This document shows, piece after piece, positions 1 to 64,000 of a stretch of 64,000 nucleotides of DNA. Position 1 is the stretch's first letter, and every line of letters begins with the position of its first letter. The DNA is from Chitinophaga vietnamensis (GTDB lineage: Bacteria > Bacteroidota > Bacteroidia > Chitinophagales > Chitinophagaceae), in contig NZ_CABHMS010000001.1 in the NCBI RefSeq assembly GCF_902167635.1, positions 868,001 through 932,000 of the forward strand. Reading direction: 5' to 3'. A program made the position numbers and the translations under genes. The notes under the pieces are model-generated. The model made no database searches, had not been told where the DNA came from, and saw nothing but the letters and a program-made list of their open reading frames with translations.

Positions 1-1
1 A

Positions 2-943
2 TTATCCACCCGCAGTCCGCAGGATGCCGCCAGGATGAGCGGTTTTGTATCCATCGTGCTGATGCCGGTACGTTACCTGATGATCATCGGTTTCGCGGTA
101 CTGGGCTTGATCTACTATAACCAGCTGAATTTAAAAACCGGCGACCATATAGATTTTGAGAAGATATTACCAGCCGCTATCAGCAGCTTTGCACCCGTTG
201 GCGTGATGGGCTTGCTGGTGGCGGGTATGCTGGCATCGTTTATCGGCACTTTTGCCGGCACGCTGAACGCCGCACAGGCTTATATCCTCAATGATGTGTA
301 TCTCAAATATATCAATCCGCAGGCGAGCAATCGCCGTATCAGCAGCATTAACTATCTCTCGGGGATATTGGTGGTGGTGATCAGTATCATCATCGGGGTA
401 TTTGCGAAAGATGTGAACAGCGTATTGCAATGGCTGGTATCCGGCCTCTGGGGCGGATATGTAGCGGCCAACGTATTGAAGTGGTACTGGTGGCGTTTCA
501 ACGGCTACGGTTTCTTCTGGGGAATGCTGGCAGGTATTGCCGCCGCATTGATCTGTCCTTACATCTTCACAGGTCTTAATCTCTATTATTTCCCGGTGAT
601 ATTACTGGTATCGTTGATCGGTTGTGTGGCCGGCGCCCTTGCCACGCCGCCGGTGGAAGAAAAAGTATTAAAGCAATTCTATTACAACATACGCCCATGG
701 GGCTTCTGGAAACCGGTGCTGGAAAAGCTCAGGCAGGAAGATCCGGCGATTGCCCCCAATCAAAATTTCAGCCGCGACATGCTCAACGTAGTGATCGGGA
801 TCATTGCACAGCTTTGCCTGATGGTATTGCCCATGTACCTCGTATTGCAAAAGCAGCAACCTTTCTTCATCACCGCCGGCATATTGCTAGTGATGCTGTT
901 CGTGCTGAAAAAGACCTGGTGGGATCACCTGAATAAACAATGA
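2..943 (+). CDS. Sodium:solute symporter (SSS family), C-terminal part
   Basis: The gene enters from the left edge; 313 residues of its C-terminal part are visible, so the true start lies outside. The protein is a string of hydrophobic segments (about eight in this part) separated by short polar loops, including the segment with ASFIGTFAGTLNAAQAYILN, which fits helices of the sodium:solute symporter fold. SSS transporters use the sodium gradient to bring sugars or other small solutes across the inner membrane. It ends 14 bases before a GH130 phosphorylase on the same strand, so the two probably share a transcript and the substrate may be a manno-oligosaccharide; that substrate is inferred from the neighbour only. 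The last 70 residues carry a soluble loop and two more membrane segments. Confidence 0.85.
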   Translation, partial: LSTRSPQDAARMSGFVSIVLMPVRYLMIIGFAVLGLIYYNQLNLKTGDHIDFEKILPAAISSFAPVGVMGLLVAGMLASFIGTFAGTLNAAQAYILNDVYLKYINPQASNRRISSINYLSGILVVVISIIIGVFAKDVNSVLQWLVSGLWGGYVAANVLKWYWWRFNGYGFFWGMLAGIAAALICPYIFTGLNLYYFPVILLVSLIGCVAGALATPPVEEKVLKQFYYNIRPWGFWKPVLEKLRQEDPAIAPNQNFSRDMLNVVIGIIAQLCLMVLPMYLVLQKQQPFFITAGILLVMLFVLKKTWWDHLNKQ

Positions 944-957
944 TGAGTAAATAAAAT

Positions 958-2136
958 ATGACAACGAGCGAGATTTTTTCAAGCAGGCTACAGCAGCTGG
1001 AAGCAGCGCAACAGGAACTGTTTCAATTGCGCAATGAACCGATACTTCCGGGCAATGGCATATATGAGCGCTATCGCTATCCGGTGCTCACAGCGGCGCA
1101 TACCCCTCTTTCATGGCGTTACGACCTGAACCCGGCCACCAATCCTTACTGTATGGAACGTTTCGGCATCAACGCTACGTTCAATGCAGGAGCGATGAAA
1201 TGGCAGGGTCGCTATATTATGATGGTACGTGTAGAAGGCGCTGACCGCAAATCATTTTTTGCGATCGCTGAAAGTGCCGATGGTATTCAGCACTGGCGCT
1301 TCCGTAACACGCCGGTAGCATTGCCGGAAACCGAGGTGCCCGATGTGAACGTATATGATATACGCCTTACCGAACATGCCGATGGCTGGATATATGGCCT
1401 CTTCTGTACAGAACGCAAAGACCCGCAGGCGCCTCCGGGCGATATGTCGTCGGCCATCGCGCAATGTGGTATCGTGCGTACTAAAGACCTCGAACAGTGG
1501 GAGCGCTTGCCGGACCTCATCACGTCTTCGCCACAGCAACGCAACGTGGTGCTGCACCCTGAATTTGTAAATGGTCAATACGCCTTTTATACCCGTCCGC
1601 AGGACAATTTCATCGAAGCCGGTTCCGGCGGAGGTATCGCTGTCGGCTATACGAAAGATATTACCCATCCGGTGGTAAGCACTGAAACGGTGATCGACCC
1701 GCGTCAATATCACACCATCAGTGAGCTGAAGAACGGCCAGGGGCCTGCGCCGCTGAAAACTTCCGAAGGCTGGCTGCACCTCGCCCATGGCGTGCGCAAC
1801 ACCGCCGCCGGCCTGCGTTATGTGCTCTACATGTTCCTCACCGACCTGCACGACATCACCAAAGTGATTGCCAAACCAGCCGGTTACTTTATGGCGCCGC
1901 AGGGAGAAGAGCGCATCGGCGACGTATCCAACGTGCTTTTCTGCAATGGCTGGATCGCCGACGACAACGGCCGCGTCCTCATCTACTACGCCTCTTCTGA
2001 TACCCGCATGCATGTGGCATCCTCCTCCATCCCCCGCCTGCTGGACTACGTGAAGCATACCGCCGCCGACCAGCTGCGGAGTGGTAAGAGCGTGGAAACG
2101 CTGCTGGGTATTATTGAGAAGAATATTGGCGCATAG
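958..2136 (+). CDS. GH130 family 4-O-beta-D-mannosyl-D-glucose phosphorylase-like enzyme
   Basis: This 392-residue protein has the five-bladed propeller signatures of glycoside hydrolase family 130. It shows the acidic motif YDIRLTE, with Asp134 in the place of the catalytic acid of characterised mannosyl-glucose phosphorylases, and conserved blocks such as [24 protein letters not shown] and [12 protein letters not shown]. Enzymes of this subgroup reversibly phosphorolyse mannosyl-glucose to mannose 1-phosphate and glucose in the cytoplasm, the last step of one beta-mannan route. No signal peptide is present, as expected. It lies 14 bases after a sodium:solute symporter gene, which suggests an uptake-plus-phosphorolysis unit. 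The long inverted repeat immediately after the stop probably ends the transcript. The family is firm; the exact substrate is not proven by sequence. Confidence 0.88.
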
Positions 2137-2137
2137 C

Positions 2138-2382
2138 GCGAAGGTTGTCTGGCTCAGGATTTAAGGATTGAAAGGATTACCAGGATTTTTTTTCAGGATT
2201 AATAAAGATTAAAGAAGATTGAGGAGAAGATCAACGAGGTTCAAGCCCTTGAAGCGCTTTGAGCGCTTCAAGGGCTACCGTCGCGAAGATCTTCTCCTCA
2301 ATCTTCTTTAATCTTTATTAATCCTGAAAAAAAATCCTGGTAATCCTTTCAATCCTTAAATCCTGAGCCAGACAACCTTCGC
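2138..2382. repeat. Nested giant palindrome: 95-base perfect inverted repeat around a 33-base core palindrome
   Basis: Bases 2138-2232 and 2288-2382 are exact reverse complements of each other (95 of 95). The 55-base centre holds an independent palindrome: arms 2244-2258 and 2262-2276 (AGCCCTTGAAGCGCT and its complement) with a 3-base TTG loop. The outer arms are AT-rich and carry repeated GGATT words. The element fills almost the whole gap between the GH130 gene and the TPR histidine kinase gene. The same core is found at 22708, 33977, 41495 and 44302, and similar nested arms at 33895 and 44196. As RNA it would form a very long hairpin, so it may act as a transcription terminator. It looks like a non-autonomous REP- or MITE-like element; that origin is an inference. 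Confidence 0.9.
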
Positions 2383-2417
2383 TCATATTCTCAAAAATTT
2401 CTTCTATATTGCTACTG

Positions 2418-4370
2418 ATGTCAACCAGGTCAGTATGTAGTATAATCCTGCTTTTTCTGCTGGGAATAGGTATGGGTGCGCTGGCACAGGACTCTGTGCA
2501 AACTTTCCGTTTGCTGGATTCTGTCAGGCAGCTGCCGCGGGATACCGCCAAAGTAAGACTGCTGCTGCAAAAAGGAAAAATTGCCGCACGCTATTTCGAC
2601 TCGCACAAAACAGAAAACCTCTTTTACCTCGATGCCATCTCTCTGGCGCAACACCTCAAAGATGCCAGGGGCCTGTCGCTCGTCTTCAATGAGCTGGGTA
2701 CCAACAAAAGAAATAAATCTCAATACATTCTTGCGGAAGACTATCACGAGCGCGCGATCAAATTTGCGGAAGAAGCCCGCGATTCGCTGCTGATGAGCCT
2801 TTCGCTCAACAATGCCGGCGTGGATTGCCGCCGCCTCGATAAACTGCAAAAAGCATTCGACTATCATTTCCGCGCCTTGCAGATCGCTGAAGCGATCAAT
2901 GATGTGAGGAATATTTGCGTGGCCACTAACAGTATCGGGAATATTTTTTTGTCGGCCGAAAAATATGAAGACGCCATCCAGCGCTTCCAGCGCGCCCTGA
3001 AGCTGGAACAGGAAAGCAACAACGACCTCGGTGTGGCCATCAACCTGGGCAACCTGGGCTACGCCTACCAGGGCCTGCATAAACTGGATCATGCCATCCA
3101 GTATTATAAAAGTTCGCTGGCAGTGAACCAGAAGATCGATAATCCTGTTGGTATAGTGATCTGCTATAATTCTCTCGGCTCCGCCTATAAAGAGAAAAAA
3201 GACTACAATACGGCCATGGACTACCTTAAAAAAGCCCTGGCAGTGAATGACAAGGTAGACGACAAGGTACATATCGCCGAAAGCTATCTCAATATCGGCA
3301 AGTTGCTCAGCGACCAGGACAAATACGAAGAAGCCCGGCAATACATCCAGCAATCCATTGACCTGAGCACCTACTGGGGCTTCAAATCCACGCTCATGGA
3401 GGCTTACAAGGCACTGGCCAATGATTATAAACGCAGCGGCGATTTCCGTAAATCGCTGGAGGCAACAGAAAAATCATTACAGTATAAAGACAGCATACTC
3501 GATGAGAAATCAGCAATGGCCCTGAGCCAGATGCAAACCATCTACGAAGTGGACCTGAAAGATAACCAGATCCGCACGCTGGAACACGACAAGGCGCTGG
3601 GGGAGCTGCGCACCAAACGTAATGTGGTATTCACTTTCGCGCTGGCGGCCTTTCTGCTGATGATGATAGTAGGCGGCTTTTTCTATATCCGGCACCGCAA
3701 CCTGCAGGCTAATAAACAAACCTTGCAGCTGGAATTGCGCTCCCTGCGTTCGCAGATGAACCCGCATTTTATTTTCAATTCGCTCAGCTCCATCCATCGT
3801 TATATCTGGAGCAATAACCAGGAGGAGGCATCTGACTATCTCACCAAATTCTCCCGCTTAATGCGTCTGATACTCGACAATACACAGCATACCTTTGTAA
3901 CATTGAACAAGGAGCTGGAATCATTGCGCCTGTACCTCGACCTTGAATCATTGAGATGTAATGGTATCTTTGAGTACCATATCCGGCTGGGAGAAAATAT
4001 TAACGACGAAGAAGTGCTGATCCCGCCGATGATATTGCAACCGTATGTAGAGAATGCCATATGGCACGGACTGGTGCATAAGCTGGCCGACAAAGGCGTG
4101 CTGGAGATCGCGATCAAACTGGAGGGGCGAAGCCTGATCTGCACCATCCGCGATAATGGCATCGGCCGCAAAAAGGCCATGGAAATTAAAGAACGGAAAG
4201 GAAAGACCCACAATTCCGTAGGCATGAAAGTAACAGAAGGACGCATTAACCTGATCAGGAAGATCAACAACAAAGATGCCCGGGTGATCGTTTCCGACCT
4301 GGAAGATGATCAGGGCCAGGCCGCCGGTACCTGCGTGACGATCATTTTACCGGCCGAATTTATATTTTAG
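2418..4370 (+). CDS. TPR-containing LytS-type sensor histidine kinase
   Basis: The start is placed at the ATG at 2418; a TTG nine bases earlier is in frame but less likely. The protein (650 residues) begins with a signal peptide ending near ALAQ, then about six tetratricopeptide repeats (roughly residues 70-370), which would lie in the periplasm. A coiled-coil stretch and a membrane helix (VVFTFALAAFLLMMIVGGFF) follow. The cytoplasmic part carries the His_kinase (PF06580) block with the phospho-acceptor His in MNPHFIFNSLSSI and an ATPase part with PYVENAIWHG and DNGIG. This is the usual Bacteroidota layout for a TPR LytS kinase. Its partner is the LytTR regulator 95 bases downstream. The signal sensed is unknown. 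Confidence 0.92.
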   Translation: MSTRSVCSIILLFLLGIGMGALAQDSVQTFRLLDSVRQLPRDTAKVRLLLQKGKIAARYFDSHKTENLFYLDAISLAQHLKDARGLSLVFNELGTNKRNKSQYILAEDYHERAIKFAEEARDSLLMSLSLNNAGVDCRRLDKLQKAFDYHFRALQIAEAINDVRNICVATNSIGNIFLSAEKYEDAIQRFQRALKLEQESNNDLGVAINLGNLGYAYQGLHKLDHAIQYYKSSLAVNQKIDNPVGIVICYNSLGSAYKEKKDYNTAMDYLKKALAVNDKVDDKVHIAESYLNIGKLLSDQDKYEEARQYIQQSIDLSTYWGFKSTLMEAYKALANDYKRSGDFRKSLEATEKSLQYKDSILDEKSAMALSQMQTIYEVDLKDNQIRTLEHDKALGELRTKRNVVFTFALAAFLLMMIVGGFFYIRHRNLQANKQTLQLELRSLRSQMNPHFIFNSLSSIHRYIWSNNQEEASDYLTKFSRLMRLILDNTQHTFVTLNKELESLRLYLDLESLRCNGIFEYHIRLGENINDEEVLIPPMILQPYVENAIWHGLVHKLADKGVLEIAIKLEGRSLICTIRDNGIGRKKAMEIKERKGKTHNSVGMKVTEGRINLIRKINNKDARVIVSDLEDDQGQAAGTCVTIILPAEFIF

Positions 4371-4465
4371 CAGACGCCAATACTGTCCATCCATCACTGT
4401 AACCCGCTCTTGATTTTTATAATAGCTTAAAAACCAGCACAGACGCTGGCCTAAATCCTACAAGC

Positions 4466-5230
4466 ATGAGTGATATCAAAGCCATTATCGTTGATGATGA
4501 GCAACATTGCATTGATGCCCTGCAAACCATGTTATCGAAAAAGTGCCCCGGTGTAAATGTGATCGGCAGGGCCAGCAGCGTAAAAGAAGCAAAGACGCTG
4601 GTAGACGAATTACAGCCCGATCTCGTTTTCCTGGATGTGGAAATGCCCCACCAGAACGGGTTTGAACTGCTCAAATTGTTCGACAAAATCTTCTTCGACG
4701 TCATTTTCACCACCGCCTACGAACAGTATGCACTCAAGGCCATCAAGTTCAATGCGCTGGACTATCTCCTGAAACCCTTTAGCATAAAGGAGTTGCAGGA
4801 TGCCCTGGATAAATTCCGCGACAAACAGGCCAACCGCGGCAAAGACCTGGCCTCCTCACCGCTGGAAGTGTTCCTGCAAAACATGAAAACGCTGCATCAA
4901 TCTCATAAGAAGATCGCCCTGCCTACCATCAATGGCCTCGTATTTATGCCGGTACAGAATATTGTGAGATGTGAATCGACAGGCAACTATACCAAGATAT
5001 TTTTCACAGATAAGAAGAACCTGATGGTATCGCGGCCACTCAAGGAATTCGAAGAACTGCTCACAGATGTAGACTTTTTCCGCGTGCACAATTCACACCT
5101 GATCAACCTGCAACAGATGCAATCCTATATCCAGGGTGAAGGCGGCTTCGCGCTCATGAGCGATGGTACACAGGTTGAAGTGTCAAGAAGACGCAAAGCC
5201 GAATTTTTGAAAAAGGCGATGCAGTTTTGA
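4466..5230 (+). CDS. LytTR-family DNA-binding response regulator
   Basis: This protein of 254 residues has an N-terminal receiver domain with acidic pocket D10/D11, phospho-acceptor Asp57 (in FLDVEMP), Thr in TTAYE and Lys in LLKPF, and a C-terminal LytTR DNA-binding domain (about residues 150-250) with the typical VRCESTGNYTKIFF and FFRVHNSHLINL blocks. It is the evident partner of the TPR kinase just upstream. LytTR regulators usually bind imperfect direct repeats in front of their targets, often including their own operon. The target genes cannot be deduced here. A strong terminator follows 170 bases after the stop. Confidence 0.93.
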   Translation: MSDIKAIIVDDEQHCIDALQTMLSKKCPGVNVIGRASSVKEAKTLVDELQPDLVFLDVEMPHQNGFELLKLFDKIFFDVIFTTAYEQYALKAIKFNALDYLLKPFSIKELQDALDKFRDKQANRGKDLASSPLEVFLQNMKTLHQSHKKIALPTINGLVFMPVQNIVRCESTGNYTKIFFTDKKNLMVSRPLKEFEELLTDVDFFRVHNSHLINLQQMQSYIQGEGGFALMSDGTQVEVSRRRKAEFLKKAMQF

Positions 5231-5401
5231 AAATGCAATTCCAAATTTGGCCGTTTTTATGCCACTTATAGTAAATAACCTACCGGATAATAATTACCTG
5301 TTGCATGCCTTTTTTATTAAGGGTACTTTTGGATCACGATTACAATTTAGCGCTATATAAAGATTTTATTCTCTGCATTACTAGCGTGATTAGCCCCAAA
5401 G

Positions 5402-5430
5402 AAAAAAGACACCCTCAGGTGTCTTTTTTG
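5402..5430 (+). terminator. Intrinsic terminator in the gap after the LytTR regulator gene
   Basis: AAAAAAGACACC, loop CTCA, GGTGTCTTTTTT forms a 12-pair stem followed by T residues. Because the stem is flanked by A and T tracts it can work in both directions, serving the regulator gene (plus) and ispH (minus), which converge here. It is about 170 bases after the regulator stop; the bases between (5231-5401) hold no gene I can support. Confidence 0.8.
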
Positions 5431-5438
5431 TTATTGAG

Positions 5439-5515
5439 GGATTTTTTGATTTACGGATTTCTTGATTTAAATCCGTAAATCAAAAAATCCGTAAATCCGT
5501 AAATCAAGAAATCCC
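5439..5515. repeat. AT-rich inverted repeat (GGATTTAC family) overlapping the end of ispH
   Basis: Bases 5439-5460 and 5469-5490 are perfect 22-base complements with an 8-base loop, and a second imperfect right-hand arm continues to 5515. The unit is built of GATTTACGGATTT-like words. The right part overlaps the final codons of ispH (stop at 5504-5506), so the last residues G-I-S and the stop codon of that protein lie within the repeat. Relatives are at 20047-20149, 25662-25781 and 58635-58731, with degenerate traces near 31330-31420 and 56855-56882. Confidence 0.85.
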
Positions 5516-6727
5516 TACATATTCATCCGCTTTATGTTCCAGGCCATAGAAAGATAGCAAACGCCTTATCACGCCTTCCACGAGGGCATCGGGGCAGGAG
5601 GCGCCGCTGGTGAGCAGCACGGTTACCTGTTCTTTTTCCGGCAGGAAATGTTGGCTGTGAAGTTCTTTTTTATGATGGAAATCCCAGTGTTCAATTTCGT
5701 TGGAAGAGATGATGTGTTCCGGATCGGAGATAAAATAGGTCGGTAACTTTTCTTCACAAAGTTCTACCAGGTGAGAGGTGTTGGAGCTGTTATAGCCGCC
5801 TACCACAATGGCCAGGTCGGCCGGTTCCTGGAGCATGCCGGTAACAGCGCTCTGATTGTCGTTGGTTGCATAGCATAGCGTATCGCGGGTATCGGCAAAA
5901 CGCTCGCCCACCGTGTCTTCCGTGAGGCCGAAGGTACTGATCATCACGCTGCGGATATAGTCTGCGATGGCCTGCGTTTCGGTGGCCAGCATGGTAGTTT
6001 GGTTCACTACGCCTACGCGTTGCAGGTCGGTGTTCACATCAAACCCGGGAGAGTATTGCCCGGCAAAAGTGCTGTGGAACTCGGCTGCCGGCCGTTTACC
6101 GCTGATGAACTCCGCCAGCTTTTCCGCTTCCTGGATATCTTTTACCACTACGGTAGGCGTGGCAGACTGGCTATGGGAGAAGGTGGCCCTGGTTTCTTCG
6201 TGTTTGGGTTTGCCGTGCACGATCACCGTGTAGTTCTTCTGACCGATTTGTTCCGCCTTGTTCCATACCCTTTCCACGAAAGGGCAGGTGGTATTGTATT
6301 TCAGCGGTTCGATGCCGAGTGCGCTGAGCTGTTTTTCTATTTCGAGTGTGGTGCCGAAGGCAGGAATGATCACGATATCATCCGGTTGCAGGGCATCCCA
6401 GGGAACGAGCTGGTTACCCGCGGTATCCATGAGAAATTGTACGCCACGGCCCAGCAGGTCGTTGTTCACATGGGGGTTGTGGATCATCTCACTCAACAAA
6501 AAAATACGTTTGCCGGGGTTCTCGTCTATAGTCTTGAAGGCGATCTCGATGGCATTCTCTACGCCGTAGCAGAAGCCGAAATGCCTTGCCAGCAATATTT
6601 TCAGCGGACCGAAATCCAGGGTGGTAGGCGTAAAGTCCTTCTTCATGCGGTCCTGCTGCTTGCGTCGGTTTTTGATGGAGCTGATCAGCGGACTGCGGTA
6701 TATAACCGGAACGTTGAATGTTTTCAT
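5504..6727 (-). CDS. ispH: 4-hydroxy-3-methylbut-2-enyl diphosphate reductase (long form)
   Basis: IspH is the last enzyme of the non-mevalonate (MEP) isoprenoid route and reduces HMBPP to IPP and DMAPP using a [4Fe-4S] cluster. The three cluster cysteines are in HFGFCYGVEN (Cys53), NTTCPFVERVW and SGASCPDALV. At 407 residues it is about 90 longer than the E. coli enzyme. The extra N-terminal part (YRSPLISSIKNRRKQQD) and the inserts match the cyanobacterial/plant-like long form that is common in Bacteroidota, which supports the first ATG as start. A TACCTTTG box on the minus strand at 6760-6753 may be the promoter. The 3' end runs into an inverted repeat that supplies the final codons. Confidence 0.95.
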   Translation of the reverse strand: MKTFNVPVIYRSPLISSIKNRRKQQDRMKKDFTPTTLDFGPLKILLARHFGFCYGVENAIEIAFKTIDENPGKRIFLLSEMIHNPHVNNDLLGRGVQFLMDTAGNQLVPWDALQPDDIVIIPAFGTTLEIEKQLSALGIEPLKYNTTCPFVERVWNKAEQIGQKNYTVIVHGKPKHEETRATFSHSQSATPTVVVKDIQEAEKLAEFISGKRPAAEFHSTFAGQYSPGFDVNTDLQRVGVVNQTTMLATETQAIADYIRSVMISTFGLTEDTVGERFADTRDTLCYATNDNQSAVTGMLQEPADLAIVVGGYNSSNTSHLVELCEEKLPTYFISDPEHIISSNEIEHWDFHHKKELHSQHFLPEKEQVTVLLTSGASCPDALVEGVIRRLLSFYGLEHKADEYVGIS

Positions 6728-6776
6728 GCGCTTAAAAACGAAAATTGAATAGCAAAGGTAATCAAATGAACTGTGA

Positions 6777-7658
6777 TCAGTTCTCCTTGCTTACTTTATC
6801 CAGCCAGGCTTTCTCTTCGGCGCTCAGGCTTTGGTAACCTTTCTCATTGATTTTGTCGAGGAGCTGATCGAGTTTGGACTGTGTATTTTCATCTGCCCGC
6901 TTCACTACTTTGAGCGGCGATTTTTTAGGTTTGAATTTGAGGGTGGTCTTTTTTTCTTTCCTGCGTTCGCTGGCGTTGAACAGCCAGATGAGCGGCTTGC
7001 CCATATCGTTGCCGGCTTGCAGCATACGGATATAAACGAAGCCAAACAATGCGCCGCCCAGGTGGGAGATCACGCCGCCGAGGTTCCCGTCCAGCATGGT
7101 AATGAGGCCCAGCACGATGAGGCCCAGTGCCAGCCATTTCAGGCGGATGGTACCCAGGAACATCAGGCCGATCTCGTAATTCGGCATCAGGGTGGCACAG
7201 GCCACCAGTATGCACATCACAGAGGCGGAAGCGCCGATCATGATCGCATCAAGGCCAGGGAAGAAAATATTATAACAGATGATGTACAGCGCCGCCCCTG
7301 CGATGCCTCCCAGCAAATACAGCGGCAACACGCGGTTATCGCCCAGGAAACTGCGGAACAGGTTACCGAACCAGTACAGGTTGATCATATTAAACAGGAT
7401 ATGCAACACATTCACATGGCTGAACATGTACGTGATCAGCCCCCAGGGCTTCAGTATAAAAACGCTGAAAGCAGAATGGGCAGCCACCTGCGAATACACC
7501 CAGGTGTAAATATCATTGTGCCCGAGTATGCTGACCAGGCGCACGATATTGAGCGCCAGGAAGATGATGATGTTCCAGAAAAGCAAGTGGTTAACAGTGT
7601 TTCCCTGCCTTAGCCAATAGCGAATATCCGATTGAAAAGAGGTCCCGTTCATATACAC
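6777..7658 (-). CDS. Rhomboid-family intramembrane serine protease
   Basis: A membrane protein of 293 residues with six hydrophobic segments. It has the rhomboid marks in order: HVNVLHILFNMINLYWFGN (the HxxxN region), the serine motif GASASV and the histidine of SHLGGALFGFVYI. The nucleophile motif reads GASA where most active rhomboids have GxSG, a variation seen in some Bacteroidota members, so it may still be active. The C-terminal tail (about 75 residues, basic then acidic, ending in DKVSKEN) resembles the DUF6576 domain often attached to these proteins and would be cytoplasmic. It lies between ispH and the GumN-like gene on the same strand, with 49- and 75-base gaps. Confidence 0.9.
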   Translation of the reverse strand: MYMNGTSFQSDIRYWLRQGNTVNHLLFWNIIIFLALNIVRLVSILGHNDIYTWVYSQVAAHSAFSVFILKPWGLITYMFSHVNVLHILFNMINLYWFGNLFRSFLGDNRVLPLYLLGGIAGAALYIICYNIFFPGLDAIMIGASASVMCILVACATLMPNYEIGLMFLGTIRLKWLALGLIVLGLITMLDGNLGGVISHLGGALFGFVYIRMLQAGNDMGKPLIWLFNASERRKEKKTTLKFKPKKSPLKVVKRADENTQSKLDQLLDKINEKGYQSLSAEEKAWLDKVSKEN

Positions 7659-7733
7659 AAATTAATATAAAATCCGGGAATTTTTTTCAAGTCCCACAGC
7701 CTTTTAACACGTCCCCTTGACCATAAAGGACCT

Positions 7734-10700
7734 TTATTGGCCGGATGCCTCATAAGCGCTGCGGATCAGTTTCGCGAGCTCCGTTTCTTTCAAGGTCATA
7801 TTGGCCGGTTCCAGCGCCTGCACAAAACCGGGGCGTACGTTGAAAGCGCCGGGAGTGGCGGGATGCGGCCCGTTCACCACATATTTCCAATCTTCCTCTT
7901 CTCCCACTTTGTATTTATATATGAAAAACTGCTTCGCGTTGATCAGCATCTTTTTTACCAGCTGCAGGTGATGGATATCATCCTCGTCCGACAGGTATTC
8001 CTGTAGAAAATTACGGGAGATGATCTCCGCAGATAACAGGCGCCTGATGGCGGGCAGCAATTTGTTGTCATCGGCCCTCCGGATAAACGACATGCCGCCA
8101 TCGGGATCGTTGATACGCTTGCGCAGCTGGGCATCGCTCAGTTTGATGCCACAGTTCATCAGGCCGATCATTCCCTGATTGCTGATCAGCGCAAGGGTAT
8201 CTGCTTCCATTTTGCGGAAACGCTCCACATTGCCGGCCGCCAGGCTACGGGCAGCCAGCAGGCGAGCCAGCGCATAGAGCTGGTAACGGCCGGCGGGCTT
8301 ACCTTCTGATTGATACAGCTGCCATTGTTGATCAAACAGCCTTTGCAAACCAGGCTTGAGTTTAATGAGATGATATTTTTCAAAGTCGGGAGATAACCAC
8401 AGAGAATCTTGCTGTGTATAAACGCTGTAGATAGAGAGAAAATCGTCCGACTGTGCGGCCAGGTCCACCAGTTGCGGAATGTATTGATTGTAATAATCCC
8501 GGTTCTTTAATTGGTAATTGATGATGCCAAAAGTGTTTCCATTCAGCTTAAAACCTGCCGCCAGCTGAAGGAACAACGGCATGCCCTTGCCGCCTTTCAG
8601 TCCTGAAAGCAGGTGCAGGATATCTTTTTGACGCTCGTAATGGCTGCGCTGGTATACCTTGGCAGCGGTTTGCAGGAATGCGTCGTCTATGGAGTCGCGC
8701 ATCAGTTCCAGCAGCTTCACTTTTGCCGTATAGCCGTTAACGTTACTACTGGTATCCAGCGGGAAAGGCTGTGCCAGTGCGGCAAGTACCAACTGGCGGT
8801 TGGATGAGTCCACGGGGTAGTGCCGCACCGCCAGCAAGGCGGGATTGAACACGGCCGTATCGGTGCTTTGCAGATCCTTCAGCAGCAAGGATTTGCGGCC
8901 ACGGCGTATATCCATGGTATCGAGCGGAGATGGATGGATCACGAAAGATTGACGGAACTGATCCGCGAAACCCTGATCCAGCGCCTCTTTTGAAAGCACC
9001 GCGGTAAGTGTGAACAGGCGACGGCCTTTCAGGATACTGTATCTCACGAGGTACATATCCGACTTGCGTTCCTTCAACTGACGCAAGCTCATATAGGCGC
9101 CGTTTTCCTGCCATTGACGTTGCTGTAGTATGGCTTTCGAAGTATCTGCATAATGGAGCGAATGCATCAGGCTATCCGGATGCTGCTCGTAATAAGGGCT
9201 GAACAATTGTTCCGTTACCATGTAGGTTGACTGATTGGTAACGCTGTCCACCCCTTCGTAGATACCTGTTTTGATGTTATCCACATATTGCTCGCTCATT
9301 TTCCGGTAAGGGAAGAGAGGGCCGGCCGCCTTCACGCTGAAACTCCCGTCAGGCGCGGTGGACGGCATCACAGGCGGCAGCAGTGGTTGCGGGAGTACCG
9401 ACAGGCTGTTGAAGAAAAGATCAGTGAGGGCGCGCTTGCCTGCCGGAAACTGAACGAATTGCAGATAAGTGATATTGCCACGGAATACAAACCGGATGCG
9501 GCCTTCGAAGCCGTTTGAATATCTTACCCCGTAATCAGCCACGGGAAAACCAGCTAAGGTGGTGAAAGCAGAATCCGTAAATCTCGCCAAACTATCCGTT
9601 CCATGAACGCGCAGGCGGGTATCTTCTACCAGCAATTGATCATTGGTATTATAATAGCCAGGGGACGTTTTGAGCACGGCCAGGGTATAGCCAACCTGCT
9701 GCGCAGCATCGGTAGCGGTATAAGTATCAGAATAGCGGCCTTTATCATCTTCATTCGGATGGCGGCCGGTAACGAAGGTCTGGTAACCGGCCGGGAACAG
9801 TACTTTGAAGCCGTCTTTGTTATTCACGATGGTGTCGTAAGTCAGCGTAGTGCTGGCAATATCATTGAACCTTACAGAATTGAAATAGTTGTTGATCATC
9901 GCATTGCTGCTGCTGTCAACGATATTGTGCATAAACACATATGCCCGGTTATTGCGTACAAATATCCTTGCGCGGAAATAGCTGCCCATGGCCAGCAGTT
10001 CCCCTTCGAGGGCTTTGTTGTTGCGGTAGTTGACGGTGTGCTGGTTCCGGGCTTTTCCGCCGAATTGCTGCGCCATGCCGCTCAGGAGCAGCTCTTTCAT
10101 TTTATCTGCATCTACGGCCACCTGCGCCAGCGCTACGGAATAGGCGAAAGCCACATCCGATTTTTCTTCATCGGAGCTGAAGTACATGCGGGTATTGGAG
10201 CCGGGGATGGGCATGGTTACCGGCATGCCGGGCAGCGTAACGCTGTAGCCTTCTGCCAGTTTGCTGAGCGGATAGCCTTTCAGTTTGTCGTATTGTTTTT
10301 TATAAGTTGTGGCAATGTCGGTGAAGGTGGCGGCTACGCGGGTAAGGGTATATCCTTTGTTGCGCAGCAGTGCGATCACGCCTTCTTTGCCGGGCAGGTG
10401 ACCGGCGCCGATGGCGGCAAATACAGGTCCCTGGCTCATCAGCCGGATGATGCTGGCGGTCATATCCTGGTTGCGTTTGCGCATGAGGGCCGCTTCTTCT
10501 TTATTGTCTTTGAGATGCTGTTCAAGCCAATTGCCCAGCTGCTCTATGTTTCCACGGAAATAAATATTGACCATGGAATCGAGGAAATTGCCACGGTCTT
10601 CGGAACGGCTCTGGGTCCAGGTTTTCACGGCGCTGCTGTCAAACTGTTCATAGTAGCCGATTTCATCGAGGAAGGAGGCTTTGTCCAGTTCGGAGATGCG

Positions 10701-11312
10701 GGCGGAAAAGTATCCGGTTTGGTTGGAGATATCTTCGAGGCCGGCGAGGCGTTTGTGCAGGGCGCCCGCTTTCTGGTGCAGCCAGGCATCGAGGAAGATG
10801 GACTCGCGCGCTTTTTTATTGTGGCTGTATTGCGCCAGGTCTGCTTCCTGGTCTACTAATATTTTCTCTATGAACCAGAGGCGTTTGGTTTGCATCTGGC
10901 TGATATGCAGGCCGGTCTTGGCTTTCACGAGACTGTCAACAAACTGGTATTGGCTGGCATCGAATTGTTGTTGTATATAATTGACGGTGTCGAGGATGGG
11001 GCCGGAGGGATCGAGGAGATAGCTCATGAGAGAGTCGAGGTCTACCTCGTTGGCAAATATTTTTGCTTTATCGAATGCGAGCAGTACAGAATCGCTGAAA
11101 TCGAATACCCGTGGGTCGCGCAGGTGCATGGTGCCATAGAGGTAAGCCGATTGCGGGATACCTGGTCCGTCGATACGCCACAGCAGCTGGTAATCATTGC
11201 GGGGCGCGGTTTTTTGCTGGGCAGATGCCGGGCAGATAAAGACGTTCCACAAAAAGACCAGGAACAAAGTACAGGAGGCCAGGCGGGGTGTAGGGAAGAA
11301 AAGGGATATCAT
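7734..11312 (-). CDS. TraB/GumN-family protein with a large C-terminal extension
   Basis: A protein of 1192 residues with an N-terminal signal peptide (hydrophobic segment ending near PASAQ). Residues about 40-335 are a TraB/PrgY/GumN domain: SAYLYGTMHLRDPR carries the GxxH signature, and the end of the domain has VFAAIGAGHLPGKEGVIALL. The family is related to Tiki-like metalloproteases, and in bacteria its role is mostly unknown. The remaining 850 residues show no domain I can name; they alternate beta-rich stretches resembling tandem repeats of about 170-200 residues (FNSVRFNDIA, FNSLSVLPQP, FRQSFVIHP end successive units) and then an alpha-helical part. It is probably a periplasmic or surface protein. 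Family members are usually near 300 residues, so the fusion is unusually large. Confidence 0.8.
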   Translation of the reverse strand: MISLFFPTPRLASCTLFLVFLWNVFICPASAQQKTAPRNDYQLLWRIDGPGIPQSAYLYGTMHLRDPRVFDFSDSVLLAFDKAKIFANEVDLDSLMSYLLDPSGPILDTVNYIQQQFDASQYQFVDSLVKAKTGLHISQMQTKRLWFIEKILVDQEADLAQYSHNKKARESIFLDAWLHQKAGALHKRLAGLEDISNQTGYFSARISELDKASFLDEIGYYEQFDSSAVKTWTQSRSEDRGNFLDSMVNIYFRGNIEQLGNWLEQHLKDNKEEAALMRKRNQDMTASIIRLMSQGPVFAAIGAGHLPGKEGVIALLRNKGYTLTRVAATFTDIATTYKKQYDKLKGYPLSKLAEGYSVTLPGMPVTMPIPGSNTRMYFSSDEEKSDVAFAYSVALAQVAVDADKMKELLLSGMAQQFGGKARNQHTVNYRNNKALEGELLAMGSYFRARIFVRNNRAYVFMHNIVDSSSNAMINNYFNSVRFNDIASTTLTYDTIVNNKDGFKVLFPAGYQTFVTGRHPNEDDKGRYSDTYTATDAAQQVGYTLAVLKTSPGYYNTNDQLLVEDTRLRVHGTDSLARFTDSAFTTLAGFPVADYGVRYSNGFEGRIRFVFRGNITYLQFVQFPAGKRALTDLFFNSLSVLPQPLLPPVMPSTAPDGSFSVKAAGPLFPYRKMSEQYVDNIKTGIYEGVDSVTNQSTYMVTEQLFSPYYEQHPDSLMHSLHYADTSKAILQQRQWQENGAYMSLRQLKERKSDMYLVRYSILKGRRLFTLTAVLSKEALDQGFADQFRQSFVIHPSPLDTMDIRRGRKSLLLKDLQSTDTAVFNPALLAVRHYPVDSSNRQLVLAALAQPFPLDTSSNVNGYTAKVKLLELMRDSIDDAFLQTAAKVYQRSHYERQKDILHLLSGLKGGKGMPLFLQLAAGFKLNGNTFGIINYQLKNRDYYNQYIPQLVDLAAQSDDFLSIYSVYTQQDSLWLSPDFEKYHLIKLKPGLQRLFDQQWQLYQSEGKPAGRYQLYALARLLAARSLAAGNVERFRKMEADTLALISNQGMIGLMNCGIKLSDAQLRKRINDPDGGMSFIRRADDNKLLPAIRRLLSAEIISRNFLQEYLSDEDDIHHLQLVKKMLINAKQFFIYKYKVGEEEDWKYVVNGPHPATPGAFNVRPGFVQALEPANMTLKETELAKLIRSAYEASGQ

Positions 11313-11482
11313 GTATGAAAAAGATAATATGATGCAAAATTATTTAAAAAACGGTGTTAAAAGCCGGATTTTCAGCGGTTTTTTTGCCATGAAAAGTAGG
11401 AGGATACGGGTAAAATTCGTATTTTTGCCGTCCCATAAAAAAGGGAATCCGGATATCCCGGGTTAATTTTCAAATTTATATT

Positions 11483-13378
11483 ATGAGCGAAAACAACATT
11501 CCTAACACACAAAACGCTGAACAACAGGCTACTCCGGCTACGGCTGCTGTAGAAACTGCGACAAAAAATGTTCCTGTTGCTACTGCTCACGACGATTTCG
11601 ATTGGAGCGTAGACAAACGTAATGTTTCTTCTTACAGCAAAGAAGAAAAAGAAAAGTACGACGCTACTTACGAAGGTACCTTCAAAGTGTTCGAAGAGAA
11701 CAGCCTGCTGACTGGTACTGTAGTAGGTCTGACTAACACAGATGTGGTGATCAACATCGGTTTCAAATCTGATGGTTTGATCTCCCTGAACGAATTCCGC
11801 GATTTACCAGGTCTGAAAATCGGTGACGAAGTAGAAGTACTGGTAGTGGAAAAAGAAGACCGCGATGGTAACCTGCACCTGAGCCGTAAACAGGCTCGCC
11901 AGAAACGTGCCTGGGAAAAAATCGTGGAAGTATACAAAACAGGCGAAGTGGTTACCGGTACTGTTACCAGCAAAACCAAAGGCGGCCTGATCGTGGACGT
12001 TTACGGTATGGAAACATTCCTGCCTGGTTCACAGATCGACGTAAAACCTGTTACCGACTACGACCAGTTCGTTGGCAAAACTATGGAGTTCAAAGTGGTG
12101 AAAGTAAACGAAACCATCCGCAACGCCGTAGTTTCTCACAAAGCGCTGATCGAAAGCGATATCGAACAACAGAGAGTGGACATCATCAGCAAACTGGAAA
12201 AAGGCCAGGTGCTGGAAGGTACTATCAAGAATATCACCGACTTCGGTGCGTTCATCGACCTGGGTGGTCTGGACGGTCTGCTGTATATCACCGATATCAG
12301 CTGGGGCCGTATCTCCCATCCGAGCGAAGTGCTGCAGATGGATCAGAAAATCAACGTTGTTGTGCTTGACTTTGACGACGAAAAACGCCGCATAAGCCTG
12401 GGCTACAAACAACTGACGCCTCATCCTTGGGATACTTTACCAGCTACCATCACTGAAGGTGCTAAAGTAAAAGGTAAAGTAGTAAACATCGAAGACTACG
12501 GCGCATTCCTGGAAATCATGCCTGGCGTAGAAGGCCTGGTACACGTTTCCGAGATCTCCTGGGCTTCTACTCCTATCAACGCTAAAGAATTCTTCAAATT
12601 AGGCGAAGAATACGAAGCAGTGGTAGTGACCCTGAGCAAAGAAGAGCGCAAAATGTCTCTGTCTATCAAACAACTGACAGAAGATCCATGGGCTACTATC
12701 GAAACTAAATTCCCTGTTGACAGCCGTCACAAAGGTATCGTGAAAAACATCACTCCTTATGGCGTGTTCGTTGAACTGGAAACAGGTATCGGCGGTATGA
12801 TCCACATCTCTGACCTGAGCTGGATCAAACGTTTCAACCACCCATCTGAATACACTAAAGTTGGTAACGAAATCGACGTAGTGATCCTGGGTATTGACAA
12901 AGAAAACCGCAAACTGAGCCTCGGCCACAAACAGATCGAAGAAGATCCTTGGAACACTTTCGAAACAATCTTCCCGATCAACTCTATCCACGAAGGTACA
13001 GTTGTGAAGAAAGATGAGAAAGGCGCCACTGTTCAACTGCAATACGGTCTGGAAGCATACGCTCCTGCACGTCACCTGAGAACTGAAGATGAAAAACCAA
13101 TCAACGTTGAAGACGTGAAAGAATTCATGATCATCGAATTCGATCGCAGCGAAAAACGTATCCTGGTTTCTCATACCAGAGTTTGGGAAAAAGCACAGGC
13201 GGAAGAGAAGCAAGCTATCGTGAAAGAGAAAAGAGAAGAAGCTGACAAAACCCGTAAAGCGGTGAAAAACATCCAGGGCAAAGTAGAAAAAGCTACTTTA
13301 GGTGATCTGGGTGCACTGGCTGAACTGAGAGAAAAACTGAAACAGTCTGAAGGCGGCGAAGAAAAAAGCGCACAGTAA
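11483..13378 (+). CDS. rpsA: 30S ribosomal protein S1
   Basis: This 631-residue protein contains six S1 RNA-binding repeats (roughly residues 70-135, 150-215, 235-306, 322-391, 408-478 and 495-565), each with the GxVxxxxxxGxxV beta pattern, for example KNITDFGAFIDLGGLDG and VNIEDYGAFLEIMPG. S1 helps mRNA bind the 30S subunit, and in Bacteroidota, which rarely use Shine-Dalgarno sequences, it is thought to be important for initiation. The acidic N-terminal extension (about 60 residues) and basic coiled tail are normal for this phylum. Codons are strongly biased toward a small preferred set, as expected for a highly expressed gene. A TATTTTTG box at 11420-11427 is a plausible -7 element, and a strong terminator follows. 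Confidence 0.97.
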   Translation: MSENNIPNTQNAEQQATPATAAVETATKNVPVATAHDDFDWSVDKRNVSSYSKEEKEKYDATYEGTFKVFEENSLLTGTVVGLTNTDVVINIGFKSDGLISLNEFRDLPGLKIGDEVEVLVVEKEDRDGNLHLSRKQARQKRAWEKIVEVYKTGEVVTGTVTSKTKGGLIVDVYGMETFLPGSQIDVKPVTDYDQFVGKTMEFKVVKVNETIRNAVVSHKALIESDIEQQRVDIISKLEKGQVLEGTIKNITDFGAFIDLGGLDGLLYITDISWGRISHPSEVLQMDQKINVVVLDFDDEKRRISLGYKQLTPHPWDTLPATITEGAKVKGKVVNIEDYGAFLEIMPGVEGLVHVSEISWASTPINAKEFFKLGEEYEAVVVTLSKEERKMSLSIKQLTEDPWATIETKFPVDSRHKGIVKNITPYGVFVELETGIGGMIHISDLSWIKRFNHPSEYTKVGNEIDVVILGIDKENRKLSLGHKQIEEDPWNTFETIFPINSIHEGTVVKKDEKGATVQLQYGLEAYAPARHLRTEDEKPINVEDVKEFMIIEFDRSEKRILVSHTRVWEKAQAEEKQAIVKEKREEADKTRKAVKNIQGKVEKATLGDLGALAELREKLKQSEGGEEKSAQ

Positions 13379-13399
13379 GAACTGTTTTTGATATGAATG

Positions 13400-13436
13400 A
13401 AAAGCCCTCACGCTTAGCGTGAGGGCTTTTTTATTT
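13400..13436 (+). terminator. Intrinsic terminator after rpsA
   Basis: AAAAGCCCTCACGC, loop TTA, and its perfect complement give a 14-pair stem ending in a T tract. It lies between the convergent rpsA and cyclase-family genes and, with A and T tracts on both sides, probably serves both. Confidence 0.92.
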
Positions 13437-13446
13437 TACGACTGAT

Positions 13447-14211
13447 CTATTCTATAATCGCTACCACGCGCGCCGGGGCGGCGCTGGCGCCTTTTATCTT
13501 CAGAGGAAATACAGCTACCTTGAAGCCGGAAGGCGGCAATGCGCCAAGGTTTACCAGCTGTTCCATATGGCAATATTCTTTCTCCTGGCCTACGAGGTGC
13601 GCCTGCCAGAAATAATCGGCTTGGCCCCTTGCTTTGGCCTGCTGCGCCATATATTTTAATGGCAGATCAAAACCCCACTGATCGATGCCGATCACTTTCA
13701 CGCCTTGGTCGATGAGCCAGCGGGTGGCGTCAGCACTCATGCCTGTGCCGCGCATAGGGTATTCTTTGGTGCCGATATACTGATCGCGGCCGGTGTGGAT
13801 CAGCACAATCGTGCCGGGTGTGATCACAGCGCCGGTCTTTTCCAGGTCCTGGCGTATATCCGTTACCGTTATCTCCTCAAAATCAGCTTTGTGCGTCATG
13901 TTGATCACCACACCGCGACCATAGCACCAGTCCAGCGGCACCTCGTCGATGGTTTTGGCAGGCGCGCCATTCACAGTAGGGCTGTAATGCCAGGGGGCAT
14001 CGATGTGAGTGGCGGCATGTACGCCCATGCTCACAATGCGGTCGTCGGCCCAGCCCTCAAACCCGCGCGGGAAGAGCTTTGCCGGCAGTCCTAAAAAATA
14101 ACGGATCAGTAATTTGCTTTTTTTATGCGCCTTGTGTTTGATCTTGATGCGCATAAACCAGGGATCCTGTTTGTTGTAAGTAATGGTTTTGGATAGATCG
14201 ATGATCTGCAT
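13447..14211 (-). CDS. Cyclase-family protein (kynurenine formamidase-like metal hydrolase)
   Basis: The start is set at MQIIDLSK (254 residues). An in-frame ATG at 14232 is possible, but the further upstream ATG at 14292 lies beyond the terminator of the preceding gene and is rejected. The protein has the cyclase/formamidase (PF04199) metal site HAATHIDAPWHY, the motif IDLSKTI at the N terminus, and LIHTGRDQY. Members hydrolyse amide or lactone bonds (kynurenine formamidase, isatin hydrolase and others) with bound Mn or Zn. No tryptophan-degradation genes are near, so the substrate is open. Confidence 0.85.
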   Translation of the reverse strand: MQIIDLSKTITYNKQDPWFMRIKIKHKAHKKSKLLIRYFLGLPAKLFPRGFEGWADDRIVSMGVHAATHIDAPWHYSPTVNGAPAKTIDEVPLDWCYGRGVVINMTHKADFEEITVTDIRQDLEKTGAVITPGTIVLIHTGRDQYIGTKEYPMRGTGMSADATRWLIDQGVKVIGIDQWGFDLPLKYMAQQAKARGQADYFWQAHLVGQEKEYCHMEQLVNLGALPPSGFKVAVFPLKIKGASAAPARVVAIIE

Positions 14212-14241
14212 GGGGATGTGAAAATTTGCCATCAAGATACA

Positions 14242-14283
14242 AAAAAGCCCTCCCTGACTTGCGGCAGGGGAGGGCTTTTTATA
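14242..14283 (-). terminator. Terminator of the HAD phosphatase gene
   Basis: The AAAAAGCCCTCCCTG arm pairs with a CAGGGGAGGGCTTTTT arm with one bulged G and an 8-base loop. Read on the minus strand it follows the HAD gene stop (14296) and precedes the cyclase start. It shows that the cyclase gene has its own promoter in the short stretch before 14211. Confidence 0.85.
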
Positions 14284-14295
14284 TTCGGGCATTCG

Positions 14296-14952
14296 TTAAA
14301 TTAATCGTTGCAGCGTATCATCGTTGAATTGAAGCAGAGAATCCAGCTTTACATCGGCGAGGGCATAGCGCATATCCTGACGGTTGTGCGGTTCAGGCAC
14401 CACTACCGTTTTCATGCGGGCAGCTTTAGCGGCTATCATGCCGGTAACGGAATCTTCAAACGCAATGCAGTGGAGCGGGTCGCTGCCCAAGGCCTGGGCG
14501 CAGGCGAGGTATACCGCCGGGTGCGGCTTTCCGTAAGATTCAAATTCAGCAGAATATACCGCCTGGAAATAGTCGCTGATCCCGAGATGCTCCAGCACGG
14601 CGCGGATCAGGCTCATAGGAGAAGATGAGGCCAGCCCGATCTTGAAACCCTTCGCCTTAAAATAATCGAGGATATATTGCAAACCCTCCATAGACCTGCC
14701 TTTGGTGGTGATCTTATAGGTAACGCTGTCGATAATCTCCTGTGTTACTTGTTCGGCGCTTTTGCCGTCCCATTTGAAATGGTTGTGCCAATAGCTCACC
14801 ACTTCTTTGGTGCGGAGGCCGGTGGTTTTGTGGGTCAGTTCGGGAGAGAGCGTAACGCCTACTGTGGAGAACACTTCCCGCATGGCGATGCCCCAGAGTG
14901 GCTCTGAATCTACCAGCAGACCGTCCATATCAAATATTACCGTATCTATCAT
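14296..14952 (-). CDS. HAD-superfamily phosphatase (beta-phosphoglucomutase / hexitol phosphatase-like)
   Basis: From the ATG at 14952 the protein has 218 residues and begins directly with the HAD motif I, DTVIFDMDGLLVDSEP. Motif II is GLASSSPMSLI, motif III the Lys in YGKPHPAVY, and motif IV is AFEDSVTGMIAA. The C1-type helical cap (residues 15-85) places it with the beta-phosphoglucomutase / HxpB (YniC) / 2-deoxyglucose-6-phosphatase group, which act on small sugar phosphates. A longer reading starting at 15021 adds a basic leader with no similarity and is unlikely; a TATCTTTG box on the minus strand at 14978-14971 lies just 19 bases before the chosen start. Confidence 0.88.
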   Translation of the reverse strand: MIDTVIFDMDGLLVDSEPLWGIAMREVFSTVGVTLSPELTHKTTGLRTKEVVSYWHNHFKWDGKSAEQVTQEIIDSVTYKITTKGRSMEGLQYILDYFKAKGFKIGLASSSPMSLIRAVLEHLGISDYFQAVYSAEFESYGKPHPAVYLACAQALGSDPLHCIAFEDSVTGMIAAKAARMKTVVVPEPHNRQDMRYALADVKLDSLLQFNDDTLQRLI

Positions 14953-15225
14953 GTCATCCTTTTTGCGCCGCAAAGATAGCAAGATCCATTTTAATGCCCG
15001 GCCTGCATTTATCTCTCCCATAACAAATAGTTATAAGGCATAAACAATGGTTATGGCCGGCGGTGGCAATTATAGCGCAGCAAGCGGGTAGGGGCGTCCC
15101 CAAACTTGCTATGGCAGGGGATTCCGGGAATAGTATCCAGCAACATGCCAAAACTGGCGGCCCAAATGGCCGGTTCCTTCCTTGAAGATTTTCTAATTGA
15201 TCCCCCTGTTTTTTATGAAAAAAAG
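14953..15225. other. Non-coding stretch before the sulfite reductase promoter
   Basis: Apart from the minus-strand TATCTTTG box (14978-14971) for the HAD gene, I see no convincing gene, repeat or RNA here. Short open frames on either strand lack family resemblance. Confidence 0.6.
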
Positions 15226-15257
15226 TTTTGGAATAACAGGTGCGCCGCCTATCTTTG
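15226..15257 (+). promoter_or_regulatory. Bacteroidota-type promoter for the sulfite reductase operon
   Basis: TTTTG at 15226-15230, 19 bases, then TATCTTTG at 15250-15257 match the -33 TTG / -7 TAnnTTTG consensus of the Bacteroidota primary sigma factor. Transcription would start near 15262-15266, about 215 bases before the reductase ATG, leaving a long leader with the features described next. Confidence 0.8.
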
Positions 15258-15284
15258 TATTACTCTACTAAAATTATAGGAAAT

Positions 15285-15350
15285 ATGGGTAATGGACGAA
15301 TGAATGGAACTTGTTGCTGTTGGTCAATGACCCGGGAGGCGCGTGTATGA
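15285..15350 (+). CDS. Cysteine-rich leader peptide (putative attenuator peptide)
   Basis: A 21-codon open frame just downstream of the promoter contains three consecutive cysteine codons TGT-TGC-TGT at 15312-15320 followed by Trp (peptide core NGTCCCWS). A second in-frame ATG is at 15300. A weak AGGA precedes the first ATG by three bases. Sulfite reductase supplies sulfide for cysteine synthesis, so runs of Cys codons in its leader are just what a ribosome-mediated attenuator would need: scarce Cys-tRNA stalls the ribosome there. Poly-cysteine upstream frames with a similar role are known in actinobacteria. Translation of this frame is inferred, not shown. Confidence 0.65.
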   Translation: MGNGRMNGTCCCWSMTREARV

Positions 15351-15386
15351 TGATGTACAGCTGATCTGAATCAGTCATTTTATACG

Positions 15387-15422
15387 AAGTCTCCGGAGAA
15401 ACAACCGGGGGCTTTATTTTTT
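15387..15422 (+). terminator. Putative leader (attenuator) terminator upstream of the sulfite reductase
   Basis: AAGTCTCCGG at 15387-15396 pairs with CCGGGGGCTT at 15405-15414 (ten pairs, two of them G-U), with an 8-base loop, followed by TTATTTTTT. It lies 57 bases before the reductase ATG and after the Cys leader frame, so it would stop transcripts before the structural genes. The left arm can alternatively pair with 15332-15340 inside the leader frame (eight pairs with one bulged G), which is a possible antiterminator. Confidence 0.7.
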
Positions 15423-15478
15423 GTGAACAGTATATTCCCCTTATCAACCGTTTTTACCACCACCAGAAAATATTTTTT

Positions 15479-17596
15479 ATGCAAAGCTTCAGAACAGAAC
15501 TCGAAAATCCGGTCGTAGCACGTGATATCATTGAGCTGGAGAAAAAAATACGCCTGTTCCGCGAAGGCAGCATCCCGGAAGAAAAATTCCGCAGCCTGCG
15601 ACTGGCGAGAGGGGTGTATGGCCAGCGCCAGCAAGGGGTGCAGATGGTGCGCATCAAATTGCCCTATGGTAAAATGACCTTACAGCAATGGAAACGCATC
15701 GCTGATATCTCCGACGAATATTCTACCGGCAACCTCCACCTCACCACCCGTCAGGATGTGCAGATACATTTCGTGAGTCTGGAAAAAACCCCCGAGCTGT
15801 GGTCCAAACTGGAGCTGGACGATATCACTATCCGGGAGGCCTGTGGCAACACGGTGCGTAACATCACCGCGTCGGACCGCGCCGGCATCGACCCGGAAGA
15901 GCCCTTTGACGTAACGCCTTATGCAGATGCAGCTTTCCGCTACTTCCTGCGTAACCCGGTGTGCCAGGATATGGGCCGCAAGATCAAAATAGCTTTTTCC
16001 TCCAGCGATAAAGATACCGCCTGGACTTTCATGCACGATTTCGGTATGATACCCAAAGTAAGAACGGTGGACGGCAAAACCGTGCGCGGCTTCAAAGTAT
16101 TGGTGGGCGGCGGTTTGGGCGCACAGCCTTTCCTCGCCAAAACGGCTTACGAGTTCCTGGAAGAAGACCTCCTCATTCCTTACATCGAAAACGTACTGCG
16201 CGTATTTGACCGCCACGGTGAAAGAGCCAGCCGCCACAAAGCCCGCATGAAATTCCTCGTGCAGAAACTCGGCTGGGAAGAATTTGAACGCCTGGTAAAA
16301 GAAGAATATAAAGCAGTGAAACAGAAACTGGTAAAAGTAGACCATACCGCCTGGGAAGCTACCCAGCCGCCGCTTACAGGCGCCGTACCTGCTTATACCA
16401 TTAAAGATCCGAAGAAATACGAAGCCTGGAAAAAGACCAACACCTTCGAACAGAAACAAGCTGGATACTTTGCAGCCTATGTGAGAGTGCCGCTGGGTAA
16501 TATCAGTTCTGATGCCAGCCGTCAGCTGATCGCCGCGCTGCGCCCCGTGATCGCGGATGATGTGCGCGTAACCGCCAACCAGGGCCTGCTCCTGAAATAC
16601 ATACTGCCGGCGCATCTGCCCTATGTGTTCAGTGCATTGGAAGAAGCTGGCTTTGCAGAACCTGGCTTCGACAGCATCGCCGATATTACGGCATGTCCCG
16701 GTACAGATACCTGCAACCTCGGTATCTCCAGCAGCACCGGCATCTCCCAGGCATTGGAAGAAGTGATCGCCGCTGAATTTTCCGATCTCATCTACAACCG
16801 CGATATCAAAATCAAGATCAGCGGATGTATGAACTCCTGCGGCCAGCACGGTATTGCCAGCATCGGCTTCCACGGCAGCTCATTGAAAAGCGGCGGTAAA
16901 GTACTGCCCGCATTACAAGTGCTGCTCGGCGGCGGCATCGTTGGCAACGGCGAAGGACGCGTAGCCGACAAAGTGATCAAAGTGCCCAGCCGCCGCGGTC
17001 CCGACGTATTGCGCACCCTGCTGCACGACTATGAGATCAACAGCGAAGCCAAGGAATTATTCAATCAATATTACGACCGCAAAGGTGAAAAATATTTCTA
17101 CGAACTGCTGAAGCCACTGGCAGATCTCAGCAACCTCAGCGAAGATGCTTTTATTGACTGGGGCCAGGCTACACAGTTTGCTACCGCCATCGGTGTGGGT
17201 GAGTGCGCAGGCGTAGTGATCGACCTCGTAGCCACCCTTTTGTTTGAAGCAGAAGAAAAATTGCAGTGGGGCACGGAAACGCTGGCCAATGGCGCGTTTG
17301 CAGATACCATCTACCACGCATATGCTTCTTTCGTACAGGCTGCAAAAGCACTGTTGCTCGGTGAAGGCGTAAGCTGTAACACACAAAGCGGTATCATCAA
17401 TGATTTCGACAAGCATTTTGTAGCTACTGGAAAATTCACCTTTGAGAAAGATTTCAAATCGCTGGTGTTGCAGATCAATGAACACGAGCCCACTGAAACC
17501 TTTGCCAGACAATACTTCCAGCAGGCGCAATCTTTTTACGATGCAGCACAGGTATACCGCGTAAGCAATGCCGCCGCTGCAGCAGCGCAGGCCTGA
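15479..17596 (+). CDS. Siroheme sulfite/nitrite reductase with C-terminal HEPN-like domain
   Basis: This 705-residue protein has two ferredoxin-like half-domains and two siroheme/[4Fe-4S] domains of the NirA/CysI family. The cluster and siroheme ligands are Cys406 and Cys412 (TACPGTDTC) and Cys450 and Cys454 (SGCMNSCGQHG). It catalyses six-electron reduction of sulfite to sulfide or nitrite to ammonia; the siroheme genes and Cys-codon leader favour sulfite. After about residue 565 a helical extension of 140 residues (EAEEKLQWGTETLANGAFAD and on) resembles a HEPN domain, which is not part of the standard enzyme. The start is the ATG at 15479, directly after the leader. Next come cobA (31 bases) and a siroheme synthase gene, evidently one operon. 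Confidence 0.9.
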   Translation: MQSFRTELENPVVARDIIELEKKIRLFREGSIPEEKFRSLRLARGVYGQRQQGVQMVRIKLPYGKMTLQQWKRIADISDEYSTGNLHLTTRQDVQIHFVSLEKTPELWSKLELDDITIREACGNTVRNITASDRAGIDPEEPFDVTPYADAAFRYFLRNPVCQDMGRKIKIAFSSSDKDTAWTFMHDFGMIPKVRTVDGKTVRGFKVLVGGGLGAQPFLAKTAYEFLEEDLLIPYIENVLRVFDRHGERASRHKARMKFLVQKLGWEEFERLVKEEYKAVKQKLVKVDHTAWEATQPPLTGAVPAYTIKDPKKYEAWKKTNTFEQKQAGYFAAYVRVPLGNISSDASRQLIAALRPVIADDVRVTANQGLLLKYILPAHLPYVFSALEEAGFAEPGFDSIADITACPGTDTCNLGISSSTGISQALEEVIAAEFSDLIYNRDIKIKISGCMNSCGQHGIASIGFHGSSLKSGGKVLPALQVLLGGGIVGNGEGRVADKVIKVPSRRGPDVLRTLLHDYEINSEAKELFNQYYDRKGEKYFYELLKPLADLSNLSEDAFIDWGQATQFATAIGVGECAGVVIDLVATLLFEAEEKLQWGTETLANGAFADTIYHAYASFVQAAKALLLGEGVSCNTQSGIINDFDKHFVATGKFTFEKDFKSLVLQINEHEPTETFARQYFQQAQSFYDAAQVYRVSNAAAAAAQA

Positions 17597-17627
17597 TCAC
17601 ATTCATTCAAATCTGAACACTACGAAC

Positions 17628-18404
17628 ATGAACAACATACAACCGAAACTTGTGCTGGTGGGAGCGGGTCCTGGCGATCCGGAACTGATCACCGTGAAAG
17701 GTCTGAAAGCCATACAGCAAGCCCGTGTGATCCTTTATGATGCATTGGCCAATAACGATCTGCTGGAACATGCGCCTGCCAATTGCCTCTGCCGCTTTGT
17801 GGGCAAGCGCGCCGGCATGCACGTGTACTCCCAGGATGAGATCAACCGCATGATCGTGAAGTATGCATTGACTTACGGAAATGTTGTACGTTTGAAGGGA
17901 GGCGACTCCTTTGTGTTCGGCCGCGGGCAGGAAGAGATGTCTTTCGCCCAGCAGTTCGGCATCGCTACGGAAGTGATACCGGGCGTTAGCAGCGCCATCG
18001 CGGTGCCGGGTATGAACAAGATACCTGTCACCGCACGCCATATCAGCGAAGGGTTTTGGGTGATCACCGGCACCACGCAGCAGGGTAATCTCTCCCGCGA
18101 CCTGGAACATGCCATACAAGCCAATACCACCGTAGTGATACTGATGGGAATGAGTAAACTGGCGGAGATATCCGCGATATATGAAGCACAGGGCAAAGGC
18201 GCTACGCCTGCGGCTATCATCCAGAATGGTACGCTGCCTACGCAGCAACTGGGCGTAGGCCATGTGGCAGACCTGGCGCAGATCGCCGCCGAACACCAGC
18301 TGCATAACCCCGCGATCATCGTGATCGGCGAAGTAGTGCGTTTTCACGACGCATTCCAGGCCTTGCAGCAAAGGGTGTCTGAAGGATTAAAAATAGCAGT
18401 ATAA
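17628..18404 (+). CDS. cobA: Uroporphyrinogen-III C-methyltransferase (SUMT)
   Basis: A 258-residue protein starting at the ATG 31 bases after the reductase stop (an earlier in-frame ATG inside the reductase gene is rejected). It shows all SUMT marks: VGAGPGDPELITVKGL at the N terminus, LKGGDSFVFGRGQEE, IPGVSSAIAVPG and the later MGMSKL. It methylates uroporphyrinogen III twice with S-adenosylmethionine to give precorrin-2, the branch point to siroheme, the cofactor of the upstream reductase. Its stop overlaps the start of the next gene by one base (TAATG), which implies coupled translation. Confidence 0.95.
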   Translation: MNNIQPKLVLVGAGPGDPELITVKGLKAIQQARVILYDALANNDLLEHAPANCLCRFVGKRAGMHVYSQDEINRMIVKYALTYGNVVRLKGGDSFVFGRGQEEMSFAQQFGIATEVIPGVSSAIAVPGMNKIPVTARHISEGFWVITGTTQQGNLSRDLEHAIQANTTVVILMGMSKLAEISAIYEAQGKGATPAAIIQNGTLPTQQLGVGHVADLAQIAAEHQLHNPAIIVIGEVVRFHDAFQALQQRVSEGLKIAV

Positions 18405-18994
18405 TGGATAATCAGCTGTTTCCCGTATTTTTCAAGTTACACCGCCTCCACGTACTAGTGGTAGGCGGTGGCAACATTGGATTGGAAAAGGCCAATGCTA
18501 TCCTGCAGAACTGTGCTGACAGCACCCTCACGGTGGTGTCGCTCAGTTTCCTGCCGGAACTGGAAGCGCTGGCGCATCAATATCCCAATGTAACACTGGT
18601 GCAGAAAGCTTTCTCCTGTGGCGACCTGCTGGGCAAAGACCTGGTGATCGCCGCTACCAACGATAAAGAGCTGAATTATTGCATCTGGGAAAAAGCGAAG
18701 GGAAGCAAAGTATTGATCAATGTGGCCGACACACCGGAGCTGTGCGACTTCTACCTCGGTTCTATTGTACAAAAAGGAAACCTCAAAATTGCCATCTCCA
18801 CCAACGGCAAATCCCCCACTGTGGCCAAACGCCTGAAACAGGTATTACAGGAAGCCATACCCGATACGCTGGATGAAGTGCTGAACAAATTGCATATTAT
18901 CCGCGATAAACTCAAAGGCGATTTTGCCAGCAAAGTGAAGCAGCTGAACAGCCTCACCGATGTGCTGGTGAAAAACGAAAACAAAGAAGCCTGA
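18404..18994 (+). CDS. Precorrin-2 dehydrogenase / sirohydrochlorin ferrochelatase (CysG N-terminal / Met8-like)
   Basis: A 196-residue protein with an N-terminal NAD-binding fold (LHVLVVGGGNIGLEKANAIL), the conserved AATNDKELN motif, and the ferrochelatase part with AISTNGKSPTVAKRLK. It oxidises precorrin-2 to sirohydrochlorin and inserts iron, completing siroheme. Together with cobA and the reductase it forms a self-contained sulfite reduction unit: apoenzyme plus prosthetic group. Separate cobA and Met8-like genes replace the fused CysG of enterobacteria. Its stop codon abuts the stop of the opposite-strand DUF488 gene without a single spacer base. Confidence 0.93.
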   Translation: MDNQLFPVFFKLHRLHVLVVGGGNIGLEKANAILQNCADSTLTVVSLSFLPELEALAHQYPNVTLVQKAFSCGDLLGKDLVIAATNDKELNYCIWEKAKGSKVLINVADTPELCDFYLGSIVQKGNLKIAISTNGKSPTVAKRLKQVLQEAIPDTLDEVLNKLHIIRDKLKGDFASKVKQLNSLTDVLVKNENKEA

Positions 18995-19339
18995 TCATTT
19001 TTTCCTGAGCCAGTCGGCCAGCACACGCGCCTGGTTGTTCGTTTCATCTTTTGCACCATACAGGAGCGTAACCCGCCCCTGCTTTGCCTTTTCGAGGATA
19101 TGGTCTGCAAGGTCCTGATGATCTTTCAACTCCTTTTCATAACGTTTTTTAAATTCTCCGAAGTTACTTTCTTCGTGATGGAACCATTTGCGCAGCGCAT
19201 CGCTGGGTGCGATCTCTTTGAGCCATTCATCCACATGCGCCTTTTCTTTGGTGAGGCCGCGCGGCCAGAGGCGGTCTACCAGTATGCGGTAGCCATCACT
19301 CGCCTCGTAGGGTTCATATACGCGCTTGATAGTGATCAT
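18995..19339 (-). CDS. DUF488 family protein
   Basis: From the ATG at 19339 the protein has 114 residues and matches the DUF488 (YeaO-like) family: IKRVYEPYEASDGYRILVDR, then WPRGLTKEKAHVDEWLKEIAPS, and LLYGAKDETNNQARVL near the end. The function is unknown; the small alpha/beta fold and conserved Arg and Cys/Asp residues elsewhere in the family have suggested a hydrolase or nucleic-acid role without proof. The gene diverges from the HD-domain gene across 41 bases and converges on the siroheme gene with abutting stops. Confidence 0.85.
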   Translation of the reverse strand: MITIKRVYEPYEASDGYRILVDRLWPRGLTKEKAHVDEWLKEIAPSDALRKWFHHEESNFGEFKKRYEKELKDHQDLADHILEKAKQGRVTLLYGAKDETNNQARVLADWLRKK

Positions 19340-19367
19340 ATGCTGAATGTACAAAAAAAGTTGTCGT

Positions 19368-19375
19368 TATCTTTA
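19368..19375 (+). promoter_or_regulatory. -7 box very close to the HD-domain gene start
   Basis: TATCTTTA matches TAnnTTTG except for the last base and ends only five bases before the ATG at 19381. If used, transcription would begin at or within a base or two of the start codon, giving a leaderless mRNA. No clear TTG is at the -33 position. Confidence 0.45.
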
Positions 19376-19380
19376 GGGCT

Positions 19381-20034
19381 ATGACAGATCAAAACATTAT
19401 TGACGCGACGGTGACCTATGTTAAACAGGAGCTTGCCGGCGCGGAAGGAGGCCACGACTGGTGGCACATCTACCGGGTATGGCGGCAGGCGCGGCATATT
19501 GCAGGCACTGAAAAGGTGCATATGCTGACAGTGGAGCTGGGCGCTTTGTTACATGATATCGCTGATTCGAAATTTCATAACGGAGATGAAAACATCGGCC
19601 CTGCGAAGGCAACTTCGTTTATGCGTTCCCTGCAGTTGCCTGCCGACGTGATCCATCATGTAGAGATGATCATCCGGTATATTTCATTCAAGGGCGGGCA
19701 TAACGACGGGGTGTTCTATTCGCCGGAACTGGGCGTGGTGCAGGATGCGGACCGTCTCGATGCGATCGGCGCTATCGGTATTGCGCGGGCCTTCAACTAT
19801 GGCGGCTTCAGGAACAGGGCGATCTATGATCCGGGTATCAAGCCTGATCTGCATCTCACCAAAGAAGCATATAAAACGAACACCGCACCAACGATCAATC
19901 ACTTCTACGAGAAATTATTATTGCTGAAAGACAGGATGAATACGGCTACCGGCAAGGCTTTGGCCGAAGAGCGACATGTGTTTATGGAACAATTCCTGCA
20001 ACGATTTTACCAGGAATGGGAGGGAGAGAGATGA
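19381..20034 (+). CDS. HD-domain phosphohydrolase
   Basis: The protein (217 residues) has an HD metal site made of His/Trp motif GHDWWHIYRV, the HD pair in ALLHDIAD and the late Asp in VQDADRLDAIGAIGIAR, an arrangement typical of the YedJ/PF01966 group of small HD hydrolases. Such proteins cleave phosphoester bonds of nucleotides or related compounds; the substrate here is unknown. The gene is monocistronic and is followed by an inverted repeat. Confidence 0.88.
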   Translation: MTDQNIIDATVTYVKQELAGAEGGHDWWHIYRVWRQARHIAGTEKVHMLTVELGALLHDIADSKFHNGDENIGPAKATSFMRSLQLPADVIHHVEMIIRYISFKGGHNDGVFYSPELGVVQDADRLDAIGAIGIARAFNYGGFRNRAIYDPGIKPDLHLTKEAYKTNTAPTINHFYEKLLLLKDRMNTATGKALAEERHVFMEQFLQRFYQEWEGER

Positions 20035-20046
20035 AAATGTGAAAAT

Positions 20047-20149
20047 GTGAGAATGTAAGAATGTAAGAATTTACGGATTTAGGGATTTACGGATTTGTTG
20101 ATTTGGTAAATCCCTAAATCCCTAAATTCTCACATTCTCACATTCTCAC
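20047..20149. repeat. AT-rich inverted repeat (GGATTTAC family)
   Basis: Arms 20047-20089 and 20107-20149 are complementary over 43 bases with three mismatches. The arms contain direct repeats of a 9-base GAGAATGTA-like word next to GATTTAGGGATTT words. The element fills the gap between the convergent HD and thioesterase genes and may act as a bidirectional terminator. Confidence 0.85.
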
Positions 20150-20161
20150 ATTCTCCCATCC

Positions 20162-20680
20162 TTAAATAGCAAATAATGCTTTCAGTTCTTCTGCATCTTC
20201 TGGTTTCATTTTGCCACCGAGAATGAGGCGAAGCTGGCGACGGCGGAGGGCGCCGTCATATAATCTTTTTTCTTCTTCTGTATCTACTGTAATGGCAGGC
20301 ACCGGGCGGGAGTTGCCGTTCGGGTCGAGCGCTACGAAGGTCATGAATGCTTCGTTGGATTTGTAGCGGTACTGTTGCACCGGATCTTCTCCCCACACGC
20401 GCATGTGCACTTCCATGGAAGTATTGAAGGCGCGGCTCACTTTGGCCTCGATATGTACCACATTACCCAGCTTGATGGGATTTTCAAAAGAGATATTATC
20501 TACAGAAGCCGTTACCACGGGCGCGCTGCAATGTTTCATGCACGACAGGGCGGCGGCGATATCCATCCAGTACATCAGGCGGCCGCCCATCAGGTTACCG
20601 AAAGTGTTGGTGTCGTTGGGAAGCACCAGTTCGGTCATCTGGATCAGCGAATCCTGTGCTCTTTTAGGCGTTAAAGTCAT
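20162..20680 (-). CDS. Acyl-CoA thioesterase (hotdog fold, YciA-like)
   Basis: A 172-residue single-hotdog protein with the family signature NTFGNLMGGRLMYWMDIAAAL, which holds the Asn/Asp active-site region, followed by VVTASVDNISFENPIKLG on the second strand. These enzymes hydrolyse acyl-CoA thioesters in the cytoplasm and usually act as hexamers. A TAAATTTG box on the minus strand (20707-20700) lies 20 bases before the ATG and is a good -7 candidate. Confidence 0.9.
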   Translation of the reverse strand: MTLTPKRAQDSLIQMTELVLPNDTNTFGNLMGGRLMYWMDIAAALSCMKHCSAPVVTASVDNISFENPIKLGNVVHIEAKVSRAFNTSMEVHMRVWGEDPVQQYRYKSNEAFMTFVALDPNGNSRPVPAITVDTEEEKRLYDGALRRRQLRLILGGKMKPEDAEELKALFAI

Positions 20681-20883
20681 CTTTAATGTATTTCGGACGC
20701 AAATTTACAGTTTAAATAGTTATGGCGCCGCAATGATTGTGTAAAGGTTTGCGGGCGATGAAGGTTTTTAATAAATAATTTCCGTCACTTCGAAATTCTT
20801 TAAAACGCCCGCCGGATCAGTGATGGCCGCTGAATAGATGCAGTGAAAAATTAATAAACAAATAAAGTGGCAAACGAAAAAAC

Positions 20884-20913
20884 TTGGGTGCGAAACAATT
20901 TTGTGTAACTTTG
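20884..20913 (+). promoter_or_regulatory. Bacteroidota-type promoter for pyrG
   Basis: TTG at 20884-20886, 19 bases, then TAACTTTG at 20906-20913. The start site would be near 20920, about 95 bases before pyrG. Otherwise the 334-base gap 20681-21014 holds only the thioesterase promoter; I see no RNA structure in the pyrG leader that I can support. Confidence 0.75.
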
Positions 20914-21002
20914 CCTGACCTTCGGAAGTAGTTTACTTGACAGGTAATACACCAAATGCAGTCCGGCACTTCCCCCTTTATAGGTCAAGTACATTTCGCT
21001 GA

Positions 21003-22664
<1,662 letters not shown>

Positions 22665-22707
22665 TTTATTTTATAATATAATGGGCACTTCCGGTGCTCA
22701 AGGCAGC

Positions 22708-22740
22708 AGCCCTTGAAGCGCTCCAAGCGCTTCAAGGGCT
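22708..22740. repeat. Core palindrome copy (AGCCCTTGAAGCGCT family), solo
   Basis: A 15-base arm at 22708-22722, loop CCA, and its perfect complement at 22726-22740, followed by TTTAT. No long outer arms surround this copy. Its position just after pyrG and the trailing T residues suit a terminator. Confidence 0.88.
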
Positions 22741-22831
22741 TTTATCGTAATTAACAGGGCTTTCACCTAAAAACCCTGTTCAAATCATAAAATCCTGCTT
22801 ACCTTTGCTGCCTAAATTTTAATTGCATTTC

Positions 22832-24670
22832 ATGGACAGAAATTCGGTTATCGGCTTTTTACTGTTGGGTGTTTTGCTGGTGGTATACATTTTCTACAAC
22901 CAGAAACAACAGCAGAATGCTACGATAGAGAAAGCCAGGCAAGATTCCATCGCCAATCTGAACAAACCCAAGACGGTTCCAGCGGATACGATGACATTGA
23001 CAGGTGCTAATCTCGACTCCGCCCACCAGGCGCAGCTTTCAGGGGAATTTGGCGTGTTTGCCGGCGCTGCCGTTGGCACCGAGCAAACAACTGTACTGGA
23101 AAACGATGTGGTGAAAATCACCTTTACCAATAAAGGCGGCCAACCCGCCAGCGTACAGCTGAAAAAATTCAAAACTTCAGAAGGCGGCCCGCTCATGCTG
23201 GCAAATGGCTCTTTTAACCGCCTCTCCGTAGAAGTGCCCGCCAACCCTACCAAGGTATTGAACAGCGCTGATCTCTTCTTTACTGCCGGTCAGCCGCAAC
23301 AGCTGGCAGATGGCGGACAAGCCATCAGCTACCGCCTCAACACCGCCAATCCCGGCGCCTACCTGGAATTCGTATACTCCCTCAAACCCGGCAGCTATAT
23401 CGTTGACTACAACGTACATGCAGTGGGATTCCAAAACCTGCTCCCTGGTAATCAAAACTACCTGAACCTCCAGTGGAACAGCCAGAACGACAGACAGGAG
23501 CAAGACATGCAGAACGAGCGCCTCAACAACCAGGTGCACTACATGTATGCTAACGATAAACACGATTACTTCACATTACAGCGTACTTCTCACGAAAAAC
23601 TGGACAACAAGCTGAAATGGATCAGCGTAAAACAACAGTTCTTCAACACCACGCTCATCGCCAAAAACGGCGATTTCAACAGCGCAGATGTAAATGCCAA
23701 AGTACCTGAAAGCGGTATCATCGTAGGTCAGGCATTCAGCACGATCCAGATACCTTATAACCGCGCCAACGATTTCTCTTTCCCGATCGAGATCTACTAC
23801 GGCCCGAACCACTATAAAACACTGAAATCATTTGATCTCGGCCTGGAAAAAATCATTCCGCTCGGCTCCGGCATCTTTGCTTTCGTGAAATATGTGAACA
23901 AATGGATCATCATCCCTGTGTTTAACTTCCTCAGCGGATTTATCCACAATTATGGTCTCATTATCCTGCTGCTTACCATCTTCATCCGTCTGATCATTGC
24001 GCCTTTCACTTATCAGAGCTATGTATCACAGGCAAAAATGAAAGTGCTGAAACCTGAGCTGGATGCGCTGAGAGCCAAATATGGCGATGATCAGCAGGCA
24101 TTTGGCGTAGAACAGATGAAACTCTTCAAGAGCGCCGGCGTGAACCCGCTGGGAGGCTGTTTGCCTGCATTGCTGCAGCTGCCGATCCTCGTGGCCATGT
24201 ACAGCTTCTTCCCGTCTTCCATCGAGCTGCGTCAGGAAAGTTTTCTGTGGGCAAAAGATCTGTCTACTTACGACTCTATTCTCAACCTGCCCTTCAACAT
24301 TCCGTTCTATGGTAACCACGTGAGCCTCTTCACCATCCTGATGACCATCACCAGCTTGATCCTGGCCTTCTACAACCGCGGTATGACCGATCAGAGCAAC
24401 CCGGTGATGAAGTACATGCCTTACATCATGCCGATCATGCTGTTGGGTATCTTCAACAGATTGGCAGCGGCCCTCACCTTCTACTACTTCCTCTCTAACG
24501 TGATCAGTATCCTGTTGCAGTGGGTGATACAGAAATTTATCATCAACCACGACAAGATCCACGCACAGATCCAGGAGAATAAGAAGAAACCTGTTTCAAA
24601 ATCCAAATGGCAGGACAAACTGGAAGAAATGCAGCGCCGTCAGCAGGAGATACAACAGCGCAAAAAATAA
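22832..24670 (+). CDS. yidC: Membrane protein insertase YidC
   Basis: The start is at MDRNSVIGFLLLG (612 residues); an upstream in-frame TTG is not favoured. After an N-terminal membrane anchor there is a periplasmic beta-sandwich domain (about residues 60-340) and then the conserved insertase core of five helices, with FIHNYGLIILLLTIFIRLI, the hydrophilic-groove region and NPLGGCLPALLQLPILVAMY. YidC inserts and folds inner-membrane proteins with or without SecYEG. The basic C-terminal tail (KLEEMQRRQQEIQQRKK) is typical for ribosome contact. A TACCTTTG box at 22800-22807 is a likely promoter element, with only a weak -33 match. Confidence 0.96.
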   Translation: MDRNSVIGFLLLGVLLVVYIFYNQKQQQNATIEKARQDSIANLNKPKTVPADTMTLTGANLDSAHQAQLSGEFGVFAGAAVGTEQTTVLENDVVKITFTNKGGQPASVQLKKFKTSEGGPLMLANGSFNRLSVEVPANPTKVLNSADLFFTAGQPQQLADGGQAISYRLNTANPGAYLEFVYSLKPGSYIVDYNVHAVGFQNLLPGNQNYLNLQWNSQNDRQEQDMQNERLNNQVHYMYANDKHDYFTLQRTSHEKLDNKLKWISVKQQFFNTTLIAKNGDFNSADVNAKVPESGIIVGQAFSTIQIPYNRANDFSFPIEIYYGPNHYKTLKSFDLGLEKIIPLGSGIFAFVKYVNKWIIIPVFNFLSGFIHNYGLIILLLTIFIRLIIAPFTYQSYVSQAKMKVLKPELDALRAKYGDDQQAFGVEQMKLFKSAGVNPLGGCLPALLQLPILVAMYSFFPSSIELRQESFLWAKDLSTYDSILNLPFNIPFYGNHVSLFTILMTITSLILAFYNRGMTDQSNPVMKYMPYIMPIMLLGIFNRLAAALTFYYFLSNVISILLQWVIQKFIINHDKIHAQIQENKKKPVSKSKWQDKLEEMQRRQQEIQQRKK

Positions 24671-24703
24671 TACGATCTGAACAATTCAAACATAATTTTT
24701 AGC

Positions 24704-24737
24704 AGAAGGCTTCCCGATCGGGAAGCCTTCTCTATTT
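24704..24737 (+). terminator. Intrinsic terminator after yidC
   Basis: AGAAGGCTTCCC followed by GATC and GGGAAGCCTTCT is a perfect 28-base palindrome, then CTATTTT. It ends just before the next gene's start at 24745. Confidence 0.75.
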
Positions 24738-24744
24738 TGGCGAG

Positions 24745-25659
24745 ATGAAACGATTGTTATTACTGGTTTGTGCAGCAGGTTTGTACATCCACACACAGGC
24801 GCAGGATACCATTCCTGATGCCGGCAGGATTCAAAAAATAGTGAACTATCTGGCTTCCGACAAACTGAAGGGCCGTGGTACCGCGGAGAAAGGCGGCGTC
24901 ATTGCCAGCCGCTTCGTAGCCAGACAATTCCGGAAGCTGGGCCTCAAACCCCTTAATGGCAGCTATTATCAGCCTTTCACGTTCGACCGGAACACACACA
25001 CAAATATTCCCAGCCGCAACGTGATCGGCTTCCTTGATAATGGCGCTGCGCGCACCATTGTAATAGGCGCACACTATGATCATCTTGGTACGGCTGGTTT
25101 GTTCGATGGCAAATACCCGGTGGGCCAGATCCACAACGGCGCCGACGATAACGCCTCCGGTGTAGCGGGCCTGCTGGAGCTGGCGCGCTATTACACGCAG
25201 AACAACACAAAGGAGCCATTCAATTTCCTATTCATTGCCTTCGGTGGTGAGGAGCTGGGTTTGCAAGGCTCCAAATATTACACAGCGCATCCATTGTTGC
25301 CGCTCGATCAAATGCATTTCATGCTCAACATGGATATGATAGGCCGCTACAATCCTGAAAGGGGCATTGGTATTGGCGGCTACGGCAGCGCGAAAGAATG
25401 GCCGGCCATCTTCAAGGATGTGCAGCAGCCTGGCATCAAATATTTCACCGATGCTGCCGGCAAGGGCGCTTCAGATCATCACAACTTCTACATCAGCGGT
25501 GTGCCCGTCCTGTTTTTCCACACCGGCGGCCACGACGATTATCACAAACCCACCGATGATGCACCCAAGCTACAATCCGCTGCTGAAGCCAATATCCTGC
25601 AACTCGGGATACAATTGATCAATAAGGCAATGGAATATAGCAGTTTGATTTACTCATAA
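24745..25659 (+). CDS. M28-family zinc peptidase, secreted
   Basis: The 304-residue product has a signal peptide (LLLLVCAAGLYIHTQAQ) and the five metal ligands of family M28: His in IGAHYDHLG, bridging Asp in NGADDNASG, Glu-Glu in GGEELGLQGS, Asp in NMDMIGRY and the late His in HTGGHDDYH. These are usually aminopeptidases with two zinc ions; this one would act in the periplasm or outside. The start is fixed by the signal peptide. A TATTTTGG sequence seven bases upstream of the ATG may be a one-base-short -7 box. Confidence 0.92.
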   Translation: MKRLLLLVCAAGLYIHTQAQDTIPDAGRIQKIVNYLASDKLKGRGTAEKGGVIASRFVARQFRKLGLKPLNGSYYQPFTFDRNTHTNIPSRNVIGFLDNGAARTIVIGAHYDHLGTAGLFDGKYPVGQIHNGADDNASGVAGLLELARYYTQNNTKEPFNFLFIAFGGEELGLQGSKYYTAHPLLPLDQMHFMLNMDMIGRYNPERGIGIGGYGSAKEWPAIFKDVQQPGIKYFTDAAGKGASDHHNFYISGVPVLFFHTGGHDDYHKPTDDAPKLQSAAEANILQLGIQLINKAMEYSSLIYS

Positions 25660-25661
25660 GA

Positions 25662-25781
25662 ATTTTCGGATTTATTGATTTTCGGATTTATTGATTTAAT
25701 TGAAGCGGAGATGAACAATGCAATGTTGTTATCTTCGCTTCAATTAAATCAATAAATCCGTAAATCAATAAATCCGAAAAT
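25662..25781. repeat. AT-rich inverted repeat (GGATTTAC family)
   Basis: Arms 25662-25707 and 25736-25781 pair over 46 bases with one mismatch; the pairing continues imperfectly into the 28-base centre. The element fills the whole gap between the convergent M28 and SprT-like genes. Confidence 0.88.
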
Positions 25782-25783
25782 CC

Positions 25784-26407
25784 TTACGCGCTGGCCAGTT
25801 CTACTTCATACACGGGGCTGAAGAGGTAGATCTTTTTGGATGCAACTTCTTCGCAGCGGTAGCGTTTTCTTATTTTTTCGCCTTTGCGGAAGATGCGGCC
25901 GTCTTTGGTTTTGAAGAGTTGGTGTAACGGTAACTGCTCTACGAAAAAGTGATTTTCTTTTTGGCGATCGTAGCGTTTGAGCACGCGCATGAGGTCTTCG
26001 TCGGCGCAGGAGCTGGCGGCGGGATTGGCCATGCTCTGGCGTACGGCGAGTTCGATATCTGGTGGGAGGAGCTTGTTGCCAACGAAACCGCGGAGGATGG
26101 AAGAAAATTCGTGTTTCCATTCCTTGCCGTGGGAGGCGACGCTATTTTGATATTTGTTGAAAGTGGTGAGGTGGGCGATCTCATGCAGGAGGGTGAGGAG
26201 AAAAGCATATTTATTCAGCGATCCGTTGATGCTGATACGGTGTCCTTTTCCTCTTCCGTCGGGATGACGGTAATCTCCGAGGATGCTGCTTCTTTCGCGG
26301 GTAATGGTGAGGTGTACCTTATAGAAGGTGATAAATTCCATTACCGGCTGGAAGGTGCCTTCCGGGAGATATGACGCTAAAGCATTTAATGGCGCCTCTT
26401 TTTTCAC
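25784..26407 (-). CDS. SprT-like zinc metalloprotease domain protein
   Basis: A cytoplasmic protein of 207 residues with the zinc motif HEIAHL (HExxH) and a third ligand region SHGKEWKHEF, typical of SprT/SprT-like proteins (related to SPRTN, a DNA-protein crosslink protease; bacterial roles are unclear). The C-terminal part (residues 145-207) has YRCEEVASKKIYLF but only one cysteine, so the zinc ribbon found in some SprT proteins is missing or degenerate. It is the last gene of a minus-strand run with the AtpZ-like and bactofilin genes; the gap to the previous gene is eight bases. Confidence 0.85.
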   Translation of the reverse strand: MKKEAPLNALASYLPEGTFQPVMEFITFYKVHLTITRERSSILGDYRHPDGRGKGHRISINGSLNKYAFLLTLLHEIAHLTTFNKYQNSVASHGKEWKHEFSSILRGFVGNKLLPPDIELAVRQSMANPAASSCADEDLMRVLKRYDRQKENHFFVEQLPLHQLFKTKDGRIFRKGEKIRKRYRCEEVASKKIYLFSPVYEVELASA

Positions 26408-26415
26408 GCAGCTTT

Positions 26416-26802
26416 TTATTTTTTCAGCCTGGTGAGTCTGAACAGACTGAGTGTTTCAAATACGGTGTAGACCAGGTACAGGAACATCAGGATAAAAATG
26501 GTGGCTTTGCTGACGTTGGGGCGATAGGCCAGTATATACGCCAGGATGCCGACAAGACACAGCATTAGTTTGCTGAGCGTGGATCCATAAACGGCGCGTA
26601 CGAAAGCATTGTTGTTGGCGGATGCAAGCCCTTTGCGGCTCATCAGGTAGGAGAATAAGGTAATCAATGCCAATGCCAGATTGCCGGCGAGCAGCACGTA
26701 GAAATGTGCGCTGACCTCCAGCAACCTGGGTTTGAACACTATGATAAGTCCGTTTAAAATGCCGAATACTGCAAATAACCGAATAAAAAATCTGTCACTC
26801 AT
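26416..26802 (-). CDS. Small four-helix membrane protein next to AtpZ
   Basis: Starting at MSDRFFIRLF the protein has 128 residues and four hydrophobic segments with few charged residues. Its start overlaps the stop of the AtpZ-like gene by four bases, which indicates translational coupling. The position, directly after an AtpZ/AtpI gene, is where Bacteroidota often carry a short membrane protein before atpB, so it may be a diverged AtpI-like subunit that assists ATP synthase assembly. That is inference from context; I see no family motif. Confidence 0.65.
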   Translation of the reverse strand: MSDRFFIRLFAVFGILNGLIIVFKPRLLEVSAHFYVLLAGNLALALITLFSYLMSRKGLASANNNAFVRAVYGSTLSKLMLCLVGILAYILAYRPNVSKATIFILMFLYLVYTVFETLSLFRLTRLKK

Positions 26803-27020
26803 TGCTTGCGGGTGTCTTTGATAATTTGCCACAAAAGTATGGCTAAAGCCAGTAAAGAAAAAATGATCAGGAATACGGGGAATCTCCACCCGATATATTG
26901 GTCGAGTTTATATCCCGCAAATACGCCTAACCCCAATGTGGCCATCATCTGAAACGCAAGGCCCGCATAGCGGAGCAGGATATTACGCCTGTTCTGCTTC
27001 GGTGAGGACTGATTTTCCAT
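26799..27020 (-). CDS. AtpZ/AtpI family protein
   Basis: The 73-residue product has two membrane helices: AGLAFQMMATLGLGVFAGYKLD and FLIIFSLLALAILLWQII, with the conserved GxxxGxxLD turn and a W/F pair typical of AtpZ/AtpI. In other bacteria these proteins precede the F0 genes and are thought to help assemble the c-ring or carry Mg. Here no ATP synthase genes follow; the next genes are a membrane protein and a SprT-like gene. The coding region overlaps the bactofilin gene by 38 bases. Confidence 0.8.
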   Translation of the reverse strand: MENQSSPKQNRRNILLRYAGLAFQMMATLGLGVFAGYKLDQYIGWRFPVFLIIFSLLALAILLWQIIKDTRKQ

Positions 27021-27411
27021 GTTTGTGGCTTTCTACCGGCGGCTGTTCATCCATGTAGCAACGGCCATTGAATTTGGCAGTAGGCTCCATTTCGAAATGC
27101 GCGGTGTACACATCTCCCTTTACCAGGGCATTTCCTTTCAGGAATAATAATTCTTCCACTTTAATGATCCCGGTTACTTTACCGAGAACATCAGCGCTCT
27201 GACAAACCAGATCGCCGGTGATGTCCCCTTCAGGGCCTACGACGATCTTTGCTTTGGTTGATACCAGGCCATTTACCTGTCCATCAATGCGGATGTCGCC
27301 CTCACAAACAATATCACCCTGGATAGAAGTGCCACTGCCGATAATGTTGATGGTGGAGGTAGGTAACATCGTTTTGCTGTCACCTTTGGATTTCTGACTG
27401 TTATTAAACAT
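26983..27411 (-). CDS. Bactofilin (polymer-forming cytoskeletal protein)
   Basis: This 142-residue protein has a central right-handed beta-helix of repeating strands (SGTSIQGDIVCEGDIRIDGQ, GLVSTKAKIVVGPEGDITGD, and so on, about residues 25-115) flanked by short disordered ends, the mark of bactofilins (PF04519). Bactofilins self-assemble without nucleotide into filaments that can organise the envelope or peptidoglycan enzymes. Bactofilin next to AtpZ is a recurrent Bacteroidota order. The gene end overlaps the AtpZ-like start by 38 bases. Confidence 0.9.
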   Translation of the reverse strand: MFNNSQKSKGDSKTMLPTSTINIIGSGTSIQGDIVCEGDIRIDGQVNGLVSTKAKIVVGPEGDITGDLVCQSADVLGKVTGIIKVEELLFLKGNALVKGDVYTAHFEMEPTAKFNGRCYMDEQPPVESHKHGKSVLTEAEQA

Positions 27412-27550
27412 AGGTTTTCAGGTTTTTCAAGTTTTTAAACCGATGTAATTTAAATTTTTAAATTTTTATATTTATAAATTTCTTGATTTATAGCGAATAG
27501 GAGCGATCGTTATGCAAATCAAAAAATCCCTAAATCCTTAAATTCCAAAA
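27412..27550. other. AT-rich gap with weak GATTT repeats
   Basis: This gap between the bactofilin gene and the next minus-strand gene is very AT-rich and includes short GATTT/AAATC words (27481-27540) of the same style as the intergenic inverted repeats, but no clean stem. I see no gene. Confidence 0.5.
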
Positions 27551-27955
27551 TTAATAAGTGCTGTTGTCTACTTTCGGCACCTTCAACATCGTAGTATCGA
27601 GCTTGCCTTTAAAGTCGCCATTGATCACCTGCTTGATATTGTCCAGGTACTGATCACGGGCATTGACGGCCGTTTCGAGGGAGTCGGCACGCATTTTAAG
27701 CCGGATGAATTCTTTGCGCTGCTTCAAGTCGCCATAACCCGGGATATAATAACGCAAAGGCGTGAACACAACAGTAGCCACCGTAATGGCCACCAGCAAT
27801 ACGAACAGGGTACTCAAAGCGATATACACACTCATCCTCGACAATTTAAACGAAGTAACTTCTTCATAGGTATCATCATTCATAATTACCAGCCGGTATT
27901 TATGACTGAGCTTCTCGAGATTCTTTCTTTTGTTTTTATTCCCCTTCCTGGCCAT
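27551..27955 (-). CDS. Small single-pass membrane protein resembling the N-terminal part of a Bacteroidota M23 peptidase
   Basis: The protein has 134 residues: a strongly basic N terminus, the stretch KLSHKYRLVIMNDDTYEE, one membrane helix (VYIALSTLFVLLVAITVATVVF) and a predicted coiled coil (KQRKEFIRLKMRADSLETAV). The segment before and including the helix resembles the N terminus of envelope M23 metallopeptidases found in this phylum, but no peptidase domain follows. It could be an independent partner or a shortened relative. The function is unknown. Confidence 0.6.
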   Translation of the reverse strand: MARKGNKNKRKNLEKLSHKYRLVIMNDDTYEEVTSFKLSRMSVYIALSTLFVLLVAITVATVVFTPLRYYIPGYGDLKQRKEFIRLKMRADSLETAVNARDQYLDNIKQVINGDFKGKLDTTMLKVPKVDNSTY

Positions 27956-28221
27956 TGCAGTTTTTCGTTTTCAGGCGGCTAAAGTTAATGATAATTGCTT
28001 TATTTGCTAACCTGTTTATCGGTTAATTGTTTGCGGGGGAATTTTTTATTTGATTATCAGGTGATTAAATGATATTTTTATATCAGGATAATAATAGCTT
28101 CGTCAAAACCAGCGCTGGAGCCATCCTACACGGTCATCAACCATCAACTATTTTATCCTATCTTTAAAATATTTTTTCAATCTATAAGTTATATATATTT
28201 AGCCTATACACCCTGGCATCC
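27956..28221. other. AT-rich non-coding gap between divergent genes
   Basis: These 266 bases separate the minus-strand membrane protein from the plus-strand TPR gene and must hold both promoters. I see no clear consensus pair and no RNA or repeat I can support. Confidence 0.5.
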
Positions 28222-31200
28222 ATGAACTTTTACAAATCGCTACATAAACACTTTGTTCTGTTAATAATTTTGTTGTGGGTGGGAAAGCCGGTTGTGAAGG
28301 CCCAGAATCAGCCGCGCAACCAGGTGCAGCAACAACAATCTGTAAATCAGCCCCAGTCAAACTCCCAGGGTAAGCCCCTGGCCAAGCCCCTTTTTAAGCC
28401 CAGAGAAAATACCCGCGTGCAGGACCGCCGCCCGCCATCAGAAGTGATGCTGGAGAAAAAAAAGTGGACCATCAAACGCAAGTTTTTCCAGAACCTGGCC
28501 ACCCGTTACAATTACTATTTTCACGCTAAAACAAAGCTGAACACCGTTCTGAGAACAGCCAACCGCCAGGGGCAGGATAATTACAACGTATTATTACCCT
28601 TCTACCCGCTGTCGCTACAAAGCCAGGGATATAGCAAAAGTGAGCTCGACTCCGTGATAGAAAAGACCAACATGGCCATTCAGCTGCACGACCCGCGCGG
28701 CAAATGGATCGACGATTGTTTCCTGCTCATGGGCCGCGCCTACTTCTATGAAGGCGACCTTGACAATGCTAATAAAACATTCCAATACATCAACCTCACC
28801 TTTGCACCCAGGAAGAAGTCTGAGTACAAAACAGTGGTGGGCGCTAACGAAAACGACCAGATCTCCATCTCTTCCAAAGAAAAAAGAAAAGGATTCCTCG
28901 GCCGTTTCAAACACACCTATGCCCGTAACGACGCTTTCCTCTGGCGCGCTAAAACGCTGTTGGAAATGAAAGAGTACGACGAAGTACAGGCTTTGCTCAA
29001 CCTCTTGAACACTGACCCCAATTTCCCGAAACGCCTGGAAGGCGGTCTCGCCGAAGTAAGGGCCTACAGCAACTACGTACAAGGCCGATACCCTGAAACC
29101 ATCGCTCCGCTGCAGCTTGCGATCGACGAGAGCCATGACCGCGTATCCCGCACCAGGATGTTGTTTATATTAGGCCAGCTGTACGCACAGCAACATCATC
29201 CCGATTCTGCCATCGCGCAGTTTAAAGAAGTGATCAGCGAGAAACCCGATCCCATGATGGATTTCCAGGCAAGGGTACAGATTGCGCGCCTCAACGCTAC
29301 CCGCGAAGGCGGCAACGTGCAGGAAAGCATCGCCGGCCTGCAACACATGCTCCGGAAAGAAAAGTTCGAATCTTTCCGCGACGGTATCCTGTACAACATG
29401 GGCATGCTGTCTTATCCGAAAGATCCGGATGCGGCGCTGAACTATCTACAGAAATCTCTCAAAGTGCCCAGCACCAACCTCGTACAGCGGGCGCTCACCT
29501 ATAAAGGGATCGCAGATATCTACTACGAGCAACGTAAATATCTCGACGCCAAAAAATATTATGACAGCACCGCCGGCGTAATGACCACCGACTTCGCCGA
29601 TGCAAAACTGGTGAACACCCGCAAGGAAGTGCTCACCGAGGTAGCCGCGAAAGTGGCGCTGATACAGCGGGAAGACAGTCTGCAACGCCTCGCCGCCATG
29701 CCGGAATCAGACCGAAACATCGCACTGGCGAAAATGGCCGCCACCATTAAAAAGAATGCAGAAGAGAAAAAGAAACAGGACGCCCTGAATGCCGCTAACC
29801 CACTGGATAATCCCGGCTTCGGCTTTGATAACGGCGTAAATAACGGCTATGGACCGAAAGCAGAAAAAGGCGATTGGTACTTTTATAATCCTTCGAGCAA
29901 ATCATCCGGCTACTCTGAATTTAAACGCCGTTGGGGCAACCGCCAGCTCGCGGATAACTGGCGCCGCAGCCAGAATGGCGTAGTCAGTAACAATAACAAT
30001 AGCGTAGATCCGAATGTAGGCGTGCGCATGCTCAATGCGCCGGATGCCGCATCCGCCATACAGAACCTGCCGCCAGACAGTATTACCGCCGACAGGCTGG
30101 CGCAAGGGCTGCCGCTCACCGCCGATAAAATGGCGGCCTCCGTGAAGAATGTGCAGGATGCCTGGTTTGATCTCGGTAAATTATACCACGACAAACTTGA
30201 GAACTCGCCACTCGCTATCGAAACCTATGATTCGTTGCTGTTGCTGTTTCCAGCGCATCCGCGCAAACCGGAAGTGCTGTATTCGCTCTATGTATGGCAT
30301 GGCAAAATGAATCATACCGCGGAAGCGAACCGCTATAAAGATATGGTGCTCACACAGTATGGTGGCACCAACTTCGCTGATATCATACGTTTCGGCGGAT
30401 TGAAAGATATTGATGCAGATAAAAAGAAAGCGATCAGTGCGGCTTACGATTCCGCCTATACGTCGTTCCGCAATGGCGACTACGCTACTGCACTGGCCCG
30501 GAAACGCCAGGCTGATTCCACTTTCGGCTTCAATTTCCTGCAACCAAAATTTGATCTGCTGGAAGCGATGGTGATCGTGAAAACCGATACGGCCTATGCT
30601 ACCGATACCGCGCAGCTGTCTAAAAAGGCGGTGCAGTATGTGCTGAACAAATATGCGAATGATGAAGCAGTGCGCGGTCAGGCGCAAGCCCTGATGGATG
30701 CGCTCAATCACCGCGCAGAATTATCTGATTATCTCGCCAAACTGCAACTGCGCAAAGCGGACGGCGGCGGCGCCATGGTGGATGAAAATATATCCATGCG
30801 CTATCCCTGGCAAAATCCGCAACCAGTATTTACAGATAAATTAAACACGGCAAAAGCAAAAGATAGTATACTACGGATCGCCAATAAGGCTGAGGGGCCT
30901 GCACCTGCGCCGATCAAAACCCTGGCGCCCGAAAAACCGGTGACGCCTTACAAGTTAGCGCCAGACAATCCTTATTTCGTGGTGATGTCATTCCAGCGGG
31001 TATCCAAAGAGCTGATGGACGAAGGTTTGAACCAGTTCACCCGTTACAATGCTTCCAAACATGCCGGTGATAAAATTGAAGTGGGCAGCTTTGTACTTAC
31101 ACCAAACGATATCATGCTGATATTCCGTCTCTTCCCTAATGAAGACAGGGCCCTGGCTTATTTCGACGAGATCCGCGATGCCGCTTCTGCCAATATCATT

Positions 31201-31326
31201 CCGAAGATACGGCCAACAGAGTATTCCTTTTTTGTGATCTCCCGGGATAATTTCATCCTGCTCAACAGCACGAAAGACCTCGCAGGCTACCGCAAGTTTT
31301 TCCAGGATAATTATATAACACAATAA
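28222..31326 (+). CDS. Large TPR protein resembling SprE/PorW of the type IX secretion system
   Basis: This protein of 1034 residues has a signal peptide ending near VKAQ, a Q/N/P-rich stretch to about residue 70, then many helical TPR-like repeats. The C-terminal 120 residues (from KLAPDNPYFVVMSFQR) form a compact alpha/beta domain of the kind found at the end of SprE/PorW. SprE/PorW is needed for type IX secretion and gliding and is usually a lipoprotein; no lipobox Cys is visible here. The neighbour downstream is a class A penicillin-binding protein, an order I recall from other Bacteroidota. Calling it SprE/PorW is a moderate-confidence inference; the TPR architecture is clear. Confidence 0.65.
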   Translation: MNFYKSLHKHFVLLIILLWVGKPVVKAQNQPRNQVQQQQSVNQPQSNSQGKPLAKPLFKPRENTRVQDRRPPSEVMLEKKKWTIKRKFFQNLATRYNYYFHAKTKLNTVLRTANRQGQDNYNVLLPFYPLSLQSQGYSKSELDSVIEKTNMAIQLHDPRGKWIDDCFLLMGRAYFYEGDLDNANKTFQYINLTFAPRKKSEYKTVVGANENDQISISSKEKRKGFLGRFKHTYARNDAFLWRAKTLLEMKEYDEVQALLNLLNTDPNFPKRLEGGLAEVRAYSNYVQGRYPETIAPLQLAIDESHDRVSRTRMLFILGQLYAQQHHPDSAIAQFKEVISEKPDPMMDFQARVQIARLNATREGGNVQESIAGLQHMLRKEKFESFRDGILYNMGMLSYPKDPDAALNYLQKSLKVPSTNLVQRALTYKGIADIYYEQRKYLDAKKYYDSTAGVMTTDFADAKLVNTRKEVLTEVAAKVALIQREDSLQRLAAMPESDRNIALAKMAATIKKNAEEKKKQDALNAANPLDNPGFGFDNGVNNGYGPKAEKGDWYFYNPSSKSSGYSEFKRRWGNRQLADNWRRSQNGVVSNNNNSVDPNVGVRMLNAPDAASAIQNLPPDSITADRLAQGLPLTADKMAASVKNVQDAWFDLGKLYHDKLENSPLAIETYDSLLLLFPAHPRKPEVLYSLYVWHGKMNHTAEANRYKDMVLTQYGGTNFADIIRFGGLKDIDADKKKAISAAYDSAYTSFRNGDYATALARKRQADSTFGFNFLQPKFDLLEAMVIVKTDTAYATDTAQLSKKAVQYVLNKYANDEAVRGQAQALMDALNHRAELSDYLAKLQLRKADGGGAMVDENISMRYPWQNPQPVFTDKLNTAKAKDSILRIANKAEGPAPAPIKTLAPEKPVTPYKLAPDNPYFVVMSFQRVSKELMDEGLNQFTRYNASKHAGDKIEVGSFVLTPNDIMLIFRLFPNEDRALAYFDEIRDAASANIIPKIRPTEYSFFVISRDNFILLNSTKDLAGYRKFFQDNYITQ

Positions 31327-31434
31327 ATATTTTGGGATTTTTTGATTTTCGGATTTTTTGATTGGAGGGATGTTAACAGAATGCCAAATTCACAAATCCA
31401 TAAATTTTCAAATTCAAAAATTCTATTAGCTTTG
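31327..31434 (+). promoter_or_regulatory. Spacer with degenerate repeat and -7 box before the PBP gene
   Basis: After the TPR gene come words of the GGATTTTTTGATT type and loosely complementary AAATCCATAAATT words, an eroded member of the AT-rich inverted repeat family. TAGCTTTG at 31427-31434 matches the -7 consensus and lies 47 bases before the PBP start, without a good -33 box. Confidence 0.5.
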
Positions 31435-31481
31435 TAGGTCAACATAGTGGCTGCGGAGCCCTTAAAACAAATTGTATACGC

Positions 31482-33884
31482 ATGAAAAAATCGGTGAAAA
31501 TATTGTGGCGAGTGGCGTTTGGACTATTAGCACTCTTTATTTTGATCATTTTACTTATCAACTTCCGTGTGATCGGCAGCATGCCTTCCATGGAAGAGCT
31601 GGAAAACCCGCGCGCAGCGCTGGCTTCCGAAGTGATCGCCGATGATGGTACTATCCTCGGTAAATATTACCAGGTAGACCGTTCCAGCAGCGACTACAAT
31701 GAGATCTCCAAAAATGTGATCAATGCCTTGATTGCCACAGAAGAAAGCCGTTTTTATGAGAACTCCGGTATCGATGCGAAAGGTACGTTGGCCATTCCCT
31801 TCTACTTACTCATTGGTAAAAAACGTGGTTCCAGTACCATCACCCAACAGCTGGCCCTTAACCTTCAGAGCGATGCGCAGGGAAAGCAACGCGCCAGCAA
31901 CCCCGTGAGCCGTGCGTTTCAGAAGTTGCAGGAATGGATCATCGCCGTGAAACTGGAACGCAATTTCACCAAACAGGAAATACTGACACTGTACCTCAAC
32001 ACCGTTGCTTTCGGTGATAACGTATATGGTATCGAAAACGGCGCCCGCACCTTTTTCAGTAAAGATGCCGGCCACCTCTCTATAGAAGAAGCGGCCATCC
32101 TGGTGGGGATGCTGAAAGGCAACACCTTGTACAATCCCCGCCGTAACCCGCAGATGGCGCTGCAACGCCGCAACACGGTGATCGATAACATGGTGGATTC
32201 CAAATTCATCACGCCGGCAGAAGCCGCAGCAGCCAAAAGCAAACCAATCGTACTGCACTATAACAAGATTGACCATAACAAAGGTCTCGCGCCTTACTTC
32301 CGTGAAGTGCTGCGTGATGAGCTCAAATCATGGTGCAAGAACCATAAGAAAGCAGATGGCACCGAATACAACTTGTATCGCGACGGCCTGAAGATATATA
32401 CTACCATCAACCCGCGCATGCAGCTGTATGCGGAAGAAGCGGTGATGCATCATCTACAGACTTTACAGAAATCTCTATCTGCACAAAACAACGTCAAAAC
32501 CGGCAGCGTGTGGAAGAAATGGGGACAGTTCCTCGATCAGTACATGAAAGAATCTGACCGTTATAAGATGATGAAAGATGATGAGGCAGATGATTCTACC
32601 ATCACCCGCGCTTTTAACACGCCAACGAAAATGAAGGTGTTTGCGTGGAGAAGTTTTACAGAACCGGATCTCAACGAGATCGATACCGTGATGACACCGA
32701 TGGACTCCATCAAATACATGCGTACGATCTTGCAGGCAGGCTTCATGGCAATGGATCCTGAAAGCGGTGAAGTGAAAGCATGGGTGGGCGGTCCTGATTT
32801 CCGTTATTTCAAAAATGATCACGTGGCTAAAACCCGCCGCCAGGTTGGTTCTACCTTCAAACCGTTCCTGTACTGCTTTGCCATCATGAACACTTCGCTC
32901 ACGCCTAACAGCATACTGCCTAACGAACCTATCACCATCGACGGATGGACACCACATAACTCTGAAGGCGGTACTGGCGGCTCTATCACAATGGCGGGCG
33001 CATTGGCAAAATCGCTTAACCTGGTGTCGGCCTATCTCATCAAGATGATCGGCGCTAAAGCGTTTGCTGATTTCGCCAAGAACAAGATCGGCTTCACGAG
33101 CGATATTCCACCCTATCCTTCCATTGCGCTGGGTTCTGCCGAAATATCATTATACGAGATGATGCAAGCCTATACGATGTTCCCGGCCAGAGGTATCAAC
33201 ACTAAACCGATATACATCACCCGCATTGAAGACAGGAACGGTAACATCCTTGAAACATTTGCACCGGTGAAACGTGAAGTGATCGGCGAGAAAGAAGCCT
33301 ACACCATGGTGAAAATGATGGAAGGCGTAGTAGCTCCCGGCGGTACCGGCGCAAGGCTCCGCAGTACTTACAAGATACAAGGCGAGGTAGCCGGTAAAAC
33401 AGGCACCACCAACGATAACACGGACGGCTGGTTCATGGGCTACACTCCTAAACTGCTCGCAGGCGCCTGGGTAGGTTGCGAAAACAACTTCATACATTTC
33501 AGCACCACCGGCGTAGGACAGGGTGCTAACACCGGCCTTCCGATTTGGGCGTATTTCATGCAGAAAGTATATGCAGACAATACCCTCAAGATCAACACCA
33601 GCGATAAATTCCTGGTACCGGCCAACATGACCAACGACAACTATTCCAACTACGAAAGTAACGTACAACCCGGTGCAGAAGCCACCGATCAAGGCAACGG
33701 TACCGAAGCCGACTATGGTAACGGCAATGAAAGCGACTTCGCCACACCTGGCGCCGACAAGCCAGAACCGGCCACCACAGCGCCCAAGCCGAAAGAAGAA
33801 AATAAAGAGAACAAAGAAAATAAAGATAACAAAGATAATAAGCCGGTCCCCAAGGCCACTTACCCTCCAAAGAAAGGAGAGTGA
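31482..33884 (+). CDS. Class A penicillin-binding protein (PBP1A-like, bifunctional)
   Basis: This 800-residue enzyme polymerises and crosslinks peptidoglycan on the outer face of the inner membrane. A membrane anchor near residues 10-30 is followed by a GT51 glycosyltransferase with catalytic Glu near residue 88 (EESRFYE) and GSSTITQQLALN. The transpeptidase has Ser457 in GSTFKPF, the SLN motif in AKSLNLVSAYL and the KTG triad in GKTGTTNDNTDGWF. The last 90 residues are low-complexity, rich in Asn, Glu, Lys and Pro with repeated KENKEN-type units, a likely flexible tail. The stop lies only ten bases before the second nested inverted repeat. Confidence 0.95.
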   Translation: MKKSVKILWRVAFGLLALFILIILLINFRVIGSMPSMEELENPRAALASEVIADDGTILGKYYQVDRSSSDYNEISKNVINALIATEESRFYENSGIDAKGTLAIPFYLLIGKKRGSSTITQQLALNLQSDAQGKQRASNPVSRAFQKLQEWIIAVKLERNFTKQEILTLYLNTVAFGDNVYGIENGARTFFSKDAGHLSIEEAAILVGMLKGNTLYNPRRNPQMALQRRNTVIDNMVDSKFITPAEAAAAKSKPIVLHYNKIDHNKGLAPYFREVLRDELKSWCKNHKKADGTEYNLYRDGLKIYTTINPRMQLYAEEAVMHHLQTLQKSLSAQNNVKTGSVWKKWGQFLDQYMKESDRYKMMKDDEADDSTITRAFNTPTKMKVFAWRSFTEPDLNEIDTVMTPMDSIKYMRTILQAGFMAMDPESGEVKAWVGGPDFRYFKNDHVAKTRRQVGSTFKPFLYCFAIMNTSLTPNSILPNEPITIDGWTPHNSEGGTGGSITMAGALAKSLNLVSAYLIKMIGAKAFADFAKNKIGFTSDIPPYPSIALGSAEISLYEMMQAYTMFPARGINTKPIYITRIEDRNGNILETFAPVKREVIGEKEAYTMVKMMEGVVAPGGTGARLRSTYKIQGEVAGKTGTTNDNTDGWFMGYTPKLLAGAWVGCENNFIHFSTTGVGQGANTGLPIWAYFMQKVYADNTLKINTSDKFLVPANMTNDNYSNYESNVQPGAEATDQGNGTEADYGNGNESDFATPGADKPEPATTAPKPKEENKENKENKDNKDNKPVPKATYPPKKGE

Positions 33885-33894
33885 TCTCAAGATT

Positions 33895-34089
33895 ATATGA
33901 TTGAAAGGATTACCAGGATTTTTTTACAGGATTAATAAAGATTAAAAAAGATTTGCGAGAAGCACGACGAGGTTCCAGCCCTTGAAGCGCTTGGAGCGCT
34001 TCAAGGGCTATCTTCGCGAAGATCTCCGCAAATCTTTTTTAATCTTTATTAATCCTGTAAAAAAATCCTGGTAATCCTTTCAATCATAT
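33895..34089. repeat. Nested palindrome, second copy
   Basis: Outer arms 33895-33957 and 34027-34089 are exact complements over 63 bases. The centre carries the core palindrome with arms 33977-33991 and 33995-34009 and loop TGG. The outer arms resemble those at 2138-2382 and 44196-44440 (shared GGATTACCAGGATT and ATTAATAAAGATTAA words) but differ in detail, and each difference appears on both arms. It sits between the convergent PBP gene and MuiA-like gene. Confidence 0.9.
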
Positions 34090-34115
34090 CATCCTGAGCA
34101 AGACAAGCTTCGCGT

Positions 34116-35993
34116 TTATTCTACGTTTACCAGCACTCCTTTCGGATACGATATCGCATACTTCAGGTATTTCTTCTGTTCCTGTGCCGGCGCTACATTC
34201 AGCTGCCAGCTGAGGAGGCGTGTGTTTTCGTCCAGTTGTGCGCCATCGTATTCTGTTCTGGATACGTCCATATCGCTGCTTACTTTGATGGGAAGCTGAT
34301 CTTGCAGGATGATGCTGATCGGAACGGCCTTGTTGTTTTTCACGCTGAGCTCCCAGGCGCGGGTGATGGTTTGATCTTTGGCCATGAAATGCTTTTTGCT
34401 GTTTTCCTTTTGCAGCGTGCGGTTGATCACCACTTGTTTGTCGCGGCCCAGGGATATTTGCAGGGTGTCTTTGCCGGATTGCAGGTCCAGCACGGATTTG
34501 CCGAGATAAGTATCTTCAAAGTAAATGCTGGCTTCTCCTTCCAGCAGGTTCAGTTGCTCCCAGTCGGTGATGCCGGCCATGAGAAAGGCGGATTTGTCCA
34601 GTTTGGGAACGGCGTAATACTGGTAGCTGGCGGGGATCTCCAGCTCTTTCACACTGACTGCATAGGGTTTGCCATCGGGCGGAATGGTATAAGGTACCGG
34701 GATATCGAAATAGAAAGTAGTAGGCGTATACTGTTCTGTTACATCGGGTATTATGGTACTGGATTTTACTTTCTTTGCGGACGATATGCTAATGCCCGCC
34801 GCACGGCCGGTTAAGCCGTCGCCCGCATAACCCGTTACCACCACTTCTTCCAATGTCTTGGTAGAAGGCAGCATACTCACTGACATATTAGTACTGGCGG
34901 GCATTTCACGGCTGTTGAAACCAATGGCGCTGAAAACCACTATCTGCGGGCCTCCGGGGGATTGCAGGCGGAACATGCCCTTGTCATCTGTGATGGTGCC
35001 GATAGTGCGTCCCTGGAGTTGCACCGAGCAACCGGGGAGAGGCTGGCCATCATTGTCCGTAACGATGCCGGCGATCTCTCCGGGATGATTATCGGTAATA
35101 CTACGACGTGCACTGTTCAACTCTTGCAGCGAGTAATAGGTACGCAGGTACCAGGGCTGTAAAGAAGGCTTCACATTGCCTTCGCCGGGATTACCGGTGC
35201 TGAGCGTGAGCTTGATATTTTTCCAGTCTTCCCCGCATTGCTGGTAAACGCTGGCTTTGTAAGTGAGCAGCAATGGTTGCGTAATATCTTTTACCCGCAG
35301 GTCGTAAGCCGGTATCCAGCCTGCATTCCGGACGAGGTAACTGATGGTGAATTTACCGCTGGTATTTTCTTTCGCGAGAATATCCAGGATGATATCGCTG
35401 GTAGGAAGATCTTTCTGGTTGCGGAGTGCCGCCAGCTGGCTGTTGACGAGTTCCAGTTCTTTTTCCAGTGATTTGGTATTCCGGTTGATAGTAAAAAGTT
35501 TGTCGAGCACTTCGCTGAGACGGCTGCGTTGCAGGTCCAGCGCTTCTTTCAGGTCGGCGGCTTTGGTACCGTTGCTGGTACCGGCGATCACCTGGTTTTT
35601 GGATAGCATGGTTTGTTCCTGCGTATATACCTGGGCGTTATTCTTCTCGCGGTCCAGTTTATCTTCCAGCTTTTCCCGTTGCGCATCCAGCGCGGTGATT
35701 TCTTCGCGCTGCGTTTGTTGACGGATGATATTGGGTTGATGGGAAACCGCCAGCAGCGTGAATTTACCATCTCCTTTCACCTGTATGCTCTTCGTGTCCA
35801 CATCAGGAGAGATACCGGAGATGAGCACCTGGTTATTACCTGGTATCAATGTGATGTTAGCAGTACGGGTTACCTGCGCGCCATGCAGGAACACTGTTAC
35901 TTTACTGATACTGGAAACGGCTGTTTGTCTTTTGTTCTGGGCTACAAGTGGTTGGAGAAAGGCCAGCATGATAAGCAAGGGAAGTTGTTTCAT
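34116..35993 (-). CDS. MuiA-family (DUF4139) protein with an inserted carboxypeptidase-regulatory-like domain
   Basis: Starting at MKQLPLLIMLAF (signal peptide to VAQ) the protein has 625 residues. An N-terminal DUF4140 region (VFLHGAQVTRTANI) and coiled coil (residues 85-200) are followed by the DUF4139 domain, in which NAGWIPAYDLRV and the late YAISYPKG are typical. Between the two halves of DUF4139, at about residues 300-400, is a CarboxypepD_reg-like domain (GIVTDNDGQPLPGCSVQLQG, then GMFRLQ) and the sequence LEEVVVTGYAGDGLTGRAAG, which is very like the TonB-box and plug start of SusC receptors. Related proteins were linked to mucoid/capsule control; the role here is unknown. Two in-frame ATGs further upstream are less suitable. 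Confidence 0.85.
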   Translation of the reverse strand: MKQLPLLIMLAFLQPLVAQNKRQTAVSSISKVTVFLHGAQVTRTANITLIPGNNQVLISGISPDVDTKSIQVKGDGKFTLLAVSHQPNIIRQQTQREEITALDAQREKLEDKLDREKNNAQVYTQEQTMLSKNQVIAGTSNGTKAADLKEALDLQRSRLSEVLDKLFTINRNTKSLEKELELVNSQLAALRNQKDLPTSDIILDILAKENTSGKFTISYLVRNAGWIPAYDLRVKDITQPLLLTYKASVYQQCGEDWKNIKLTLSTGNPGEGNVKPSLQPWYLRTYYSLQELNSARRSITDNHPGEIAGIVTDNDGQPLPGCSVQLQGRTIGTITDDKGMFRLQSPGGPQIVVFSAIGFNSREMPASTNMSVSMLPSTKTLEEVVVTGYAGDGLTGRAAGISISSAKKVKSSTIIPDVTEQYTPTTFYFDIPVPYTIPPDGKPYAVSVKELEIPASYQYYAVPKLDKSAFLMAGITDWEQLNLLEGEASIYFEDTYLGKSVLDLQSGKDTLQISLGRDKQVVINRTLQKENSKKHFMAKDQTITRAWELSVKNNKAVPISIILQDQLPIKVSSDMDVSRTEYDGAQLDENTRLLSWQLNVAPAQEQKKYLKYAISYPKGVLVNVE

Positions 35994-36101
35994 AAGGCGT
36001 TGATTTTTTTGCATGATGATCAACCGTACATCAATTCCATACTTGCAGAGAAAAAATTTTTTTATAGCTTCATCCCTGAACCACCATTAACATCAAAGAC
36101 C

Positions 36102-37253
36102 ATGAAACACACCATTAAGGCGCTGTTGATAGCAGCGCTGTGGCCATTGGCCGCGTCCGCGCAGGACAGTACCCAGTTTATCAAAGGCTCCTGGGCCGAT
36201 CTCACTGCAAAAGCCAGGAAAGAACACAAGCCCATTTTCATCGACACTTATTTCGAAGGATGCCATGCCTGTAAAGACATGGAGCTGCGCGTGTTCCCGG
36301 CGCCGGAAGTAAAAAAGTACATGCAGGATAATTTTATCTGTACCGGCTACGATGTTTTTAAAGAGGCATTCGGGAAAGACCTTTGCATCAAATACTTTGT
36401 GCGCGGCTTTCCTACCTACCTCGTCATTTCCGGGGAAGGGGAGCTGATAGGCGCCAGCAGCGGGTATTCCGACGCAGATATTTTTCTGTCGCTGCTCCGC
36501 GAAAATGTGCAGCGGTACAAGGCAGGCACTTATCTTTCCGGCTTTGGCCGCGAATGGAAGGGCGATGAACCGGCCTTTTACAAAGCCATGTACGACAAGG
36601 TTTCCCAACCAACAGACCCCGCGGAGGTAACGGCTTACCTCGCGAAACAAAAAGACAAGCTCGCAGAAAATACTTTCAAGGCGATGCTGGCGGCAGGCGC
36701 CTTACCGGCCGACTACCGCACGTTCTACATAAAGAACCGTGCGGCTTACCTGCAACGTTTCGGGGTTGAACTTAACCGGAACATATTGGAGAAGTTATTG
36801 CGGGAAGATATGAAGGCCCTGCCTCAAAGCTATGATGCTGCTGCCTTTGAGTCTTTCCTGCAACAACAGCAACGTATATACGATGCGGGCAGCTGGCAGG
36901 AGATCCAGATGTTTTATGCAGAAAATTATCTCTTCAAAAAATGCAAAAACGCCAAAGCCTTCCTGGAATTTGCGATCGCACATCACGACAATAACGAGAA
37001 CCGGGTGCGTTATATGCTTTTTTATATGGGGATGGAAATGCAGCAGGATCCTGCATTACAGGCATTATATATACAGTGGGCGAAACCTGTGCTGAGCGAG
37101 CATGCGAGCTTGGAGCTGCTACAATCAATGGCTTATCTGTGCAAGAATAATGATAAGGAAGCTGCCCGGCAATATTTCAAATGGGCCATCGCCAAATCAA
37201 CCATGATGAGAATGGACGCAGCACACATGCAACAGGAACTAAATAAATTGTAA
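36102..37253 (+). CDS. Secreted thioredoxin-fold protein
   Basis: The start is taken at MKHTIKALLIAALWPLAASAQ, a clean signal peptide, although the frame stays open for 490 bases upstream, antisense to the MuiA-like gene. The 383-residue product has a thioredoxin domain (residues 25-150) with CHAC in YFEGCHACKDMELRVF, a cis-Pro in GFPTYLVI, and a helical C-terminal region of about 230 residues without a recognised family. It would act in the periplasm as a disulfide oxidoreductase or carrier. The helical tail is common in Bacteroidota thioredoxin-like proteins. Confidence 0.88.
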   Translation: MKHTIKALLIAALWPLAASAQDSTQFIKGSWADLTAKARKEHKPIFIDTYFEGCHACKDMELRVFPAPEVKKYMQDNFICTGYDVFKEAFGKDLCIKYFVRGFPTYLVISGEGELIGASSGYSDADIFLSLLRENVQRYKAGTYLSGFGREWKGDEPAFYKAMYDKVSQPTDPAEVTAYLAKQKDKLAENTFKAMLAAGALPADYRTFYIKNRAAYLQRFGVELNRNILEKLLREDMKALPQSYDAAAFESFLQQQQRIYDAGSWQEIQMFYAENYLFKKCKNAKAFLEFAIAHHDNNENRVRYMLFYMGMEMQQDPALQALYIQWAKPVLSEHASLELLQSMAYLCKNNDKEAARQYFKWAIAKSTMMRMDAAHMQQELNKL

Positions 37254-37325
37254 AACTATTGGGCCTCAGCGGAAATATTCCACTGAGGCCCAATAACCAA
37301 ATATCTAAATAATAAAATAATCAAA

Positions 37326-38537
37326 TCAGCTCACGGCTTTATTCACCAGTGCGGCAGCTTCGCTGAGGAGGATAGCTGACTGCACTTTCAGGCCGCTGTC
37401 TTCGATCAGTTTTTTCGCTTCAGCGGCGTTGGTGCCTTGTAAACGAACGATGATCGGTACGGTGATGTTGCCGATGGATTGGTAAGCATCGATCACACCT
37501 TGCGCTACCCTGTCGCAACGAACGATACCGCCGAAGATATTGATCAGGATTGCTTTTACTTTAGGATCTTTCAGGATGATGCGGAAGCCTGCTTCTACCG
37601 TTTGTGCGTTGGCGGTACCGCCTACGTCCAGGAAGTTGGCAGGTTCGCCGCCGCTCAGTTTGATCATATCCATGGTGGCCATGGCCAGACCGGCGCCGTT
37701 TACCATACAGCCTACGTTACCGTCGAGTTTTACGAAGTTGAGGTTATATTTACCAGCTTCTACTTCAGTAGGATCTTCTTCAGTAATATCACGCAGCGCT
37801 TCGAGGTCAGGATGACGCATCAGGGAATTGTCGTCCAGGTTTACTTTAGCATCTACCGCGATGATCTTTTCGTCGCTCGTTTTGAACAGCGGGTTGATTT
37901 CGAGCATGCTGCAATCCAGGCCTACGTACGCGTTGTAGAGGTTAGACACGAATTTCACCATGTTTTTGAATGCCTCGCCGCTCAAGCCGAGGTTGAAAGC
38001 GATATTGCGGGCCTGGAAAGGTTGGAGGGCCATGTTAGGTTTTACCCACTCCTTGAATATTTTCTCAGGTGTTTTGTGTGCTACTTCTTCGATATCCATA
38101 CCGCCTTCGGTAGAGTACATGATCACGTTCATGCTTTTGGCGCGGTCGAGCAGGATAGAGAGGTAAAATTCTTTTACAGGGTTGGGGCCGGGATAGTAAA
38201 CGTCCTGGGCTACCAGCACTTTATTCACTACTTTACCAGCTTCGCCGGTCTGGATAGTCACCAGGGTGCCTCCCAGGATATTGCCGGCTATATTCTTGAT
38301 ATCTTCTGCATTTTTTCCTACTGCTACGCCTCTCTGCTCTGTACCACGGATCTTGCCCTTACCGCGTCCACCGGCGTGAATCTGTGCTTTTACAACGGCA
38401 AACTCGTTACCATATTGTACTTTCAATTGCTTGTAAGCCTCGGCGGCTGCTTCAGGTGTATCTACCGGAATGCCTTCCTGTACCGGTACGTTATATTTTT
38501 TCAACAGTTCTTTAGCCTGGTACTCGTGTAAGTTCAT
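37326..38537 (-). CDS. sucC: Succinyl-CoA synthetase (ADP-forming) beta subunit
   Basis: This 403-residue subunit begins MNLHEYQAKELLKKYNVPV, has the ATP-grasp loop HAGGRGKGK, the EINPLF segment and the C-terminal GGIVRCDRVAQGV. It binds the nucleotide and succinate; the alpha subunit carries the phosphohistidine. It interconverts succinyl-CoA and succinate in the TCA cycle. The partner sucD is not adjacent, which is common in Bacteroidota. A long antisense open frame across the gene is a shadow. Confidence 0.96.
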   Translation of the reverse strand: MNLHEYQAKELLKKYNVPVQEGIPVDTPEAAAEAYKQLKVQYGNEFAVVKAQIHAGGRGKGKIRGTEQRGVAVGKNAEDIKNIAGNILGGTLVTIQTGEAGKVVNKVLVAQDVYYPGPNPVKEFYLSILLDRAKSMNVIMYSTEGGMDIEEVAHKTPEKIFKEWVKPNMALQPFQARNIAFNLGLSGEAFKNMVKFVSNLYNAYVGLDCSMLEINPLFKTSDEKIIAVDAKVNLDDNSLMRHPDLEALRDITEEDPTEVEAGKYNLNFVKLDGNVGCMVNGAGLAMATMDMIKLSGGEPANFLDVGGTANAQTVEAGFRIILKDPKVKAILINIFGGIVRCDRVAQGVIDAYQSIGNITVPIIVRLQGTNAAEAKKLIEDSGLKVQSAILLSEAAALVNKAVS

Positions 38538-38652
38538 CGGAATAAAATTTGCCGCTAAAATAGGTCATTATGATTTAAATATAAAACGGAGTCATTTGTG
38601 AATTAAAAAATAACTTTGCGCGGGTTTGCCTGAAAACCCGTTTCTTTAAATA

Positions 38653-39486
38653 ATGTATAAACAGATGAGCGAATTAACAGACCAGATCAAGGCTGCAGCC
38701 GACTATATCAGAAAATTCCGGGAGGAAGCCCCTGTAGCGGGCGTTATATTAGGCAGTGGCCTGGGCAACCTGGCGCAGGATATTGAAAACAGCGTAGAGA
38801 TTCCGTACAGCGATATTCCACATTTCCCGGTATCCACGGTGGAAGGCCATTCCGGCAAACTGATACTGGGACATATGCAGGGCAAGCCGGTAGTGGCCAT
38901 GGCAGGGCGTTTCCATTATTATGAAGGCTTCTCCATGAAACAGGTTACCTTTCCGGTGCGTGTGATGAAAGCCCTGGGTATCCACACCTTGTTCATTTCA
39001 AATGCGGCAGGCGGTATGAATGCCGGTTTCAAAGTGGGTGATCTTATGGTTATTAAAGATCATATCAACCTGCAACCCGAGCACCCGCTGCGCGGCCGTA
39101 ATGAAGATACGCTGGGCCCCCGCTTCCCGGATATGAGCGAGCCTTACAGCAAAGCGCTCATCAACGCGGCCTATCAGATTGCCGCCGCCAACAATATTTC
39201 TTTACATACCGGCGTATATGTTGGGGTGCAAGGCCCTACCTTTGAAACGCGGGCAGAATATAAATACATGCACATCATCGGCGGCGATGCCGTAGGGATG
39301 AGCACTGTACCCGAAGTGATCGTAGCCGCCCATGCAGGCCTGAAAGTGTTTGCCATGAGCGTGATCACCGATATTGGCATCAGGGAAGAAGAGAACGTGA
39401 TCACACATGACGAGGTGCTGGAAGCTGCCAAAGCAGCGGAACCCAAGCTGACGCTTATTTTTAGTGAATTAATCCGGCAACTATAA
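38653..39486 (+). CDS. punA: Purine-nucleoside phosphorylase (trimeric class)
   Basis: A 277-residue enzyme with the class I PNP blocks GVILGSGLGNLAQ, HFPVSTVEGHSGKL, AMAGRFHYYEG, SNAAGGMN and the long signature GPTFETRAEYKYMHIIGGDAVGMSTVPE. It splits purine nucleosides with phosphate to base and ribose 1-phosphate for salvage. TAACTTTG at 38611-38618 is a likely -7 box. A second in-frame Met four codons in is equally possible as start. Confidence 0.95.
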   Translation: MYKQMSELTDQIKAAADYIRKFREEAPVAGVILGSGLGNLAQDIENSVEIPYSDIPHFPVSTVEGHSGKLILGHMQGKPVVAMAGRFHYYEGFSMKQVTFPVRVMKALGIHTLFISNAAGGMNAGFKVGDLMVIKDHINLQPEHPLRGRNEDTLGPRFPDMSEPYSKALINAAYQIAAANNISLHTGVYVGVQGPTFETRAEYKYMHIIGGDAVGMSTVPEVIVAAHAGLKVFAMSVITDIGIREEENVITHDEVLEAAKAAEPKLTLIFSELIRQL

Positions 39487-39506
39487 AACGTTTTTGTCAT
39501 TTTCGG

Positions 39507-41489
39507 ATGAGGCAACTTCTTATTTTCATCACCCTGCTGTGCTTTTGCGGGAATCAGTTAATGGCCCAGTTCAATACGGGGGGCCGTTTTGGCAATATGG
39601 GCGGCGGTGGCGGCACCAGCAAAATGCAGCGCGATACCGGCAAGCACGAACACGAGCCTGATACGCTCACGCTCACCTATCGCTATCTCGGCGAACCCAC
39701 CGATTTTACCATCGATTCTTCTGTAGCGGACTTCAACAAGAACTTCCTGCTGGTACCTGCCAACTACGTTACCCTTGGTAACAGCGGTAGCGCCGCACGT
39801 AATATCATTGTGACGCCCTACATGAAAGCCGGATTCGACGCGGGTTTCCACGCCTATGATATCTATGCCAACACCCACGAAGGCGCCCGCTTCTATTATA
39901 CCACGAAGCCATATACAGAAATGAATTACCTCGTGGGCAGCAAGCAGGAACAAGTGATCGGCGTAACGCATACGCAGAACCGCACCCAGCGCTTCAACTT
40001 CGCGCTGGACTACCGCAAAGTGAATGCCCCCGGCTATTTCCGCACTCAGAACACGAATCATGATACCTACCGTTTTTCTGCACATTATCAAAGCAAGAAC
40101 AAACGGGCCAATACCTATCTCGACTTCTATTACAACAACCTTAATGGTGGCGAGAATGGCGGTATCCGCAACGATTCCTTCCTCACGCTGCCCGGCTATA
40201 AGAACCGCCGCACAGTAGATGTAAAACTCGGTAACTTCGATGTGCCCATCTATGGCTTCTTTGGCACCAGCATCACCGTAAAATCACAGTACCAGGAAAC
40301 CGGCCTGCTACTGCAGCAGCAGTACGACTGGGGCAAAGGCGACACCATCCACGTGAACGATACCACAGATGTGTACAAATTTGATCCGGTGTTCCGCATA
40401 CAGTATACTTTCAATTACCAGAACAACAAGTTCCAGTATTACGATACCAAACCGGATACCTTTTATTATCCCACACATTACGACCTCGATTTCATCGGGG
40501 GAGATACCAGCATTTTCGCCAGACATCAATGGAAGATGATCTCCAACGATCTCTCGCTGGTGCAGTTCCCCGTGCGGGGCAACCTCGGCCACTTTATCAG
40601 TGTGGGCGCACGCTTTGAGGCCATCACCGGCACTTTCCTGGATGCCGGCATCAATTTCAATAACCTGGCGCTGCATGGAGAGTACCGTAACAAAACCCGC
40701 AACCAGCTATGGGACTTCTCTGCCAAAGGAGAGTTCTATGTGATTGGACAGAATATCGGCGATTACAGCGTGAGCGGCATGCTCCGGCGACATATCAATG
40801 ACCTGCTGGGCGATGTGCGGCTGTCTGTCAGCAACGTAAACCGCGAGCCATCTTACGTTTACAAGTATTTCAACAGCAACCGTACCACCTGGTACAATAC
40901 CAGCCTGGCCAAGGAAAACACGACCCTGTTGCAGTTTGCAGCAGATAACAAAAAGCTGAAATACAACCTGGCCGTGAATTATTACCTGTTCACCAACTAC
41001 ACTTATTTCAAAGACTATTACCACAGTGCGCAGTCTGCCTCGCTGTTCAACCTCTTGCAGGTAGTGTTCAGCAAAAAGGTGAGCCTGGCGCCATTTGCGT
41101 GGTATATCGATATCGCTTTCCAGCAGATACATGGCACTTCGCCGATGAGTGTGCCCACCATCTGGACCCGCCATCGCTTTGCCTTTGAGAAACGTTTGTA
41201 CACCAACCTCAATCTCATGACAGGGTTGGAGTTCCGTTACAATACCGATTACTACGCAGACGACTATACGCCGATGCTGGGGCAGTTCATCCCGCAACGT
41301 ACCACCAAGGTGGCTTATGCTGCACCGGATATTGCTGCATTTGCACACTTCCGTATCAAATCTTTCTCTGCCTACGTACGTGCAGAGAACCTGAATACCT
41401 TCTTTACCAAGAACAACTACGCCGGACCGCTGTACCCTTATAACAATTTTGATTTCAGGCTCGGCATCCGCTGGTGGTTCGTTAACTAG
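39507..41489 (+). CDS. Putative porin, outer-membrane beta-barrel
   Basis: The 660-residue protein has a signal peptide (LLIFITLLCFCGNQLMAQ), a short Gly-rich segment, and then alternating beta strands throughout, ending with an aromatic C-terminal strand (FDFRLGIRWWFVN), as expected for an outer-membrane barrel. The opening TLTYRYLGEPTDFTIDSS and NFLLVPANYVTLGNSGSAA blocks match the Bacteroidota putative porin family (PF14121). It starts 20 bases after the PNP gene, so it may be co-transcribed with it, which would suit nucleoside uptake; that link is a guess. Confidence 0.88.
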   Translation: MRQLLIFITLLCFCGNQLMAQFNTGGRFGNMGGGGGTSKMQRDTGKHEHEPDTLTLTYRYLGEPTDFTIDSSVADFNKNFLLVPANYVTLGNSGSAARNIIVTPYMKAGFDAGFHAYDIYANTHEGARFYYTTKPYTEMNYLVGSKQEQVIGVTHTQNRTQRFNFALDYRKVNAPGYFRTQNTNHDTYRFSAHYQSKNKRANTYLDFYYNNLNGGENGGIRNDSFLTLPGYKNRRTVDVKLGNFDVPIYGFFGTSITVKSQYQETGLLLQQQYDWGKGDTIHVNDTTDVYKFDPVFRIQYTFNYQNNKFQYYDTKPDTFYYPTHYDLDFIGGDTSIFARHQWKMISNDLSLVQFPVRGNLGHFISVGARFEAITGTFLDAGINFNNLALHGEYRNKTRNQLWDFSAKGEFYVIGQNIGDYSVSGMLRRHINDLLGDVRLSVSNVNREPSYVYKYFNSNRTTWYNTSLAKENTTLLQFAADNKKLKYNLAVNYYLFTNYTYFKDYYHSAQSASLFNLLQVVFSKKVSLAPFAWYIDIAFQQIHGTSPMSVPTIWTRHRFAFEKRLYTNLNLMTGLEFRYNTDYYADDYTPMLGQFIPQRTTKVAYAAPDIAAFAHFRIKSFSAYVRAENLNTFFTKNNYAGPLYPYNNFDFRLGIRWWFVN

Positions 41490-41494
41490 GTTCC

Positions 41495-41527
41495 AGCCCT
41501 TGAAGCGCTCAAAGCGCTTCAAGGGCT
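41495..41527. repeat. Core palindrome copy (AGCCCTTGAAGCGCT family), solo
   Basis: Arms 41495-41509 and 41513-41527 are perfect 15-base complements with loop CAA, five bases after the porin stop. The GGTTCC left flank is shared with the copies at 33977 and 44302. No long outer arms. Confidence 0.88.
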
Positions 41528-41553
41528 ATGCCTGATATCTCATTAAAATTTGG

Positions 41554-41561
41554 TACTTTTG
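41554..41561 (+). promoter_or_regulatory. -7 box six bases before the metal cassette
   Basis: TACTTTTG matches TAnnTTTG and ends six bases before the ATG at 41568, so the first gene of the cassette may be transcribed as a leaderless or nearly leaderless mRNA. I see no TTG at the -33 position. Confidence 0.5.
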
Positions 41562-41567
41562 TAATTC

Positions 41568-41957
41568 ATGAAACGATTTTTTGTCATATTATTTGCCATG
41601 CTGTATGTTGCGCTCACCAGCGGATTTACAGTAAACGTGCATTATTGCATGGGCAAACTGGCGTCCGTGGAGCTTCACGGCACGCCGGAAGATATATGCA
41701 AAAGATGCGGCAAGCCTGTGAAGGGCATGGATTGCTGCAAGAATGAATTTAAATTCTGCAAGGTCACTGAAACACATCAGGCAGCTAAAGCCCTGCAGCA
41801 GGACTTCTCCACAGATATCGCCCTGCAACTGCCCGTGAAAATTTTACAGGCGCCCGTGCTGCCACAGCCGCAAACATTGATTGGTGGCTATCATCACGAT
41901 CCGCCGGATATTCCTCATCCTCCCATCTTCCTGCAAAACTGTACCTTCCTGATCTGA
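41568..41957 (+). CDS. HYC_CC_PP family small secreted protein
   Basis: This 129-residue protein has a signal peptide (FFVILFAMLYVALTSGFT) and the marks that give the family its name: VHYCMGKL, the CKRCGKPVKGMDCC cluster and a Pro-rich end HHDPPDIPHPPIF. Seven or eight cysteines plus His residues in a small exported protein suggest metal binding or disulfides. It opens a cassette with an HMA-domain protein, a barrel protein and an HMA-AraC regulator, so copper or another soft metal is the likely ligand. The biochemical role of the family is unknown. Confidence 0.85.
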   Translation: MKRFFVILFAMLYVALTSGFTVNVHYCMGKLASVELHGTPEDICKRCGKPVKGMDCCKNEFKFCKVTETHQAAKALQQDFSTDIALQLPVKILQAPVLPQPQTLIGGYHHDPPDIPHPPIFLQNCTFLI

Positions 41958-42038
41958 TACTCAATAATAGTTGATCATCTCCCGCGTGGGCAGATGTAAT
42001 GTCTCTACTATTATTTTATCTTCTAAATTATTCAGATC

Positions 42039-42584
42039 ATGAAAATCATCACCATTATATTATTCGTATTAGGCATCTCTATTGGCGCAAATGCACAATA
42101 CAAGAAAGCCAGTCTGCAAGCCAATGGCCTCACTTGCGCCATGTGTTCCAACGCTACGCTGAAAGCATTGAAAACACTGCCTTTCATAGACAATATCGAT
42201 ACAGACCTCAACAATACCACCTTCATCCTGCATTTTAAACCAGATGCAACAGTAGATATCGACGCCATCAAAAAGAAAGTGGAAGATGCCGGTTTCTCTG
42301 TTGGCAAACTGGTGATCACCGCCAACTTCAAAGACGTAAAAGTGAGCAATGATGCACATGTGGCCTTCGCCGGCAATACCCTGCATTTCATGCATGTGAA
42401 AAACCAGGTGCTTAATGGCGACAAGGACATCACGGTGATCGATAAAGACTTTGTTTCCGCGAAGCAGTTCAGGCAGCATCTTACAGAAACCAGTATGCCG
42501 TGTTACAAGACCGGTGTTATGAGCGATTGCTGCAAGCCCGACGCTCCCGTTGCCAGCAAAAGGATTTATCACGTTACTATTTAA
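42039..42584 (+). CDS. Exported heavy-metal-associated (HMA) domain protein
   Basis: The 181-residue product has a signal peptide ending at GANAQ and then a ferredoxin-like HMA domain (residues 21-95) with the metal pair Cys33/Cys36 in GLTCAMCSNAT and the strand DATVDIDAIKKKVEDAGFSVG. The second half has no named domain but carries more cysteines (MPCYKTG, SDCCKPD). HMA domains bind Cu(I) or similar ions with two cysteines; here in the periplasm. It starts 81 bases after the HYC_CC_PP gene and ends nine bases before the next gene. Confidence 0.88.
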   Translation: MKIITIILFVLGISIGANAQYKKASLQANGLTCAMCSNATLKALKTLPFIDNIDTDLNNTTFILHFKPDATVDIDAIKKKVEDAGFSVGKLVITANFKDVKVSNDAHVAFAGNTLHFMHVKNQVLNGDKDITVIDKDFVSAKQFRQHLTETSMPCYKTGVMSDCCKPDAPVASKRIYHVTI

Positions 42585-42593
42585 TGCAGGTAT

Positions 42594-43451
42594 ATGAAGC
42601 AATTTTTAACGATCGCTGTGCTGCTGTTGGCAGGCATCTGCGCCAGCGCGCAGGAGCTGTATGTAAGCACCGAGCCAGCCAGTAATATGCCTGCCAACTC
42701 CATGGGTTTCAGGCTGACGAACAAGTTCTTTAAAATGGACCAGACCGGCAATACCAGTATGCGCTTTGAGCCGGAAGTGATGTGGGGCGTCAACAAAAAA
42801 TTGATGCTGCACCTGATCGGCTATGGGTCCAATGCCATGCAACCTTCGCTGAGAGCGGAAGGCGGGAGCGTGTATGCCAAATACCGGTTTCTGTCGCTCG
42901 ACCAGCAGCATTCCCATTTCCGGATGGCGGCATGGGTAAAGGGTTCCGTGATCGACAATCCATATTACCCCGCGCCGGGGGATCATGCGCCCAGCAAGCC
43001 TTACAGCAATACCGATATCGACCTGGAAGGCGCCACCAGCGGCGTTGCCGGCGGTATCATTGCTACGCAGCTGCTGCACAAACTGGCTTTGTCAACTACG
43101 TTGGGGTATAACCGTTATATGAACAATGTAAAGGATAACCTACCCGATGTTTTCCCGAAAAATGCGGTGAACTATAGTTTGTCGGCCGGTTACCTGCTCC
43201 TGCCTTTCAAATACAAAAGCTACGAGCAAACCAATCTGAACCTGTATGTGGAATTGCTTGGCAAAACCAATACCGACGCGGCTGCCAGGGGATCTTACCT
43301 GGATATTGCGCCGGCCATACAGTTCATTTTTAACAGCACCACCCGCCTGGACCTGAGCTACAGAACGCAGCTGGCCGGCGATATGCCAAGAAATATGTAC
43401 AACAGCTTCCTGGTACGGGTGGAACATAATATCTTTAATATCAAAAAATAA
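42594..43451 (+). CDS. Predicted outer-membrane beta-barrel protein of the metal cassette
   Basis: A 285-residue protein with a signal peptide (FLTIAVLLLAGICASAQ) and alternating amphipathic strands throughout, ending in SFLVRVEHNIFNIKK. A small transporter-type barrel is likely. I cannot assign a named family. Its place between an HMA protein and an HMA regulator (gaps nine and four bases) makes a role in metal efflux or binding likely. Confidence 0.7.
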   Translation: MKQFLTIAVLLLAGICASAQELYVSTEPASNMPANSMGFRLTNKFFKMDQTGNTSMRFEPEVMWGVNKKLMLHLIGYGSNAMQPSLRAEGGSVYAKYRFLSLDQQHSHFRMAAWVKGSVIDNPYYPAPGDHAPSKPYSNTDIDLEGATSGVAGGIIATQLLHKLALSTTLGYNRYMNNVKDNLPDVFPKNAVNYSLSAGYLLLPFKYKSYEQTNLNLYVELLGKTNTDAAARGSYLDIAPAIQFIFNSTTRLDLSYRTQLAGDMPRNMYNSFLVRVEHNIFNIKK

Positions 43452-43455
43452 GCAT

Positions 43456-44028
43456 ATGCAAACCTCGCAGCTGTTCATCAAAAATATGGTTTGCCCCCGG
43501 TGCATGAAAGTGGTAAGATCCGTGCTGGAGGCGCAGGGGAAGGCAGTAACAGATATTCAACTGGGGAAAGCCGAAGTAGAAGGCACACTCACCGAAGATG
43601 AACTGCGCAACATTGGCGCCGCCTTGCAAGACGAAGGATTTTTGTTGATAGATGATAAGAAACAACAACTGGTTGCAGCGATCAAGAGTATTATTGTGCA
43701 AACGGTACACTACACCGATCTCGACGAAATGCGCGAGAACTTCTCTTCATTGCTAGCCGGAAAATTGCAAAAAGATTATCACTATCTCAGCAACCTTTTT
43801 TCCGAACAGGAGGGTACCACTATCGAACAATATATCATCCAGCAGAAGATAGAAAGAGTAAAAGAGCTGCTGGATTACAATGAGCTGAGCCTGAGTGAAA
43901 TTGCCTTCCAGCTGGGATACAGCAGCGTAGCGCATTTATCGGCCCAGTTCAAAAAAGTAACTGGCCTCACGCCGAGCCAGTTCAAGCAATTGAAAGATCC
44001 GAAGCGTATTCCGCTGGATAAATTATAA
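43456..44028 (+). CDS. HMA-like domain fused to AraC-type DNA-binding domain
   Basis: This 190-residue protein has an N-terminal HMA-like fold (residues 4-70) with Cys13 and Cys16 in NMVCPRCMKVV, in the place of the usual GMTCxxC, a linker, and an AraC/XylS helix-turn-helix domain (residues 85-185: SLSEIAFQLGYSSVAHLSAQFKK then TGLTPSQF). It has no signal peptide, so it would be cytoplasmic. The likely reading is a metal-sensing regulator of the cassette that it ends: metal on the two cysteines would alter DNA binding. That mechanism is inference. A terminator follows at 44056. Confidence 0.85.
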   Translation: MQTSQLFIKNMVCPRCMKVVRSVLEAQGKAVTDIQLGKAEVEGTLTEDELRNIGAALQDEGFLLIDDKKQQLVAAIKSIIVQTVHYTDLDEMRENFSSLLAGKLQKDYHYLSNLFSEQEGTTIEQYIIQQKIERVKELLDYNELSLSEIAFQLGYSSVAHLSAQFKKVTGLTPSQFKQLKDPKRIPLDKL

Positions 44029-44055
44029 AGACAGTTGTTTTAGTTTTAGTGATGG

Positions 44056-44087
44056 AAAGAGGTTGCCCACAGTGGTAACCTCTTTTT
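44056..44087 (+). terminator. Terminator of the metal cassette
   Basis: AAAGAGGTTGCC pairs with GGTAACCTCTTT (one G-T pair), loop CACAGT, followed by more T. It lies 27 bases after the regulator stop. Confidence 0.85.
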
Positions 44088-44101
44088 AAAAAACGGGAAA
44101 C

Positions 44102-44173
44102 ATGAAAAGAACATTGATCAGCATATTAAAATTCATACAATCACTATTCATGAAAAAAGACTGCTGCCGGTAG
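44102..44173 (+). CDS. Possible small peptide frame (23 codons)
   Basis: An open frame MKRTLISILKFIQ...KKDCCR begins just after the terminator. It is short, basic and ends in two Cys residues. I see no promoter or family resemblance, and it may be chance or a remnant. It is listed because it sits in the otherwise gene-free stretch 44029-44536, the rest of which is the nested palindrome at 44196-44440 and a small GCGGGC hairpin at 44441-44455. Confidence 0.2.
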   Translation: MKRTLISILKFIQSLFMKKDCCR

Positions 44174-44195
44174 TAGCGGAGGCGCGCTGCGCGCG

Positions 44196-44440
44196 ATAAA
44201 TTTGGCTCAGGATTTTATGATTGAAAGGATTACCAGGATTTTTTTTTGACTATAAGGATTAAAGGATTAGCGAAGATTAATGGGAAGATCAACGAGGTTC
44301 CAGCCCTTGAAGCGCTCAAAGCGCTTCAAGGGCTATCGTCGCAAATATCTTCCCATTAATCTTCGCTAATCCTTTAATCCTTATAGTCAAAAAAAAATCC
44401 TGGTAATCCTTTCAATCATAAAATCCTGAGCCAGATTTAT
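44196..44440. repeat. Nested palindrome, third copy
   Basis: Arms 44196-44289 and 44347-44440 pair over 94 bases with one mismatch. The core palindrome is at 44302-44316 and 44320-44334 with loop CAA. Beyond the arms lie GC-rich hairpins on each side, GCGCGC-CTG-type on the left (about 44181-44195) and GCGGGC-GAA-GCCCGC on the right (44441-44455), which themselves look like diverged complements. It precedes the L,D-transpeptidase gene. Confidence 0.9.
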
Positions 44441-44536
44441 GCGGGCGAAGCCCGCCCTCGTATTCCCGCTATTCTGCGAGAAAAAAAACTGCATGGTATT
44501 TGCAATTCGCTATCTTTACCTAGCGATTTACTGCAG

Positions 44537-46204
44537 ATGAAGAACAAAAAATTTATTATCAGTTTGTTATGCGGATCTGGAGTCTTGGTTTTATTAGCTT
44601 GTGGACATCATAAGAAAAGACCCGCCGCCCCAAAACAGAAAGAGATTGTAGCAAATGTGAGGCAACTGGATGAAGTGATCACTGACAACATCAAGGAACG
44701 CCTGACCTACATCAACGACAATGAAGGAGTGATGGAAGACAGTATTCATGCCTTCCGGCCCCAAGCCCTCCGCGATTTTTACCAGCAACACCAGCATGCA
44801 GGCCAATGGTCTGATCACGGCAAAGCCAAGCCGGCAGCGGATTCTATGTTGAGCTGGATCCGTCATGCCGAAGAGGCAGGGCTGATGCCCGCACAATATC
44901 ATGCCGCCGTGCTGTATGGCGCCTGGGACCACCTGGCCAATGACCCCGCTGCGAAAAATGATGCCGCCCTCTGGGCCAAAGTAGATGTGATGCTGACAGA
45001 CGCCTTCATGAAAATGGCGTCGGACCTGCATTACGGCGTTGGCCCTCGCGACAGTATCACCCTTCGCAAGGATTCTGCTTTTGCCGACAGCGAGCTGCTG
45101 GCCAAGCTGCAACAGGCTTTGCAAAGCAACCAGGTGAGCGAAGTGCTGGCGCCACTGGAACCTACCCATCCCGGCTACCTCGCGCTGAAAGAGGGTATCC
45201 GCACTTTCAAAGAAAAATACGATAATGCCCATTGGGACACGCTGCCGCTGAACTACACGGATACCGCGACTTTCCGCGGATTGCTCGCCAACAGGCTCGT
45301 ACAGGGCGGTTACCTCGATACCACCGGCCACCGGCCGGATTCCGCTGCTGTAAAGGCCGCCGTGAAAGCGTTCCAGAATGAGTTTAATATCTACCCGGAT
45401 GGCGTGGCCGGCAGAAGAACGGTGATTGCATTGAACAAAACGCCGCACGACTGGCTCGTACAAGCCGGCCTGAACATGGACCGCTGGCGCAAACTGCCCG
45501 ATTCCATGCCTTCACAATACATCCTGGTGAATGTACCCGGCTATATGCTTCGTGTAATGGACAGCGGCGAGGTAAGGCTCGAATCCCGCGTGATCGTGGG
45601 CGCGCCGCGAACCCGCACGCCGCTGCTCAATTCCTATATGACCAACTTCATCATGTTCCCTTACTGGCGCGTGCCGTACAGCATTGTGTTCAAAGAGATG
45701 CTACCGGCCATCAAACGCAATGTGGGATACCTCGCTTCCAAAAACCTGGAAGTGATCGATCATAACGGTAACACCGTTGATCCGTCGACGGTAGACTGGA
45801 ACAAGTTGAGCAAAGACCACTTCCCATATGTGTTACGGCAGATGGATGGTATTGATAACTCGCTGGGTATTATGAAATTTAATTTCAGGAACAAATACAG
45901 CGTATACCTGCATGATACCAATAACCGAGGGCTGTTCAAAAATTCCATGCGTGCGATGAGCCATGGTTGTGTGCGCGTACAGCAATGGGATAGTCTTGCA
46001 CAATACCTGGTACGTGCCGATACGGCGCGTGGCGACAGCATACGGGCCTGGATTGCGCGGGAGGAGAAGAAGCAGGTGGACCTGCCCAGGCATATCCCGA
46101 TCTATCTGCGTTATTTCACAGCAGAGGGGCGCAATGGCAAATTGATTTTCTTCGATGATATTTATGGAGAAGATAAGGTGTTGAAGAAAGAGATGAGATT
46201 TTAA
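44537..46204 (+). CDS. L,D-transpeptidase lipoprotein (YcbB-like)
   Basis: This 555-residue protein begins with a lipoprotein signal (VLVLLACGHH, lipid Cys about residue 22). It has a helical scaffold domain (residues 60-250), a peptidoglycan-binding repeat (AFQNEFNIYPDGVAGRRTVIALN) and a YkuD catalytic domain with RVPYSIVFKEMLP, the capping insert and the active-site SHGCVRV with Cys478. It would make 3-3 crosslinks in peptidoglycan or attach proteins to it. Members of this architecture are about 500-600 residues. TATCTTTA at 44511-44518 is a candidate -7 box. Confidence 0.92.
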   Translation: MKNKKFIISLLCGSGVLVLLACGHHKKRPAAPKQKEIVANVRQLDEVITDNIKERLTYINDNEGVMEDSIHAFRPQALRDFYQQHQHAGQWSDHGKAKPAADSMLSWIRHAEEAGLMPAQYHAAVLYGAWDHLANDPAAKNDAALWAKVDVMLTDAFMKMASDLHYGVGPRDSITLRKDSAFADSELLAKLQQALQSNQVSEVLAPLEPTHPGYLALKEGIRTFKEKYDNAHWDTLPLNYTDTATFRGLLANRLVQGGYLDTTGHRPDSAAVKAAVKAFQNEFNIYPDGVAGRRTVIALNKTPHDWLVQAGLNMDRWRKLPDSMPSQYILVNVPGYMLRVMDSGEVRLESRVIVGAPRTRTPLLNSYMTNFIMFPYWRVPYSIVFKEMLPAIKRNVGYLASKNLEVIDHNGNTVDPSTVDWNKLSKDHFPYVLRQMDGIDNSLGIMKFNFRNKYSVYLHDTNNRGLFKNSMRAMSHGCVRVQQWDSLAQYLVRADTARGDSIRAWIAREEKKQVDLPRHIPIYLRYFTAEGRNGKLIFFDDIYGEDKVLKKEMRF

Positions 46205-46245
46205 AAGAGAAGGTCCTGCAATTTGCAGGACCTTCTCTTTTTTTA
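46203..46245. terminator. Bidirectional terminator between the L,D-transpeptidase and isocitrate dehydrogenase genes
   Basis: An 18-pair perfect stem (46203-46220 and 46224-46241, loop ATT) flanked by A and T tracts. It starts within the stop codon of the L,D-transpeptidase gene and ends inside that of the convergent isocitrate dehydrogenase gene. Confidence 0.92.
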
Positions 46246-47475
46246 TTTCTTCAGTTTGGCTTTCAGGGCCGTGTCGAGTGCTTCGAGGAATTCTTCTGTG
46301 TACAGGTAATCTTTACCATGTTCCACTTTATTACCGTGGATACAAACTGCGAGGTCTTTGGTCATCTTGCCGCTTTCCACTGTTTCGATACACACTTGTT
46401 CGAGGGCGTGGCAGAAGTTGATCAGTTCCTGGTTGTTGTCCAGCTTACCACGGAATTCGAGGCCGCGGGTCCATGCGAAGATGGAAGCGATCGGGTTGGT
46501 GGAAGTAGGTTTACCGGCCTGGTGATCGCGGTAGTGGCGGGTTACAGTACCGTGTGCTGCTTCTGCTTCCATGGTTTTACCATCAGGAGTGATGAGGGTG
46601 GAAGTCATGAGGCCGAGAGAACCGAAACCTTGTGCAACGGTATCAGACTGTACGTCGCCATCATAGTTTTTACAAGCCCATACGAAGTTGCCGTGCCATT
46701 TCAGTGCGCTGGCTACCATGTCATCGATGAGGCGATGCTCGTAGGTGAGGCCGTGTTTTTCGAATTCAGCTTTGAATTCATTTTGATAGATGTCTTCGAA
46801 GATATCTTTGAAGCGGCCATCATATTTTTTCAGGATGGTGTTTTTGGTGCTGAGGTACAGCGGCCATTTTTTCATCAGCGCCTGGTTGAAACATGCGCGG
46901 GCGAAGCCTTTGATGGATTCGTCGGTATTGTACATGGCGAGTGCCACGCCATCGCCTTTGAAGTTGTATACTTCATGTTCGATCACTTCGCCGTTTTCGC
47001 CTTCAAATTTGATAGTGAGTTTACCTTTGCCTTTGGTCAGGAAATCGGTAGCGCGGTATTGGTCGCCGAAAGCATGACGGCCGATGCAGATGGGAGCTGT
47101 CCAGTTGGGTACGAGGCGGGGTACGTTCTTCATCACGATCGGCTCACGGAATACGGTACCATCGAGGATATTACGGATGGTGCCGTTCGGTGATTTCCAC
47201 ATTTGCTTCAGGTTAAATTCTTTTACACGTGCTTCGTCAGGTGTGATGGTAGCGCATTTGATACCTACGCCTACTTCTTTGATGGCATTGGCTGCATCTA
47301 TGGTTACCTGGTCGTTGGTAGCATCACGGTGCTCCATGCCCAGGTCATAATATTTAATTTCAACATCCAGGTATGGAAGAATCAGTTTGTCCTTAATGAA
47401 TTTCCAGATGATCCTTGTCATCTCATCACCATCCAGCTCTACCACCGGATTAGCAACTTTAATTTTTTCTGCCAT
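46243..47475 (-). CDS. icd: Isocitrate dehydrogenase, NADP-dependent, eukaryote-like type
   Basis: The 410-residue protein matches the animal/yeast cytosolic NADP-IDH subfamily: [19 protein letters not shown] at the start, [19 protein letters not shown] for substrate binding, and [10 protein letters not shown]-like [20 protein letters not shown] for metal and catalysis. It converts isocitrate to 2-oxoglutarate with NADPH. It is only distantly related to the bacterial-type enzyme encoded 405 bases upstream on the same strand, so two different enzymes for the same reaction lie in tandem. A terminator and a hairpin cluster separate the two genes. Confidence 0.95.
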
Positions 47476-47590
47476 TTCGGGTTTTTTTAAAAATTAGTTT
47501 AAAACGAATCACAACAACTATTCAAGCAAGCCCTGTTAAGGGATAATCCCGAAAAATACAAATAGCTGGGATATTTACAAAAAAAATTGG

Positions 47591-47807
47591 GCTACCAATA
47601 TGCCGCCCCTACGGGGCGTATTGTTGGTGGACGCTATGATGTTACCAATATTGCGCCCCTACGGGGCTTGATGTTGGCAGATGTTGCATCGCCCCGTAGG
47701 GGCGCAATATTGGTAGCAATGTGGTATTGTTATTATTATACCGCCCCGTAGGGGCGGCATATTGGTAGCAATGCGGTGTTATAAAATTGTTACGCCCCAT
47801 AGGGGCG
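47591..47807. repeat. Cluster of five GC-rich hairpins (GCCCCTACGGGGC family)
   Basis: Five copies of a 13-17-base palindrome lie at 47604-47618, 47655-47667, 47690-47704, 47741-47757 and 47793-47807. The flanks show their orientation: copies 1 and 2 are preceded by TACCAATAT, copies 3 and 4 are followed by ATATTGGTA. Copy 4 with flank is the exact complement of copy 1, and copy 3 of copy 2, so the four form one larger inverted repeat. Copy 5 reads CGCCCCATAGGGGCG, with paired changes that keep the stem. The rest of the 404-base gap 47476-47879 holds the icd promoter region and a terminator. This resembles a REP/BIME cluster. Confidence 0.85.
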
Positions 47808-47821
47808 GCATTACTATAACA

Positions 47822-47856
47822 AAAAAAAAACCGCGACGCATTGCGTCGCGGTTTTT
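47822..47856. terminator. Terminator after the bacterial-type isocitrate dehydrogenase gene
   Basis: CCGCGACGC, loop ATT, GCGTCGCGG with A and T tracts on both sides. On the minus strand it follows the stop at 47880 by 23 bases. Confidence 0.9.
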
Positions 47857-47879
47857 AATATCATCAGCGTATAGCCTTA

Positions 47880-49151
47880 TCAGTGTTGCATTTGTTTGAT
47901 CACTTCGTCGGCAAACTCGCTTGTTTTAACGAGGGTGGCATCATCCATCAGGTTGTAGAAGTCGATGGTAACGCGTTTGCGTGCGATCGCTGTGCTGAGG
48001 CCATGAACAATGATCTCGGCAGCTTCTTTCCAGCCCATGTATTCCAGCATCATCACACCGCTCAGGATCACGGAAGAAGGGTTCATGGTGTTGGTGTTGG
48101 CAAAGCGCGGAGCGGTACCATGTGTTGCTTCAAATACGGCATGACCGGTTACGTAGTTGATGTTGGCGCCCGGTGCAATACCGATACCACCTACGGCAGC
48201 GGCCAGTGCATCGGAGATGTAGTCGCCGTTGAGGTTGAGGGTAGCTACTACGGAGTAGTCCTGTGGCGCCAGCAATATCTGTTGCAGGAAGTTATCGGCG
48301 ATCACATCTTTGATCAGGAGCTTACCTTCTGCCAGTGCGATCTTCAGCTCTTTGTTGGCGGCTTCTTCGCCTTGTTCTTTCTTGGTTTTTTCCCATTTCT
48401 CCCAGGTATATACCTGTGCGCCAAATTCTCTTTCAGCGAGCGCATAGCCCCAGTTTTTGAAGCCGCCTTCGGTGAACTTCATGATGTTGCCTTTATGCAC
48501 CAGCGTTACGGACGGACGTTTATGTTCCAGCGCGTAAGCGATAGCAGCGCGTACCAGCCTTTCTGTACCTTCGATAGAAACAGGTTTGATACCGAGGGAA
48601 GATGTTTCCGGGAAGCGGATCTTTTTCACGCCCATTTCATGTTGGAGGAAATGGAGCAGCTTTTCTGCTTCAGGCGTGCCTGTCATGTATTCGATGCCGG
48701 CATAGATATCTTCAGTATTTTCACGGAAGATCACCATGTCCACTTTTTCGGGATGTTTTACAGGAGAAGGCACTTTATTGAACCAGCGTACAGGTCTTAC
48801 ACAGGCATAGAGGTCCAGCTCCTGGCGCATGGCCACATTGAGGGAGCGGATACCGCCACCAACGGGAGTAGACAGCGGGCCTTTGATAGATACCAGGTAC
48901 TCTTTCAGTGCATCCAGTGTAGTTTTGGGCAACCATTCGCCGGTTTCCTGGAAGGCTTTTTCACCTGCCAATACTTCTTTCCATTCAATTTTCCTATCAT
49001 TGCCATAGGCTTTCGTCACAGCTGCGTCGAATACGCGCACACTGGCTCTCCAGATATCCGGACCAATGCCGTCGCCTTCTATAAATGGAATGATGGGGTG
49101 AGTAGGGACCTTCAGCAGGCCATTGTTCATCGATATTTTTTCTGCCGGCAT
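47880..49151 (-). CDS. icd: Isocitrate dehydrogenase, bacterial type
   Basis: This protein of 423 residues is of the E. coli-like IDH subfamily: [31 protein letters not shown] (with the Ser that is phosphorylated in E. coli), [12 protein letters not shown], and [15 protein letters not shown] in the coenzyme region. At the positions that fix NADP use in E. coli (Lys344, Tyr345) it has Arg and Phe, still basic plus aromatic, so NADP is more likely than NAD, whose enzymes have Asp there. It lies upstream of the second, eukaryote-like enzyme. A TACCTTTG box on the minus strand (49203-49196) is a likely -7 element. Confidence 0.94.
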
Positions 49152-49319
49152 AAAACGGTTTCTTTATGCGTTACGTAATTGTTGTAATTCGGGTGCAAAG
49201 GTAAGGCATTCCAGTCGTTTTCCCCGCTCATTTTCGCAGTATATAAATCGTTGCTTATGTTAAGATTAATGTTATTTTGCATAGCTCTTTTTTGCAACAA
49301 CAATATCAATACCTGTAAG

Positions 49320-49925
49320 ATGACTCCACTCAGATACCTGGCGCTGGGCGACAGCTATACCATTGGCGAAAGTGTGGCCCCGGAAGAACGTTTCCCCGCA
49401 CAAACCGTACAGTTACTGCGACAACAAGGCCTGACCGTCAGCGATCCGCAGATCGTAGCCGTAACCGGCTGGACTACCGACGAATTACAGCAAGGTATCC
49501 GCGAAGCCGCTATCAACGGTACTTTCGATATGGTTACCCTGCTCATTGGCGTCAACAACCAATACCGTGGCCGCGATGTGGATAACTACCGCACGGAATT
49601 TGCGGCACTGCTGCATCAGGCCATCGCTTTTGCCGGCGGCCGTGCCGGCAGGGTAGTGGTGCTGTCGATCCCCGACTGGGGCGTAACGCCTTTCGCCGCA
49701 GACCGCGACCGTGCCGCCATCGCAAAGGAGATAAATGTGTACAATGTCGCCAATAAAGCCATCGCAGCGGATCTCGGCGTGCATTACCTCGATATCACAC
49801 CCTTCACCCGCGAAGCCGCCACAGATACGTCGCTCGTGGCCGCCGACGGTCTCCATCCATCAGGAAAGGATTATGCACGCTGGGCATCTGCGCTCTCTAA
49901 AATATTGGAAAAAATGTTCAAATGA
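49320..49925 (+). CDS. SGNH/GDSL hydrolase
   Basis: From the ATG at 49320 the protein has 201 residues and begins directly with block I, YLALGDSYTIGE; block III is LLIGVNNQYRG and block V is DGLHPSGKDY, giving the Ser-Asp-His catalytic set. SGNH enzymes are esterases or lipases of broad range. An earlier in-frame ATG (49257) would add a hydrophobic leader of 21 residues with two Cys, possibly a signal sequence; family members without a leader make the later start more likely. Confidence 0.85.
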   Translation: MTPLRYLALGDSYTIGESVAPEERFPAQTVQLLRQQGLTVSDPQIVAVTGWTTDELQQGIREAAINGTFDMVTLLIGVNNQYRGRDVDNYRTEFAALLHQAIAFAGGRAGRVVVLSIPDWGVTPFAADRDRAAIAKEINVYNVANKAIAADLGVHYLDITPFTREAATDTSLVAADGLHPSGKDYARWASALSKILEKMFK

Positions 49926-49986
49926 TATACGGCAGCAAGCCGTGATTTTTTTATTATTTTCAGTCTTTATAAAGAAAACCTGATCT

Positions 49987-50655
49987 ATGGAAAGCCATAT
50001 CGTAAAGGTACTGTCCGTAGTACCTGTCACTCATAATGTGAGACGGTTTAAAGTGGAGAAACCTGCCGGCTATACCTTCACCCCGGGACAAGCCACAGAA
50101 GTAGCGCTGCACAAACCCGGCTGGGAAGAGGAACGCCGCCCCTTTACATTCACCAGTCTTAACAGCTGGGACCATCTCGAATTTACCATCAAGATATATG
50201 ATGATCATCACAGCGTGACGCATGAGCTGGGACAGGTAAAGCCCGGCGACGAATTGATCCTGCACGATGTATGGGGCGCGATCCATTACAAAGGAGAAGG
50301 CGTGTTCATCGCCGGCGGCGCGGGCGTAACGCCTTTCATCGCCATCTTCCGTCAGCTCCATCAGGATGGCCTGCTGGGCAATAACCGGCTGATCTTCTCC
50401 AATAAAACTGCTGCTGATATTATCCTGAAAGATGAGTTTGAAGCCATGCTGGGCGATCACTTCATCAATACCCTCACCCAGGAAGTTGTTCCGGGCTATG
50501 ATCATCATGTGATTGATGAAGCATATTTAAAAGAGAAGATCAGTGATTTCCATCAGCATTTCTATATCTGCGGCCCCGACCCTATGGTGCAGCAGCTCCA
50601 CGGCATATTGGGCAAACTCACCGGCGAAGACTCGCTGGTGACCGTCGAAATATAA
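49987..50655 (+). CDS. Ferredoxin-reductase-like flavoprotein
   Basis: A 222-residue oxidoreductase with the FAD-binding RPFTFTS motif (RxxT/S type), the NAD(P)-binding GGAGVTPFIAIF and the C-terminal CGPDPMV. This is the minimal two-domain FNR module without an iron-sulfur domain, so it would pass electrons between NAD(P)H and a separate partner such as a flavodoxin, ferredoxin or desaturase. It starts 61 bases after the SGNH gene. The true partner is unknown. Confidence 0.88.
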   Translation: MESHIVKVLSVVPVTHNVRRFKVEKPAGYTFTPGQATEVALHKPGWEEERRPFTFTSLNSWDHLEFTIKIYDDHHSVTHELGQVKPGDELILHDVWGAIHYKGEGVFIAGGAGVTPFIAIFRQLHQDGLLGNNRLIFSNKTAADIILKDEFEAMLGDHFINTLTQEVVPGYDHHVIDEAYLKEKISDFHQHFYICGPDPMVQQLHGILGKLTGEDSLVTVEI

Positions 50656-50747
50656 TCACAGCGCAGCCGGTGAAACTTCAGCCCGTCATTTTCACCGGTA
50701 ATTTCCTGCTTTTTACCGGTAAGAGAACTTTCTTGGCCTAATGCCCC

Positions 50748-50778
50748 TTGAATGGCATGCAGGGCGTGTCTACATTTG
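50748..50778 (+). promoter_or_regulatory. Bacteroidota-type promoter for the LiaF-like / LytSR operon
   Basis: TTG at 50748-50750, 20 bases, then TACATTTG at 50771-50778, an exact match to the consensus. The transcription start would be near 50784, about 15 bases before the ATG. Confidence 0.78.
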
Positions 50779-50797
50779 TATCATAAATTTTAAAACA

Positions 50798-51607
50798 ATG
50801 TCTGACAACGACGTAACAGTAAACAAAAGAAGAGGACGCGGCCTCGGTGGCGCCATCCTTGTTCTGATCGGTCTGGGCCTCCTGCTCCGGCAGCTGCCCC
50901 TCGATATCCCTGACTGGATGTTCTCCTGGCAAATGATCCTGATCGTAGTAGGTCTTTTCGTTGGTTATAAACATAATTTTAAAGGTGGCGGGTGGCTGAG
51001 CATGGTGCTCGTAGGCGGGGTTTTCCTCGTAGGTGATATATTTGACTGGCCCTATAACAGCGCACAATTCATCTGGCCGGTGGTGCTCATTATCATCGGT
51101 ATCGTGATCCTGCTCAAACGGGATACCTACTCCTGGAGCGATAGGTATAAGAAATGGGACAAGCACCAGAAATGGGACAAATACCGCGAACAGTACAGCC
51201 AGCAATTTAATCAGTCGCAAAGCTGGCCTATGCCAGATACACAGCCCGCATCAGATGCCAATGAAGATACGATCAACTACTCCGCGGTTTTCGGCAGCAT
51301 CAGCAAACAGGTGATGTCGAAAGATTTCAAAGGAGGCTCCGTATCTGCCATCTTTGGCGGTATCGACCTGAACTTTACACACTCTGATATTCAAGGCATC
51401 GCTATACTGGATGTTACCACCATGTTCGGTGGATGTGAACTGGTAGTACCCGCCAGCTGGACGATAAAAATGGAGATCACAACCATTATGGGCGGTGTGG
51501 AAGACAAGCGCCCTTCCCAACTCATGGGCGCCACTAATAAAGATAAAACGCTGGTAGTAAGAGGAAGCTGTGTATGCGGCGGCGTGGAAATCAAAAGCTA
51601 TTCCTGA
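50798..51607 (+). CDS. LiaF-like envelope-stress membrane protein
   Basis: The protein has 269 residues. Four membrane helices (residues 16-110) form the LiaF-type transmembrane unit, and after a Lys/Trp/Gln-rich linker the C-terminal domain (residues 150-269) has the beta-helix-like blocks SAIFGGIDLNF, ILDVTTMFGGCELVVPASW and TIMGGVEDKR of the LiaF C-terminal family (PF09922). In Firmicutes LiaF restrains a kinase-regulator pair that responds to cell-wall antibiotics. A LytS-type kinase and LytTR regulator follow downstream, so a similar role is likely; the details are inferred. Confidence 0.82.
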   Translation: MSDNDVTVNKRRGRGLGGAILVLIGLGLLLRQLPLDIPDWMFSWQMILIVVGLFVGYKHNFKGGGWLSMVLVGGVFLVGDIFDWPYNSAQFIWPVVLIIIGIVILLKRDTYSWSDRYKKWDKHQKWDKYREQYSQQFNQSQSWPMPDTQPASDANEDTINYSAVFGSISKQVMSKDFKGGSVSAIFGGIDLNFTHSDIQGIAILDVTTMFGGCELVVPASWTIKMEITTIMGGVEDKRPSQLMGATNKDKTLVVRGSCVCGGVEIKSYS

Positions 51608-51654
51608 ACATAGGTTTATCAACCCAAGTATTTCATCTATTAAAATCTTATTGT

Positions 51655-52008
51655 ATGCATTGGTTTGTTGCAAAAGTTGTTTACCAGATCATTTGCGGGA
51701 ATGGAAATCATACCCCGCAATTTGATGAACAGATCCGCCTGATCAGCGCCATCTCCAAAAAAGATGCACTGTCAAAGGCCCGTGAAATCGGATTACAGGA
51801 GCAATACGCTTTCAAGAATCAGCAACAGGAACTGGTACAGTGGAAATTCATCAACGTACCGGAAGTATATACGCTGGATCAGCTGACAGATGGCATGGAA
51901 CTGTATTCCCGCATTGAAGAACCCGGTGATCCGAATTCTTACATTGCCTGGTTGCAAATGAAATCCGCCCAGTTACAGGATCAACCATTGATCGAATTCA
52001 ACGTTTAA
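51655..52008 (+). CDS. DUF4288 domain protein
   Basis: This small cytoplasmic protein (117 residues from MHWFVAKVVYQI) shows the DUF4288 pattern: a first strand with FVAKVVYQIICG, the middle FDEQIRLISA with KDALSKAREIGLQEQ, and WKFINVPEVYTLDQLTDGMELYSR. The function is unknown. It lies 47 bases after the LiaF-like gene and 18 bases before the kinase gene, and I expect it to be a part of the same regulatory unit. Confidence 0.8.
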   Translation: MHWFVAKVVYQIICGNGNHTPQFDEQIRLISAISKKDALSKAREIGLQEQYAFKNQQQELVQWKFINVPEVYTLDQLTDGMELYSRIEEPGDPNSYIAWLQMKSAQLQDQPLIEFNV

Positions 52009-52026
52009 TATTTAAAAAGAAAGTCT

Positions 52027-53097
52027 TTGACCAGAAAGTTTCAGTCAAGCCAAGGGAATATCAGACGGATGCTCATCATCACCTTCAGTGCATGGCTGGT
52101 GATATATGGAGGACTTTTGTGGTACTGGTTCGGTTTCCCTTTCTGGCAGTCTTTTACCGACAGCTCGGTGCACATATTGTTACTGGCCGCTTCCGGCATT
52201 ATCGTAAGTACGAACCTCGCCTATTACCGGCCTGGTGGCGATACCGCCAAAATGGTGTACGTAAGCTGTGTGAGCACTGCCATGACTTTCCTCTGGGCCG
52301 CCGCCACCCGATGGATACTGGTAAAGACCTTTGAAGGCGATGCAGAATATATAACCTGGCTCAACAAAGCCCTCCCGGTACATTGCATCGTAGGATGGTT
52401 GCTCATTGCCGGTATGGGATTCCGCAGCATTGTGTGGTACGACTCCGTAGAACAACAGGAAGATCAGCAAAGAAAAGAAGCTACGGAAAAGATAGTGCGG
52501 GAAGCAGAACTGTATAAGCTCCATCAACAGCTGCAGCCGCACTTTTTGTTCAACAGCCTCAATTCTATCAATGCGCTGATCATGCTGCGCCCACAACAGG
52601 CCCGTGAAATGGTGCTTAAACTGTCGGACTTCCTCCGTGGATCGCTCAAAAGAGAGAATGATCAATGGATCTCGCTCACCGAGGAACTACAATATCTTGG
52701 GCTCTATCTCGAAATAGAAAAAGTGCGCTTTGGTCATCGTTTATCCACTACCGTTATACATGACGAAGCCTCCGAAAAAATGTATATGCCACCCATGTTA
52801 CTGCAACCTGTGGTGGAGAATGCCATCAAATTCGGACTGTACGATACTATCGGCGAAATCGCCATCAACATAAAAGCGTGGGCAGTGGAAAATATGCTGT
52901 ACCTTGAAGTCACGAACCCTTTTGATGCCGAGTTACAACAACCCAACAGAGGAACAGGCTTTGGCCTCACCTCCATACGGCGCAGGCTTTACCTGCTCTT
53001 CGCCCGCCAGGATCTGCTGGAAACCAGCGCCAACGGAAATATTTTTACTACATTGATTAAAGTACCACAAACGCATGATAAAAGCAGTAATAATTGA
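52027..53097 (+). CDS. LytS-type sensor histidine kinase, membrane-bound
   Basis: The kinase has four membrane helices (to about residue 140) and the His_kinase block LQPHFLFNSLNSINALI with the phospho-acceptor His, then PVVENAIKFGL and GTGFGLTSIRRRL of the ATPase part. The start is uncertain: TTG at 52027 (356 residues) puts the basic stretch RKFQSSQGNIRR before the first helix, as the positive-inside rule expects, while ATG at 52069 would begin within the helix, so I prefer the TTG. There is no extracellular domain of any size, so it may sense through the membrane or through the LiaF-like partner. Overlaps the next gene by 23 bases. Confidence 0.9.
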   Translation: MTRKFQSSQGNIRRMLIITFSAWLVIYGGLLWYWFGFPFWQSFTDSSVHILLLAASGIIVSTNLAYYRPGGDTAKMVYVSCVSTAMTFLWAAATRWILVKTFEGDAEYITWLNKALPVHCIVGWLLIAGMGFRSIVWYDSVEQQEDQQRKEATEKIVREAELYKLHQQLQPHFLFNSLNSINALIMLRPQQAREMVLKLSDFLRGSLKRENDQWISLTEELQYLGLYLEIEKVRFGHRLSTTVIHDEASEKMYMPPMLLQPVVENAIKFGLYDTIGEIAINIKAWAVENMLYLEVTNPFDAELQQPNRGTGFGLTSIRRRLYLLFARQDLLETSANGNIFTTLIKVPQTHDKSSNN

Positions 53098-53827
53098 TGA
53101 TGAGCCACTGGCTCGCGAAGTGGTGAAAGAATACCTGATGAACTTCCCGCAGGTACAGGTATTACAGGAATGTAATGACGGCTTTGAAGGATTGAAAGCC
53201 ATCCAGCAGCATCAGCCGGATATCATTTTTCTCGACGTACAAATGCCCAAGATCACCGGCTTTGAAATGCTGGAACTGGTAGAAACCCTGCCAGCCGTGA
53301 TCTTTACCACTGCCTTTGAGGAACATGCGATCCGCGCCTTTGAGGTAAATGCGGTGGACTACCTGCTGAAACCCTTCTCCCGTGACCGTTTCGACAAGGC
53401 CCTGCAAAAGTGGCTCGACAAACAGGTGAGTGTGCCCGCTCCTGTGCCGGCGCCGGAAACCGCCGCCCTGCTTGAAACTGCCGCATCATCGCCGGTGCAA
53501 AGCAATCGGGTGGTGATCAAGATCAATGGTAAGATCAAGATCATCCCTGTACAGGATATCCATTACCTGGAAGCGGCGGATGATTATGTGAAGATATTTA
53601 CGCAGGAAGGCAGTTTTCTGAAGAACAAGACCATGTCGTTCTTCGAGCAAACGCTGGACCCGCAACAGTTTACAAGGGTGCACCGTTCTTATATGCTGAA
53701 TGTAAACCAGGTAACGCGTATTGATCCTTATGAGAAAGAAAACCACCTTGCCATCTTGCGCAGCGGCGCCAGGGTGCTGGTGAGCAAAACCGGCTATCCC
53801 AGGCTGAAAGCGGCTTTGGGCTTATAA
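53075..53827 (+). CDS. LytTR-family response regulator
   Basis: A 250-residue regulator: receiver domain with D8/D9, phospho-acceptor Asp54 (FLDVQMP), Thr in TTAFEEH, Lys in LLKPFSRD; a Pro/Ala-rich linker; and the LytTR DNA-binding domain (residues 150-250, IHYLEAADDYVKIF, FTRVHRSYMLNVNQV). It pairs with the overlapping kinase. Its 3' end overlaps the convergent thioesterase gene by six bases. Confidence 0.93.
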   Translation: MIKAVIIDDEPLAREVVKEYLMNFPQVQVLQECNDGFEGLKAIQQHQPDIIFLDVQMPKITGFEMLELVETLPAVIFTTAFEEHAIRAFEVNAVDYLLKPFSRDRFDKALQKWLDKQVSVPAPVPAPETAALLETAASSPVQSNRVVIKINGKIKIIPVQDIHYLEAADDYVKIFTQEGSFLKNKTMSFFEQTLDPQQFTRVHRSYMLNVNQVTRIDPYEKENHLAILRSGARVLVSKTGYPRLKAALGL

Positions 53828-54211
53828 TGAGGCAAACAGTTTTTCCAGTTTCTCCTTCTTTAATATCTTCTGCGATTGCGTGCCGGTGGCGATTACCCGG
53901 TTACCTACGCGCGCTTCGTAGCTGCAAATAATCTCATGTTGGCGGATGGCAGTGATGGTAGCGGTAAAACGCACCTCGCTGCCAATCGCGGCAGGGGAGC
54001 GGTGTTCCACCGTTAGCGACGTCCCGATACCTTCTTCCCCTTCTTCTTTCATATCCAATACAAATAACCTGCAACACCATTCTGCATCTCTCGCCAACGC
54101 GAAAGTAGCATATACAGGATGTACATTGCCGGCATCGAAAGTGGCGCAGTCCTCTTGGCGGACAGTACGTGTGAAGTGTTGCTGGTGGCCGGGTTGGAAG
54201 AGATGGCGCAT
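53822..54211 (-). CDS. Thioesterase-family hotdog protein (FlK-like)
   Basis: A 129-residue single-hotdog protein. HPVYATFALARDAEWCCRL forms the central helix and GTSLTVEHRSPAAIGSEVRFTATIT the long strand with a Thr/Glu/His-type set like that of fluoroacetyl-CoA thioesterase (FlK) relatives. It probably hydrolyses a small acyl-CoA; the natural substrate is unknown. Confidence 0.8.
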   Translation of the reverse strand: MRHLFQPGHQQHFTRTVRQEDCATFDAGNVHPVYATFALARDAEWCCRLFVLDMKEEGEEGIGTSLTVEHRSPAAIGSEVRFTATITAIRQHEIICSYEARVGNRVIATGTQSQKILKKEKLEKLFASL

Positions 54212-54297
54212 GATGTGTTTTTACTGTTTATAAACAATTAAATTAAGGAAATTAGTAGAGATATAGCTGCCCGTTTTTTAGTAAATTGCAACTATTA

Positions 54298-54492
54298 ATG
54301 CCTTTTCACATGATTGATCAGGGAAACACTTATCTACCCGATTTTGATAAAGCTGAGCTGGACTTGTTAAAGAATGCGTTAAAGCGTTCCTATGAAGAGC
54401 GCTTTCTTGTGATGACCCGCTTGATGAAGGCTGGTCGCATGTTTAAAAGTGCAAAGATTACGCACAAAGCATTACCTACCCATAAGAAATAG
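54298..54492 (+). CDS. Small basic protein paired with a nucleotidyltransferase gene
   Basis: The 64-residue protein (from the ATG at 54298; a TTG at 54286 is also in frame) is helical with basic residues toward the end (KSAKITHKALPTHKK). No family is recognised. Its stop is two bases before the nucleotidyltransferase start, so the two are clearly co-translated. Such a pair resembles small-partner/nucleotidyltransferase toxin-antitoxin modules. Confidence 0.6.
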   Translation: MPFHMIDQGNTYLPDFDKAELDLLKNALKRSYEERFLVMTRLMKAGRMFKSAKITHKALPTHKK

Positions 54493-54494
54493 TT

Positions 54495-54983
54495 ATGGAT
54501 ATATTTGACGAGGAATTACTGCGCTTCTGGCGTGTATTGAACGAGCATCAGGTAAGATATATCATGGTGGGAGGCGTAGCCACCAATTTGCATGGGTATC
54601 AACGACTGACAGAAGATATTGACCTGTGGCTTGATGATACATTGGAGAACAGGAAAAAACTACGCAGTGCACTTGCTGATTACGGCATGGGAGATTTTGA
54701 TGCCATTGAGCGCATGCAATTTGTTCCCGGCTGGACAACTTTTCAGCTTAATAACGGTGCTCCTCTGGACATTATGACCTCGATAAAAGGAATGGAAGAG
54801 CATTCTTTTGAAGAATGTCTGGAATATGCGTCTATTGCTGAAATATATGGTGTTAAAATACCTTTTCTTCATATCAATCATCTTATCACAGCTAAAAAGG
54901 CAAGCGACCGCCCCAAAGATAGAATAGACGTTGCCAACCTTGAAAAGATCAAGGAAATGGAAGACAACAATCCCCAGACCTAA
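54495..54983 (+). CDS. Nucleotidyltransferase-fold protein (DUF6036/AbiEii-like)
   Basis: The 162-residue protein has the polymerase-beta nucleotidyltransferase signature: MVGGVATNLHGYQRLTEDIDLWL gives the GG plus the two metal-binding acidic residues (ED-I-D), and a third acid lies in APLDIMTS. The C-terminal part has KIPFLHINHLITAKKASDRPKDRIDV, as in AbiEii-type and DUF6036 proteins. Relatives serve as toxins that modify tRNA or as antibiotic-modifying enzymes. The final Thr and stop directly abut the stop of the opposite-strand transporter gene. Confidence 0.8.
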   Translation: MDIFDEELLRFWRVLNEHQVRYIMVGGVATNLHGYQRLTEDIDLWLDDTLENRKKLRSALADYGMGDFDAIERMQFVPGWTTFQLNNGAPLDIMTSIKGMEEHSFEECLEYASIAEIYGVKIPFLHINHLITAKKASDRPKDRIDVANLEKIKEMEDNNPQT

Positions 54984-56843
54984 TCACTGCACCACCAGTA
55001 CCGGCACAGACACCCGGTGCCTTACCTGATTCGCTGTTTCACCATAAATCCAGTCTTTGATGCCACGATGCCCGTGCCCGCCCAGTACCAGGAAATCGGC
55101 ATGCTCTTCTTTTACGATGCGGGCAATCTCTCGCGCCCGGCGCCGGAAGCCCAGCACGCCTTTGGCCGAGATGTTACGGCTCTTCAGCAACGCAATGTAG
55201 GTATCCAGTTGTTCCTGGTCTTTACGCGTTTCGAGGTCGTCGGAGTCCTTGCCGAAATATTTGGCGGATGCGCTTTCTACAATGTGTATCAGTATATACT
55301 GCGTGTGTGCGTTACCGTGAGCAATGGCATTTTTAATGATCTGTTCATCTTTCTTACTGAACTCCAGCGCCATTGCAACGCGGTTATACACCGGGCGTTC
55401 CAGCTCGCCAAGACTCACCTGTGCCGCGTGGATATTGGCATTCACAGCGAGGCGGTAGCGGGTGATCAGCGGATAAACGATGGTAATGACCAGCAGCGCC
55501 ACAAAGCCGAGGCCTGCGCCTACTATGAGGGCATCTACCCAGAAATTGCTCTGGCCTGCTATATAACCAATGGCTGATGTATATACCATGCGCATGTTGA
55601 GATAAACGAGTATGGCGGTGATGATCCAGCTGATGATCTTTACAGATGGTTTGATGGCGAAGTCGCCCATCGTATGTTTATCGCTCACAAAATGTATCAG
55701 CGGGATGATAGCAAATCCGAGCTGCATGCTGAGCAGCACCTGGCTGAAAACCAGCAATGCGCCTACTTCTTTGTCGCCCGCAATAACGATCACCAGCAAT
55801 GCAGGGATGATGGCCAGCAGGCGGGTGATGAGGCGGCGCAGCCATGGATTGATACGCAGCCGCAGGTAGCCTTCCATCACGATCTGGCCAGCCAGCGTGC
55901 CGGTAACGGTGGAGCTTTGTCCGGCCGCTATCAGCGCTACGGCAAAGAGCACGGGCGCCAGTTTGGTACCCAGCAGTTTTTCCAGCAGCTCATGTGCATC
56001 CTGTATCTCGGCGATCTGTGTGCGGCCGCTGGTGAAGAATACCGCCGCTGCCAGGATGAGGATGGCGGCATTCACCAGAAATGCCAGGTTGAGCGCGATG
56101 GTACTGTCTATAAAGTTAAGTTTTAAAGCCTGGCGGATACCTTTTTCATCGCGTTTTATTTTCCTCGTTTGCACGAGGGCTGAGTGCAGGTAAAGGTTGT
56201 GTGGCATAACGGTGGCGCCGATGATACCGATAGCGATGTACAAGGCATTGTTATCAGGGAGGGTAGGGATGAAACCTTTTACTACTTCGCCCATCTGTGG
56301 TTTGGCGAGTATGAGCTCTATCATGAAGGAGACGCCAACGATGGCGACGAGGCACACGATGAAAGCTTCCATTTTACGCATGCCGAACCTTTGCAATACG
56401 AGCAGCAGAAAGGTGTCGAGTACGGTGAGGCTCACGCCCCAGATGAGCGGGAGGCCGGTGAGCAATTGTATCCCGATGGCCATACCAAGTACTTCGGCGA
56501 GGTCGGTGGCGGCAATGGCGATTTCGGCGAGCACATACAGGAGAAAGTTGACGGCCGGCGGATAGGTTTCACGGTTGGCCTGTGCGAGGTCGCGGCCGCG
56601 GACAATGCCGAGACGGGCGGCCAGACTTTGCAACAGCAGTGCCATGAGGTTGCTCATCAGCAATACCCAGATGAGCTTATAGCCATACTGACTGCCGCCG
56701 GCCAGGTCAGTGGCCCAGTTACCGGGATCCATGTAGCCTACGCTTACCAGGTAGGCAGGCCCGAAGAAGGCGAATATTTTTCTCCATTTTGATTTACTGC
56801 CAGTATCTATACTTTCGTGTACCTCGCTTAATGACGGTCCCAT
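54984..56843 (-). CDS. mntH: Nramp-type divalent metal transporter fused to a universal stress domain
   Basis: This 619-residue protein has eleven or so membrane helices in residues 25-440 with the Nramp metal motif VGYMDPGNW (DPGN) and helix 6 GATVMPHNLYLHSALVQTR (MPH). They transport Mn(II) or Fe(II) with protons. Residues about 465-619 form a cytoplasmic UspA-like domain (VAMALEFSKKDEQIIKNA, then DFLVLGGHGHRGIKDW with the nucleotide-binding GxxGxxG region). MntH in most bacteria ends near residue 420, so the Usp tail is an addition that may tie transport to nucleotide or stress state. It follows a MntR-like gene by 39 bases, evidently one unit. Confidence 0.92.
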   Translation of the reverse strand: MGPSLSEVHESIDTGSKSKWRKIFAFFGPAYLVSVGYMDPGNWATDLAGGSQYGYKLIWVLLMSNLMALLLQSLAARLGIVRGRDLAQANRETYPPAVNFLLYVLAEIAIAATDLAEVLGMAIGIQLLTGLPLIWGVSLTVLDTFLLLVLQRFGMRKMEAFIVCLVAIVGVSFMIELILAKPQMGEVVKGFIPTLPDNNALYIAIGIIGATVMPHNLYLHSALVQTRKIKRDEKGIRQALKLNFIDSTIALNLAFLVNAAILILAAAVFFTSGRTQIAEIQDAHELLEKLLGTKLAPVLFAVALIAAGQSSTVTGTLAGQIVMEGYLRLRINPWLRRLITRLLAIIPALLVIVIAGDKEVGALLVFSQVLLSMQLGFAIIPLIHFVSDKHTMGDFAIKPSVKIISWIITAILVYLNMRMVYTSAIGYIAGQSNFWVDALIVGAGLGFVALLVITIVYPLITRYRLAVNANIHAAQVSLGELERPVYNRVAMALEFSKKDEQIIKNAIAHGNAHTQYILIHIVESASAKYFGKDSDDLETRKDQEQLDTYIALLKSRNISAKGVLGFRRRAREIARIVKEEHADFLVLGGHGHRGIKDWIYGETANQVRHRVSVPVLVVQ

Positions 56844-56882
56844 AATATTTTAAATCAAAAAATCCTTAAATCCGCAAATCCT

Positions 56883-57542
56883 TTACAGTGGCCTTACCAT
56901 GATATGCTTGGCTACCTGCTCGCTCACCATGAAGGCAGGTTGGTGTTTAATTTTTATTTCGATAGAGTTATCGTATTCATAGTGTGCGACGATCTCCAGC
57001 TGTGTGCCCAGTTTCACGCCTTTGGCATTGAGGAAGGCCAGCAATGCGGTGGATTGGTCGGTGACGGCGGTGACGGTGAGCCGCTTGGCAGTGGCCTGAT
57101 CCAGGGAGGTTTGTGGGCGCGGCCTGGCGAGCTTACCCTGTGCATCCGGGATAGGATCGCCATGGGGATCGAAGAGCGGGTTGCCCAGAAATTCGCTGAG
57201 GCGGTTGGTGAGTTTCTCGCTGCGTACATGTTCCAGTTCTTCGGCCAGTTCATGCACTTCTTCCCAGCTGAAGGCCAGCTTTTCCACCAGGAAACATTCC
57301 CAGAGGCGGTGGCGGCGCACGATCTGCAGGGCGGCTTTCCGTCCTTCGGCGGAAAGGGTGATGCCTTTATATTTTTCGTAGCCGATGAGTTTTTTCTCTT
57401 TCAGCTTCTTGGCCATATCGGTTACAGAGGCGGGCTTTGTTTCCAGTTCATACGCCAAAGCGTTGGTGGTAACGGTTTCATCGCCTTCCTGCAGCTTGTA
57501 TATCGATTTGATGTAGTTCTCTTCCGCAATAGATAAATTCAT
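56883..57542 (-). CDS. mntR: DtxR/MntR-family metal-dependent repressor with FeoA domain
   Basis: A protein with 219 residues: winged helix (residues 1-65, AEENYIKSIYKLQEGDETVTTNAL), the metal-binding dimer domain (residues 66-140, HRLWECFLVEKLAFSWEEVHELAEELEH with the ligand His/Glu/Cys residues) and a C-terminal FeoA/SH3-like domain (residues 150-219). It would bind Mn(II) or Fe(II) and repress uptake genes; the next gene is an Nramp transporter, so Mn is the likely ligand. A repressor with the transporter in the same operon would be self-limiting. Short inverted words near 57543-57580 (AAATTATT-like) could be the operator. Confidence 0.9.
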   Translation of the reverse strand: MNLSIAEENYIKSIYKLQEGDETVTTNALAYELETKPASVTDMAKKLKEKKLIGYEKYKGITLSAEGRKAALQIVRRHRLWECFLVEKLAFSWEEVHELAEELEHVRSEKLTNRLSEFLGNPLFDPHGDPIPDAQGKLARPRPQTSLDQATAKRLTVTAVTDQSTALLAFLNAKGVKLGTQLEIVAHYEYDNSIEIKIKHQPAFMVSEQVAKHIMVRPL

Positions 57543-57670
57543 GTTACCTAAATAATTATTTAGACAAATCTAAATAATTAATCCGAACATTTTCCTATCC
57601 GGTATGTTTTTTGTTTTTTGTCGCGCACATATCAAAATTATATATAACTTTTGCCCAGAATTTAAAATTG

Positions 57671-58618
57671 ATGAAGCGTTATCTGTTATTACTATTGGCG
57701 ATCGGTGTTTTCGCGGCTTGTAAATCGAAGAAGAAAGGACATGGCGGCGATGAACCCATGACATTTGAAGACTTCCAGGAGTCGTTCACCGCAGGAAATC
57801 TGCCATACAAGTTGCCAGCGGATTCGCTGCAACAGAAGCTGGCGGATTCCCTCACGCTGGATACCGCCGACATTCGCCACTTCCTTACGGATACGCTCAC
57901 GCGGGGCGATTTCTCCAAAAATGAAAAGGTCCGCTTCTGGCCCTTGCAGCGCATGAATGGCAGCGCGGTGAATTACATGGTGGTGAAAGCCGCCGGCAGA
58001 TCCGCTACAGTAGGCTATCTATGCATGCTCGATAAAAAAAATAAGTTCCTGAAACGTTTTCGTGTAGCCGCCACCGGTAGTAACGATGGAACGCTCACAT
58101 CGCTCAGCATTGATACAAAAAATGTAGTGAAGCTCACCACCGAAACGCAAAGCGCTACCAATCGCGCTACCCTTCGTGAAGACTTCTTCATGGTCAATAA
58201 CGATGGCAGCATGACCCTGATTATGACCAACAGCAGCGGGCCTTCACAACCGGGCCAGCTCTTCAATCCAATCGATACATTACCGCGCAAGCACAAGTTC
58301 TCTGGCGACTATACCGCCGGCGATATGAGTCTCGTTTCCATCCGCGACGGAGAAGATGCCAAGAGCTTCCAGTTCTTCATCACCTTCTCTAAAAACAATG
58401 GCGAATGTAAGGGAGAACTCAGTGGTAAAGGCCATTACCTGGCCGGCAACAGAGGTGAGTATAAAGACAAGGAATCCTCTTGCGGTATCAGCTTCCAGTT
58501 TTCAAGCGGCCGGGTGAACATCCGTGAAATAGGCGGCTGTGGCGCTTATCGGGGTATCAAATGTTTCTTTGAAGGCGGCTTTGTAAAGAAAGCGGAGAAG
58601 AAGAAAAAGAAACAATAA
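57671..58618 (+). CDS. Putative lipoprotein of unknown function
   Basis: From the ATG at 57671 the product is 315 residues with a lipoprotein signal (LLLLLAIGVFAACKSKK, lipid Cys at about residue 16), a Lys/Gly-rich spacer, and a C-terminal beta-rich part with conserved cysteines (NNGECKGELSG, ESSCGISF, GGCGAYRGIKCFF), which suggests disulfides. The Lys-rich end (KKAEKKKKKQ) is unusual. No family is recognised. It would sit on the outer or inner membrane. Confidence 0.75.
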   Translation: MKRYLLLLLAIGVFAACKSKKKGHGGDEPMTFEDFQESFTAGNLPYKLPADSLQQKLADSLTLDTADIRHFLTDTLTRGDFSKNEKVRFWPLQRMNGSAVNYMVVKAAGRSATVGYLCMLDKKNKFLKRFRVAATGSNDGTLTSLSIDTKNVVKLTTETQSATNRATLREDFFMVNNDGSMTLIMTNSSGPSQPGQLFNPIDTLPRKHKFSGDYTAGDMSLVSIRDGEDAKSFQFFITFSKNNGECKGELSGKGHYLAGNRGEYKDKESSCGISFQFSSGRVNIREIGGCGAYRGIKCFFEGGFVKKAEKKKKKQ

Positions 58619-58634
58619 TCATTTTGGAATGTAT

Positions 58635-58731
58635 GGATTTACGGATTTTTTGATTGGATGGAAGAGATTTTAAAATCGATGAAATGCTTGCTGGTAGCCA
58701 CAAATCCGTAAATCAATAAATCCGTAAATCC
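58635..58731. repeat. AT-rich inverted repeat (GGATTTAC family)
   Basis: Arms 58635-58655 and 58711-58731 pair over 21 bases with one mismatch, built of GGATTTACGGATTT words. It separates the lipoprotein gene from the tRNA operon promoter. Confidence 0.8.
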
Positions 58732-58748
58732 CAAAATTTCAAAAATTA

Positions 58749-58779
58749 TTTGGTAGAATAAAAATAGTTTATACCTTTG
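58749..58779 (+). promoter_or_regulatory. Bacteroidota-type promoter of the tRNA-Val operon
   Basis: TTTG at 58749-58752, 19 bases, then TACCTTTG at 58772-58779. Transcription would begin near 58785, about 40 bases before the first tRNA. Confidence 0.82.
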
Positions 58780-58824
58780 CGATCCAATCGAACGAAAGGC
58801 TCGAAGGTTACGAAGAAACATAAC

Positions 58825-58899
58825 GGGAGTTTAGCTCAGCTGGTTCAGAGCATCTGCCTTACAAGCAGAGGGTCGATGGTTCGAATCCGTCAACTCCCA
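58825..58899 (+). tRNA. tRNA-Val (UAC), copy 1
   Basis: All four arms fold: acceptor GGGAGTT with AACTCCC, D arm GCTC/GAGC, anticodon stem TCTGC/GCAGA with loop CTTACAA (anticodon TAC, reading GUA valine codons), T arm GATGG/CCGTC with TTCGAAT. The 3' CCA is not encoded. First of three identical copies. Confidence 0.97.
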
Positions 58900-58926
58900 C
58901 ACTTCAAAATAATAAAGATCTTTTCA

Positions 58927-59001
58927 GGGAGTTTAGCTCAGCTGGTTCAGAGCATCTGCCTTACAAGCAGAGGGTCGATGGTTCGAATCCGTCAACTCCC
59001 A
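58927..59001 (+). tRNA. tRNA-Val (UAC), copy 2
   Basis: Identical in sequence to copy 1 over all 75 bases. The 27-base spacer before it (CACTTCAAAATAAT-type) is nearly repeated before copy 3, which indicates tandem duplication with spacer. Confidence 0.97.
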
Positions 59002-59030
59002 CACTTCAAAATAATTAAAGATCTTTTTAA

Positions 59031-59105
59031 GGGAGTTTAGCTCAGCTGGTTCAGAGCATCTGCCTTACAAGCAGAGGGTCGATGGTTCGAATCCGTCAAC
59101 TCCCA
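59031..59105 (+). tRNA. tRNA-Val (UAC), copy 3
   Basis: Identical to copies 1 and 2. A terminator follows after nine bases, so the three are probably processed from one transcript. Confidence 0.97.
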
Positions 59106-59114
59106 CAACATAAT

Positions 59115-59145
59115 AAAAGCAGCTACGATGAGTAGCTGCTTTTTT
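59115..59145 (+). terminator. Terminator of the tRNA-Val operon
   Basis: AAAAGCAGCTAC, loop GATGA, GTAGCTGCTTTTTT. Confidence 0.9.
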
Positions 59146-59167
59146 ATTTATAGCGCCTGCCGGCACA

Positions 59168-59899
59168 TTATTTATTCCCCAATTCCTCATCAATTTCCGT
59201 AATCAGCGTTTTTATTTCTTCTTTTAAAGCTACTTTCTGATCTGTCATCTCGTGCAGCAGGTTCCTTTGCCACATGATTTGAAACCGGACGGCCGGGTCA
59301 TTTAAAAGACCGGAGATCAGAGAATTGCCCTTAGGCCCCATGGGTGCTTTCGATCCGATAAAGGTGATGTACTGATTTCGTCTTTCCTGAAAAACCAGTT
59401 GATCTGAGTTGCGCCTGTTAGGTAAGGCTACGGTGTACATTTTAGTAATATGCTGCAACAATGTTTTATCTTCTATTAACCTTAGATTTCCGGAAGACTT
59501 AAAGCTTTCAAACCGGCTGCCGTCAAAAACAAAGCTTGCCATATTGACGAGATTGCCGCTGGCGCTGTCGGCAAATGCGGGGTTGAGCCTGTTCTCAACG
59601 ATCTGCGTCCAAAGCGTGTCATAGTAATCCAGCGTTTGTTGGAAATGTATGTTGCCCTTATCTATCGTAGTGGCAGTTATTTTGAGATCTTCGCTTATCC
59701 CGGTCAGGAAATCTTTTGCAAGCTTCTTTTCGTGCAGGTGCTCATTCCAGTTATGGAACCAGAGTGTAATGCTTACCGCTATTACAATGATCAGGATTTC
59801 AAAAAAGAGCTCTTCCAGTTTTTTCTTCCAAGGGGTATTTTTTCTCAGGAGTACTTTGGCTGCGTTTCCGGTGTGTTTAATAATTTTTTCCTCAGACAT
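59168..59899 (-). CDS. DUF6090-like single-pass membrane protein
   Basis: The 243-residue protein has a basic cytoplasmic N terminus, one membrane helix (FFEILIIVIAVSITLWFHNW) with the NWNE motif right after it, and a soluble, helical outer domain. The helix-NWNE pattern and the later FESFKSSGNLRLIEDKTLLQHI are typical of the DUF6090 family of Bacteroidota. The function is unknown. Confidence 0.7.
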   Translation of the reverse strand: MSEEKIIKHTGNAAKVLLRKNTPWKKKLEELFFEILIIVIAVSITLWFHNWNEHLHEKKLAKDFLTGISEDLKITATTIDKGNIHFQQTLDYYDTLWTQIVENRLNPAFADSASGNLVNMASFVFDGSRFESFKSSGNLRLIEDKTLLQHITKMYTVALPNRRNSDQLVFQERRNQYITFIGSKAPMGPKGNSLISGLLNDPAVRFQIMWQRNLLHEMTDQKVALKEEIKTLITEIDEELGNK

Positions 59900-59953
59900 A
59901 AGGTTTAATGACGTATTTGGTTTGTACTAAATATAAAGTGAATAATAATAGTT

Positions 59954-60307
59954 TTACTGATTTTCTTTTGTATTCTCCACATGAAAAATATGTAGTATCC
60001 GGTGCGCTATGGGCGTGAACATGATCGCGGTAACCGTCAGGAACATCACACCGCTGTACAGGGCATAGAGGCCTGAAAATATTTTAGCGGCGTTGGAGGT
60101 CATCGGATTTACAGGCCCCATGCCAGTGAGGATCATGGCCGCATTCAGATAGGCATCGATCCAGTTGAGACCGGCGAGGAAATGATAACCCATCGTTCCT
60201 ATCAGCATACTGAGTACAATCAGCCCAAGGGCATACCTGCCGTATTTAAGCAAACGTTTTGCAAAGCTGCGCCTGGATGGCAGCGCTTGTGATTTATGTT
60301 CTAACAT
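59954..60307 (-). CDS. Two-helix membrane protein with a pore-loop-like segment
   Basis: This 117-residue protein has two strongly hydrophobic helices with a short segment between them (WIDAYLNAAMILTGMGPVNP) that looks like the pore helix and filter of two-helix potassium channels, but with TGMGP where K channels have TVGYG. The gene precisely precedes a CPA2 antiporter in reading terms (they are separated by two bases, antiporter first), so a joint role in ion balance is plausible. Whether it conducts ions is not shown. Confidence 0.6.
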   Translation of the reverse strand: MLEHKSQALPSRRSFAKRLLKYGRYALGLIVLSMLIGTMGYHFLAGLNWIDAYLNAAMILTGMGPVNPMTSNAAKIFSGLYALYSGVMFLTVTAIMFTPIAHRILHIFHVENTKENQ

Positions 60308-60309
60308 AA

Positions 60310-62469
60310 TTATTTTTTCGGCCCTTTGAAAATGCGTTTCACTGCCCTGCCCAGTTTGTTCAGGTTAGCCAGCTGTTCCTGGATAGGCGCCAGGGTAAGG
60401 TCTTCCGGCTGAAGGCCTGCTTCAATAAAGTCTACCGCCCTTTGTTCCGGATACAAAAGGATCACGTTATTATCCTTGAAATGACGGCTTACCTTAGCCG
60501 GGATCGATTCCATAAAAGCATGGTAAGAGAGCGTTCCCTTGCGGGCTGTCACCGTTACCACGAGGTCGTCGCGCGTTACTTCGCGGGAAAGGATGAGGAA
60601 ATCCTCAATGGTATCGAACTGCTTGAAAACCACGTCCACACTCATTTTCGCCTGTTCCATCCAGGCAGTGACCACCTGTTGTGTTTTGTTATTACAGAAG
60701 ATGAGCAGCCTGGCCCCGGCTTGTTTGGCCAGTACGAACATCTTGCCGATATAATGTGAAAAGCCGATCTCATACTCGGTATTATGCGGCATCACCAGCA
60801 CCATCTTTTTAGTGGTACTGAGCGGATGCTGGAAATTGCAGACGTATACTGTTTCCCAAACGCTTTGCAGCACGTTATCCAGCGTGGTACCGAAGATATT
60901 GCCGAAAAGACGGTCGGTAGTGCTGGTTTTGTCGGTCCAGCCGAGGATCACGTCGCTGACCATGAGTTCTTTGGCGGCTCTTGCGATACCATCAGATACG
61001 TTGAGGTCAATACGCGTCACCACCTGCACTTCGCTTTCGGTAGCGGCAGCGTGTATCACGGCTTTCTCCATCATTTTGTTGGTAAGATGGATGCGTTCTT
61101 TCGCTTCTTCATTATCCTGCACTACTGCCAGCGGATAGATGGGCGTGGGGGCGTGCGCATCTTTGATCATCACTGCAAAATCCAGCAGGGCTTCTATACG
61201 CTCGGGGTTGGCTACGGGAATGAGTATACGTTCTGGCTGATCGGGCAGTTCGGGCTTGTCCGCTGCATCTTGTATGGCCAGCTTGCGCGCTGCGCCTTCC
61301 GTTACAAATGAGCCAACGAGACAGGTAATGAGGATCAATACCACGGTGCCATTCAACACATTTTCATCTACAATGCCCATATTAAAACCAATGAGGATAA
61401 CGGCGATCGTAGCTGCGGCATGCGCGCTGCTCAAACCGAAGATCACATTGCGTTGCGTAGGGCTGTAGCGGAACGTGAGCTGTGTGAAAAATGCGGCGAG
61501 CCATTTGCTCGAGAGCGCCATGCCGGTGAGCGCGCCCGCGATGATGAGGGCTTCCGGCCCTCTCAGCAGCACGCGAAGGTCTACCAGCATACCCACGCTG
61601 ATCAGGAAGAAGGGGATGAACAGGGCGTTGCCAACGAACTCGATACGGTTCATTAACGGCGAGGTATGCGGTATCAGTTGGTTGAGCGCCAATCCGGCGA
61701 GGAAGGCGCCGATAATGCCTTCCACGCCTGCGAGTTCGGCGAGGAAGGCAGCTGCGAACACCAGTGCCAGCACAAATATGAAATGCGATGTTTTGTCGTC
61801 TTTTATTTTTTTGAAGAACCAGCGGCCCAGCATAGGCATGAGCCACAGGATGATGGCGGCGAATACGGCCAGGGAGATGCTCAGCCTGGTCCAGAACTGT
61901 GCATTGAGGTTGCCGGCTTCAGCGCCGGTGATGATGGCCAGTATCAGCAGTACCAGGGTATCTGTGATGATCGTGCCGCCAACGGCTACAGTTACGGCTT
62001 CATTTTTTGTAACACCCAGGCGGCTGGCCAGGGGATAGGCCACTAGCGTATGTGTGGCAAACATGCTCGATACCAGCAGTGTGGCCATGAAATTGAAATG
62101 CAGCACATAGGAACATACCAGAAAACCCATCACCAGCGGAATGAGGAAGGTGAAGGCGCCGAAAACCATGCTGCGGTAGCGGTTCTTGCGGAACTCTGTC
62201 ATGTCCAGCTCGAGGCCGGCGAGGAACATGATATAGAGCAGGCCTGCTTTTCCAAACAGGTCTATGCTGCCTTTTTCTATGATCTTGAAGCCATGGTCGC
62301 CGATCAGCATGCCGGCCAGTATCAGCCCGATAATGCTGGGAATACGGAACTTGCGCAGGATGATGGGCGCCAGCAAGATGATAAACAATACCAACGAAAA
62401 AATAGGTACCGGATCTTTCAACGGCAAGCTGGTACTCATCAATAAAACCAATCTGTTCATCATAACCAA
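60310..62469 (-). CDS. Cation:proton antiporter, CPA2 (Kef-type) family
   Basis: A 719-residue protein with twelve or so membrane helices (residues 20-415), including IPSIIGLILAGMLIGDHGF, the helix pair GLLYIMFLAGLELD and the conserved GGTIITDTLVLL with an Asp in the ion-binding place. The C-terminal 300 residues are cytoplasmic with two alpha/beta units that look like universal-stress folds (RILIPVANPERIEALLDFA and LVMPHNTEYEIG). It would exchange Na or K for protons. It starts the operon that ends with the channel-like gene. Confidence 0.9.
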   Translation of the reverse strand: MVMMNRLVLLMSTSLPLKDPVPIFSLVLFIILLAPIILRKFRIPSIIGLILAGMLIGDHGFKIIEKGSIDLFGKAGLLYIMFLAGLELDMTEFRKNRYRSMVFGAFTFLIPLVMGFLVCSYVLHFNFMATLLVSSMFATHTLVAYPLASRLGVTKNEAVTVAVGGTIITDTLVLLILAIITGAEAGNLNAQFWTRLSISLAVFAAIILWLMPMLGRWFFKKIKDDKTSHFIFVLALVFAAAFLAELAGVEGIIGAFLAGLALNQLIPHTSPLMNRIEFVGNALFIPFFLISVGMLVDLRVLLRGPEALIIAGALTGMALSSKWLAAFFTQLTFRYSPTQRNVIFGLSSAHAAATIAVILIGFNMGIVDENVLNGTVVLILITCLVGSFVTEGAARKLAIQDAADKPELPDQPERILIPVANPERIEALLDFAVMIKDAHAPTPIYPLAVVQDNEEAKERIHLTNKMMEKAVIHAAATESEVQVVTRIDLNVSDGIARAAKELMVSDVILGWTDKTSTTDRLFGNIFGTTLDNVLQSVWETVYVCNFQHPLSTTKKMVLVMPHNTEYEIGFSHYIGKMFVLAKQAGARLLIFCNNKTQQVVTAWMEQAKMSVDVVFKQFDTIEDFLILSREVTRDDLVVTVTARKGTLSYHAFMESIPAKVSRHFKDNNVILLYPEQRAVDFIEAGLQPEDLTLAPIQEQLANLNKLGRAVKRIFKGPKK

Positions 62470-62538
62470 TTTTTAAAAATTACAGAAAATCGTCCGATCT
62501 CAGCTATCAAATATGGATAAATTAACGAATAATCCATG

Positions 62539-62546
62539 TAATTTTG
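62539..62546 (+). promoter_or_regulatory. -7 box before clpS
   Basis: TAATTTTG matches TAnnTTTG and lies 17 bases before the clpS ATG; no clear -33 partner. Confidence 0.5.
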
Positions 62547-62563
62547 CATAAAGCTTTTTTTAA

Positions 62564-62872
62564 ATGAGCGATCGTACAAGTACTGAGATAATTCCTGAGG
62601 AATTGGAAGATGTGATGGTAGCGGAAGATGAGCAGTTTCCCTTCAGCCTGATCGTTTGGAATGATGAGGTAAATACGTTTGACTGGGTCATCGCATCGCT
62701 CGTAGAGGTGTGTGGCCACTCCAATGAGCAGGCAGAGCAATGTGCCCTCATCATCCATTTCAATGGTAAATACGCCGTAAAGCATGGTGAGTACCTGAAG
62801 TTGCGCCCGCTGTGCGAGGCATTGCTGGAGCGGGGCCTCAGCGCCACCATCGAGGAAATGGCCGGCAAGTAG
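62564..62872 (+). CDS. clpS: ATP-dependent Clp protease adaptor ClpS
   Basis: A 102-residue adaptor that recognises N-degrons (Leu, Phe, Trp, Tyr) and feeds them to ClpAP. After a flexible N terminus it has SLIVWNDEVNTFDWVIASL, with the Asn-Asp pair of the N-degron pocket, and CALIIHFNGKYAVKHGEY, with the His and hydrophobic residues of the binding site. The aat gene starts 11 bases after its stop; the enzyme it encodes makes the N-degrons that ClpS reads. Confidence 0.95.
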   Translation: MSDRTSTEIIPEELEDVMVAEDEQFPFSLIVWNDEVNTFDWVIASLVEVCGHSNEQAEQCALIIHFNGKYAVKHGEYLKLRPLCEALLERGLSATIEEMAGK

Positions 62873-62883
62873 TTTCTTTCAAC

Positions 62884-63522
62884 ATGTCTGTTTTCCGTCT
62901 TAATAAAAAACTGATCTTTCCTCCTGTGCAGCTATCGGAATCCGATGGTTTGCTGGCGGTAGGCGGCGATCTTTCCACCGAACGTCTTCTGCTGGCCTAT
63001 CAATCCGGTATCTTCCCCTGGTATGATGAACCGCCCATCCTGTGGTGGAGCCCTGATCCCCGTTTCGTACTTTTTCCCGAAAATCTCAAAGTGTCTGCCA
63101 GCATGAAACAGGTGCTGAGGCAGCAGCGTTTCCGTATCTCCTTCAATGAAGCCTTCCCGGCGGTAATCCGCCGCTGTAGCGAGATTCCGCGGGCCGGGCA
63201 AAGCGGCACCTGGATCACCAAAGAGATGCAGGAGGCCTATATACGCCTGCATCGCGAAGGCTATGCCATGTCGGTGGAATGCTGGGATGGCCCCCTGCTG
63301 GCCGGCGGCCTCTATGGCGTAAAAATTGGCCGCTTCTTTTTCGGCGAGTCCATGTTTGCGGATGTCAGCAATGCCTCCAAAGCCGCCTTCATCACGTTTG
63401 TACAAACCTTTGGCCACGAGCTCACCATGATCGATTGCCAGGTACATACCCATCATCTTGCATCGCTGGGGGCCAGCTTCATCACACGCGAAGAATTTCT
63501 ACAGCTACTGGATTTTTCGTAA
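62884..63522 (+). CDS. aat: Leucyl/phenylalanyl-tRNA--protein transferase
   Basis: The enzyme (212 residues from the ATG at 62884) adds Leu or Phe from tRNA to proteins with N-terminal Arg or Lys. It shows SDGLLAVGGDLSTERLLLAYQSGIFPW, the WWSPDPRFVL block, the SGTWITKEMQEAY block, and IDCQVHTHHLASLGA. Length is close to the E. coli enzyme (234). With clpS it forms a compact N-degron operon. Confidence 0.96.
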   Translation: MSVFRLNKKLIFPPVQLSESDGLLAVGGDLSTERLLLAYQSGIFPWYDEPPILWWSPDPRFVLFPENLKVSASMKQVLRQQRFRISFNEAFPAVIRRCSEIPRAGQSGTWITKEMQEAYIRLHREGYAMSVECWDGPLLAGGLYGVKIGRFFFGESMFADVSNASKAAFITFVQTFGHELTMIDCQVHTHHLASLGASFITREEFLQLLDFS

Positions 63523-63586
63523 CTTTTGGCCCTGCTGTAATTCCTCTTTTTCATTCAATTATTTACTGGCACTAAAAAATTAAACT

Positions 63587-64000
63587 ATGAAACGTACACT
63601 CCTGCTGTTGGCTGTTGTTGTGTGCTCGGCATTTCTTGTCCCCAAACAACCCACTGTTCGGGAAGACCGCAGCCTGCTCCTCTCGGAATTGAAAAACACC
63701 AAAGAGAACCTGCTCAAAACAGTGCAGGGGCTCAGCGACGCCCAACTGCAATACAAGCCCGCACCTGACCGCTGGTCAGTAATAGAATGTGTGGAGCACA
63801 TCACCCTGATCGAAAGATTTTTCCGCGAAGCGGAACAATCCATGATAAAGGAACCTGCCAACCCCGACAAAAAGAAAGACGTAAAGGTAACGGACGACTT
63901 TATCGTGAAGTCGGTAGAAGACCGCAGCCACAAACGCCAGGCGCCGGAATTTGGGCAGCCTAAAAATACTTTTGGCTCGCCATCCGCTACCATAGCGGCT
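63587..64000 (+). CDS. DinB-family protein, N-terminal part
   Basis: The gene runs off the right edge; 138 codons are visible. A signal peptide (TLLLLAVVVCSAFLVP) is followed by a helical bundle with LLLSELKNTKENLLKTVQGLS, APDRWSVIECVEHITLIERF, which carries the metal-binding His of DinB/YfiT-like four-helix proteins. Such proteins are often thiol transferases or of unknown role, and an exported form is common in Bacteroidota. Confidence 0.8.
   Translation, partial: MKRTLLLLAVVVCSAFLVPKQPTVREDRSLLLSELKNTKENLLKTVQGLSDAQLQYKPAPDRWSVIECVEHITLIERFFREAEQSMIKEPANPDKKKDVKVTDDFIVKSVEDRSHKRQAPEFGQPKNTFGSPSATIAA

Follow-up and report, generated by a model that had tools for sequence, protein, structure and literature searches.

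The operon of Chitinophaga vietnamensis that encodes a nitrite/sulfite reductase-domain (NIR/SIR) protein and two siroheme enzymes is most likely preceded by a classical ribosome-mediated transcription attenuator that senses cysteine (probability roughly 0.88). The region belongs to the window that we analysed, a stretch of 64,000 nucleotides from a genome of 6.3 Mb, and comprises the following features:

15227..15257, + strand: promoter, TTTG at 15227-15230 and TATCTTTG at 15250-15257, 19 nt apart (read from the sequence)
15261..15280, + strand: palindromic operator-like site TACTCTACTAAAATTATAGG, over the predicted transcription start (pattern match)
15285..15350, + strand: leader ORF MGNGRMNGTCCCWSMTREARV followed by TGA, 21 codons, stop at 15348-15350 (read from the sequence; counterparts in 64/79 congeners)
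15312..15320, + strand: regulatory Cys codons TGT-TGC-TGT (read from the sequence)
15332..15352, + strand: 5' strand of the antiterminator (15332-15340, 15342-15347 and 15349-15352), spanning the leader stop (folding)
15381..15396, + strand: 3' strand of the antiterminator, of which 15389-15396 doubles as the 5' arm of the terminator (folding and duplex comparison)
15387..15420, + strand: intrinsic terminator, hairpin 15387-15414 plus T-rich tail (folding; conserved in relatives)
15479..17596, + strand: nitrite/sulfite reductase-domain protein, 705 aa (Pfam PF01077 and PF03460)
17628..18404, + strand: uroporphyrinogen-III C-methyltransferase of the cobA/cysG C-terminal type (TIGR01469, above cut-off)
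18404..18994, + strand: precorrin-2 dehydrogenase of the siroheme synthase N-terminal type (TIGR01470, above cut-off)

In the mechanism that we propose, the leader would be transcribed from the promoter at 15227-15257 and its 21-codon ORF translated by a ribosome. When Cys-tRNA is ample, the ribosome would reach the stop codon at 15348 and cover approximately 15332-15360, allowing the terminator at 15387-15414 to form and switching the operon off. When Cys-tRNA is scarce, the ribosome would stall at 15312-15320 and leave 15332-15352 unpaired, and this segment would bind 15381-15396 once transcribed, leading to read-through into the reductase and siroheme genes. Initiation would probably be governed by an Rrf2-family repressor acting through the overlapping palindrome.

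Direct reading of the sequence bears out the 21-codon frame with TGT-TGC-TGT at 15312-15320 that the original prediction had put forward, as well as the reductase ATG at 15479; nine codons separate the Cys run from the leader stop. Over both strands of the window, 15 ORFs contain three Cys in six codons, and a hairpin at least as stable as -8 kcal/mol follows six of these. The strongest is that of the ORF at 15285 (-14.7 kcal/mol, against -8.2 to -9.9 kcal/mol for the other five). Taken alone, the window therefore excludes a chance origin of the leader and hairpin only modestly, and the decisive evidence for the leader is comparative. Loss of the Cys codons and stem among close relatives had been set beforehand as the outcome that would speak against the attenuator, and the attenuator withstood this comparison. 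The reductase gene is present in all 79 congeneric genomes searched (split in two pieces in one), and a Cys-run leader, defined as an ATG ORF after the promoter with two Cys within five codons, lies upstream of it in 64 of the 79, against a mean of 5.3 and a maximum of 12 in shuffled sequences and 5/79 on the reverse strand, these counts being non-independent trials as the rows are related species. Under a strict rule of three Cys in six codons, 39/79 congeners have a leader, 37 of them with a terminator in that scan, whereas shuffled sequences yield 0.5 leaders and no leader with a terminator. Over 71 leaders of the family, Cys is encoded by TGT 147 times and by TGC 73 times, and Cys codons make up 220 of 1647 codons in frame versus 72 and 42 of 1576 in the other two frames, an excess that is partly by construction since the leaders were selected for in-frame Cys.

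The predicted terminator before the reductase ATG is likewise borne out by folding, with a hairpin at 15387-15414 (-14.7 kcal/mol, z -3.7) and then a T-rich tail. A T-tailed hairpin follows each of the 71 family leaders (64 of them in Chitinophaga), including L062, where the scanner caught a partial hairpin and the full one was seen on rescan. The original prediction had looked to covarying stem bases in relatives, and across 69 aligned leaders the terminator stem indeed persists while bases on both its sides vary: alignment columns 101-128 show six pair types, and columns 104-125 are CG in 63, TA in 4 and other in 2. We rejected the idea that this hairpin is the 3' end of the upstream gene, because that gene lies on the opposite strand.

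Within the genus, presence of the terminator is associated with that of the leader (64/64 congeners with a Cys leader, 7/15 without; Fisher 2.5e-7, on related rows). The 15 exceptions were rescanned for hairpins because the initial terminator scan had missed several. The seven that keep a terminator (-11 to -24 kcal/mol) have no Cys (L007, L065, L074 and L077), a single Cys (L083 and L084) or, in L082, the Cys run in an ORF without a stop before the reductase. The rescan of the other eight congeners was negative for five; for three it gave a poor hairpin (-7.3 to -7.4) that differs from the terminator. Loss of the start ATG does not hold as the state of the leaderless congeners. On a tree of 57 rows, eight leaderless rows require three changes. 

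The leader ORF could in principle encode a functional small Cys-rich protein, with the terminator only setting its ratio to the operon. Its frame is Cys-rich and the peptide begins with MGN in many Chitinophaga, but by eye the peptides share little beyond richness in Cys, Met and Asn and vary from 14 to more than 50 codons, and the region of the stop codon is constrained by RNA pairing, all of which makes a protein function very improbable. A similarly low probability attaches to control of the terminator by a metabolite riboswitch or a protein-binding RNA instead of the ribosome: the leader is structured and about 215 nt long, yet no Rfam family reached its gathering cut-off over the leader region (the best sub-threshold matches fell far below), and by eye no sequence block is shared across families between the Cys run and the terminator.

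The antiterminator required by ribosome-mediated attenuation was recovered by folding, in agreement with the prediction that 15332-15340 can pair with the left arm of the terminator. This segment pairs with 15389-15396, and 15342-15347 continues the pairing with 15381-15386; the hairpin within 15331-15396 reaches -23.2 kcal/mol (z -2.7), and in the RNA 15361-15396 folded alone the 5' arm of the terminator is unpaired. Over the 71 family leaders the antiterminator duplex has a mean energy of -11.7 kcal/mol versus -7.5 kcal/mol in shuffled sequences, single duplexes attaining p 0.05 in only 35/71. The pairing segment starts between -21 and +5 from the leader stop in 69/71 leaders; in L009 it starts at -28, and in L062 it is misplaced owing to the partial hairpin in the scan. 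Column-wise covariation of the antiterminator could not be demonstrated in the leader alignment, as this region aligns poorly. Swapping of arms between species showed little discrimination, the own arm being better in 59% of swaps, and is uninformative within the genus because the arm is too conserved.

We modelled the ribosome as covering 13 nt from the A-site codon and scored the pairing of the arm before the 3' arm of the terminator exists. In Chitinophaga, the modelled sequestration of the arm is 0.76 for a ribosome held at the first Cys codon and 0.15 for one at the stop, compared to 0.49 and 0.41 in shuffled controls, and 63/63 leaders (L062 left out) switch more strongly than their shuffled counterparts. 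In 60 modules outside the genus the values are 0.75 and 0.21, versus 0.47 and 0.34 when shuffled, and the modelled switch is stronger than after shuffling for 55/60. Modelling thus supports the geometry originally proposed, in which stalling would free 15332-15340 and a ribosome at the stop codon would mask it. At full-length equilibrium, the terminator has a mean probability of 0.79 with the ribosome stalled and 0.95 with the ribosome at the stop (63 leaders); it is lower in the stalled state in 50/63 and below 0.5 in 10/63. Since equilibrium prefers the terminator even when the ribosome is stalled, the modelled switch would have to work during transcription. Classical attenuators likewise depend on folding during transcription.

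Leader-peptide attenuators of the trp/his type are known from amino-acid operons of Proteobacteria. The leader described here resembles them in having a run of codons for the presumed end product of the pathway before probable biosynthetic genes: the Cys-rich short ORF and a predicted intrinsic terminator between it and the first gene are both present, while modelling adds an antiterminator that excludes this terminator and that a ribosome halted at the stop would cover. It differs from them by the cysteine signal, the Bacteroidota host, the palindrome at the start site and the tandem copies found in relatives.

The poly-Cys ORFs of Actinobacteria are reportedly termed leaderless in the title of a 2020 study by Canestrari. 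Here, by contrast, a 5' UTR is predicted, and a predicted transcription start at about 15262-15264 with an ORF at 15285 speaks against a leaderless ORF. The Cys-rich leader frames that the original prediction mentioned for Actinobacteria do appear in the available text of the work describing them, as short ORFs with a Cys run before cys genes and a proposed cysteine feedback, with no conserved terminator hairpin and with the Cys run close to the stop (Seliverstov 2005, PMC1262725). The short Cys-run ORF and the proposed cysteine feedback are shared, whereas the leader described here has a conserved predicted intrinsic terminator and a Cys run that is not near the stop.

In the same phylum, the consulted portion of a study of Flavobacterium psychrophilum reports 'strong clues' to attenuation by leader peptides ahead of amino-acid operons, with conserved 5' elements that include those of pheA and hisG; its main text mentions cysteine once, in the name of a protease (PMC9723704). 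A Bacteroides study, in the part available, describes sORFs within long 5' UTRs. The searchable literature yielded little on the regulation of sulfur assimilation in Bacteroidota, and among the matches listed from openly licensed papers there was no report of a similar Cys attenuator in this phylum. The original prediction knew of no such layout in Bacteroidota. The arrangement is not confined to this genome and recurs in other Bacteroidota families (see below).

Promoters of Bacteroidota have the form TTTG/TAnnTTTG. Both boxes of the predicted promoter are present, and the pair is also found upstream of the reductase in 78/79 congeners, compared to a mean of 0.35 in mononucleotide shuffles; it would place the transcription start at about 15262-15264. 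All 78 congeners with the box pair also carry the pattern TCTAY-N5..9-RTRGR no more than 35 nt from the second box (0-1 in shuffles), including all 15 that lack a usable Cys leader; this is the broader of two operator patterns, a narrower one having matched 31/79 congeners. The site at 15261-15280 is perhaps a Rrf2/CymR-like repressor site, and a conserved palindrome over the predicted start suggests that initiation is probably regulated too.

CymR is the Rrf2-family cysteine repressor of Firmicutes. In the genome studied here, an Rrf2-family gene adjoins cysH, which has a similar operator-like site upstream. The protein matches the superfamily model TIGR00738 and scores on the CymR model NF047409, yet with 70.5 bits, below the cut-off of 195, and is thus not CymR by that model; we infer that it is the putative protein binding the reductase palindrome. 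A genome-wide search with the typed site gave as its best four matches two identical copies of cysH, one Cupin_8 gene and the reductase site. Among the looser matches are a TauE-type sulfite exporter and a PhyH gene; these are unproven, since with up to two mismatches a reversed control pattern outnumbers the operator pattern (57 and 65 matches versus 19 and 18). On contig C9 of G000, at about 295120-303875 (L120 and L121), the Rrf2 gene, cysH, cysD and the start of cysN are duplicated in inverted orientation, with 3525 identical bases forming a perfect inverted copy that is either a true palindrome or an assembly artefact.

These data also bear on the possibility that the operator and its repressor provide the true regulation and that the leader is minor or a decaying relic. 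The retention of the palindrome in 78/79 congeners, even where no usable Cys leader is left, and the similar site upstream of cysH beside the Rrf2-family gene are in its favour; nevertheless the genome studied here has an intact leader, antiterminator and terminator, and 64/79 congeners retain these parts despite rapid change of the peptide. We consider this explanation unlikely, though less so than the other alternatives to cysteine attenuation.

Downstream of the leader, the NIR/SIR-domain gene is followed by two siroheme genes. The closest solved structures to the reductase bear the name of nitrite reductase, its named relatives reach up to 84% identity, and none of the NCBIfam models scores above its cut-off. 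The original designation as a sulfite reductase operon draws on the operon context and the leader, not on a match to a curated family. The reductase sequence alone would fit sulfite as well as nitrite as substrate. As the codons of the leader name the amino acid sensed, they argue for a sulfite and not a nitrite reductase, and based on leader and operon context the product of 15479..17596 is probably an assimilatory sulfite reductase. Beyond its NIR/SIR domains, the protein has a long C-terminal stretch without a Pfam match of its own. Elsewhere in the window, three consecutive tRNA-Val (tac) genes with identical scores occupy 58825-59106.

Outside the genus, a leader with three Cys in six codons together with a terminator was found at 7/39 loci from other Chitinophagaceae, 17/20 from other families of the order, 15/40 across the class and 10/54 in a set of named non-Chitinophaga loci, with 0-1 in the shuffled sets. 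The order and class loci were hand-picked from 107 and 68 matching genomes, sometimes several per family, so these fractions are not phylum rates; some loci occur in two sets (e.g. L204 and L274, L014 and L169), and in five class loci the start does not fall exactly at the start codon. Two modules in series lie upstream of the reductase at 8/20 order loci (L224, L232-L236, L238 and L242) and 7/40 class loci (L274, L282, L287, L288, L293, L305 and L309), as well as at L205 of the named set; in L224 and L282 the second ORF starts within the first hairpin.

Pontibacter and Botryobacter also have poly-Cys ORFs upstream of the reductase (L179, L180, L183, L185, L193, L171, L176 and L177), and a terminator scan of these eight loci found none in five, the matches in L176 and L177 being doubtful. 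Those without a terminator possibly use a different mode of control. Moreover, on the minus strand of L251 (about 1498-1542) the ORF MFFLSHTCCCCCCC terminates some 60 nt upstream of a gene resembling cysteinyl-tRNA synthetase (cysS, named from its sequence), with no terminator in view between them. Such loci would be consistent with translational coupling or factor-dependent termination in place of intrinsic termination, an explanation that is improbable here given the T-tailed hairpin before the reductase of the window.

Apart from Cys, the leaders that support cysteine attenuation are enriched in Met (start codons excluded): 3.7-fold over composition in the 64 Chitinophaga leaders, 1.6-fold in 7 from other Chitinophagaceae and 3.6-fold in 53 from other families, although some of these Met may be alternative starts. 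Asn is also enriched (2.7- and 1.8-fold). In the other families, 70 Met are found no more than two codons from a Cys, against 38 at a greater distance (odds ratio 7.1); in the Chitinophaga leaders Met-Cys clustering is not significant (p 0.11). As Met is enriched, and outside the family lies beside the Cys run, the leader may read both sulfur amino acids.

We tentatively suggest, as a possibility that we hold to be somewhat doubtful, a Bacteroidota-wide and fast-evolving class of Cys/Met attenuators, sometimes serial and stacked on an Rrf2-type operator of sulfur genes. If so, mixed Cys/Met runs would sense both products of sulfide assimilation, two serial attenuators would steepen the response, and the Rrf2-type operator would mark other sulfur genes as well. 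The tandem copies and the losses within one genus provide natural comparisons for the gain, doubling and loss of attenuators, and could show whether Cys and Met are sensed jointly.

Finally, a search of 296 genomes of the phylum with a six-Cys codon pattern yielded the cysS-like leader and PhyH-like ones, while six-Cys matches do not hold up as leaders generally, most being chance frames within other genes (30 loci inspected, one per genome). In L262 and L271, a gene that by eye resembles the PhyH-family gene of L332 is preceded by poly-Cys ORFs, which themselves follow an operator-like site.
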